Origin: Chytridium lagenaria
Lineage: Eukaryota; Chytridiomycota; Chytridiomycetes; Chytridiales; Chytridiaceae
Direction: 5' to 3'
Assembly: GCA_025449115.1 (NCBI GenBank)
Contig: JAHLKC010000026.1
Location: 124,001-188,000 of the forward strand
DNA length: 64,000 nucleotides
Below the pieces are notes generated by a model. That model had not been told where the DNA came from. It did not search any database and saw only the letters and a program-made list of their open reading frames with translations. A program made the position numbers and the translations under genes. Of this stretch, positions 1 through 64,000 are shown piece by piece. The number at the start of each line of letters is the position of its first letter. Position 1 is the stretch's first letter.

Positions 1-1577
1 CTGCCTACTCCAGGCGAGGACAATGACAACATTCCTCAGTACAAGAAGCAAATAGTGAGTCATCATTTGTTTCGTAATCCGTACAAAACTCGTTGTTTGC
101 TTACATACTTCTCCTTTATTAGATTGGCTTTGTTAAATTCCGTACCCGCCTTGATGCGCTCCAAGCCCGTGATGTCTTGAACGGTCGCAAGGTGGACGCG
201 GAACGAGGATGCATGCTGAAGGCTGAGATTGCCAAGAAGAACTTACACACGAAACGGGGTTTATCCATTGAACATATCACGATGGGTACCCCATTTCCCA
301 ACCTTGGTCGCCTGAATGTGTCAATTCCCATGCTTGGCGGTCCGCTGTCGGCAGGAGCAACAAGCAGGTCTACTGTCCTTCCGTCACCAAAGGATGTTTC
401 TTCATCGTTTGCCGATGCTTTTTTCCTCAACAGCCCCATTCCCAGAGACCTCATGGGCGCATCCTCTATCTTTCCCCCTGTTCAACATTCCATGCAGCAC
501 CAGCCTCAAGCCCAGACTTCTTCCCAACAACCTACCCCCACACCACTTCATCCGTCTCAGTCATCACAGGCCTCTGCCTTTGACTATTTCTCTGGAGCCA
601 TTGCCGCCGCTGCTGAGCGTAGCCTTCAAACCTCTCGGCGAGGCTCACCTACTTCGTCGATTGAAGCCACCACTACAAGCATGACTGATAGCAACCGCAG
701 CTCTGGCTCATCTGCTGGTGACCTTTCTGAATTTAGGTCAGCATCTTTGTTGGAAGCCGCGTCCAAGTTTGGAGGTGCAGGAAGGTCACTTGATTCACCA
801 CGATTTGGGCCGTTTGTGGAGTCTTTGATTGACCCACCGCCTCCTTCTGTTGTCTCAAGCGTTTCTGCCGCGAGGTCTCAATCTGAGCGTGGTTTCAGCA
901 GTGCTTTGTACAATTCTGACTCGCTTTTGCCTAACCGCCTCCCGCCCTCCCTCACTATCAACACCAACCTTGCGAACATTGTGGGAGGTCTCCACTCGCC
1001 TACTAGCGCCACCATGCCTTCCCCATCCACTCCTTTTGCAACTCTTCCCCCTGGTCCTGCTTCAGCTGGCCCTCTTGCGGGACCAGGATATCGCTCCCTT
1101 GCTGATCAAAACCCACCCTGCAACACTTTGTACGTGGGCAACCTCCCAAACAACGCAAGCGAGGAGGAACTTCGCCAGCTCTTCTGTCGCTGCCCTGGGT
1201 ACAAGCGTTTGTGTTTCCGTCAGCGACCTAACGGGCCCATGTGCTTTGTCGAGTTTGAGGACGTTCATTGCGCACACCAAGCTCTTCTTGAACTTCATGG
1301 GAACCCGCTTACTAACTCTGTCAAGGGTGGTATCCGCTTGAGTTTTTCCAAGAACCCTTTGGGAGTCAGACAGTTGCCCTCTTCGCAGCCTGGATCAATG
1401 GGTGCTCTCGCGCAGGCCGCGGGTGGGATGGTACCGTCTGTGACAAGTAATCTTTCTTCCTCCATGATTTCGAACTCTTCCATTACGTCATCAACCTCTT
1501 CGTCTTCATCCTCTGGAATGAATTTGATGGGAGGAAGCATGGAAAAAGATGGTGGAAGGCTTATATTCAGCTGCTGA
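1..1577 (+). CDS. Whi3/Scw1-like RNA-binding protein with two RRMs (5' end outside window)
   Basis: This is the 3' part of a gene that begins before the window. Exons are 1-54 and 123-1577, joined in frame across an intron that starts gtgagt and ends ttag. The first exons carry the end of one RRM, with an RNP1-like GFVKF followed by a conserved block ending near KNLHTKRGL. A long Ser/Pro/Gln-rich low-complexity stretch follows. A second RRM lies at about nt 1110-1350, with RNP2 TLYVGNLP and RNP1 MCFVEFE. The tail is Ser-rich and ends at a TGA at 1575-1577. Two RRMs split by a disordered linker, with the second near the C terminus, is the layout of fungal Whi3 and S. pombe Scw1, which bind mRNAs for cell-cycle or cell-wall proteins. 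The target RNAs here cannot be read from sequence. Confidence 0.85.
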
Positions 1578-2833
1578 GCAGCCCCATTATGTGTTTATTA
1601 TTTTTTTCCCCATTCATTCCCTCTCATCATAACAACAAATTCTCTTCTTTCTTGTGAGTTCCTTTTCTTCATCTGCCTTAATGTTGCTCCCTCCCCCCCC
1701 CCACCTCCCCCATCTGTTTTTAGCTAGTCGCTGCCACATCAACTGCACACCCAAAAAACATACATTCTATTTCCCAACACCTTATCCCATTTTTATATGT
1801 TAAAAAAGATACATGCTTATTTGCTTTATATTTGTTTCTTTTCTGCATGGGCATTTGAGTGTAGCATGTCAACAACCCTTTCCATTATATTTCTGTTCTC
1901 GATCTGGCTAATCCATTGCCGCAAACCCTTATCCTTTTTTCGTGTGTTTGTTTTTGCATGGCTTTGCAACCAAAACCTGTGATCACCTATCCTATTTCCG
2001 CCCTACATACACTTTTCATCACCTTTTCGCTTTTGCCTGTAAGTTTATTATTTCCCAATTCCTCCTTTCCGCTGAGTATATTATCTTTTTTTTTTTTTTT
2101 TTTTTTTTTCTCTTGCCATCCCCCGCCTCCCCATTATTGATATTATTCCACGCTCGCATTGCGTAGTTTCTTACTTCTATCCTTTTATATTGTGCTTTTT
2201 TTTTTTTGTTCCGGAGATATCATTCTTGAACCCTTACACCTTTTTTTTGAGGATGGATACGAAGCCCTCCTCTGTTTTTGTTTTTTTTTTTTTTGCAGCA
2301 TGACTTGGTTATTTTCCCCTTTTTTTATATTATTTGGTATGTAAGGGCTTATATGAATAAGAAACAATGGTTGAATTATAAATACTCTATCTTACTGCTT
2401 TAGCGCAAGTTTCACACCGTTGTTTCGTGTCTTTTATTATTATTTTTTTTGTTGGAAAACTGTTGTGACCCCTGGGCCCTAGAACTAAGTCACACTTTTT
2501 TCTGCTAGTCAAGTGAGCATCAAAGGATCGACTTGTTTGCAAGTGCATATTAAGGTATGAGTTGGTGGGAAGGGACACGCAGCGATATGGATTTATATAT
2601 GTAGAAGAAATGAGGAAAGGGCGGAAGAAAGGAAAGTTGGGCTATTTTGTAAGGTGGCGAAGTGAACTTAAGTATGGAGGTGTAAGAAGTACGCCATAGA
2701 GAAGGCGCAAGGATATTACATTGAATCCGACCATAGTTGATCACTCCTGCATGCATCCTTCCCCGTCGCTTTCAATGATATTCGACTCACTTTTCACACT
2801 TTCCACGCTGTCTTCTTTCCGCAGCAACCAGCC
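1578..2833. other. T-rich intergenic spacer
   Basis: No convincing gene is visible. The stretch is pyrimidine-rich on the + strand, with many T tracts including a run of 24 T at 2086-2109. Open frames here encode only Phe/Ser/Leu-rich low-complexity peptides. It probably holds the 3' UTR of the RNA-binding gene and the promoter of the next gene. Confidence 0.6.
2086..2109. repeat. Poly-T tract (24 nt)
   Basis: Uninterrupted T run in the spacer after the RRM gene. Several shorter T runs follow to about 2300. Confidence 0.9.
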
Positions 2834-4219
2834 ATGCGTTCCACCCTTCTCACCAGCGCCGTCATCCTTTCGACGACCCTTAGTGTCTTTGCAACTCACT
2901 GCGTCGTCTTTGATTCCGAGGATAAGGTTTACTTTTTTGGTGTATCTGGGGGTGATGGGATTGCGAGTGCTGAAAGTGCTGGATGGAGGGATGGTATGTT
3001 TTGAAATGACATTTGTGCCTCTTATGGTAAAAGAGCTAATTTGAGAGGGGTTTGATAGAGAGTTGAGTTTTACGGCTCCGAGTGGTGTTGGGAGACCACC
3101 GTTTGATGGGGAGAATACGCAGTGTTACCTGTCGCATTATATTAATGCGTTGTATGTCTTGAATGGGGATAAAGCGAATCGTGAGTATATTCTGTTCTGG
3201 TTTAATTTTCGTTGTAACGAGTGTCGTAGAACCCTTTTTTTTTTTTTGTGTTATTGTATAAAAACCTTTTTTTTTCCTTTGTTGACCCTAATAATTAAAA
3301 TATCTCTAAATACAGCCCTCGACGTCCATATCTACGACGTCGTCACAAATCGTTGGTCCACACAAAAAGTCACCCAAACCGCCTCTGGTCCCACCCCTAA
3401 CCTCTCCACCGCCATCACCGCCCTTGACCACAACACCAACGTCTTTTACTCCCTCGACCTCGACAGCGGCGGCACCCTCTTTAACCTTAAAATCGGTGAC
3501 GCCACGCCTTCAACCCCACTCTCCTGGGACATTTCCCTCTCCCTCTCCTTCAACTCCCCCCAAAAATTCTCCTCATCCACCCCCGCTCCCAATATCCCGT
3601 GGTAGGACCCGCCCACAACCACCTCTACTACCTCAACTTCCCGAACGCGGCACCAAGCCAAAGCAGGGTCTTTGTGATCCACTACAACTACGAACAACCC
3701 GAACTCACCACCTACAATGGTGCATCGTTCCCAGCGGTGCCTGGAACCGGTATCATGATGTTTCAGAGGGACATGCAACCTAGTCCCGTGTTTGGGTTCA
3801 TCCCATTAGACGCATCCGCTACATACCTTATTGACACCAACACCAACACCTCCACGGCGTTCGCGGGACCTCCCATGTCAGGGGATGCCGTGAAATACGC
3901 GGCTGGGTCAACCCATATCATGGCGGTGTCAGCAGAGGGACGGGCGGCGTTTTTATCCATCTCTGGAGGGGATTGGACGAGTGTACCAGCGTTGGAGAAG
4001 AGGGTGGTGAAGGTTGGTGCGGGGGGTGGTGCTACGACGACGGTGGGTGAGACTGGGGGTGTTGCGACGGGGACGGTGGTGGTGACTTCTGGGGTTCAGA
4101 CGACGGTTCCTGCGACCTCTAGGGTGGTGACGACGAAAGTATCGTCTGGAGCGTTGAAAGGGGTTATTGGAGGGTTAATGGGGTTTGGGGTGGTTTGTTT
4201 GACGATGATGTTTGCTTGA
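2834..4219 (+). CDS. Secreted Kelch-like protein with probable GPI anchor
   Basis: The ATG at 2834 begins a clear signal peptide (MRSTLLTSAVILSTTLSVFA). Exons read 2834-2993, 3061-3180 and from 3316, with GT-AG introns. The body has beta-propeller-like features: DVHIYDV, a W-S repeat edge, and NHLYYLNFP. The C terminus is Thr/Val-rich and ends in a hydrophobic tail (about GGLMGFGVVCLTMMFA) right before the stop, typical of a GPI-anchor signal. This suggests an extracellular or cell-wall beta-propeller protein. The reading frame changes by one base near 3596-3600: the upstream frame stops at 3603-3605, while the downstream frame continues PVVGPAHNHLYYLN without a gap. A one-base indel is more likely than an intron. 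The ligand is unknown. Confidence 0.7.
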
Positions 4220-4952
4220 TTGGTTTTGTGTTTTTTTCAGTTATGCTTTTTCCTCTTTGATGCATTTGTTGACGGCTTTCAGTATGACTCTCTTTTTTTT
4301 TTGGTGGTTGAACTATTTGTCCTTTACATGCTTGTCATTTTCTCACGTCCTTTATTTTCCTTTAATTACTTTTTTTCCTCGGGTCATGTTTTTTTGTTTG
4401 TTTTTTTGCGCATTTTCCATGCTTCAAGACATCCTGTTTTTGGTTTCGTTTTTGTTATTGTTTTTTTGTTGTCGTTTGCCTTACGTAATTTTCAAGTTAA
4501 CATCTAATGAGTACACACTTAATCATGTTTTTAAACTAGTGGTTGTAGATATTCGTCTTTGGTCTGCTAAAAAAGGGAGTGGATTTGTGATATCCTGAAT
4601 ATTTTTTTAAAATAGTTTATTTTATGCGGTATCATCAACTCTCCTCCACGCGCAAATCAATCCACAACCGCCTCCATGCAAAGTGACGACGAGGGCAGCG
4701 ACGCAACCACAGAAAGTCAACGCTATGTATAAAAATTCTTTTTTCCAAAGCAATAAAAGAAAGACAATTTATTTCTTTTGTTTTAAATCGATGAATATAA
4801 ATAAGTTTTATTAAACAATATTAGAAAAGGTGGATGGGGGCGGTAGAAAAAATATAGTTAATTCCTGACTAGGCGGGGTAGGTTGGGTTGCGGTTTTGAG
4901 GAGGGTTATTTTTTGGGAGAGTAAGATATATAATAGATAATGAAAATGGTTT
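4220..4952. other. T-rich convergent intergenic spacer
   Basis: This lies between the stop of the Kelch-like gene and the stop of the cyclin gene on the other strand, so both 3' ends point here. The first 380 bp are T-rich, with only low-complexity open frames. The rest is A/T-rich with no recognised gene. Confidence 0.6.
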
Positions 4953-6554
4953 TCAAGATGAAACCGCATAAGCCAATTCCGAGCTCCACGTCCGCGATGC
5001 TACCTGGTCTTTCTCCATGTCCATCCCAGAGAGCCATCGAACATTAGGCACTTCTTTGGGTGGGGTGAGGAGGCCAGAGGGGACATCGTAGTGGAGGTGA
5101 GGTGCGGCGTAAGCGTGGTGGCCGAAAAGGGCGGCAGAGAATTCATGGCCAGTGGTGATGTGTTGGCTGTTTAAAAAAAATAATGATAAGTAACCGCGTC
5201 AAGAAAACAAAAAGGAAATTGATGGATGGGTAAAAGAGACTCACTTTAGTTCTGACCATTTCTTGATAATGATGCTGGCCTTTAAGAATTTCGCAACACT
5301 GTACTTTGCAAACATCTGCTTTGGCGGATGACGCAATGAGTCGAAGATGTCGACAATACATCTTGCAAACATTTCAACAGGTGGTGTGAACCTCCTCCCT
5401 AGTATCGCCTCGCTCACCATAAAGCAAGACGCAGCAATGACACTAGGTCGGTAGTTCATAAATCTCCGATGAACAAGTGTGATCTCCATGATGTACCTTG
5501 CAATAGCACGAGTCTCTGGTGAAACATCCTTGTAGAACTTGAAGTTGGCCTTCAGGAAAGACTCTGCGGTAGGGTGGCCGAGAACAAAGTCAAGGTCGTT
5601 CAACATGGATTGCTCCATGGCCAGGTATTCACGTTCTAAAAAGGTATTGCAGCAAATGTAGATCAAATTCTTCAGGGTAGGAACTTTTCCGTGGTTCTCT
5701 TCGTATTTGGCCGCAACCCATAGCGCGGTGATTCCCAAAAGCTGGTACTGAGTCTTTGGGATGATACGCTTTGAGCAGACACGGTCAATAAAGTTGATGG
5801 TAAGGAAGAGAGTCTCTGGTCTCAAGTCGTATTCACTGTGAATCTCAATCAACCAAAAAATCAACGTCTTGCGAAGCTTCCAGGTGATCTCGTTTTGTGA
5901 TTCCATGTATGAAGGATTTGGCCAGGTCTTGGACTGAAGAGAAAGTTAGGCATATGTATGGGCGGGAATGTTTTATTACCTCCATGGTACTCATGGCTTC
6001 CATAATCTCATGTCCGTATTCCTCAGGTTCCGACGAATCCACAACATCTTCAAACGCCTCCAACAGTGCGTAATCACTTTGGTGCGTTTGCAGCGAGCTG
6101 TAACGGAGTGAAGTCGCGGTAGGCTTGGGGGGTTGGGCGAATATTGAAGGGAGTGTTGAAGTTGTAAAGTTTTGGTTCATAGCGTAGGTCTGGGCAGCTC
6201 GACGAGGGTCATAGGCGGTGGGAGGCATAGCGGGTTGATGAAATCCAGGCCTCTGTACATTCATCCCGGGACCCTGCGGCGGAGCTTTCAAAGAAGCCAA
6301 TTTTGTGTGGACTGGTTGATGTTGCTGGTCGGAATGTACCATATGGCGATGGGGACGGCCATGACGGACGTTGAAAACATGACATCCTCTGACGGGGTCA
6401 GAGTGCTGATGGAACCGGCCTGATTTCGAACAGCTTGACTTCTAGGTCCGAGAACGGCTGAGAGTGCGGGGTCAAGGGAAGAGGGAATGGCGGATGCGAG
6501 GGATTGTGGAACGGAGAAGTGGTTGAGGTAGGATGTGAGGTATGTTGCGGCCAT
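4953..6554 (-). CDS. A/B-type mitotic cyclin
   Basis: A cyclin subunit that activates and directs Cdk1. Reading the minus strand, an N-terminal disordered exon (from about 6554 to 5980) is joined by a GT-AG intron (5934-5979) to the cyclin box exon (5245-5933), then by another intron to the last exon (4953-5166). The junction gives KTWPNPSYM followed by LRKTLIFWLIEIHSEY, the first cyclin-fold helix, then LRPETLFLTINFIDR and LGITALWVAAKYEE. The second fold includes YRPSVIAASCF. The last exon ends in a TGA at 4953-4955. The N-terminal start at MAATYLTSYL is in a different frame from the later N-terminal stretch, so there is a one-base break or unrecognised small intron at about 6300-6400. I see no clear destruction box. 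It could be called A- or B-type. Confidence 0.88.
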
Positions 6555-6596
6555 GGTTGATAGATTTGTGTGTTGGAACCCGAGGTGGCTGGAAGT

Positions 6597-6620
6597 GAGA
6601 GAGAGAGAGAGAGAGAGAGA
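6597..6620. repeat. (GA)n microsatellite
   Basis: Twelve GA units just upstream of the cyclin start codon, likely in its 5' leader or promoter. Confidence 0.9.
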
Positions 6621-7210
6621 CGGTCGGAGAGAGTGTTTGTCGATGAATGCTGTATTATTGAAAGACCGTCAGCCTCTATTCACTAACAATGGGCTTGTTT
6701 TCAAACATACCTTTTGTCGTTGTTCTCTCAAAACAGCATGTCCAGCACTAATGGACACCAATTAAACAGACCTGAAGCTAAGGCAGATGGATGGCAGTAT
6801 ATCGTGTACAGTCCCTTCAGAGAGTCGAAGGATGCACGAGCAGGTAGGTAAGTCGATGCCTCTTGAAATATGGAATCCGCGACTAAAGAAAAGCACACAA
6901 TATTATATATAAAAAAAACAGGTTCCGCAACAGCAAGCAGCAGCAGCAACGAGAACAACAACAACAGGCGGCTATCGGAACTCCAATTTCTCTTTTTTTT
7001 AAAAAAAAATAAATAAATAAATTTTTATTGTAGTCTCTACCTTGTCAGCCAATCAATTATTACTAATATTTATTTATTTTATAGAAATTGAGGCGGAGAG
7101 AGAGAGAATAATAAATAAATAAATAATGAAAATTGAATAGAGACAAAGAAAGAAAGAGAGACGCCAAAGAACATCATGAACCATCTACCTGCAGCTGCTG
7201 TGAGTGTGGA

Positions 7211-7242
7211 CATGCATCCATCCATCCATGCATCCATGCATC
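7211..7242. repeat. CATC/CATG tetranucleotide repeat
   Basis: An imperfect CATC array with interspersed CATG units. A similar ACTT array lies at about 7454-7472. Confidence 0.8.
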
Positions 7243-8194
7243 AGTCTAGACTGTCTGTCAATGTAAATAACTATTCTTTAGCAAGTAGTTGATGGATGGA
7301 TGCTACAGGGAGTGAATGAATGAATGCATCGCTTACTCTAACATTGAGAATAAACACATACATCAACTTGCGTATGGTTTAAATGAAATGTATGTAGTAC
7401 TGTTATCAAATGTTCTTATGTATTCTGTAATAATTATATGAAAATACTCTTTACCTACTTACTTACTTACTGATTCATATCGTCACTCGCAGTCACTATA
7501 TACTAATAGAGAGAAAGAGAGTGAAATCAACATGGATTATTTCCAAGCTCAGCCTTTTGACTGACATTCTTTACTCTCAAAGAGTCTTGAGTTTGACTGA
7601 CTGACAGTCATTGAGTGTTCCAGGCCTGGCCTGGCCCAAAAGAAAACGTGCTCCAGCTGACAAAACTGACAATTCTTCCAGAACTCTAATAGAAACATTC
7701 CTGCATCACATTAATCCTCCTCACACTCACCATATGCCACAACCCGTCACAATCTTCAAACAACACTACTAGTGTTCTGTCCATCTGTTCCAACTTTTGC
7801 GTACTCATATTGATTGAATGGAGGGAGGCAAAGGTACAAATATTTCATACTTGAACAAATAAAAGATTATCAATGAGCCAAACCACCATCTTCCGGATCG
7901 ACTTCATAATGATTTACAGCTTTTGCATGGCTCATGAAACCTCTTTCTATGCTCCAGCACAATACCGTACATATCCTCTAGAGTAATCGTTAGTCGACAA
8001 AATAAAGCTACGCGCATCTCGCTCTAGGCTTTCCATTAAACCCCTACATTCACGTCACTGCCTTTGTCCATGTCGGATTTTGCATAGGTACTTGACCATA
8101 AAGTCACTGGATTCTCAAAGCTCAGACTAGCTATCATTTGCAAAAGAGGTTGATAAAGACATAAGGAAAGGTTGTGAAAGGGCATTTCAACATA

Positions 8195-9994
8195 ATGTGG
8201 GCGCTTTACCACAACTACCAGGACCGATATCGTCGCAATCTAAACGATCCCAACCGCCAATGGACCCATAAAAATGAGTGTGAGGAAGATCAAGAAGCTT
8301 GGAGGACGCCAAGTGCTTATCCGAGACGAGATTGTCCACATGATAGGTCAGCATATCATGTCACTGAATCGAGTCCGGTGCGGTCTTCCATCACGGCGTA
8401 TTCTTCACGATCGGGTGACCACAGGCAGTCATTTCAGTCAGACGTGTCCTTTAGTAGAGGTGCCAGAAGTGAACCCGGATATGGCTACCAAAGGCATTCC
8501 GAAAAGGCCAAACGTCATGAGAGAAGAAACAATGAATATTCTGATGCAGAGGTATGCAGCAATGGGATTTTTCGTCATTGCTTAACGTATTTCTACCTCA
8601 CCTGTGAACCACTTGTTTCTAACGCGCGATAACAAAACCCTTTTTTTGTTCAAAGACATCTGGCACTGAAACACCACTTTCGAGTCGAGGTTCAGCTTGT
8701 GAATCTACCGCGAGTTCCGGAAGACCTCACTCAGAGACGTATGAGGCTGTTAGAGACCTTAATACAGAGCTTTGGAAGGTTCTTCAATATAATGGCTCTT
8801 TCTAACACTGCGAAAGCTTGCCGAGAAAACGGCAACAGATTGGAATCAAGTTCGTGATGATAAAGCGAGAGAACTGGACAGACTCTACAGCGAATCGTTT
8901 GACTGCATTTTCAGGTCGGTTTGTTAGTCTCCATATTTTATAAGTGGGATTGATCAAGTCTTTTTCTTTTTGTTTCTCCTTCATTTCTTTCGGCTCACTA
9001 ATCAATTGTATAATCATCTCCATATTTATATCATAGAAACACGCTAGAAAACCACCCCGAACTACCAGAAGATCTTGAAAACGAAATTCAAAGCCACGCG
9101 TATGCTAATAACATCCGGTTCCCCATCCAAGGACGAATAATCTCGGATTATTGTAAGATCTCTTTACTCCGAACTATCTGTCTATCTTTTGATGAGACTA
9201 TCCGCTTTTTTTCGTCCTTACCTTTTTGATTTAAGCGAACTTTATCGGAACAATCCACCTCTTTCATTTGACGGTATGGATCCTTTCCTCCATCCGGATG
9301 AGCAGCTTTCTCGATTAAAAGAAAAGGTAAGAGTTGTTATTTCCCTCATCCCCCCTTTACTATTTTACTGCATGTAATCCTATATAACGCTTATGACTAT
9401 TTTTTTTTGGCGAGCAAATAGGAAAAGTATCTTTTGATTAAACGGTGGGAGGAAATATGGGTAAGATAGTGTTTTTGCCATAAGATTTTAATTACATGAT
9501 CTATTTAACTGCTCTCAAACTTCATTCAGGATCAAGTCCGCCCCCCTGTTCCAAAATGGCATGAGCTTAGAACAAAGAGGTAATACACAAAACAGTCACT
9601 CTCCACTAAACACACCCCAAAGCTTTCACGCAGAAGCAGCAAAAGCCCGTAAAATGTCCACATCATCAGGTAAAAATAGTTTATCCACCCAATAATTCTC
9701 AACCAAAAAACAAAAGACCTCCAGCGTATCTCCCACCAAGCGCGTCTCGCCATCCTCGACCTGTGGCGCTCTCAAGTCACAGACAAGATTCTGTTTATGA
9801 GTTCCATGATTCCCGATGAAGCCAAAGAAGATGTATTTGGCGATGATTTGCAGAGGTTGAGACGGGAGGCGCTTGTAGTGGCGATGAAGAATACGTTTCA
9901 TGCGAGACGGCCGGAGATTGGGAAAAATGCGAGGCCAGAGTTTGCGTTTAGTCCGTGGGGAGGGGCGGCTGCTAGTAAGATTTTAGGTGTTTAA
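8195..9994 (+). CDS. Unrecognised multi-exon protein
   Basis: I do not recognise this protein. The start is placed at the ATG at 8195. Exons that splice in frame are 8195-8551, 8656-8778, 8817-8914, 9037-9152, about 9238-9326, 9422-9460, 9530-9579, 9623-9669 and 9717-9994. The intron at 8779-8816 is only 38 nt, with a CTAAC branch-like site. The junction at 9152/9238 is out by one base and may be misread. The N-terminal third is Arg/Ser/Tyr-rich and likely disordered. The rest is charged and helical, with stretches such as WNQVRDDKARELDRLYSE and LPEDLENEIQSHAYANNIR. It ends at TAA 9992-9994. The many clean splice joins argue it is real, but no function can be assigned. Confidence 0.6.
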
Positions 9995-10793
9995 AGAATC
10001 CTGGTCTTAGGACTTTCCTTCTTCCCCTGCTCGCACTGTCATTCAAGTTTGTCGTTTAAAGAATCAGCCGGATATAGGAAACTTTTATGAACACATTTTA
10101 ACTGCGATTATTACTATCTGCATCATCCTGTGACCTAATTAAAATAAAACAGATGTTGACTACGTATTAGCGTTCTTTTGAATGTATGTAGGCTAAATTC
10201 TTATTAACAGATATGCAATGTATATTTACGGTGGGTCCTTGATAAGTTTATAACGTCTTCATGAAATCAAGTTTCCTTCCTCTTCGTCTTCCTTCTCTTC
10301 GCGCTCCAAAACGCGTTTATAGGTATAGCTATAATCAAGCATCGTATACCATCAGAAATGCTCCCTTTCACTTTAGTTTCATTCCTTCATCCCATTCGCC
10401 ATCCCCCTACTTTTTTTGTTAAAGAAACAATTAATTGCTCTATGACTGCACTTAAAAAATTTGGTTTACCTCAAACAGTTTCATAAAAAAGCAGTCATCA
10501 CACTTAGCAAAATACCAATAATGATGGCCTGTTAAAACAATACGGATAAATAAAAATAACAATATTTATTTACTGCCTCGTCGTTGGATACATCACATTT
10601 TAGGGTAAAAAAATGACTCGCTTTCGTTACAAAGCAGTCTTTCCCCAAATCAAATATCGACAATGATTTGCTTTTGGAGCTGATCGATGCGTCGACTTTT
10701 ACATGCAAGTAAACGCTTCCCTCCCTCATTCGTTTTCCTCCGCCTCCTCTCCTTTCTGTGTTTTGTTTAGTTCAAAGCTCGCAACTCTACATA
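9995..10793. other. Intergenic, nothing recognised
   Basis: A convergent spacer between the unrecognised plus-strand gene and the TAN1-like gene. Open frames on both strands are short and low in complexity. Confidence 0.5.
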
Positions 10794-12098
10794 TTACCTC
10801 GTTCTCTTCATCGCCTTCCTCAGATTCCTCGCCCCCCAACCCTTATTCTTTGCCCTTTCTTCCTGCTCCCTTTTATGATTTGCCTTTGCTTTCCGTCTCT
10901 CAGTTCCCGCAGATCCACCCGTCTTTTCCAACTTGAATGCGCGCTTGGCATGTTCCTCATCATGAATCTTAACCAATATCAGCAATTTAAAATCAAAGAA
11001 GGGAGCCCCCCGCCCCCAACATACCGATTCAAGGTTAAACTTTTTTCAGTTTATAGAAATCAGGCACGATACTTATTCCACAAATTCCACGGATAACTTC
11101 AACCAGAATGACGATATCCGGATTCTTGATGTCTACAATGTGATTTGGCCAACAATTTTACCGAGTTCGGGAATGACCTCTTCGCGGCTGACTCTGTCAC
11201 TGTTGCGGCGATTAAAGACGATGGAATACTACGCAAATTGTAAGAAGACGATAGATCGCCATAGTTGAACCTTTACGGGTTTATCTTCCTTGGAAATAGA
11301 GAGGAAGCATCTTGTTTGCAAGTTCGACAATGCTTTCCAATGTTGCCAGTGCAAATCTCGGCAACGGGAACTAGTCGGAGAGTATATCTAGAAAGAGTTG
11401 AATAACAAGAAAACAAGTATATCGTTACCTAGTCTTCTTTTTTTTGGTCTCGAATAAGTCATTTAATATCTTAAGAGTAAAGTCAACAGGAACAATAGGA
11501 CTTTCCACCTATAGATATTTGTAAACGATTTCACAGCATAAATGAACATACCTTTACAAAAAAACAGCAATCAATCCCAATATCATACCAATGGGAATCG
11601 TTTTAGCTTACTCGTCGACTTCAATCCCTCCAACTCCTTCTTAAACGCATCCTCAATCGTCTCCTCCTCTTCGTCATCATCCGATTCTTGCATGGCATCA
11701 TCCTTCTTCTTTCGACCGTTTTTCTTCCCCAAACATCTCATCTGCGTACTAAAACCTTAGTAAAAAGTCCATTAAAGGGGGGGGCTCACCTCTGTCAAAA
11801 GACTCATCACTTCCTTTGTCGCAAACTTTTCTTTGTTTAAAGTGCATGAGACGAGTATACCGCCCATTCCAGGTACAATCGGGAAAGCCTTGGCAGACTT
11901 TGGTTGTCTCTAAGCATGCATGGATCATCGGTTTAGTTCAGAAGTAAAGCAATCTGACAATGATTCTAGTTACCTTTGCCAGCACCTATCGATCATGCAA
12001 AGGAAACTTTCTTTAGATGATGGTTTTCGTCGTGGAGAATCTACCTGTTTGGCCTTCTTCCTCTTGCCATCCCCACCATCATTTGGTCGTTTCAACAT
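10794..12098 (-). CDS. TAN1: TAN1/THUMPD1-like tRNA acetylation cofactor, with several frame breaks
   Basis: Tan1 family proteins carry a THUMP domain and present tRNA to the acetyltransferase Kre33/NAT10, which makes N4-acetylcytidine in tRNA Ser and Leu. The start at 12098 reads MLKRPNDGGDGKRKK. Family blocks follow in order: PGMGGILVSCTLNKEK, an acidic linker, DIGIDCCFFVK, then the THUMP signature ETKKKKTRYTLRLVPV, ESIVELANKMLPLY, NRRNSDRVSREEV, and a valine-rich strand ending KNPDIVILVEVIRG. The basic C-terminal helix ends at TAA 10794-10796. Family blocks change frame at about 11586, 11350, 11140 and 11040, and perhaps 11275. Exon boundaries otherwise look normal. Either this copy is decaying or the assembly is poor here. 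As a normally single-copy gene, assembly error is more likely. Confidence 0.75.
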
Positions 12099-12448
12099 GG
12101 TTGTGAATAAATGGTAGAAATTCACTTCACACAAAAAGCATATACGGGAGGAAAGGACTCCGTTTCCAAAGAATGACTACAAAGCGATCAAGATGATGAG
12201 TGTCAAGCCATTTATTCATCCATATCAATTCAAATAGAGTTGAGTCAACGATTGCAAGGTATAGAGTTCTAAACGAATATATAAATTCGAGGACGACAAT
12301 CAACAAGGGGAGGAATGAGGTTAGATTCAAGCTACACCGCAGAAACACAATTAAAGGAGGAAAAGATCCAGAACGAAAGGCATCATCCCATGGAAGTAGT
12401 CCAAAGTAGCGAGCGGGAAAGTGTCCTACCGTTGGGTACATTCTCTCT
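12099..12448. other. Spacer between two minus-strand genes
   Basis: About 350 bp between the TAN1-like start and the upstream gene's stop. It probably contains the TAN1-like promoter. No other feature is seen. Confidence 0.5.
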
Positions 12449-12917
12449 TCACTTCTGGTGGAATTCAAGCTTCAACAAGCGATCTTCGTGCTCCCTGATG
12501 GCCTTCTTCTCAGAAGCAGGCTTGAGTCTGTCATGGACGAAATCGAAAAGCGTCAGGTCCAAAAACTACAAATCAAAAAGGGAATGCGCGAGGGGCCTCC
12601 ATCATGCCCATGCTTCCATGAGATTATGGAGAAACCCCCATATCCCCAAGCAAACGAAAAACACCGATGAAAGCTTGACACATACGGGTTCCAGAGGTTG
12701 TACCAGAGGAAGCCAATCCAGAGACCAACGGGGTAAGCCAAACGGTACTTGTACTTGACAAAAGACCCTCCCAGACTTGACCGAGGGTAGTGTCTCCAGA
12801 GAGCTTAACGTTGGGGACGAACTTTTTGAAGTTGTCCGCCGCAAAGACGCTGGTGCTCTGGGAGCGACGAGAGACCGTAAGAGGCGATCTGAGCGGCCGC
12901 GACAGTTGCCTAATCAT
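12449..12917 (-). CDS. Small mitochondrial membrane protein, about 117 aa
   Basis: The start at 12917 gives a typical mitochondrial presequence rich in Arg/Ser (MIRQLSRPLRSPLTVSRRSQ). A soluble stretch follows, then one membrane segment around LAYPVGLWIGFLWYNLW, then a charged helical tail ending LLKLEFHQK and a TGA at 12449-12451. One intron lies at about 12566-12685. Two single-base losses in T runs must be allowed for, near 12755 and at the 12565 splice join, for the parts to connect. It sits directly upstream (on its strand) of the TAN1-like gene and downstream of ATP synthase subunit f. Size, presequence and single membrane span suggest an accessory subunit of a respiratory complex or ATP synthase, but I cannot name it. 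Confidence 0.6.
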
Positions 12918-13219
12918 TTTTGAAGAAATGCGAAGGGACTCTGAAATTTTTTTTGCCCTTTTTCACGGGAGGTGTTAAATGAGCAAATTCGACGTTTTGA
13001 AGAGGTTATAGGCGACAACATGGGTCGAGAGTGGTGTTTTTGCAACCGATCAAAAAAATAAGAGATGTGTCTATGGACGATAAATAAAAGCTAGTTTGCG
13101 CACAGCGATAATATATGAGAAGGGCTTATTTAGCACCAATTTGTATGTGGTTCCAAAGGGGATATTTATTCTCTCCATGAACTGGGGAAATGCATGAATG
13201 CCACTGACTGTTTTCTAGA
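12918..13219. other. Spacer between minus-strand mitochondrial genes
   Basis: About 300 bp, A/T-rich, with no gene. Probably the promoter of the small mitochondrial protein and the 3' UTR of ATP17. Confidence 0.5.
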
Positions 13220-13799
13220 TCAGTGGAACTCGAAACGAGGGTGGTCTGTTGGTATAAAGATAAATAAAGATGAATCCGATTAGTTAAAACGATGCATTAC
13301 GAAGGTTAATGACGATTGAATGCAAAGATCGACTTACAGTGCTATTAAACGAAACATCGGAAGGAAGATAATGAGAAATGCCAAAAAGAAGTAAAAGAAA
13401 GTCATTAGCATAAGGTCCAGCATAGATCCAGACTCAAGAGAAAGGCGAAGCCATACCCCTCCAACAAAGTAGCTCATAGTGTAGCCGACAGGAATCATGA
13501 TGCCGAGGAAGTGGAGGACGGGAACAAAGGAGTCCTTGGCAAAGTAGTTCTCGTAGTAACGGCCCCAGAAGGTGGTGGCCTGAACCTGCTGCTTAGGTCC
13601 CTTAGGAATGCGAGCATAGAACGATTTCATTTTGTTGAAGATGTCGGGGTGTGCCTGGGGTGAGCCGAGGTCAGCTTGCCGATCTCCTTGAATGAAGAGA
13701 CGTTCGGGGGGAGCAAGGAGGACTTGTTGCGGCGGGGCACCAGGGAGGAAGCCTCCCGAGCGCGTTGGATGAAGTTGCGGCAGCCGCTTGACCCAACAT
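13220..13799 (-). CDS. ATP17: Mitochondrial F1Fo ATP synthase subunit f (Atp17)
   Basis: Subunit f is a small single-pass subunit of the ATP synthase membrane sector and its dimer interface. The family pattern is visible: LLPPNVSSFKEIGKL after an Arg-rich presequence, then KSFYARIPKGPKQQV, FWGRYYENYF and a membrane segment LHFLGIMIPVGYTMSYF. A final 26-nt exon (13220-13245) gives HHPRFEFH and a stop, like the short charged tail of the yeast protein. The start is most likely the ATG at 13799. Frame breaks of one base lie between the presequence and the SFYARIP part (about 13650), near the start, and possibly at the last splice junction. The separate fragments match the family in the right order. 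Confidence 0.75.
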
Positions 13800-14225
13800 T
13801 TTTGATACGAAATGGAAACTGGAAAAATCCTCCTTTGCTCTTTTTCGTTGAGAGTGTTACAACAAGTTCTTCGACGAGCAAGGCATTCTTAGAGTATGCC
13901 GCCAATGCCGAAGATGCACACATTCACGTTAACATCCTGCATCTCGCTGGCATGCTCTTTTTACGCACATATTTGATAATCTTCTGGACGTTGGCAAAAT
14001 ACTTTTATATAAATTGCACGCTTTTATCATAGATGCATATTGTTACATAGATTGCCCGTGGTCTAAGTCTAAAATCATGGAAGAACTCAAACGCAGTGTT
14101 TATGAAGATGTCCCTCAGAATGAATTTCGCCTTGATGAGAGAGACATTCGACGTGGAAGCAGACTCTTACTGTAAAATTTTCGAATAGGAAATTTCAATC
14201 CCTCTCACAGCAAGGTTCAAGGAAA
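13800..14225. promoter_or_regulatory. Divergent promoter region of ATP17 and coatomer gamma
   Basis: Start codons at 13799 (minus) and 14226 (plus) point away from each other, so both promoters must lie in these 426 bp. I see no named motif. Confidence 0.5.
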
Positions 14226-17200
14226 ATGAACTTTGGGAAGAAGGACGATGAGAGCGGTATGCGATCTGTTTATGATGCGGTCGATCAATGGCTGGATGGA
14301 GTGACGAGACCTGAGGAATATATTTGCTGATAGCATTCTTTCTGCTACAGATGCGGGGCTCTTTTACCACCTCGACAAGAGCACCGTCTTGCAGGAGGCC
14401 AGAGCATTCAACGAGTCACCCATCAACCCGAGGAAATGCCGTTTGATCATCACGCGAATCGTCTACTTGCTTTACCACGGAGAAACATTCTCAACAAAGG
14501 AGGCCACGGAGACATTCTTCTCCGTCACAAAGCTTTTCCAGAATAGTGATGTATGCAACATGGATTCTTGGTTGTCTGGGCTAACACATCCCAGATCCCT
14601 CTTCGCCAGATTGTGTACCTTGTCATTAAGGAACTTGCAAATGTTGCCGAAGATGTCATCATGGTGACATCGAGTTTGACAAAGGACATGAACGCGAAGT
14701 CGGATGTTGTTTATCGGGCGAATGCCATCCGTGCCCTCTGCAAGATCACTGAGGTAAAATTTTGGTTAACGTTGGAGAGCTTTGTCTGAATGCTGGGAAC
14801 GTAGAGCTCCATGTTGGCTGCCATCGAGAGGTTCCTAAAGCAGGCGATTGTGGACAAGAATCCGAGTGTTGCCAGCGCCGCGCTTGTGTCTTCTCATCAT
14901 TTGTTTAATTCGAACAAGGAGGTTGTCCGTCGTTGGGCCAACGAGGTTCAGGAGGCAATCAACTCTAAGGGCGTCATCACTCAGTACCATGCTTTAGGAC
15001 TTTTGTATCAGATCCGTCAACATGATAGAATGGCCGTCATTAAGTTGGTTCAAAACTACTCGCGTGGAGCTCTTAGGTCCAACTACGCTTACTGCATGTT
15101 GATTCGATACGCTGCAAAGATCATGGATGAGGAGGATAAGTGAGGACTTGGATAATGTTCACGCCAATTCCTAAACTGCCCTTTTTTCCCCTCCCTGTAT
15201 AGTCGCTCGATGTATGAAGCTTTGGAAAGCTGGCTGCGGCATAGGAATGACATGGTTGTTTATGAAGCCGCTAGGGCTATTTGTAACTTGAAGAACGTTA
15301 CCGCAAAGGAAGTCTTCCCGGCAGTTTCAGGTCGGAACATTAATATTGCCTGTAAACTGAGTGATTTTAGCTTTGCAATTGATGCTTGCGAATCACAAGC
15401 CAACCCTTAGATTTGCGGCTATTAGAACGCTTAACAAGCTTGCCATGACTCACCCCCAAGCCGTCGCACCTTGCAATTTAGATATGGAAAACCTGATTAC
15501 CGACCCCAACCGCAGTATCGCTACTTTTGCCATCACCACACTTCTCAAGGTTTTTAATTACACGGGCGTTGTTTTCTTGACTAACATCTCTTAAGACTGG
15601 AAACGAAGCCAGCGTTGACCGTTTAATGAAGCAGATTACTGGTTTCATGAGCGAAATTTCGGATGAATTTAAGATCATTGTTATTGATGCCATCCGATCG
15701 CTTTGCTTGAAGTTCCCGGCAAAGCAATCTCTTATGATCGGCTTCCTGTCAAATGTTTTGCGAGACGAAGGTGGTTATGAGTACAAGCGTGCTGTAGTGG
15801 AGGCGATTTTCGACATTATCTACCATATTCCGGAATCGAAGGAGTTTGGTATGTTGAATTTTTACGATTTCTGCTGACATCGAAGCTCTCTCCCATCTCT
15901 GCGAGTTTATTGAGGATTGCGAGTTTACCAAGTTGGCGGTGCGCATTCTCTTCCTTTTGGGGACCGAAGGGCCAAAGACGTCTACTCCTTCAAAGTACAT
16001 TCGGTACATTTACAACCGCATTATTTTGGAGAATGCGACTGTTAAGGCTGCTGCGGTGACTGCAATGGCTCGCTTTGCTATTGAGATCGAGAGTCTCCGT
16101 GAACGTATAATTGTTCTTCTTACTCGGTGAGAACCTTTGCATGGAGATCCGTTTGCTGACCACGATTGAACAGTGCTCTTGATGACAATGATGACGAAGT
16201 GCGCGACCGTGCTGCTATGTATCTTCGTATTTTGTCAAACGGTGACTCCTGCAAAAAATTCTCCGCGCATGGTAAGCATCCTCCGTTGCCGTTCGATTCC
16301 TTTTGTTTCTTCCTTGACTCTGATGGTATGCTTTAGTTGAGTCCTTTGCGTGGGGCTCCCTCGAGGTCAGCCTTACAACGTATTTGAACAACCCCGTCGC
16401 ACACAATACGCCTTTCGATATTCGTGCCGTTCCTACTGTGACAAAAGCAGAAGAAGAGGCTGAGAAGCAAAGTAAGTATATCGCTATATCCCGATGCGTA
16501 ATAACGCGATACGTGACGACTAATTTTTTTTCAGGGAAGAAGGCTGCCCTCCAGGACTCTATTTCTCCTACAGTCAGAGCTGCAGCAACACCGTCCTCAG
16601 CTGCTCCGTCTCAAAAGCAGTCTTCTGAGAATCAGTTCGCTCAGGCCTTGGAGAAGATCCCTCAGTTGGCTATTCTTGGAGTCCCATTTAAAACTTCCAA
16701 GCCCGTCGATCTTACCGAGCCTGAGACCGAATACGTTATCTCTGCTATTAAACACGTCTTTGCTAAGCATCTCGTGGTGCAGGTTTGTTTTGTAATAGAT
16801 TGACATAGTCTCAAACAGTCCCCTAGTTTATGTGTAAGAACACCATGAACAACTCCCTCGTTGAGAACGCCAACATTGTGATGACTATTGATGATTCGGA
16901 TGGCGAGGCTGCTTCTCAATTGAGACATGAGTTTTCTATCCCTGTGCCGAAGTTGCCTTACGATGTGCCTGGCTCCGTCTACGTTGTTTTCAGGAGAGCT
17001 GAAGGAACTTTCCCGACCGGTGAAATTGCCTGTTTATTTTCTGCTAATATTTGCAGCAACTTTCTCAAACAGCTTCAAATTTATCGTGAAGGACTGTGAT
17101 CCTACGACTGGAGAGCCCGATGAAGAGGGTTACGATGATGAATATTTAGTATGTTATTTCAATCTTTGTCGGCATTTTTTCTGACCGTTTTCAGACTGAA

Positions 17201-17621
17201 GATTTGGACCTCGTTATTGCAGACTATATGCTGCCTACATTTGTTTCTGACTTTGCTAAAAATTGGGAAGACTTCTCTAATGAAGTCGTTGAGACTTACT
17301 CTCTTACCGCTGTTGCTTCTGTTAAGGGTATGTTGCTAAATTTTTATGTTCAAATCGCCGTTGGGTTTATCTGACAATTAAACAGCTGCCACGGCCCAAG
17401 TCATTGATGTTCTCGGTATGACTCCTCTAGATGGCACCGATAACGTCCGCGACCGAGCCACTACTCATGCCGTTTACATGTCGGGCACCTTCGCCAGTGG
17501 TGTTCCCGTGCTTGCAAGATGTAGGATGGCTTTCGAGGCCGGATCTGGGGTCACAATGGAGCTTGCCGTTCGCTCCGGAAACGCTGAGATCAGTGAGCTT
17601 GTTGCCAACGCAATTTCATAA
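14226..17621 (+). CDS. SEC21: Coatomer subunit gamma (Sec21/COPG)
   Basis: The gamma subunit of the COPI coat drives retrograde Golgi-to-ER vesicle budding and binds Arf1 and cargo. The first exon (14226-14256, [10 protein letters not shown]) splices to 14351, giving [15 protein letters not shown], the conserved family start. A HEAT-like adaptin trunk follows, with [58 protein letters not shown] and MDDDNEVRD-type repeats (here [15 protein letters not shown]). A Pro/Ala/Ser hinge is followed by the gamma ear and platform, ending at TAA 17619-17621. About fourteen short introns splice cleanly. Unlike most neighbours, the gene needs no frame correction. The next gene starts only 50 bp downstream on the same strand. 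Confidence 0.95.
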
Positions 17622-17671
17622 GTGTAATAGTGGTGAATTGTCATGGAGGGTTTTTAAAAAAGTCTTGTGAA

Positions 17672-19212
17672 ATGAATCAAGAAGTGGTGGATGCTGTTGT
17701 GGAAGCCTTGAAGGCCGTTAGTGCTGCGAACGAAACCGATGTAGCAGCAGCGGTTAATAAACTGCGTCAGATAATAACAGACGAGCATGTTTATATCTTC
17801 ACAAGAGCGCTTTTACTGCGGTTGCAGGATGAAACATATGAAGGAAAAAAACTGGATTGATACTGCAGCGCATCTCTTTCGAACTGGAGCGCATCTTTGC
17901 GTCAAAGTCAAAGTAAACAATGGCACTTATCAAGACGCTGATCGCTGCCTCTAGTCAATTTGATGAAGCCATTTGCTTTGTGGGAAAACCGTCCACAGAA
18001 CTTGTGATGGCCATCACCAGAATATGTTCAAAAACCATCCAGGCTTCGGACATCCAGAAGGTTTTACTATATTAAAACGCAAACCGCTTACTCCTTTAGT
18101 TATTTGCTTTTTACTCCGACAGGGACCCGCCATCGGTTGAATATTTACGAGATCCTCGGTTTTTTGGTTGCAGGAAGAACAAGTTCAATAGGCTAATTGT
18201 GTTAGATTCGCTTTTACACGATGTCTTTGGAGTGAATGAGCCGAATATGACAGATCAGAAAATATGGTTGCTCGCGTACGCTTCTTGCAGCTCCAGTGAT
18301 GAAGAGGTGATTAATGCATTGAATGTAGATTAATGGAATAATGAATTTTAGTCATCCGGAAAACTTGAAAAGGCTATGGAATCGCTTCAGTTTATTCGGT
18401 CGGTTATTTCAAGATTTAATGCGTCAACGGACATGAGTGATGTTTTTATTGGCTTGTTGGACGCAGCAAAGTAATGAATAATTTGCCGATTGCAGAGATT
18501 AATGTCTGTAGAATTCCTATTGCGTGCCAAGCATTGCTTATTTGGATCCGAAAAGCTATAAGCGATCCCTCATTTTATGAGTCGAATGCAATGACGTTGT
18601 CGACAGAGCTTCCTATTCTATTCGAGCTTATGGATGAGGTACACAAGATGTCCGATAAAACACTGACGAAGGCGCTACAGATTGCGATTCAAAATCCACT
18701 TCAACGAGAATATATTTCATCTATTCTGGTAGAGAATTTGGATAGAGCGTTCGATACAGTATCACCATTGCAGGCAGTAAGGCTTTTCAGCCAAAAAGTA
18801 ACGCTTGCTAAATTTTTGTAGATCGAGATAAAAAAGAGATATGTGGATCGGATGGTTTTCCTCGTTAAGCTAGGATATGTAATGCCGATTTTCAATAGAA
18901 TAGACAACGATGAGAAGCTGGATGAGACGTTATCTGGCTATTTTTTAAATGAGGTGAATTCACTTCTTTTTTGGCCTTTTTTTAAATATGAACGTAGATA
19001 TTAGCAGTAACAAGCCCTCCTTACGATTCTACCATAATCTCCAAAATGCTCTCCCTTTTACCAAAAGTCAAAGTCGGATTAAACACGGCTATCAGCGAAT
19101 TTATTGGTTTGTGATCTGACTGCATTACACAAATGTCTAAACTAAAGCAGCCCATGTTGATACTCTGGGGCCGACTCTACAAAAACCGATTTGGAAAATT
19201 TGGAAATCGTGA
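17672..19212 (+). CDS. NELF-C/D (TH1)-like negative elongation factor subunit, N-terminally short
   Basis: In animals NELF-C/D (TH1) is a core subunit of the complex that pauses RNA polymerase II near promoters. The C-terminal exons match the family well: DRMVFLVKLGYVMPIF, then FLNEILAVTSPPYDST and ISEFIAAHVD, equal to the animal YVLPV, VLDVIAPPYTSD and EFIAHC blocks. Upstream are EHVYIFTRALLLRLQDE, DPPSVEYLRDPRFF, KIWLLAYASCSS and CRIPIACQALLIW, in family order. The first ATG after coatomer gamma (17672) aligns to roughly the middle of animal TH1, so the N-terminal third to half is missing or lies unseen. Frame breaks are needed near 17840 (A7 run) and 18475 (after GCAGCAA). One probable intron lies at about 17908-17950. 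It ends at TGA 19210-19212, 21 bp from the CFAP52 stop. Confidence 0.72.
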
Positions 19213-19233
19213 AAGGAAGGTTGTTAGAGTGAG

Positions 19234-21546
19234 TTAAGGGAATGACCATCTGAATATAGCGCCATCGGCACTGACGGAAACAACGTGCCGTTGGTCAGGA
19301 GATATTTTCACTTTCATGATGTCGGTTGAGTGGCCGATACCGATGAAGGCGACGTCGCCTTCTTCATACCTGTAAATCTAGAGTGTGTATGTGTTAGAAG
19401 CGTGTGGGCGTTTTTTTTTATGTATGAATAAATACCTTGACTAATTTATCACTACCGCCGATGACAAAGTATTTGCCATTGGTTGTTATGTCCAAGCCAT
19501 TAATGGTATCGGATTGAGAGGCTTCCAACTCTCTAATAAGCGATCCGTCAAAAGCCTCCCAGTAAGCAACCTAGGGCTTGTATGAGACACGAAAACACGA
19601 CGAATAAACCTTTCTGTCTGTCCCGCTTGTCAAAAGTTGGCTCCATCGGGGTAGTAGCACACGGCTTTGAAGAATGATGGTGCGAAGAGAACTTGGTTGC
19701 GCACGTAACGCGTCAAGTCCCAAATAACACAAGATCCATCGGAACTTGAGGAAACACATTCGAGGTTGTTCTTTCGAATTTTGATACATGTGACGGTTCC
19801 TATGAGTCGTATCATTAAAATAGCGGTACTTGTCAGTGCTTACCCTTGTGCTCCTTCATGGCGTCTTCCAGTACTTGAACGTGCCTTGATACCTTCCACA
19901 CTCTCACCTGCCCATCTTTTTTTATTAGAGGCAACACGGATCAATAACGGTACCTTCTCCTCCAGAGACGATACGGAAGTCTCCACGTTGATTGAAGGGA
20001 TCCGTTACAGAAAGTGCGGTCACGCCCCTCTTATGTGCGTCGTTTATCTCATACTGCAAGCGTCCACTTTGAGGTCCGAAAGCGCGAATTTTACCATCAT
20101 TCCAGCCTGTTAACATTTAAGAAGCTGACTTATAAAAGAAATCATACCGCTGACAAGACTCGAACCATCTTTTTTAAATGTGATGCATTTGCATTCAAGG
20201 TTGGGAACTGAGATACGCAAAAGCTCAGAACAGCTATTTGCGTTCCAAACCCTAATGTCTGCATCTGAAGCTGTAGCGAACACGTCGGATGAGTCCCTTT
20301 TAGAGTGTTAAATACTTAAAGTTTGAAGATAGTCGTACGTGGGGAAGCAGATATCGTTAATGGGTGCATAGTGGCAGGTGGATTTGAGGTTTGCGGTAAA
20401 GTCATTCACACCAATGTAATAAATGTTGGAGTACGACGTTCCGGCGAAGAAGTGGCCTTCATTATCAAATGACAATGAGGTTACACTCCACTAACTTTTA
20501 CAGACTGAATATTGTTAAAAAACGTGATTAGTAGAAACTTGGAACTCACTTTACGATGTTTAATTTGGGGAGTTTTAAAGCAGCAATATTTCCATCTCCA
20601 CACCAGCAATAACCATATCATTGCTGGGAGATAGAGCGACTGACAAAATCCCCATACTGAAAAGGTCCTACTCCTGGTTAAAAGAACGAGCCCATATCGC
20701 CGGATTTTACCTTTTCCTTGGGAGGACCCGAGTGTTTGAAAAGCTTTGTTCTCAAGTTCACTTGAAGAAGATCACCAGTCGTAGTTCCACAATACATAAA
20801 CTCGTCATCGCTGTCAACTGTGATGCACTTCACAATTCGTTTGATCTGTCCCGTTTGGCAATCCGTAGCGCGAACTTTCCTCTGCACCGCATTCAACTCC
20901 CACACGCGCAATGTAGAATGTCACCGGTCACAAACACATTGTCATCCTTATTCAAATAAGCAAGCGACAGCGTCACTCCTGATGAATCCTTTGATGCAGG
21001 CGAACCGCAAATGGCTGCACCCTTTTCTAGATCCCAAACGATGACCGAATTATCATCTTCGGCTCCAAGCGAGGCAAGGTATTTGTCGTTGGGTGAGAAA
21101 GCAAGAGCCTGAACCTTAACTTTATGAAGTGTGAGACGGCGAAGGAGGATCCTCTTTTCGAAATCCCAGATGATGATATCAGCCTGAACAACATAAGAAC
21201 AAGGTTATCACAATCCTTAAAACCTGAAATCCCATGTGTGTAATCTGCCCACTTGCTATGTACTTTCCTGTCTTTGACACTGCAAGACAGCTGATGACGT
21301 TGGTGTGCCCTTGCAAAAACTCTTGACAGTTTTTGCTTCCTCGTGTCCGTGAATAACCACCGTTGAGCCCAACGAGTAAACAATGTGTACTCCATTTGGA
21401 TGCTTCACTAACCCTTGAGGCACGCTACCTAAAAAAATTCCATCCTGTCAGCATGTATAATATTTACGACAGCATATGGTAAGCTTTTTACCTCCAAATC
21501 CAATGATGCTCTCCAACTGGAGGTTCTTGAAGTCCAATGCAGCCAT
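19234..21546 (-). CDS. CFAP52: Cilia- and flagella-associated protein 52 (CFAP52/WDR16), WD40 protein
   Basis: CFAP52 is a microtubule inner protein and WD40 repeat protein of axonemes. The start at 21546 reads MAALDFKNLQLESIIGFGG, then SVPQGLVKHPNGVHIVYSLG as in animal CFAP52. Diagnostic blocks follow: ASGQITHMGFQADIIIW, CQTGQIKRIVK, YCGTTTGDLLQVNLRTK, GWNDGKIRAFGPQSGRL, SSDGSCVIWDL and TSGTDRK. The last exon gives VSVSADGAIFRW, then SFP and TAA at 19234-19236. Many short introns interrupt it. One-base breaks occur near 21320 (T run before LQGHTNVISCLA) and about 20930 (before LRVWELNAV). The gene implies the organism makes a motile flagellum. Confidence 0.9.
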
Positions 21547-21868
21547 ATCGTCCTGATGGGTTGATTTTGCTTTGGCCTTGTCAACAAAAGATTATGACAA
21601 CCCGAAAAAAATTTCTGGTGTAGACGCTCTCTCCAAACCCATCGTGAATGGAGTGAGGAATTTAAGTGATCGAGTAATTTCGTTTTACTATCGTGCTCTT
21701 TTTCAACTGAATGGAGGAGATATGAGTGTTTGGATTTTCGAGTAAACGTTTGCCATTATCTTCAAAGCGAGATGGTTTTACTCAGCGGTGCTATCGAATA
21801 TTTGAAAGCTGCAAAGTTGAGTAAGAGCGGCCACGTTCGAGGTAGTGATGTAGCTAATAGGGGTATGT
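21547..21868. other. Spacer upstream of CFAP52
   Basis: About 320 bp between the CFAP52 start and the SEN2 stop, both on the minus strand. Plus-strand open frames run into the SEN2 3' end and look like shadows. It likely contains the CFAP52 promoter. Confidence 0.4.
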
Positions 21869-22741
21869 TTATTTTGCATCTCTCTCTCTTTGAGGTAGCC
21901 ATCGCTTCATTGCCAAATGCCGTACAGGAACGGATGCATGATGATTGCTGTTTCCTGCGTACAACTTTTGTGCTCGACCCTCATTAACGACACAGAGTAC
22001 GCAGTCCTTTAAGCGCATTGGGTTAAATGTAATTTGAAATTTACATTTGAAGTAAATATAACATTACGAACGAGAACGAGGCATACCTTAATAACTTGAG
22101 AGCAGAGCCGATGGAGATTCATTAGGCTCTCCCAGCTCAATGTTCGCGCCGTTGTTTCATCTTTTAACACCACTGCGTACCTGTATTGATTAGCCGTGAT
22201 CAAACCTAGAAATAATCTTACGATGAATGAAACAATTCAGGACTTCCTTTGTAAAGCACTAATAAAAAAATCAGAAACAGAAAAGGTTTTTATAACCTAC
22301 CGAAATCCGCTCCAAACTTAACGCCATCCTTTACGACCCAGCCAATTTCTTTATAATAACATAGCGCAGCAAACCTTAATGCTAGCACTTTTGGGTCAAA
22401 GTACTTTTCAAGCTCTAATTTAAGTCCTTTGAGAGACAAGCTTTTCTTACAGATGAGATAATTGTGGATGTATGCTCAACCCACCATTCTTATCTTCTAC
22501 AGTTAATACTTTTTTGATTTGACACATGTATAATGCTTCCTCAGCGGCCAAGATCAACTCGCCCTCCAAATCTGATACATGTCAGACTGTGATATTGGCC
22601 ATAAAGCACGGTGATGCTGAAATTGAACAAAAGCAATGCCTTATTCATACACGCACTTTCAAAGAACCCATGTTTGCCTAGTAATTCACCAAATACTGCT
22701 CCAACATGCACAAGACCATCTGTGTGGAGTGTCCCTCTCAT
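21869..22741 (-). CDS. SEN2: tRNA-splicing endonuclease catalytic subunit Sen2
   Basis: Sen2 cuts the 5' splice site of tRNA introns. The start at 22741 reads MRGTLHTDGLVHVGAVFG, then GKHGFFE spliced to NLEGELILAAEEALYM. The nuclease fold shows LRFAALCYYKEIGWVVKDG and VKFGADF. A 37-nt exon at 22222-22258 supplies VLYKGSPELFHSS, joining to YAVVLKDE; it carries the catalytic Tyr (in LYKG) and His (in LFHS). The third catalytic residue, Lys, is in SQVIKD. The tail LAMKRWLPQRERDAK before TAA 21869-21871 matches the family end. At about 230 aa it lacks much of the N-terminal extension seen in yeast and human proteins. It lies head-to-tail with the auxilin-like gene, 115 bp apart. Confidence 0.88.
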
Positions 22742-22856
22742 TTTTCAAAAATTTCTGAGTAAATACTTCAATTGCCAATATAAAGAGTTTGTGCTGAGTC
22801 TTTCCACCGCACAATAATACATTATCAGGGGGGATATGATCATCTTTAAGATGCAA

Positions 22857-25694
22857 TTAAAGGCCATTGGCTTGCTTGAAAGAATCCCACGCCTTGTTCA
22901 AAACACCAAAAACGTTATTCGCAATCATGCGCTGCTCAACAGATGTATCAGGCTTAAGCTAAAAAACAAGTGGTTAATTCCTTCATCATGGAAAGTAGCC
23001 ATACCTTATCAGGATGAACCTTCGCAACGGCCTTCATGTACTTGATCTTAACTTGCTGGGGTGTTATCAATTCGGAAAGATTGATGGATACCCAGTTCGA
23101 TTCTTTCCATAAAATTGTGTCAAGGGACGACAGCAACGCTCTAATGTTGTTATCCTTGCCATTCTTCCAAGCGTTAATCTGATCTTGGTTAGAGTATTAC
23201 AAGATTAAAAAAGTTTACCCTTGCTTCGACATTATCTGTGAGTGAAATCTTTAGCGCTTCTTCTTTCTCCATCTTCTCATTCTTTCGCGAAGTTCTTCGA
23301 CCTTTTTCCCGTTGGGCGCGTCAAAAGATTGGCTTTAATGAGGTAAAAGATACGGGGTAAAAAACGAATGTTAATAACTAAGGAATCTTAAATAACAACA
23401 CCATCGATACTTACAAGTCTGCAAGAGGATTCGTAGGTTTCTTGAAGGGGCGTGGTTCGGGGCAGGACTTTGAAACGGGGACGCGCCCTGGGGACCCTCG
23501 GACTTCAGGCGACAGCGCTTTCTTAACGCGAGCAAGTCCTTGGCTAACTCCTTTACAGACGTATCCTTTGCAAGAATTGTTTCGTAGTCCGTCTTAGCCA
23601 AATCCCACTTCTCTTTCGCCTCATAAGCCGTAGCGCGCCGCAAAAGACTTTTCAAAATCTTCTGCGTTCAGAGATTGAACCTCGGTGCAATCACTGACCA
23701 CACCGTTGTGATCGCCCGTTTTGAGCCTGGCCGCAGCGCGATTGTTGAGAAAGCAATACGACCCCAGTCGCCTGCGGGTAGACAATTGAGAGCCTGCGAG
23801 TACAGCTCCTCGGCTTCACCAAACTGACCGGATTTAAATTTATCATTACCCTTTTCTCTAAACTCCTCGGAAGCCTTAAGCTGATTCTGAGATGCAAGGG
23901 AAACCGGTTGAGGTTTTGGCTTTTCCGGAATTTTCGAAAATGTAGGGGAGGGTACTTTCGCGGCTGGCGAATCCCACTGCATTTCACGGAACTCTGGCAT
24001 TCCAGAATCCCATGACTTGGGTTGGGTTTCTGCTACCTTTGATTCCCACCGAGCCTGACTTCCGGTCTGATCAGCAGAAGGAGCTGTCTTGCGGACAGGT
24101 TTGCGAAGGGCTTCCTCATTGTCAGAATAATTTGCCTCCCATTTCGACTGGCTCGGTGCGGAATCAGAATAAGGCGTTGTTTTACGAACAGGTTTCCGAA
24201 GTGTTTCCTCATCCGATGAGGAGTCGGTTTCGTACTTCTTATAGGTTTGCCTTTCATCTCCATTATCCTCCTGCCACCTGTCAGACCAGAAGCTCCCACC
24301 TTGCGCACCTCCTTTATCAGGATATGGCCCTCCAGCGCTTCTTGATTCTGGCGCAGCATTAAAAGAATCGACTTGCTCCGAAATCTTCTCAGAAGCTTTA
24401 CTATAAACCTCAGTGATTTTCTTTTTGGAGAACTCGAAAACGGATTTAGCGTTTGTGAAAACCGATTTGCTGATACTGCTGGCAGTGCTGACAACCTGGG
24501 ATTGCAAAGGCGCGTTGTGATCCCGAGCGCTGCCGGCATCAAATCGAGATGCAGACGGCCTCCGTATCGAGGTGTTCTGCATAGCATCGCGGTTCGCCAT
24601 CAGCAAGTCGAGACCATCCCAACATTGTTGTTGGACGCTTCCAAAGCTATTGCAGCGCTCTTTCGATCAAATCCCATTTCCTCCACTTGAGTAAATCAGA
24701 CCATCAATGTTGTCACCCCTGTTCCTCTGTTTGCTCCTTCCACGTCATCATCAGACGACTCGTCATCACTCGAGTCACGGTAGGTTGAATTAAATTCCGG
24801 CGATGCCGGCTTTCTAGGCTTATCCAGTGGCGACTCGCGCGATTGCGATAGAACCGGGGAAATGTCTGGTTGACGGTATGACTGCGATGGGGATTGTGTC
24901 TGCTTTTGATGGGGCCGAGCTGGTTGAGGTGGTGACGGAAGTTCCGATTTTGGCGGAGGCTTTGATTCGAATATCGAAAAATCAAAGGGATCCTGCTGCG
25001 ACGAAGTTGGGGGCAGCGATACGGAGGTGGAAAGAGGAGATGGTTTCTCTTTAGCAAGGTAATCAAGGTCCCAGATATCGGCGGTAGGCTGAGATGCGGC
25101 TTGCTGTTGAAATCTGGGAGGCTGGGACGAGATTTGGGACTGTAATGTTGGAGCGGGGTTCTTTGGTTGGCTGTTGTTACCAAGTAAATCGTCAAGAGGC
25201 GAGACTGGCACAGTTGGTTTGGCAAAGCTTTGATAGCCACCACTGACCGGAATGTTCGATGTTGCAGGCATTGCGGGTTGAGCCCGAAGTCCAAAAGAGT
25301 TTGGGGAGATGGAGCGAGGCGGTGTTTGGCCTGAAGGCACCATGCAGCAGATTTTTGAGATAGGGGTTGATTCTGAGCCATCTCCTCTGCTGATCCAATG
25401 TCATGGATGAGAGAGAGGGTTTGGAGTTGGCTCCAAAGTTGACTAATCCTCCAAAGACCTCATTGGGATCCTTCATGGAGGGAGAAACGGGCCGCGTGCC
25501 GGTGCCTGTGTTGTATGAAGGAGATCTTCATGAGCAGGGGATGATCCGTAGCTTGAATGTGAAGGAATGGGAGAGCCCCGCAGCGGAGGAGTGTTTGGAT
25601 TAGACGACCTCATTTGCGCAGAGAACATTGATCCATCAGGGGCGTTCCCCCGAGCTGTTGTTGGGGGAATCATGCCTGTTTTGCTGATAGCCAT
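22857..25694 (-). CDS. SWA2: Swa2/auxilin-like clathrin uncoating co-chaperone (UBA-TPR-J)
   Basis: Auxilins bring Hsp70 to clathrin coats and trigger uncoating. The long N terminus is Pro/Ser/Gln-rich, with short clathrin/adaptor-like motifs (DPF, DLLG, WDLDYL). A UBA-like segment follows (MGFDRKSAAIALEASN, about 24640), then TPR repeats (EEFREKGNDKFKSGQF, LYSQALNCLP, LLRRATAYEAKEKWD), and a C-terminal J domain (LITPQQVKIKYMKAVAKVHPDK, containing the HPD triad) ending at TAA 22857-22859. UBA, TPR and J in this order is the layout of yeast Swa2. Frame breaks lie near 24610 and 23750. The start could be 25694 or an ATG at 25710 in another frame (MSGGGYGYQQNR). It is head-to-tail with mL43, whose stop is 50-70 bp upstream. 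Confidence 0.85.
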
Positions 25695-25761
25695 AGCCCC
25701 CGCCGCTCATTCGTGTAGATGGTATGCACAAAAAAAGACCCAATCAATTTTGTGTATTTCA

Positions 25762-26548
25762 TCAAGGTTTAAATGTGCTTTCTGCATGGAATGGATCCCA
25801 CAAAGGCTGCTTCTTGCCTCCGGTAAGTACGGGAGTGGGAAACTTTCGGTCTGTCGGTCTCCCGATGGTCTTCCAGTCCTTCCCATGCACACCCTGCCAG
25901 TACTGTGCCTTCCAGTCAGTTCTATCCGTCCTCTTCAAGTCTATCCCAGTCTCCTTCGCAGATCCACGAGGGAACCTTCTCCGCCGCACCCACACGTTCT
26001 CTGCACTGGCATCAGCGTTGCCTAGTTGAGGCTCCTCCGCTTTTGCCTCTCCCAATGGCAAAGTGTCGCAAAGATAGTTAAATTGATGAAGAATATCTCT
26101 AGCCGCCAAGCGATAGCAAACGTGCCTCCGCATCGAGCCGTCCATGTAGTAGGCAATGAATTCCGGAGGCGATTTCTGTTCCAACCGTTAGCAATGATCA
26201 GTAAAACACATTGGCCGAAAACAAATGCCATGAGATGCTTACTTTCCGAGGTTGGACGCAAATCTCGACGTAAGGTCTCTTCTCAGCGCATGCGAAGAGA
26301 TGCGAATGAATGAAGTCTACCATGCCTGCAGAGTCTCCTCCAGCTCCTAATCTAGGATGGTCGTAATGCACAACGATCTTTCGAATTTGAGGAATGAAAC
26401 AGCCGATGCCATTTTGAAACCTTGGAGTCAGGTTCTAGCGATGATTAAAGTCAGCATTCCAATACATGTCGCATACAGCACAAACCTTGTCTGGGAGAAT
26501 CTTGCGCCCAAGCCCAGCAGCCTTCAACTTTTGGATTAGCGACTCCAT
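25762..26548 (-). CDS. Mitochondrial ribosomal protein mL43 (MRPL43/Mrpl51)
   Basis: A large-subunit mitoribosome protein with the L51/S25/CI-B8 thioredoxin-like fold. Three exons splice in frame: 26486-26548 (MESLIQKLKAAGLGRKILPDK), 26243-26434 and 25762-26175. The middle exon gives QIRKIVVHYD, then GGDSAGMVDFIHSHL and PYVEICVQPRK, the conserved core. The last exon starts KSPPEFIAYYMDGS and VCYRLAARDIL. It then adds a fungal-type charged extension of about 90 residues before the TGA. No frame correction is needed. Its start codon is only 6 bp from that of the divergent PIG-S gene. Confidence 0.85.
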
Positions 26549-26554
26549 AGGACG

Positions 26555-28671
26555 ATGAGTGAAAAATACAAAAACGCAAAATTGGTTGTGGTGACTTTTT
26601 GCGAACAAGTCCGCATGGTATGGGGAGCCATCGTTGAAGCCTCCTGTAGGCCAGAAGGCCAAACCTTTCACGGAACATGAGCGGACACGGTTAGCGATAG
26701 TTATCAGCATATGGGCGATTATTGCGGTAGCTCTACCCATGTGGTGGAAGACAACAGAAGTCCATCGAGCTCCGCTCCCGTTCGCACAAATGCAACAAGC
26801 CTCCAGTAGTGTATGTCCCTTCATATACGCGGTACTTACATACCCTATCAGATATTCAATACATCCTTTCATGTGAATTTAGATCTTGCAATAAGAGATA
26901 CAGTCACCGTGGACCACAAAGCATTTGCGGCGTCTGTTGACGAGAAGCTTCACAGGATATTCGCTTTGCAGGCCGAATCAGGAGGAACTCATTTTGTCTT
27001 CCATGTCAATGCGAGATCGATTGAAAAGGATTCATACGCAGGAGACTCGATCGCGAAGAACGGCAATTACATTGTCGGTATCGCATGCGATTTAACGAAC
27101 CTTGAAGGACAAAGCCCTATTACTGGCAAGGTTCATGCGGACCGTCTCTTGGAAATACAATTTCATTCAGATTGCAGCTCAGGTAGTTAGAATCTGGAAT
27201 CGTGTGTACTAACAAAGGAAGAACACATTACGGATGAAGTTGCGTTAACCATTGGAGGTTTGTTTCGAGAGGAGCAGAAGGAATTCAGTACCTCTTCTCT
27301 TCAAAAAGTAAATCAATTTGCGTCTGGTTTTTATTTATGGCTATAGACGGATACTCTTGAAAACATGCGAGAGGTTCAGTTCTCACCCGAGTATAAAATT
27401 GCTCTCAGTTTGCTGAACGCTGATCCCAACTCATTAACTTTAACATGGGATGCGAGGGAAGCTTTGGATGGTATTATTAAGCGATGTCTATAGTATTAAT
27501 TTGGCTCAGTTTATCTCAAACCCTTTTTACAATCGGTGTCATCCCTTTCCCATTTCGAAGTTGTGTCGCAGATTACAACAATTTGCGGCGCTTCCGTTAG
27601 AGCCTCAGCGTCGGTTGGACTCAAACAGACAATACGAGTATATTCTGCGTCCCAACGCTCTTCCCCTCTTTATCAATTCAGCGGAATGGAACTTAGGTTT
27701 TTAATGCTGCAGACTGTCCCATAACACAGCTTTAGCATCGGACCTGACAGCGTCTCCGTCACTAAATTTAGTTGTTTACGTACCTCCGAAGGAATTGAGT
27801 CCGCTTTATTTGGTGGCGTCTGATGGTAGTTTAACAACCGAAGATTTGTTAAATGTTGCTAGGTTCAAAGTTACCATCAAATTCTTTCCTGATTCCTAGA
27901 TGGGGAGGAATCGCTGTGGTGAATCCTAACAGGACGATGCCGCACTTTCACTACTCGGCGGATGATTTGAAGTCTGTTATGGGAGATTTTCATATCACAG
28001 TTACGAAGCCTTTTTGGGAGTAAAAGAGTTGAAGTTGTTTTCTTCTCGAGCTGTAAAGTACCAAATACTTGATTCAGCTAATCGTTTGTAGAGACCGCTT
28101 ATAACTATTGAGTACGCTACGTCTTCAGTTGGGATTACTTCTTGGGAGCTTGACCGTGTATTGCGACGAAACCACAATCAAAAACCTTGCAAATGCGGGA
28201 GCGACCTTAAAATCCATTGCAACTCTTATTCAATCTATGGACAACATGGTTGTATTGGACCACATCCAAATATTGGTTTGCACACATTATGTCGATTTCA
28301 GCTAAAGTTCCTTTAGGTGGTTTCTTCATTAGATCACATATCAAAAGCTGTAGAGGAAATGACCGACGGAGGCGACGCAAATATAGCCGCAAAGCACGCC
28401 CGTCTTGCAATCGCTGCAGCCGAAACTGCATTCTTTGATCCGACCATGGTTTCACTGCTATATTTTCCTGACGAGCACAAGTATGCTGTCTATATGCCGC
28501 TATTTACTCCCATAGCAGGTTAGTTTTCAACTTTGCTAAGGACCATTTTTGCTGCAGTCTGATTTTTAATTTCTTTTTGCAGTCCCCCTTATCATTGCTT
28601 TAATTAAGGAGATACGCCGGCTGGTGGCAAGAGTCAAGGCCTCAAAACAGAAGAAGCTGAAGAAAGAATAA
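26555..28671 (+). CDS. GPI17: GPI transamidase component PIG-S (Gpi17)
   Basis: PIG-S is a subunit of the ER complex that attaches GPI anchors to proteins. Near the N terminus are a charged stretch and one membrane segment in the family motif RLAIVISIWAIIAVALPMWW, followed by TTEVHRAPLP. The lumenal part contains DLAIRDTVTVD, HFVFHVNARSIEK and VVYVPPKELSPLYLVASDG. WGGIAVVNP follows, and a second membrane segment (YMPLFTPIAVPLIIALIKE) lies near the C terminus. It ends Lys-rich at TAA 28669-28671. The two-membrane-segment plan fits the family. The first exon from the ATG at 26555 is uncertain, since its link to the WAIIAV exon requires an intron ending near 26645. The SS18-like gene starts 66 bp downstream. 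Confidence 0.85.
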
Positions 28672-28737
28672 AATCTTATTGGCGAAGAAAACCTTCGTAA
28701 AATTGTATTTCAAGTGAAAGAATCCGGACAATCCAAC

Positions 28738-29707
28738 ATGATTCCAGTTCCCCATCTTTCATACAGCACAGTTGAGCAGGTGAACACGATATCGTTGGCC
28801 GCTCTTATAACCAACGCTAGCAGATTCTTGCCATAAATACACATATCATCAAAATATTGATAGAATACCAAAACAATGGGTGGTTTGAAGAGCCAGAGTT
28901 CAAAATGTTTGTTTTTAGACATCCCCCGCTTAACGCAAGCTTACATGAACTGTAGTTACCAACAGCGATTGCAGACAAACCTCACTTACCTCGCTACGGC
29001 AGCAGATTATCTGGGCAAGACTGGCAAACCGGTATGTGTCCGGCGTCATTCCCGTTTCTAACATATTTTTTCGTGCAGCTTGCAAACTTGAGTCCAATAC
29101 CCGATTTGAGCCCAGTGTCATATCCTAACAAGCTTTTATCAAAACCGCCTACGTTTCAAGCTCAGCAAGCAATGCTGCCGAACATTCTTCTTGGGAACCT
29201 TCGATAGGGACGGATGCAAAGAATGTCATGGACGCTCAAGCAGCAAAATACGGAACTTCAGACCAACATAATCTTGGACAGCAAAGTGTGGACGCATTCG
29301 GAAAGCCGTGGATGGGAAGCAACCTAAATACACAGGACAATGGTGCAGGGAATGGACAAAACTTAAATCAATCGTCAAACTTGGACTGGACAAGACTTGG
29401 AGGCAACCAGATAGGATCAACCAATATGCAAGGCAATTCACCCGAGACAACCCAGCCAGGCATGCCGGCATACACTATGGGACAGCAACACCACATGGTT
29501 GCGGACGAGAACCCTGGTGATCTTGAACCCAATGATTACAACCCTGTTCCACCATTTGTAATGCCCCAACACATACCACAGGACCTTCTACCCCCACATG
29601 CCTCGTTTGATGTAAAGCATAACCAGAATTCATCGCATCCCTTCTTCAGCCATCATTCACCTGTATTAATAAAACACCAGTGCCATCAACTTGAGAATTT
29701 CTGGTAG
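28738..29707 (+). CDS. SS18/SSXT-domain protein (SWI/SNF-linked coactivator-like)
   Basis: SS18 proteins (GIF/AN3 in plants) are partners of SWI/SNF chromatin remodellers. Exons 28738-28779, 28821-28906, 28956-29031 and from 29079 splice in frame. They give YSTVEQ, then QILAINTHIIKILIEYQNNG, then KIYQQRLQTNLTYLATAADY. This matches the SSXT signature: a helix with I-x3-N-H-L-I, then YQQ-L-x-N-L-x-YLAT-AD. After LANLSPIPDLSP the frame ends at TAG 29205-29207. A second frame continues with a Gln/Asn/Gly-rich tail to 29707, as expected for this family, so a one-base break at the A4 run near 29145 is likely. If the break is not real, the protein ends at 29207. Confidence 0.72.
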
Positions 29708-29834
29708 TACATAGCGGGGGAATTGACCAACATGCGCATGGTATGCTAAACCCTACTTTGGGAGGCCTTGTTATTGACGGATGTTTTTGTACCACCGCCT
29801 TCAACACCGCCAAAAGGGCAAGCCAAAGCCCTTG

Positions 29835-33504
<3,670 letters not shown>

Positions 33505-33630
33505 ATACTTCAACAAGCATTATTTTCTTCTATTTAATGAATACCATAAATATGTCAACCAAAATTTCCGCCTTTATAATTTATCATTGTTTTCACTGAA
33601 ACAGTTGAATCCAAAATCGCCAAACTTTTA

Positions 33631-38857
<5,227 letters not shown>

Positions 38858-39195
38858 GGACTCCTGATGACATCCTTCACAGATGATGGAACAAATAATG
38901 AAATACGACGAAAGCAGTTTTTAGACGCTATAAATGTCTTCTTACAGTAATGACTGCGCCGCACTCTGTTTCTGTAACCATTATTCATGTCCAACACCTT
39001 TAAAATCATGGGTGTTTTTTGTTTTTTTTTGCATGCAGCTGTCCGTGGGTCGGACGGTGGATCTTTCCACAATTTCAATCATGCTTGTTCATCTGTAAGA
39101 CACCATACAAAAATGGACCGATAAGCTTTCGCAAATTTATTACGTGAGGAAAACCCCTCACAACGTGTACATGATGACCACAGTTATCACTTGCA
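38858..39195. promoter_or_regulatory. Spacer between tandem ABCC copies (promoter of copy A)
   Basis: 338 bp between the stop of copy B and the start of copy A, both minus strand. It must hold the copy A promoter and the copy B terminator. No specific site is recognised. Confidence 0.5.
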
Positions 39196-44188
<4,993 letters not shown>

Positions 44189-44802
44189 GGTTTTATTGAA
44201 TTAAAGATGTCCAAGTAAATATTAATATGGTTTGACTGGAAGTCAAGGGTCAAGATTGAGCCTAATTCTTCGCCGAACGTATCCACAACAGTGGGCCGAT
44301 GATCCGAAAGGGGAAATGAGGTTGTTCTAAAGGCAAAAAGTGATGGTCCAGCCGAAAAAGAGACGGTGAGTCCAGTTCGAGAGGGAGCCAAGAAGAGTCG
44401 CAAGAAGCTTTTTGGAATGTTGAATAAAGAAAGATGGGCTCAACTTTTATGACGGAAGTGGAAGTTGAAACTTTCACCCCGTCCTCGTCACCTAAAATTT
44501 GTAATGGTGTGATGGTGTGGACATTTTAGGTCCATGCAATTCGCCATGTTTAAGGCCATGGGATGATAACGGATGACGGGCATACAACGAAGCGTAAAAC
44601 ATAATTGAACGAACTCTGCGGATGCGAGCATTTTTGCTCTGTTAGCGTTAATTCCAATAATGTCAAATGGGGCAGATTCTTGATTCTCTCCAGGCTAAAG
44701 TTCTCGGACAGCTCTAATAATGTCCGAATTTTCTTGTCTTTAAATTCAAGGTTAAACTACTACAGTCAAGTGAAGAGCCTTTGAGAGTGGGAAGATGCAG
44801 AG
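44189..44802. other. Intergenic, divergent promoters
   Basis: About 600 bp between the start of ABCC copy B (minus) and the next plus-strand start. A minus-strand open frame here is a shadow extension of the ABCC exon. No other feature seen. Confidence 0.5.
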
Positions 44803-45760
44803 ATGAACGATGTTGCAAGGCTCAATGCAATACTAAAGGACAAGGAAGAGTTAGCATGGACTTTTAGCGAGGACATCAAAGTCATCTCACCAGCACTTAG
44901 CAAGCAAGCCACAGCTGCCTCTACTGACCTTCCTTTTGGTTTACGACCGCGATGGAGGTAAAAGAAAGAGCCTTTACTACTCTTTCCTTTAGCACCTTGT
45001 ATCCATACCCCCGTCATTCTTTCTTACAATTACTCTTTTCCTTGTTCCTGTTTCAGACCTACTGGAGAGACTATTGTGGTGGAGGAAACGCTGATAAAGT
45101 CGCTGGAAAAGTTATGCGAGCAAAAGACAAAGGAGCTTGCGAAGCTTAATAGTGAAGTTGAGGATCTTGCAAGATCAGGTAAAACTACCCGTCCCTTTCT
45201 TTGTCTCTGACGTTTTCTCCAGAGGGCAACAGTTCGTCAAGAGAATCCCACCGTCCAAATCCCTCCTTTTGACTTTGCAACCAAAACGACGCAGCAAGAC
45301 CATCATCAAAGCGGATTACGAATTCCTGGACAAGAAAAGGACGAATGGTGGACGAGTATAAAAGCAATGGAAGAGTTTAACGAAGGGTTGGGTGTACGAG
45401 TGCCAGTCAAGACGCCCTCCGCTGCACCTGAACCAGGACTCTGTCACAGCCTCAAGGTATCTGAGGAAGCCTGGGATGAAGTGACGGCATTCATGCACGA
45501 TTTAAAGACTGTATCGGTTGAACTTGGAGGAGCAGTGGTGTGCTGGACAGATCAGGCAAAACGGAATAATAATAAGAATGGCTTGAAGGGTCGTCATAGC
45601 TAATTCATCCATTGGAGTTGTCCCACCCGCGCTTGCAGCACCCCCACTTTTCCCATTTTTGAGCCCAACTGGCCAAAAACCAAAAAACAACATATTTGTT
45701 ACAAAGGACATCCAGACTCCTGTTTCATCAGATATCCTATCGAAAGGAAAGGTGGGTTAA
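44803..45760 (+). CDS. Unrecognised coiled-coil protein
   Basis: I do not recognise this protein. The start at 44803 reads MNDVARLNAILKDKEELAW. An intron at about 44958-45055 joins to a predicted coiled coil (LIKSLEKLCEQKTKEL, then KLNSEVEDLARS). After a second intron (about 45179-45224), the longest sensible reading is RATVRQENPTVQIPPFDF, then DEWWTSIKAMEEFNEGLG and WDEVTAFMHDLKTVSVEL. Near 45590 a one-base gain in a G run moves the frame to VVIANSSIGVVPPALAAPP, ending GKVG and TAA 45758-45760. The splice phase at the second intron is off by one. Coiled coil plus short conserved-looking tail suggests a structural or complex-forming protein. No function assigned. Confidence 0.5.
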
Positions 45761-45962
45761 GCTTGCTTGGAGACCTCACCCGTCATGTCGTCGTCTTGTG
45801 TAGATAGATGCACTGTTAAAGAACTGCATTTTGTTGGGTGCATGCTTGCATTCCTGCTCCTTGCATGGAAGTTTCTGTTGGATTCCTTTGTCCGATAGTA
45901 TTTGTGACATAATCTGCATAGCCGAAACTCACCTTGCTGTTTTACTTTATTCAACAGCCTGA

Positions 45963-46948
45963 ATGTCTCTCGCTCAAGGCCTCTTGTACGCTGCGGCCGC
46001 CGCCGGCGTCCTCTTTATCGGCAAATACGTTGGCAGCCTCGCATTCTGCCTCTTCAACGCCTATCTTATCCCCGGCAAATCCCTAAAAAAGTACGGTGCC
46101 GGCAACCCTAAAGCATGGGCCATCGTCACTGGCGCCTCTGACGGTATCGGCAAGGAATTCGCCTTGCAGCTCGCCAAAGCCAAGTTCAACATTGTGCTGT
46201 TAGCTCGCACAGAGTCCAAATTGCATGCCGTTGCGGAGGAGGCTAAAAAGTTGAGTCCGTCAATCAAAACAGTTGTGCAGCCGTTTGATTTCGCGAATGC
46301 GGATAACGGTAAATATGATGCCCTTGCCAAAACGATTCAGGGGTTGACGGAGGATGGAGGGTTTGTGGGGGTTCTTGTCAACAATGTTGGCGTCAACCAT
46401 GATATCCCATTCCGTTCTTGGAGGAATCCGACAAGGTCGTTCAGGATATTGTTCAAGTCAACATTCTCGGCTCAACTCAAACTTACACGTATAGTGGCGC
46501 CGCTCATGATTTCAGCCAATGCTGCGTCCCGCTCCTCTTCCCTCATTCTCAACATTGGTCCATTGCTGGGACCGTCCCGTCCGGCCTCCTCTCTGTCTAC
46601 TCTGCCTCCAAAGCGTTCCTTCGCTACTGGTCGCAAGCCCTCGGCATGGAATTGAAACCCCACCGTGTTCACGTTGAGCACGTTACCACGTATTTCGTCA
46701 CCACCGCCATGTCCAAGATCCGCCGTCCTACATTCACCACCCCAACACCCAAGGCCTATGTCAAGTCTGTGTTGTCGAGCATTGGGAAGGCGTTGGATTC
46801 GGCACCTTTCCCTGCACATGCCCTTTTGACGTGGATTTTAGATAACTTTATGTCGGAGCCATTCAAGGTTAGCTACAGCCACAACCTTCATGTGTCAATT
46901 CGTAAGAGGGCGTTGAAGAAGAGGGAGAGGGATGCAAAGGCGAATTAA
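45963..46948 (+). CDS. IFA38: Very-long-chain 3-oxoacyl-CoA reductase (Ifa38/KAR), with frame breaks
   Basis: This ER enzyme reduces 3-ketoacyl-CoA with NADPH in each fatty-acid elongation cycle. It is an SDR-family protein: an N-terminal membrane segment (LLYAAAAAGVLFIGKYVG), PKAWAIVTGASDGIGKEFA (the TGxxxGIG cofactor motif), NIVLLART, VLVNNVGV (NNxG) and the catalytic YSASKAF with YxxxK. The C-terminal basic KRALKKRERDAKAN suits an ER retention-type tail. The gene appears intronless. The frame shifts by one base at about 46425, 46480 and 46560, and the pieces rejoin perfectly to the family order. Three breaks in under 150 bp look like assembly damage. The stop is TAA 46946-46948. Confidence 0.88.
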
Positions 46949-48109
46949 AGGAAGGAACTTGGTCTCTCTTTTATTCTTTCATATTTGTGTGGTCTTCGCA
47001 CCGCTTTCTTTGACTTTTTCTCAAAAGTTTTGCTGCATGGCCTATCTACCGCCATTTTTTTTCAGAAAAACATCTCTTTAAACTGTTTTAGCATTATTGA
47101 AGCTTTATTCTTATACATGTTCCTCTTGCTGTCCTTTTTTATCTTTACAACCTCTTTTGACCTCGTTTGCTGATGGATGATTCTTTTGTTTCTGTTTTCG
47201 CTCCTCTCGTCACCATGATACTACCTTCTGCTTGCGTGATGGTTAGAACCCTTGTTGAGACGACAGAACATTTAAATAGAACATTCCATTTCTATCCTCT
47301 TTTTGAAGTTGGGTATCCATTAATGATGGCTAATGTTGATTCTTCTCTGTATTTTCCTTTTTGTCGGATTTCTCTTTAAATTTACATATTGTAACTATTT
47401 ATTTATTTATTTTATCTCTAACAGCATTTTTATGCCCTTTTTTAAAAGGGTTTTTATTAGCCTCTATTTTCTTTTATGTATCCTCTCTTTTTTTTTGACT
47501 TGATGTTTGGTTGACCAAATATTGGGTTGATTCCTTTGCTCTGGGTTATGGAAATGATTTGACCAATGAGAATGTAGATTCTTTTTACTATTTCATTTAC
47601 AACAGTAGAAAGTTGTCTGTGTAACATCATATCTGACAATCACACATTTGCCCAACTTGCCATTGCCTTGTCAACGCATCATCCATTTGAATCAGGAGCC
47701 TACCTACAGCCCTCTCTCCAGATCACAACCACACAGCTAACAGCCAGCAGCAAACAGCAGCAATCAACACGCTTTACTCAACCTTGGAACCTTCGAGCAC
47801 ACTCCCACACACACTCTTTCTCTCAAAAGCACCACACAGACGCTCTACTTCCTGATAGGGGGAGGACTCATCCAACAGACCGATCACCTGAAAACAGCCA
47901 GAACCAGCAACCAGCAGCCAGAAAATCAATCAAGTAGCAGTAAGCACCTGAAAACATCAAGACCAACTTTTCACCTTGTTTTTGGAAACCCAACCAACGT
48001 AGAGGGATAAAAGGAAAGATAAAAAGTGCGATCTCGCACACCCCTTCCACCCTCAACTTCACCGCCTTTCAAAATTCCACCAGGAGCCTCAATTTAAACA
48101 TACCACTAC
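46949..48109. other. T-rich intergenic region
   Basis: No gene supported. The first 700 bp are T-rich, with an ATTT repeat near 47400. The last 450 bp are CA-rich on the + strand and probably form the 5' leader of the proline-rich gene. Confidence 0.5.
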
Positions 48110-50172
48110 ATGAAATTCAGTGGGACACAGCTCTCAGTTCTCACCGCCCCCTCAACCTCCATGATCCACGACGAGAGAGGGGACCCCGTCTCCATCACTG
48201 AAAAACAACTCGACAGCGCCGTGGAACTGATCAGTCCTACCTCATCCCCGCGTTCCTCCACCTCCGACACCATCAACACCCCTCCTCTCACCTCCTCTGA
48301 CGACGATGACGTCAGTCTCGCTGAGATCAAGGTACGTGGAAGGCGGGACCTCAAGAAGAAAGAGAGCGTCGACACTTTCATGTCGATCCCCATGGATGAA
48401 ATTGATGTGGAAGGTGGGACTACACCGTCTCCTGCAAGTCTTCTCCCTATCAACCCGAGGCTCTCATCCCTCCCGTTTGGTCGACACCAGCGGATCGCGT
48501 TGCACCAACTCCTCGGGTCAAACAGGCGAACTGGGGGGACAAGATCCCTCCTGGCTGGAAGCTCGTCCCCCCAGCCCCTCCCCCCAAACCCGTGGTTACT
48601 CCTCCCAAACCTGCCGTGGAAGAACCCGTCGTACCAATGAAATCTTGGTATGAGCTCACAAGACCTCAACACGCCCCTCCCCCTAAACCGGAAGTCGAGG
48701 AACCCTTTAGTCTCTTTGTGTTGGCATCACTCTCCTACACTTTCCACCCACCTCTTGCTCCGAAACCTTTCGATGGACCCGTTTCAGAGAAAGATTGGAA
48801 CGTGAAGGGTGTCGAAAGGATGGAGCCAACACCGTTCACTTCAAAGAGAAAATACTTTGGCCCGTCAAAGCCCCAGTTTACGTCGCGCCAGTAAACCCCA
48901 TTCAAAACTCTCCACCCTTGACTCAAACGCCCGCCTCTCCGCCGGTAATGGTTCGTGACGGCCCTCCGCTCACCCACCGCAACTCTTCTCCTCCCATCAC
49001 CCAAAACTCGCCGTCTCTTAGCAACCACTTTGCTCAAACTCCTACCATCATCGTCAGCCCGCCAAACTCCCCACCCTTGTATTCCTCCACTCCCAAGTCC
49101 CGCTTTTCCCCTCCCACTCCCCCATTCTCGGATTGACCCCTACATGTCCTCACCTGCAGCGTGTTCTCCAACACCTGCCCCAATTCCCATGATCCGGGAC
49201 TGACTGTCCCTACTCTCCACCTTCCAACGTCTCTCCAATCCCCATGATCCGCACCGACCGTCCCCACTCTCCTCCCACCCACATCTCCCCCATTCCAAAC
49301 GCCCAAACCCAGCACCAACCTCTCCACCACCAGCGTCCCCTCCGTCGTCTCCGTTCATCCGTCAAACGCTCCCAGAATACCTTCACGAGCAAGCCTGTGG
49401 ATTCCTGAACTCGGTCTCCCCCATATATCCCTCAAATTCCTTCCATCTCAACATGATGTCCGTTTTGCGGCTTCCCGATGAGACTTACCCGGAAGCTGAC
49501 AATGAGGTCGTTGATGTGAGGGATGGGTGGATCCTTCCCGCGCCGCCTGGATACCGGATCAGCGTTGCTGCCAGGAGGGCGGGGGATGTGGAGGTTGGGA
49601 GGAATGACAAGTGTTCGGCGACGAAGGGAGGTGTTTGGGAGTGCAAGGGATCGAGGTTTTTGAGGAGAGTTGGAGGAAGGTTTTTAGGGTTGGTGATGAG
49701 GAGGCGTTTTGGAGGGCCGCGAAACCACCTTGCTGCCTGTAAAGTATATGAAGGGAGGGAAGAAGCGGAGATGAAGAAGGTCGAAGTTGAGAAAACGGAG
49801 GAGGAGAAGGTGAGATTGAGAAGAAGGACGAGGTGTTCGAGACGGTTGAGTTTGAGACTAAGAAGGAGGAGGTGTTGAGCAAGCTCGAGGTTGAGAAGAA
49901 GGAGGAGGTGTTTAAGCACGGTCGAAATTGAGCATAAAGAGGAGGAAATCATCAGCCCCATGACCCCTCTCAGCTCTTCATCCTCTGTCAGCGATATCAC
50001 CATCGTCACCCCTTCATCGATGCCTCTCATCCATGCCATCCCCGCAAAACCTATCTACGGCCGCAAGGACGGTGGTCACCCGTTCCCTGATGACGAACGC
50101 GCCTGGTATACCCGCATCCCAGTCGTTGGAACCCTCTTGTGGATCGCCCAAAAAGCCCTGTTGTCTGCATGA
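48110..50172 (+). CDS. Unrecognised proline/serine-rich, probably disordered protein
   Basis: No family recognised. The start at 48110 (MKFSGTQLSVLTAPSTS) opens a Ser/Thr/Pro-rich, acidic region. It then runs through Pro-rich modules (VTPPKPAVEEPVVPMKSWY, APPPKPEVEEPF, LAPKPFDGPVSEKDWNVK), a Pro/Ser run to about 49140, and a more ordered part with DGWILPAPPGYR. Next come EEAFWRAAKPPCC and Glu/Lys/Val-rich repeats (EVEKTEEE, FETVEFETKKEEV, KLEVEKKEEVFK). It ends PIYGRKDGGHPF, ERAWYTRIPVVGTLLW and TGA 50170-50172. Frames switch several times, so this may be one broken gene or two. The repeat and proline patterns argue for coding, but the exact model is unsure. Confidence 0.45.
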
Positions 50173-50628
50173 TCCGCTTGCTCTTAATGTTCTTTTGATT
50201 TTGATTTTATATTCTTGTTTTGTTTTGTATATCCAGCCCCCGCCACTCCCTATTGCATTGCGCGTTCATATAATGCTGCTTTGCGTGAAACTATATTGTG
50301 TAGAACTTAAAAAACTCCCAACATATTCCCCAAACTCCACTCCCATACACATGTATTGTTTATCCCCCCATAACCTCTCATAACCCCCCCTCGCCCCTCC
50401 TATAAAATAATGTGCCTAAATTATGCGCCAATAATGCGCCAAACACAAATAAGAAAACGGAAAGCCCGATGGTTAAAGACTATTTTATTTCGTATCGTGT
50501 TCAGAGTTTGCTTTAATTTGTATATCGACTTTTTTCGTTGTTAAGTCTTTTTTTGGGAGTATCCCAATTCACCCCAAAAACATTTTATGCATTGACGTCA
50601 CCCATTAAAAATTCACAGTCTTTTCTGC
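50173..50628. other. Intergenic, nothing recognised
   Basis: About 450 bp, A/T-rich with C tracts near 50380. It probably holds the promoter of the hydrolase gene. Confidence 0.4.
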
Positions 50629-53600
50629 ATGGCGACTCCTCCACCATCCGACATCATGCAACCTCCCCACCACTGAAGCAGAGGCATCCCTTCAACACGC
50701 TGAATCTACGGATGCTTTGCTCACAACACCCCCAAAGAGTCCACCACCAGCATACCCAGGCAAAGAAGGCCGAACCCTGCTCCTCTTTGTTCATGGATTC
50801 TTTGTAAGCCTTTCTAACCACCCTTCACACTTTCCACCCTTCTTTTCTAACATCATATCTCTCACACTTTCGCACTTCCATTTCATGCTATTGTCTCCTA
50901 ATATGGTCTCTTTCCCATAATTCCTACCATCGTCTTCCTCTCTTCAACCTAATCCTCTTGTTTATTGTAATATAACCCTAATTCCCTTTTAAAACAGGGC
51001 TCCGAAGCCTCCTTCTCCACCTTCCCCACAGACCTCGTCCATACCCTCCGTCGACCTCCCTACAATCTCCGGGGCCTTGAATGTCGCATACTCCCCACAT
51101 ACGACTGTAAAGGTGATATAACGAAAGCCGTGAATCATTTATGTAGTTGGTGTAAGTAGAACTACGGTTTCATTTTTGGTTGTATTGAGTGAGATGTTGA
51201 ATGCGGCGTTCTCATTTTTTTTTTTTTTTGTTATTAGTGACAATGAACGCTGCGAGACCGGAATTCGACTCTGTGGTGATTCTGGCACACAGTATGGGGG
51301 GACTGTTAGCTGTGGATGGTATAAGTGAAACCCTCGTCGTTTATATTTCATCTCATTACTGGTGGTTGTTTTGGTGAGGTATTCACTTTTTTTTTATACT
51401 TTTTATAGCGTTTCGAAAACTTTACGATGCCGATAAGGAATGGATTGTTGAGAAGCCGGTTTTGAAGAAGGAGGATGTGAGGGCGGCGAGTTCAGCATCG
51501 ATTTCGTCGAGCTCATCGTGGTTTTTCGGGGTTTTGGGGAAAGAGTGGGGAGACGAAGGAGGAGGGGAAGAAGGAGGAGAAGGATGGGAAGAAGGAAGAG
51601 TTAAAGGGGACGGAGGTGGTGAAAACCGTGGATAATGAGACGGAAGGTGATTTGGTTGGGACGGATGCAAGAAAGGAAATACAGGAAAAGAAGAGCGGAA
51701 ATGAAGAAATGGAAGATGTCACAGAGACTGAGAGCGAGAAGAAGGAGAAAGTCGTGGGAGACTGGATAGCAAAGAAGTCGTCGGGGACAAAGATGAGAAA
51801 AAGGAATACGTGGAAAAGGTGGTGGATCTCACCTCCACCGACGTGCCTGCTTCCACAGAAAAATCGGAACCTCCCGCCGCGTCTCCCGCAAAACCCACCT
51901 CATCTACTGAGCTTCCAAACACCTTCCTCCCTGAAGTCAATATAATCGCCATTATCACCTTCGACTCCCCCTTTTTCGGCCTCCACCCCTCCGTCTACAC
52001 CTCAGCAGCCCCGACCCGCGCCGCCTCCCTCATAACCCCGTACATGCCAATCCTTCCATCCCCGCCCTCCTTTTCCCTCCCTACCCTCACAGACGCCACA
52101 TCCGCTGCTTCCTCCGCCACATCTGCCGCATACCGGTCCGCTTCCTCCCTTCCCTCCGTGGCATGGGGTGCCGCAGCATCCACCGCATCCGCCGCCTACG
52201 CCATCCCCTCAGCCGCTTACAATGCCATCCCATCGACTTCCACCATCTCCAACGCTGCCACCACCGCTTACAACGCCATCCCATCGACCTCCACCATCCC
52301 TGCAGCAGCGGTTGAAGGAGCGGCCACGATTGCACGAACCGCCACCAACGCCGTTGCGTCCATCCCGTCTGCCGCCACGTCTGCTGCGACGTCTGCTCTC
52401 CGGGCTGGTGTGTCAGTGGTGAATACGGCGTCGGCTTACACGTCGACGAGTATTGTTGGAAGCAAAGTTCGGGATGCGGCGTTGGGTGCGTTGCCTGGTG
52501 TTGCGATTGCTGGAGCTGCGACAGCTTTGAGTGCGATGCCTGGGATGGTTGGGGTTGTGGGGAGGGTGATTCCGAGGATGACTTGGGGGAGGGTTGTGGG
52601 AGTTGGGGCTGGGGCTGTTGTTGCGGCGACGGTTGTTGGAGCCAAGGTGATGCATGATCGGGAGAAGGAGGCGTTGGGGTATTTGGTTGAGGAAGGGGGG
52701 AAGGAGGATGAGGATGTTGGGGGACGGGTTGGGGAGTTGGTGGTAGGAGATAAAAAGGGAGAGGGAGTAGATGTTGATGTTGATGTTGAGGGAGGTGAGG
52801 GGGAGGTGTTGTTTGAGAGTGAGGAGAGTGATCCGAATGTGATGTTTGAGGGTGGGGAGAGTGTTGCTGAGACTGCTGGGATGGAGACTGCTACGCTTAT
52901 TGCTGCTGCTGCTGTTGCGCATGCTGTTGAGGAGATGGAGGAAAAGCCGAGGGGGATTGAGGAGGTGGAAGAGGAGGGGACGGGATTGGATCGAGCCGAG
53001 AGGATGGATGGGGAGGCTGGAGGGTTGTTGAGGAAGGCAAGTATGAGTGTGATGAAATCGTATGTTGGTGATGAGAAGAGTGCGGAGGTGGATGAAGAGG
53101 TTCAGTATAACCCTGCGGCGCAACCTTCGACTTGGATGCCGTGGTTGACGGTTGGGCTTGCTGGAGCTGCGATTGCTGCTGGGACGTATTATACGGGGGG
53201 GTTATTGCTTGCTGCGCCGCTTGTGCAGAGTGTTGCTGTGACGTGGGCGGCGAGTCATGTGAATGAAGCAAGCAGGCATTTGCAGTTTTTGTATCCGCTT
53301 TGGGGCGAGACGAAGGAGGAGTGGATGAGGAGGGTTGAGGTTTTGAAGGGGGAGGTTGGAGTTGGGAGGATTGTGTTTAGAGGGTTTTATATTGAGGTGA
53401 GAGTTTGACATGTTATTTGGTTGAAGATGTGTATACGGGGCGTGCGCCTTTTGTTTTTTATTTTGTTCATTTATTGAGAATGGTTTCTGTTGTTTTTCTA
53501 GTTGCCACCGCTTCCGGTTGACGAAACAAAAGACATCAAAGACGCGTCCAAGAAGAAAGAAACAGAGACAATGACGATGACGACGCGGACATTTATCAAG

Positions 53601-53828
53601 GCACCACCTCAATCGCTCTGTCACTTGTTTTTCCCGACGGGGAGTGACTGTGAGGATGTGATTGCAGCGCATATGATGATGTTTGAGAGGAGCGTGAATG
53701 CGGGAGGGTATTGGCACATGGTGGATCGGACATGTGGAGTTGTTGGGAGGGCTGTGAAAGGGTGGAGGGCTGGAGGGGAGGATGGGTTTGTGAGGAGGAA
53801 GGTGAGGTGTGGGGTTTTACCGCTTTGA
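50629..53828 (+). CDS. Fungal alpha/beta serine hydrolase (DUF676-like), large
   Basis: A probable lipase-like serine hydrolase. After the ATG at 50629 and a Pro/Ala leader (one-base break near 50675), the fold begins TLLLFVHGFF, with an oxyanion-type HGFFGSE joined across an intron. Next are LRRPPYNLRGLECRILPTYD, then the nucleophile elbow VVILAHSMGG (GxSxG as HSMG) in short exons. IIAIITFDSPFFGLHP follows after an acidic insert with frame changes. A long Ala/Ser/Thr region has a duplicated YNAIPSTSTI unit (about 52215-52310). The end is YPLWGETKEEW, IVFRGFYIE, then across an intron LPPLPVDETKD, HLFFPTGSDCED and GGYWHMVDRT. These blocks match a fungal family of uncharacterised hydrolases. 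The Ala/Val/Gly-rich stretch near 52400-52640 may be membrane-associated. Confidence 0.7.
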
Positions 53829-54535
53829 TTGTATTTTGGTGGTTGTCATCATCATGGGTATTTTTTAGAGGCAGATTTGGTGTTTTTTGATGGGCTCTAT
53901 CGTTTTATTATTCCGTGTTATCAATTATTATAAATATAAAAATATAAATTTTATTTTATAAATAGGTTATTTACTTGGATGTGTCATGTCAGTCAGTCAG
54001 TCTGTTGGCCAGTCGCTTTCTATTCCTTCCATTCCTTCCATTCCTTCCATTCCTTCCATTATTCATTATTCCTGCTTCTATTCCTTCCTTCTATTCCTTC
54101 CATTCCTTCCATCAATTAATTAATTAATTCATTATTTATTTATTATTACTTGTTCTTTGTTCTTATCAAGAACATACTCCGATGGAAGGTCGGAAAGAGG
54201 TATGAGTATGATTGGTTGTCTTTTTTAAATAGTATATTTTGATTGGCTATTCTGATTGCATATGCTCCATTTGATTGGGTGTAGTATATGGATAGTGAAT
54301 ATGATTGGCTGTACAATAAATGATGATAGGGACAAGAGGCACAGCAAAAATAGTTTTTTTTAAATTATTATTATTAATAAATATTATTCATTTTCATCGA
54401 TTAAAACATCCATATTCCATTCCATCGATAACCATTGCTCAAAGAAAATAAATACTTTTAGGATAAAAATCCTTTCATCCTTCCCTTCCTACCCATCCAT
54501 CTCATACACAACCACATACCGTACCGTACAGAGTC
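53829..54535. other. Repeat-rich AT spacer
   Basis: About 700 bp, AT-rich, with GTCA, ATTCCTTCC and AATT arrays. Probably the promoter of the acidic repeat protein gene. No other feature. Confidence 0.6.
54021..54112. repeat. Imperfect (ATTCCTTCC)n array
   Basis: A 9-bp unit repeats without break at 54021-54060, then in degenerate form to about 54112. (GTCA)n lies just before it and (AATT)n just after. This is a simple tandem repeat, not CRISPR-like. Confidence 0.8.
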
Positions 54536-57448
54536 ATGACCATCACAAAGCATTACTACGGAGACAGAGACTCTGCTACCACTTCTACTACTACTAAAGC
54601 TACTACGGCGGAGCAGGAGAAGGAGGCGACAACAACGACCCTTCTTTCACCTCTTCTTCTTCTTCAACGACATCATCATCAGCTGCTGCTGCTGCAACAA
54701 CCACCATGGCACCGCTATCCACTCTCCTCTCCTCCTTCTCCACGTCCCCAGCCACTTCATCAGCACCTAGTGGAAACTACCCCGATTCTATCATGGTCGA
54801 CCTCTACACCACAACTTCCACCAGCTCTGACAAAGCCCTCCAGGACGCGTTGATGGCTCTCACCCCTTCCAACGAGGACGCCGTCAAGGCTTTTTCCACT
54901 AAAAAGAAAAGGGAGCGTCTCCTCTTCCTCTCTTTCTTCGGCAGCTACTTTTGGAAGTTCTAGAAGCAGCAGAACGGACCTTTTGAAAGGTGTGGGGTCG
55001 CTTGAAGATACAATTGAAAGTCGGGCAGTGTTGGAGGTGTATGCCGCTTCTACTTCTGCAAAGGAGAAGGATGAGGGTACATCTGTTCTTATGGGACTTA
55101 AGGATGATATCGCCGAGTTGAGGAAGTTGGTAAGAGAATGTTGCCCTATTCTTCTTATCCATCCCGCTCTTCGTATTTTTATTTTTTTATTTTTTTTGAA
55201 TGTGTTAATATTTGAAATATAGATTGAGCAAGATATTGCTTATGGCGATCAGCAGCAGCAACAACAAGGTATCCTTCCGACAGCTGAGCTTCGTACCATT
55301 GCAAAGGCATTGCCTCCGTCCGCCCTTTCCTACACTCGTCTTGGTCCAGTCCACGAGGGTCAATCTGGTCGTCGTAACGCCTCACACCAGGAGCTCGCCT
55401 ACCTCAACAACATGAACCAGGTCGAGCTTCTCTACTCCCACGCAGACCCCGAGGACAATATGGGCAAGCAAATTGACCACGCAACCCGCCACATTGCCAT
55501 GCTCGCATCCGTGACAAAAGAGGTTGAGAGTAATCCGGAACCCTTTGACTCGCAGATGGATGAGCTCGCCAACAGCGTCCTTGACGTTGACTCGTCCGTC
55601 GTCCCACCCGCCATGTCCTTCAACACGATTTTGCCCAGAGTTTCATCAACGTAGCGTTTTGACTCCTCTCGAATCCCATGCCATCGCATCAGGAGCTCTC
55701 GAACGTCTCCAATCTACTTCCATCACCGATTTTGAGTGTGCTGCGCTTGACGCCTACGTTGACGCTGTTGGTGACGATACGATTAACGCCGTTACCGCGC
55801 CTCCCGTCGTCTACCAGTCCTCCAACTACGACCACATCAACGATGAAGAGCTTGCTGGCTTGTTTTTTTGATGCGCCCGAGGACTCTATTCATGAGCCCA
55901 CGGTTGCACTTGTCGAGATGGATGCGAGGTTTGAGGGGGAAGTTGTGGAGGGACGTATGGACCCTGTTGCGACCGTCGCCGCGGCCGCTGTTTCCGCATA
56001 TGTGTTCTCGACATCTGATATCACTATTGAGACGTTCCCTGACGCGACAGTGGAACCGACACAGGCTGAGCTTGATGCTTGGTTCTATGCGGCTGGAGAT
56101 CCTCTTGGGTACGTCATGGATGCTGATACGGCCGCCGCTGAGATGGAGTTGATTGACGCTGAGGCTGGGTCAGATGAGCTCGAGGCTTGGGTTATGGCTA
56201 ATGAGGAGTTGGAGTTTGCGCCTGAGACGACGGCGGCTGAGCTTGAGGCGTTGTTTAGCGGATCGAGTCCTTCCGGGAACGTTGAGCCCACCCATCGTGA
56301 GCTCGAATTCGCTGGTGCCGCCGCCCCCCTCGTTGAGCCTTCTAATGAGGAGGTTGAGGCTTGGTTCATGGCCGCCGGTGATCCTTTTGGAAACATTCAG
56401 GCTCCCGTAGCTCCGTTCGTGTCGGTGGCTGAGACGGCATATGCGTTGCCAACCGAGGAGGAACTTGACACGTGGTTCCTGGCCGCCAGCGACCCATTCG
56501 GTAACGTTCCCTCCCCTTCCCCCTTTTCCACCGACATGACCCCCTCTACCTCCACCGTCTCTGCTGAATTTGAGGCTCTCTACGCTCAACCCTCTGGCGT
56601 ACCCAGCGTCTACGGATCGGCTGCACCGTGCATGCTGAGATGTATGTGAACAGGGTTGATGTTGGAGTGTTGTACGGGGAGGTAGAGGCTGATGAGGAGA
56701 TGGCGGAAGTTAGGGTCGTTGAGGAGGATGCGGCGAGACTCTCTGAGGATGCTGCAAGGCTTGAGGTTGTGATGCATGGATGGGAGATGGAGAAGGTGGA
56801 GAGAAGGGAGATTGATAGGAAGGTTGTGGGCATGGTTGAGAGAGGTGTTGAGAGGCATGTTGGGGAGAGGGATGGGGAGGTGAAGAGGGATTTGGTGGAT
56901 GAAATTTTAGTTGAGGTTGAGCCTTTTTCTTTCTTTCCGTCTATAATGTCGCGTGTGAATATCCTGTTAACCCTTTTGTAGAACCCTAAACCCCAAGCCC
57001 GAACCTTTGTCACCGACCTCGCCACCAACGTGACCTCTACCGGGTCCGTTGATTCTGCTGAAGTCATCACGATGCTCCTTCGTGAGGCCGTCGCATCCAG
57101 TGGGACAAGGCTGTGGAGGAGTGCGCCAAAGAAGAAGCTGGTCTTTCCACACCCAAAATGGCGGATGTGAATGTTGAGCGGAAAGTTGCTGTTGCGAGTG
57201 ATGGAGAGAAGAAGGTTGGTGGGGCTATGGTTGAGGAGGTTACAAGCAGAGCGCGTTGGGTGGTGTTGCGACGGATGTGGCGTTGGAGATGATGTTGAAG
57301 CAGGTAAAGTTTCTATTGAATCTTTTGTTTCTACTTTTTTTTTTTATCATCTGTTTTTTAACCCCTTATCTTTCGTGCGTAGGCTATGAAGATTCTTGAA
57401 ATGCGTGCTGCCGAGAAACAACGCAAGCGTCTTGTTGCAAAGCTTTGA
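54536..57448 (+). CDS. Acidic repeat protein with ELDAWF-type repeats, unknown function
   Basis: No known family recognised. The N terminus is Ser/Thr-rich (frame break near 54620; alternative start 54706). A helical part follows with SLEDTIESRAVLEVY, DIAELRKL and a Q-rich linker. Then come at least five diverged copies of a roughly 25-30-residue unit with the core ELDAWFxAAGDPFGN: near 56054 (AELDAWFYAAGDPLG), 56230 (AELEALFSGSSPSGN), 56340 (EEVEAWFMAAGDPFGN) and 56450 (EELDTWFLAASDPFGN). Earlier weak copies are ALDAYVDAVGDD (about 55745) and EELAGLFF (about 55845). After the repeats the frame moves to a charged helical stretch, an intron at about 56907-56978, and a basic C-terminal end (EMRAAEKQRKRLVAKL) with TGA 57446-57448. 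The repeats are strongly acidic, which suggests a binding scaffold. Confidence 0.6.
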
Positions 57449-58546
57449 AACCAAACAAATCTTTTTCTTTTTGTATTATTATTATCGTCTCCCTCATTTT
57501 GTTTATCTTTTTTCTCTTAATACCACCTCTATTTGCTTTGAGTGAAGCCGATAATGCGCTCCTCTATCCCCCCCACATCCCCCCACATCCCCTCATCCCC
57601 CTCCCCCCTTTTTTTTAATACGACGTTTTTGTAGAAAGAATGCGCTCTCAATGAACAATAAATATTGAAGAATTTGAAATTTTTTATTTTAATATTTGAG
57701 CGGACTTTCTTCTGGATCGATTGGTTTTAAAGTCCGATACTTCGCATTTTAAACGCGCCGCCTTTTGTCGCACCTGAGGATACAGCGCGGCGCGTACCCC
57801 CCTTTTTTTTTTTCCCTTGGTCTTCCTGAGGGCACGTCTATTGGCGAAGCGAAAAACATCAAGAGTTCCTGCATTGACATTGCGTACATGACGATTCATA
57901 AATTTGATCTTCTGAAGATAAACAATTCTTCATGAAAGTCGAAATGGATGTGTTTTACCATGGTGACGTTGTGGAGGTATGTAAAGAAAAGAGGGAAAGC
58001 GGGGGTAGAGAAAAGTGAAGGTGCTTATGATAATGCGCAAGGATGAGTTGAATTGTATTTATTTTGTCAAAGTGGCAACTGGGAAGCCGGAAGACCTTGG
58101 GGCGCGTGTGTGGTTCATCCAAGAATGGATAGAGGAAATGCATGCATGCAAAAATAGTTTGTGTCACCTTGCTTGTAACATGTGGTTTTTGGACAACGAC
58201 TAACAACCCTAATATTAACAACAAATATGTCAAAGTTTGTCAGATGAGGTTGTTTTCCCTTCATCATGTTTCATCCATGTCGCTCTCCTTCACTTCCACA
58301 GCATCACTTCCATCAGCTCTTGTGTCTTTGAGTGCGACACTTAAGGGCACCATCCACATCATTGCTTCCATCAGCTCTTATGTATTATGGATGTTTTGGT
58401 GAATGAATGAATGGCGACTACGGAAGCTTGCCAATGTTTTAGGATTTTTTTGGGGGGAATGAATGGAGGTGATGACAAGAATTCCATAAAAAAAATCAAG
58501 GTAAAAACATAGGCATACATAAGATCATGAATGTGAATTAACAGCT
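57449..58546. other. Intergenic, C-rich tract and nothing else clear
   Basis: A C/T-rich tract lies at about 57568-57615. A short Arg/Lys-rich minus-strand frame at 57684-57899 is not convincing as a gene. The rest has no coding signal. Confidence 0.4.
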
Positions 58547-58849
58547 TTAGTTTATTGATCGCCTGGCTTTCTTGTGAATGCCAACTTTCTGTGCGGCCAA
58601 GTGCTTAAGGGTTGGAACGCCTTCTTTGCATTGGCATCCCCGGGATTTGCAGACAGGCTGAAGGTCCAAGTTGCCACCACGGTGGCATCGCAGTTCCATG
58701 CCGTGGCCGTGGGCGATACAGTAACACTTGGCTTCGCAAGAGTCCAGTGGGGTGTGACCTGCGCTGGGGCAGTGAAGTTGTCCTCGGGTGTTGGCCAAAA
58801 CAGACTGGAGGATCATGAACATGCAGACGATGAATGCGAAGAGTTTCAT
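58547..58849 (-). CDS. Small secreted cysteine-rich protein (8 Cys)
   Basis: About 100 residues, no intron. The start at 58849 begins a strong signal peptide (MKLFAFIVCMFMILQSVLA). The mature part has eight cysteines in the pattern C-x10-C-x3-C-x-C-x10-C-x11-C-x4-C-x-C, enough for four disulfides, and a His/Gly-rich middle (IAHGHGMELRCHRGG). The tail is basic (Lys/Arg-rich) and ends at TAA 58547-58549. Small size, signal peptide and Cys density fit secreted effector-like or antimicrobial-like fungal proteins. I cannot match a named family. It stands alone, with about 1.1-1.2 kb of empty sequence on each side. Confidence 0.75.
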   Translation of the reverse strand: MKLFAFIVCMFMILQSVLANTRGQLHCPSAGHTPLDSCEAKCYCIAHGHGMELRCHRGGNLDLQPVCKSRGCQCKEGVPTLKHLAAQKVGIHKKARRSIN

Positions 58850-60067
58850 GGTGACGTAGAATATTTCTGTGTGTGAAGAAGGTAGAAGCATGATTTTTAT
58901 AATTAGTAAACGGAGTTCGGATGTGTGAGAAGAAAACAAGGATACAAAAGTACTTACGAAAGGTAACCCTTACTATATATGATTGTATGATTTTGAGAAA
59001 GGATAGAAGTAGCGTACTTAAGGTTTAATCTACTTCATGGTTTGTTTTATGTCGCCTTTTTATAGATGATTTGGCTAAGCTTGGTTTAAATCTCGTGTCT
59101 TTGATTGTCCCATGTTAAGTACTATTGCTTTACTGAACATTATCGTAAAAAAAGGTGGCTAGTATAGGCGCTTTTAAAAACGAATAAATGTGCCGACCAG
59201 CATTTTCACGTCGCCGTCATTACTTTTTTTAATGGATCTAATTAGGATAGTGTCATATACCAGCCATGCCGGTGTTTAGGACTTTTGGGCTGGAATTAGT
59301 AATGGCAGAAATGTGTTTTTTTTTCAGACATCAACATCAACACATTACAACTAAAAATTACCTTTTCCAGACAGCAACATTTGCCGTAGTCCGTGACTCT
59401 AACCACCACTGACCAGCCCCATTCGCGAGACACCCGGTGGAGAAGAATAATGACGTTCATAAATACGCCAATTGACATAACTGCGCGCGCAGTTTCATTT
59501 TAAAAAAGACGTGTAACTTTATTTATTTTTTTTATTTTTTTTGTTTCATTTACATTCATGGAATCATGGTTTTTATTCCTGGTTCCGAATAATAATAATA
59601 GATAAATTCATAATAAAACAATAAAGAAAAACTTGGATATACAGAATAAAGTTTGAGATGTTAAAACACTGACACAAAGTTGCAGCCCTTTTGATCCACG
59701 TTACAGGATCTTGTCTTTCTCAGCCCATTTTATTTGTATAGGTGTCCGATGCCCCCCGGACCAACAATAATAAGAGGACTTTTTTAAAAAGTTAGGTTTA
59801 CCCCTGATGCTCTAAGTCTTTTTACATCTGGTAAATATACTGCAGCTTTTTCTTATGATGCGGATATCATGTCGACGGTTTATCTTCCGCTCTTACCATC
59901 AGTGCTTAAACATCTCTATCAAAAGCGTTGCTAAGAACAAAAGGATTTTATTTGAATCCAGTCTCTTCTAAAGATAAATGGGCCTTTCCTTCTCACCCAG
60001 AACAATATAAAGTATAAGGGTAAACCTTATAAACAAACAGACTACAACCTAAGGCCAAAATGAAAGG
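58850..60067. other. Intergenic, nothing recognised
   Basis: About 1.2 kb, A/T-rich. No open frame with coding character. Confidence 0.4.
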
Positions 60068-60263
60068 TTAGGGAAAATCAGAAGCCTTCAACTTCTTGCT
60101 TGTATCGGTTTTGTTGATAAGTCTTGGTCTTCTTCAATACGTACCCGGCGCTCCGCATAACCAAGCTTCTTCAACGGGTCCTTGATATTATCAGCAGCAT
60201 TAACCTCAGACGCAGTCAGCTTAGACTTATGCACATCTAAGACGGTGGCAATCTTGTTCAAGA
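60068..60263 (-). CDS. Possible 3' exons of a small unrecognised gene
   Basis: On the minus strand, after an acceptor at about 60264, a frame reads LNKIATVLDVHKSKLTASEV, then DNIKDPLKKLGYAERR. It continues across a 46-nt-type GT-AG intron into KKLKASDFP and TAA 60068-60070. A preceding short exon could lie near 60375-60430, but no start codon is found before the F-box-like gene's start. It may be a small gene, a gene fragment or chance. Function unknown. Confidence 0.3.
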
Positions 60264-60496
60264 CTGCGTTTAAAAAAGGAGTGTATATAAAAGAAAGATA
60301 ACAAAGGCGGAACTTTCAGACTTTTTTTTATTGTGGAGCTTATTTAGCAGCGTAAATAAGTTGAAAACGTTCAAGGAAGAGGTACTTTGAACACGTTCAC
60401 CGCAGTACGTTTTGTTACAGGCCAAGTTCTATTAGTTACAGAGTGTATTATTGACGGTCGCGCAAGATTGTCGTTTAGATTGTTGCATTTGTTCAA

Positions 60497-62700
60497 TGGA
60501 GGCCCTCCCACCGGAGCTCTGCGAGCTCCTTGCACTAGAGCTAGACCCAGCATCAGCCTGCAAACTGAACTAGTATCAAGGCGTCTTGGAAGAACCTGGA
60601 TTCATGCCGTTCATTCCGTTTTGTCAACGCCCACATTGAACACGTTGAAAGCAGAGACATGGAATGGTCACTTTGCGTTAACTCAAAGCCAGCGGTTTCC
60701 AGTCTCTACCTGGCTGCCTGCATTGAAATGTTTGTCTGGAATTGCAGTTTGATATCTGCTGTCACAAAGAAGGATTGTGGGTGCTCTCATAGTAAAAAGA
60801 TTCGGTGCGTTCAGCATGGAAATTGGATGAGAGATGCTTTCATCATCTTGTTTGATCGTGGGTATCGACCCGATCCTTGGAATTTAGGATTTGCGAGACG
60901 ACTCGCTGGATTGAATTTGCTGCATAGAGTCTCCCCTGATATGATGCTCTCGCTGGGTTGCTTTAATAGGTGTGTTCCACGATGGGCTTATAATCAAATA
61001 TGGGCGATTCTCGTTGACGCTATTGACTGGGACAACGTTGAAGTGATTCGAGCGTTTTGGGTCGGAAGAATTCATGTCTTGCTGCAAGGGTCTCGAGACA
61101 TTATTGATGACCTCCTGTTTCGAGCTGCACGAAATAAGAATCTGAAGATGATGCGAGTGATACTGGAAATGGAGGAGCGTTACCAAGTTGTTGTGCCGTT
61201 CCATCTCATTCGGCATAGACCCGATTTTAGTGAGCTGCTTGATTTTGTGGTCTCTTGTAAAAGGTTGAGACTCAATTGGACACCAACGCGAGAAGAGTTG
61301 AGATATGTTGCTGTCACGCAGACATCCGATAAGGATGTCGACTTTTGGATGAAGAAGCTTTTTGCTGCTCCTGAATCATTCCACGGAGTTCTTTTGGAGG
61401 ACTGGGTCCCTTCTGCTTGGAGAAACAGATTTGTGGAAATTGCAATGGCGAATGAATGGAAGTACAGTGATGTCTTGAAACCGTCACATTGTTGATTGAG
61501 CGAGACCTCTATGAACCAAGCGCTCATAATCAAGATGCTCTAGGTCTTGCTGCTACAGCAGGACAAGATGTATTGACGTATCTTGATCGAATGTTAAAGA
61601 ATCCAAGGTCAGATGTCGTTCGTGGAATGAAGAAATGTCTTTGCGTTGCACTGGAGAGGCCGGATATAGAGGCATGCTGGCAGCTTCTTTCTGATCCTCG
61701 TCTACCTAATACAATCCGCAGTTCCGAATTTTTACCTACTCTGCTCGGCGTTGCAAGGCGTGATCTCACCTTTCTCATCAGGATATTGAAACATCAAAGA
61801 TTCTTGGCGTTAGAGGGATCTGCTCGAGTGCTTTTGGAACGGGCAGCTTTGGGATATTTGACCAATAATACTCTGGTCCGTGAAGAAATTAAAGAACAAC
61901 CTTTTTTGCCCTCAATGGGGTCTACTCCGACAGTGGTAAATGGAGAAGCTTTTAATAACGTGAATGCGATTAAGAAGTCTTCTGTTGATGGAAAGAATGA
62001 TTTTACTGTTTTGAGCCGGTTTCTTTGGATCAGAGATCATGTCTTCTCATCACAGAACCTGTCTGCTGTTGACTTGCATAATCTACTCAGCGTCTCTATC
62101 TCCAACATATCCGCTCGAAAACATGAGTCGTCGCAGTGGGAATCTATCGCAGAAAGCTTAATTATGAAGCTGACCAAGGGGAAGATTGCAGAAATGGACC
62201 GCAATTTAAAGCATAAACTCAACTCTGCGATGCTCGGGAAAGTTCTAAGTCTTTGTTTGGAACGAAGATGGGACAAGATTACTTTAGAAATGATCAATCA
62301 CCCCATACAGCGCCTTTATGTCACCAAAAACCATATTTTCGCCGCAATATCCACTCAGGACAAGGACATAGTCAGAGGAGTTATTTCAAGCATGCGAGAA
62401 TGCTCCACCACATTGATGAAGCTTGTCATTGACAAGGAACGCAAACCCCTTTTTGTAGATGATTTTGGACCCGACATGAAGCTTCACACTGACATTCAGC
62501 TTGTCTGTTTTGAGCGTTTCTGGGTTTCAGCGGCGAGGGAGTGTGGATTCTTTGATCTGCATAATCCATTTTCAGCAAGGTTTTGGGATAGCTTGGAGGA
62601 TGATTGTTTTTGTGATGGATTTTATCGAAGGTGGACCAAGAAGAATGATCTCTGTAGGAGGGTGTGGGGAAGAGACTTGCAAGACGAATTCACGTTATGA
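60497..62700 (+). CDS. Large F-box/ankyrin-like protein, unknown target
   Basis: The ATG at 60497 reads MEALPPELCELLALELDPAS, which resembles an F-box start (LPxEL-x-E-L-L). A frame break or short intron follows near 60565 before SWKNLDSCRSFRFVNAHI. The rest, about 600 residues, is helical with irregular ankyrin-like units: AARNKNLKMMRVILEME, DALGLAATAGQDVLTYLD and CVALERPDIEACWQLLSD. A one-base break at about 61490 joins the two halves (SDVLK to TLLIERDLYEPSAHN). The stop is TGA 62698-62700. Similar large F-box plus repeat proteins are common in zoosporic fungi and usually act in SCF ubiquitin ligases, which is my inference here. Confidence 0.6.
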
Positions 62701-63593
62701 TGATTTTATGCCCGTGCTTAAAATGGTTTGCGCGGATGTTTGAGAGTCAAAAGGAGGAGACGAATCTACATTTCAACATTAATGCTTTAAAATTTATTAT
62801 ATATATAGCCTATAATCATTGACGCCTCATAATTATGTTATTCTCTATTCAAATTGTAATTAAATTATTCAAACTTATACCATACATCCATATGTTTATA
62901 CAAAGGATGGATACAAATTAATATCAAACGTTAACAAAATAATTGAGGAGTACTGTACAAGCAGATTGAATGATTTGAAAAAGACATTCGACCCTAGCTG
63001 TGTCTTCCGCAAGAGAGCGAAACAAGTCCGACTTATGCATGCGGCGCCGTTAAGGGGATAGATTCGAACCAATATATATATATATATGTATGTATGTGTG
63101 TGTGTATATTTGCACATGTTTCTGTATTTATGGCTGGCGAAACATGATGCTGAGTGTATCCCCACAACCTTTTTTTTTTTTTTTGTCTGCCACACACGTA
63201 TAAATATCTCCTTGTACTCATTTCTGGGAGGGAGCGTGAGGTGTCGCGCATGACTGAAAGTGATAGGTAAGAGAACAAGGACAAATAAAGGCTTAGGACG
63301 ATCCGCAGACTCGGTAGAGTACCGTAATTAAATTAAACATCTGCTGCTTGCAGACGAAATGCTGCGCAAATCGCGGTTGATATCGACAAGTAAGTTAAAA
63401 GAAGGTGTGTGCTGATTCGTACCGCAGGGAGGTCTGTAGAAACCTGCAATACTTGACGTTGCGCAAAGCTCATGGCAAAAATCCGGGACAAAGAGTAAGC
63501 GCTCCATTATCACTGTTTCTCGGGTATCGTCCATACAACTGGACGAACGTGAATCACAAAAACAGGTCACGTAAAGGAGACGCTCAAATCCCT
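62701..63593. other. AT-rich intergenic region with dinucleotide repeat
   Basis: No supported gene. Minus-strand frames near 63330-63597 are short and lack a good splice link to the fragment downstream. Confidence 0.4.
63072..63108. repeat. (TA)n-(TATG)n-(TG)n microsatellite
   Basis: A compound TA/TATG/TG simple repeat. Confidence 0.85.
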
Positions 63594-63913
63594 TCAATCA
63601 CTCATGATAGCCCACCAATGTACAGACCGCATTAAGTCTGGTTGATGAGACTGTAAATCTTTGCGAAAACTGTGTCGATCGCGTGTAAGTGGATCATCTG
63701 TAACAACCAGACGTGCTTTTGTCAATTGACAAAAAAGGCTTCAGCAAGGCATCCATCGGCATCCGTTTTCCGACTGAAGGACTGCCCTTTCAACAAGAGA
63801 TTTGATTGCGTTATAATACTCAGCACAGCAGCTGGAAGTTTCAAGTCACCTTCAACGCTGATCGTCTCAATATAAAGCAAAACGCTTTGGTGAATTGCAG
63901 AGGTCCCATACAT
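63594..63913 (-). CDS. Unrecognised protein, C-terminal fragment
   Basis: On the minus strand the frame from 63913 (MYGTSAIHQSVLLYIE) reads ISVEGDLKLPAAVLSIITQ, then LAEAFF. With one extra T in a T6 run near 63735, it continues CQLTKARLVVTDDPLTR and HSFRKDLQSHQPDLM, ending TGA 63594-63596. The composition is that of a real folded protein. The start may be further upstream, outside the window. No family recognised. Confidence 0.4.
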
Positions 63914-64000
63914 TGACTATTGCGCAAGTAGCTTGATGTATGTATGATGTTCATGATATTAGTTCAATAGTAGTGGTACTAAACTGTTGGCCCTATCCTT

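Follow-up and report, generated by a model that had tools for sequence, protein, structure and literature searches.

The window analysed here is the whole 64-kb stretch of DNA from Chytridium lagenaria, a member of the Chytridiales in the Chytridiomycota; it covers 124001-188000 of contig C26, and all positions refer to the window unless stated otherwise. At 17672-19212 on the forward strand it carries what is almost certainly, judging from the sequence, the NELF-C/D (TH1) gene of this fungus; in animals NELF-C/D is a subunit of the complex by which RNA polymerase II is paused. One exon of the gene directly upstream has an Adaptin_N Pfam match, and we take that gene to be coatomer gamma. Three chytrid NELF-C/D copies are already in public records, namely P0001 (“TH1 protein [Chytridium lagenaria]”), which is the same gene and is 100% identical to the spliced query over 75% of it, P0002 from Phlyctochytrium planicorne and P0003 from Irineochytrium annulatum. 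The features of the locus are as follows.

17622..17671, no strand: 50 bp separating the ATG from the stop codon of the preceding adaptin-family gene, too small for the missing domain of ~150 residues
17672..19212, + strand: predicted NELF-C/D (TH1) gene, ten exons; stop TGA at 19210-19212; TH1 148.8 bits
17672..17912, + strand: exon 1; first ATG at 17672; N-terminal end of the HEAT core, human ~198 onward; frame break inside
17845..17851, + strand: run of seven A with a reading-frame shift; the P0002 and P0003 models are continuous here
17913..17954, + strand: intron 1, 42 nt, GT-AG; joint backed by P0002 (ELERLYSADSGPFDEAI vs ELERIFASKSNQFDEAI)
18061..18099, + strand: intron 2, 39 nt; joint matches P0001 and P0002
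18167..18205, + strand: intron 3, 39 nt; joint matches P0001 and P0002
18307..18351, + strand: intron 4, 45 nt; joint matches P0001
18471..18511, + strand: intron 5, 41 nt; joint matches P0001, P0002 and P0003
18639..18680, + strand: intron 6, 42 nt; joint matches P0001
18777..18821, + strand: intron 7, 45 nt; joint matches P0001 and P0003
18954..18997, + strand: intron 8, 44 nt; joint matches P0001 and P0003
19107..19150, + strand: intron 9, 44 nt; joint matches P0001

Elsewhere in the window, a cyclin box exon lies at 5241-5945 on the reverse strand (Cyclin_N 136 bits, Cyclin_C 49 bits), and at 24696-25459 (reverse) two open frames, one of 234 and one of 248 aa, overlap in different frames of the same strand. 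At 60569-62700 on the forward strand, two further long open frames, of 308 and 409 aa and with 25 bases in common, have no Pfam match at E <= 0.001.

Gene model and family membership

All nine introns of the gene are GT-AG, in phase and 39-45 nt long; introns 2-9 give the same joints as those in public P0001, and intron 1, which contains a TAA that appears at first sight to be a premature stop, rests on the relative P0002. The product of exon 1 aligns with P0002 from its first residues and, less closely, with P0003. A start at ATG 17920 (MALIKTLIAASS...), proposed from a by-eye likeness to human TLALGTAAS, was dropped; P0002 places this stretch in intron 1 (17913-17954). A six-intron model, in which part of intron 1 and introns 3 and 6 were taken as coding and the acceptor of intron 9 was set three bases early, has likewise been superseded by the nine-intron model. 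The stop at 19210-19212 and the 50-bp distance to the upstream stop (17622-17671), both given by a sequence-only reading of the window, were confirmed, and the five conserved blocks that it had listed are present in the order LLAYASC, ALLIW, LGYVMPIF, LAVTSPPYDST and FIA(A)HVD, the preferred exon joint giving FIAHVD for the last. That reading mentions neither the frame break at 17845-17851 nor the TAA within intron 1.

Within exon 1 the reading frame changes at the A run: the frame before it encodes MNQEVVDAVV...EHVYIFTRALLLRLQDETYEG and the other frame continues after it as ...TGLILQRISFELERIFASKS, at a position where both Phlyctochytrium P0002 (RLSKETSNGKNTGLVLQRIS) and Irineochytrium P0003 (RLRKETHEGKKTGYILQRIA) are uninterrupted. 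Among the one- and two-intron GT-AG models listed that bridge the break, none preserves the homology, and no other lesion was found in the ~1.1 kb of coding sequence. Since nothing else in the gene appears broken, the break is most likely a homopolymer sequencing slip at 17845-17851 and not a sign of gene decay, although it may be genuine, with the protein made from a later ATG. The public model P0001 begins with MAITRICSK, residue 99 of the read-through protein and thus 98 residues late, likely because the break pushed the annotation downstream; the read-through gene model presented here corrects this late start.

The spliced read-through protein from 17672 scores 148.8 bits against Pfam TH1 (PF04858), covering positions 201-574 of the 579 of the profile, where the curated cut-off is 24 bits; an earlier exon model from ATG 17920, which does not cross the break, reaches 101.5 bits. 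Its best matches among solved structures are NELF-C/D chains (top E 3.6e-29, human NELF-C/D), and the core match is collinear with residues 229-581 of the human chain in one unbroken stretch, the conserved C-terminal core as a whole spanning human ~198-581. With a match so far beyond chance, the proposal that an early-diverging fungus carries a TH1/NELF-C/D homologue is borne out. When the five open frames of the locus were scanned singly, three matched TH1 in profile order (306-358 with 17.7 bits, 408-466 with 17.7 bits and 482-536 with 24.8 bits), only the last exceeding the cut-off of 24, and the other two gave no TH1 match. A six-frame TH1 search of the whole genome (assembly of 41.9 Mb in 356 contigs, matched exon by exon) returned a single candidate with a single match (35.7 bits, E 5.8e-8), located at 17672-19212.

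A first protein search with NELF-C retained 3 proteins among 2390 candidates, and a second with the chytrid alignment retained 4 among 7997, comprising the three chytrid proteins and one from Naegleria. Only proteins with exact words in common with the query come within reach of either search, hence the gene could be present in other fungi as well. P0002 is 66% identical to the C. lagenaria protein over 303 aligned residues and its model has no C-terminal end, whereas P0003 is 45% identical over the aligned residues and is unaligned over part of the middle. The public name of P0002, “beta ketoadipyl CoA thiolase, th1,” is mistaken, the protein being TH1/NELF-C/D (94 bits), and its AlphaFold model was of too poor a quality to be used. 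In comparison with human NELFCD (PDB 5l3x, 6gml, 7ycx), residues 1-197 have no chytrid counterpart beyond the initial Met, and the human K371-K374 loop is absent from the C. lagenaria protein.

Naegleria fowleri NELF-C/D (P0124, 639 aa) belongs to the same family and is identical to the C. lagenaria protein at 87 of 375 positions (23%). Fungi are nearer to animals than Naegleria is; on common columns of the core, human and Naegleria share 119 of 353 residues, as against 87 of 353 for human and chytrid. In the three-way columns of human, Naegleria and C. lagenaria, the chytrid alone differs at 77 and human alone at 37 (chi2 14), a relative-rate count taken from one alignment at ~25% identity with the read-through included. 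The nine basic residues that form patches 1-4 of human NELF-C (sections of PMC4940160) are basic at only one position in C. lagenaria (R419 to K), at 1/9 in P0002, 2/9 in P0003 and 1/9 in Naegleria, while E491 and K494 are conserved in all four. Given that Naegleria also has 1/9, the basic patches mark animals more than they mark NELF, and nothing in them is specific to chytrids.

The N-terminal domain and the partner subunits

The C. lagenaria protein starts opposite human residue ~198, and a counterpart of human 36-182 is absent. The expectation that the animal N-terminal region is missing was therefore correct, but the first ATG does not fall opposite the middle of the animal protein: it lies at about residue 198 of 590, one third along. 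Human NELF-C 36-182 is the NELF-C piece that appears together with NELF-B in PDB 8jj6, the NELF-BCE crystal structure (as described in part of PMC11881899). The remainder, human 183-590, is the construct that was crystallised with NELF-A 6-188, and its extent is close to that of the chytrid protein (human ~198-581; crystal construct as given in sections of PMC4940160). In the crosslinking data of the same sections, human K125 is linked to NELF-B, and K66 and K125 to NELF-E; both lysines fall within the part missing in the chytrid protein. Core helices 12'-13' and 18'-19' also crosslink to NELF-B (PMC4940160, same sections), and loss of the N-terminal domain need therefore not end all contact with NELF-B.

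The gene models of P0002 and P0003 begin at the same position as the C. lagenaria read-through protein, so that none of the three chytrid species studied has the human 36-182 domain in its model. No N-terminal match was found elsewhere in the genome in exon-by-exon searches that took the TH1 profile, human NELF-C or Naegleria NELF-C as the query. As judged from these models and searches, the domain is very probably absent from the C. lagenaria protein. The sequence-only reading had left the choice between a shortened protein and a missed 5' exon; the shared start in relatives, the 50-bp gap and the lack of another genomic match favour the short protein, and a missed 5' exon is disfavoured, only 50 bp separating the ATG from the upstream gene. 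The common start of P0002 and P0003 could nonetheless be a common limit of prediction, since both public models have evident faults.

Naegleria P0124 keeps the N-terminal domain, matching TH1 from 20 to 574, nearly the whole family length, with 444 bits, and over human 36-182 it is identical to human at 58 of 147 positions (39.5%). Because Naegleria has it, the domain is likely ancestral and its absence in chytrids a loss, one that we infer, on the basis of three chytrids and two species outside them, to have occurred on the way to these chytrids. We found no report of a chytrid NELF-C or of a lost NELF-B-docking domain in the open-licence literature searched.

For NELF-B, an exon-by-exon genome search with PF06209 turned up no candidate, whether the limit was E <= 0.001 or E <= 10, with no NELF-B as positive control, and the human NELF-B query gave no match in the same insensitive kind of search. 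The human NELF-C query does find the NELF-C locus in this genome, and control searches recover some of its intron-rich genes; none of these controls is a NELF-B, so that such a gene may have been missed. The best 120 of 819 protein matches to human NELF-B are vertebrate where named, some being nameless, and are uninformative on fungal NELF-B. In an equally insensitive search PF23553 found no NELF-A, and a match to human NELF-A 1-209 (E 0.37), whose surroundings look by eye like adenylate kinase, was taken as chance, as was a HEXIM match below the cut-off (E 0.02) in a serine- and proline-rich frame. An Spt4 match is present in the genome. The MIF4G_like control gene matches twice with equal exon-by-exon scores, at 510558-511191 (-) of contig C5 and 43532-44165 (+) of contig C192, which suggests either that some regions are present twice in the assembly or that a duplication took place recently; the NELF-C locus, unlike this control, matches once.

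A NELF-C core probably without its docking domain

The reading we favour, with a probability of roughly 0.6, is that C. lagenaria NELF-C/D would be a NELF-B-free remnant of NELF acting on RNA polymerase II (Pol II), having lost the docking domain that corresponds to human 36-182. The part that takes hold of NELF-B is missing from the predicted protein, which would thus likely work without this partner; given that the domain is absent, function without NELF-B seems fairly probable. Human NELF consists of an AC lobe and a BE lobe, and passages of PMC11881899 describe one mode in which the Pol II secondary channel is blocked by the AC lobe and another in which this lobe is displaced and the BE lobe swings toward the downstream DNA. 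The chytrid core would still fold as the lobe that binds NELF-A in animals and that in one animal mode blocks the secondary channel. Without the docking domain, such a core would bring at most the AC lobe to Pol II, together with DSIF, where an undetected NELF-A-like partner would perhaps join it, and the outcome might be a weak slowing of early elongation without the NELF-B/E lobe. The chytrid core may also have a role outside pausing.

A rather doubtful alternative, yet one to be taken seriously, is an ordinary, diverged NELF-B/C core complex, in which NELF-C can do without the N-terminal domain or has a substitute for it, NELF-B exists but is too diverged and too split by introns to be found, and Pol II is weakly paused. 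It would agree with the statement of NELFB and NELFC orthologues for Fungi (part of PMC10591015), with the wide distribution of NELF-B and NELF-C/D among eukaryotes (part of PMC11482795) and with the crosslinks of the human core itself to NELF-B (sections of PMC4940160), and the NELF-B genome searches had no positive control from that family. Against it, no docking domain appears in the models of the three chytrid species, although its sequence is conserved from human to Naegleria, and the human NELF-C query detects its locus where the human NELF-B query detects none.

That the N-terminal domain instead sits on a missed exon or gene, because a 5' exon lies far away, the gene is split or the assembly has a gap, we regard as improbable: the case rests on gene models and one assembly searched exon by exon, which leaves room for such an oversight, but the upstream gene is only 50 bp away, P0002 and P0003 share the start position, and neither a second TH1 place nor an N-terminal match to TH1, human or Naegleria NELF-C turned up in the genome. 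Still harder to credit is a decaying pseudogene, with a real break and a lineage in the course of losing its last NELF subunit. The single frame break and a chytrid protein that is changing faster than the human one would suit decay, and they have to be set against ~1.1 kb of coding sequence without further lesion, nine introns all in phase, a 303-residue alignment with P0002 at 66% identity, and the position of the break in a homopolymer.

Our preference accordingly stays with the NELF-B-free remnant. A broader scenario, which we put forward tentatively and at slightly less than even odds, is that chytrids of the Chytridiaceae have a live NELF-C/D minus the NELF-B interface in a genome without NELF-B, that NELF was dismantled lobe by lobe in fungi, NELF-B first and the NELF-C core last, and that this core has a NELF-B-independent job, on Pol II or elsewhere. 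NELFB and NELFC orthologues are on record for Fungi, Protista and Viridiplantae (part of PMC10591015), so that NELF-C/D in a fungus is not in itself new. According to PMC11482795, NELF-B and NELF-C/D occur widely among eukaryotes, but S. pombe, S. cerevisiae, C. elegans and land plants have lost them; the yeasts are without both NELF-B and NELF-C, the two subunits regarded as the ancient core of the complex that pauses Pol II. The suggestion that a fungal NELF bears on the loss of the pausing machinery is thus in part already published (PMC10591015, PMC11482795, as far as the passages cited go). If true, a fungal NELF-C without its docking domain would separate NELF-C from NELF-B and provide a natural test of the NELF-C core acting alone on Pol II, and as a half-way step it may help to date the loss of NELF in fungi.
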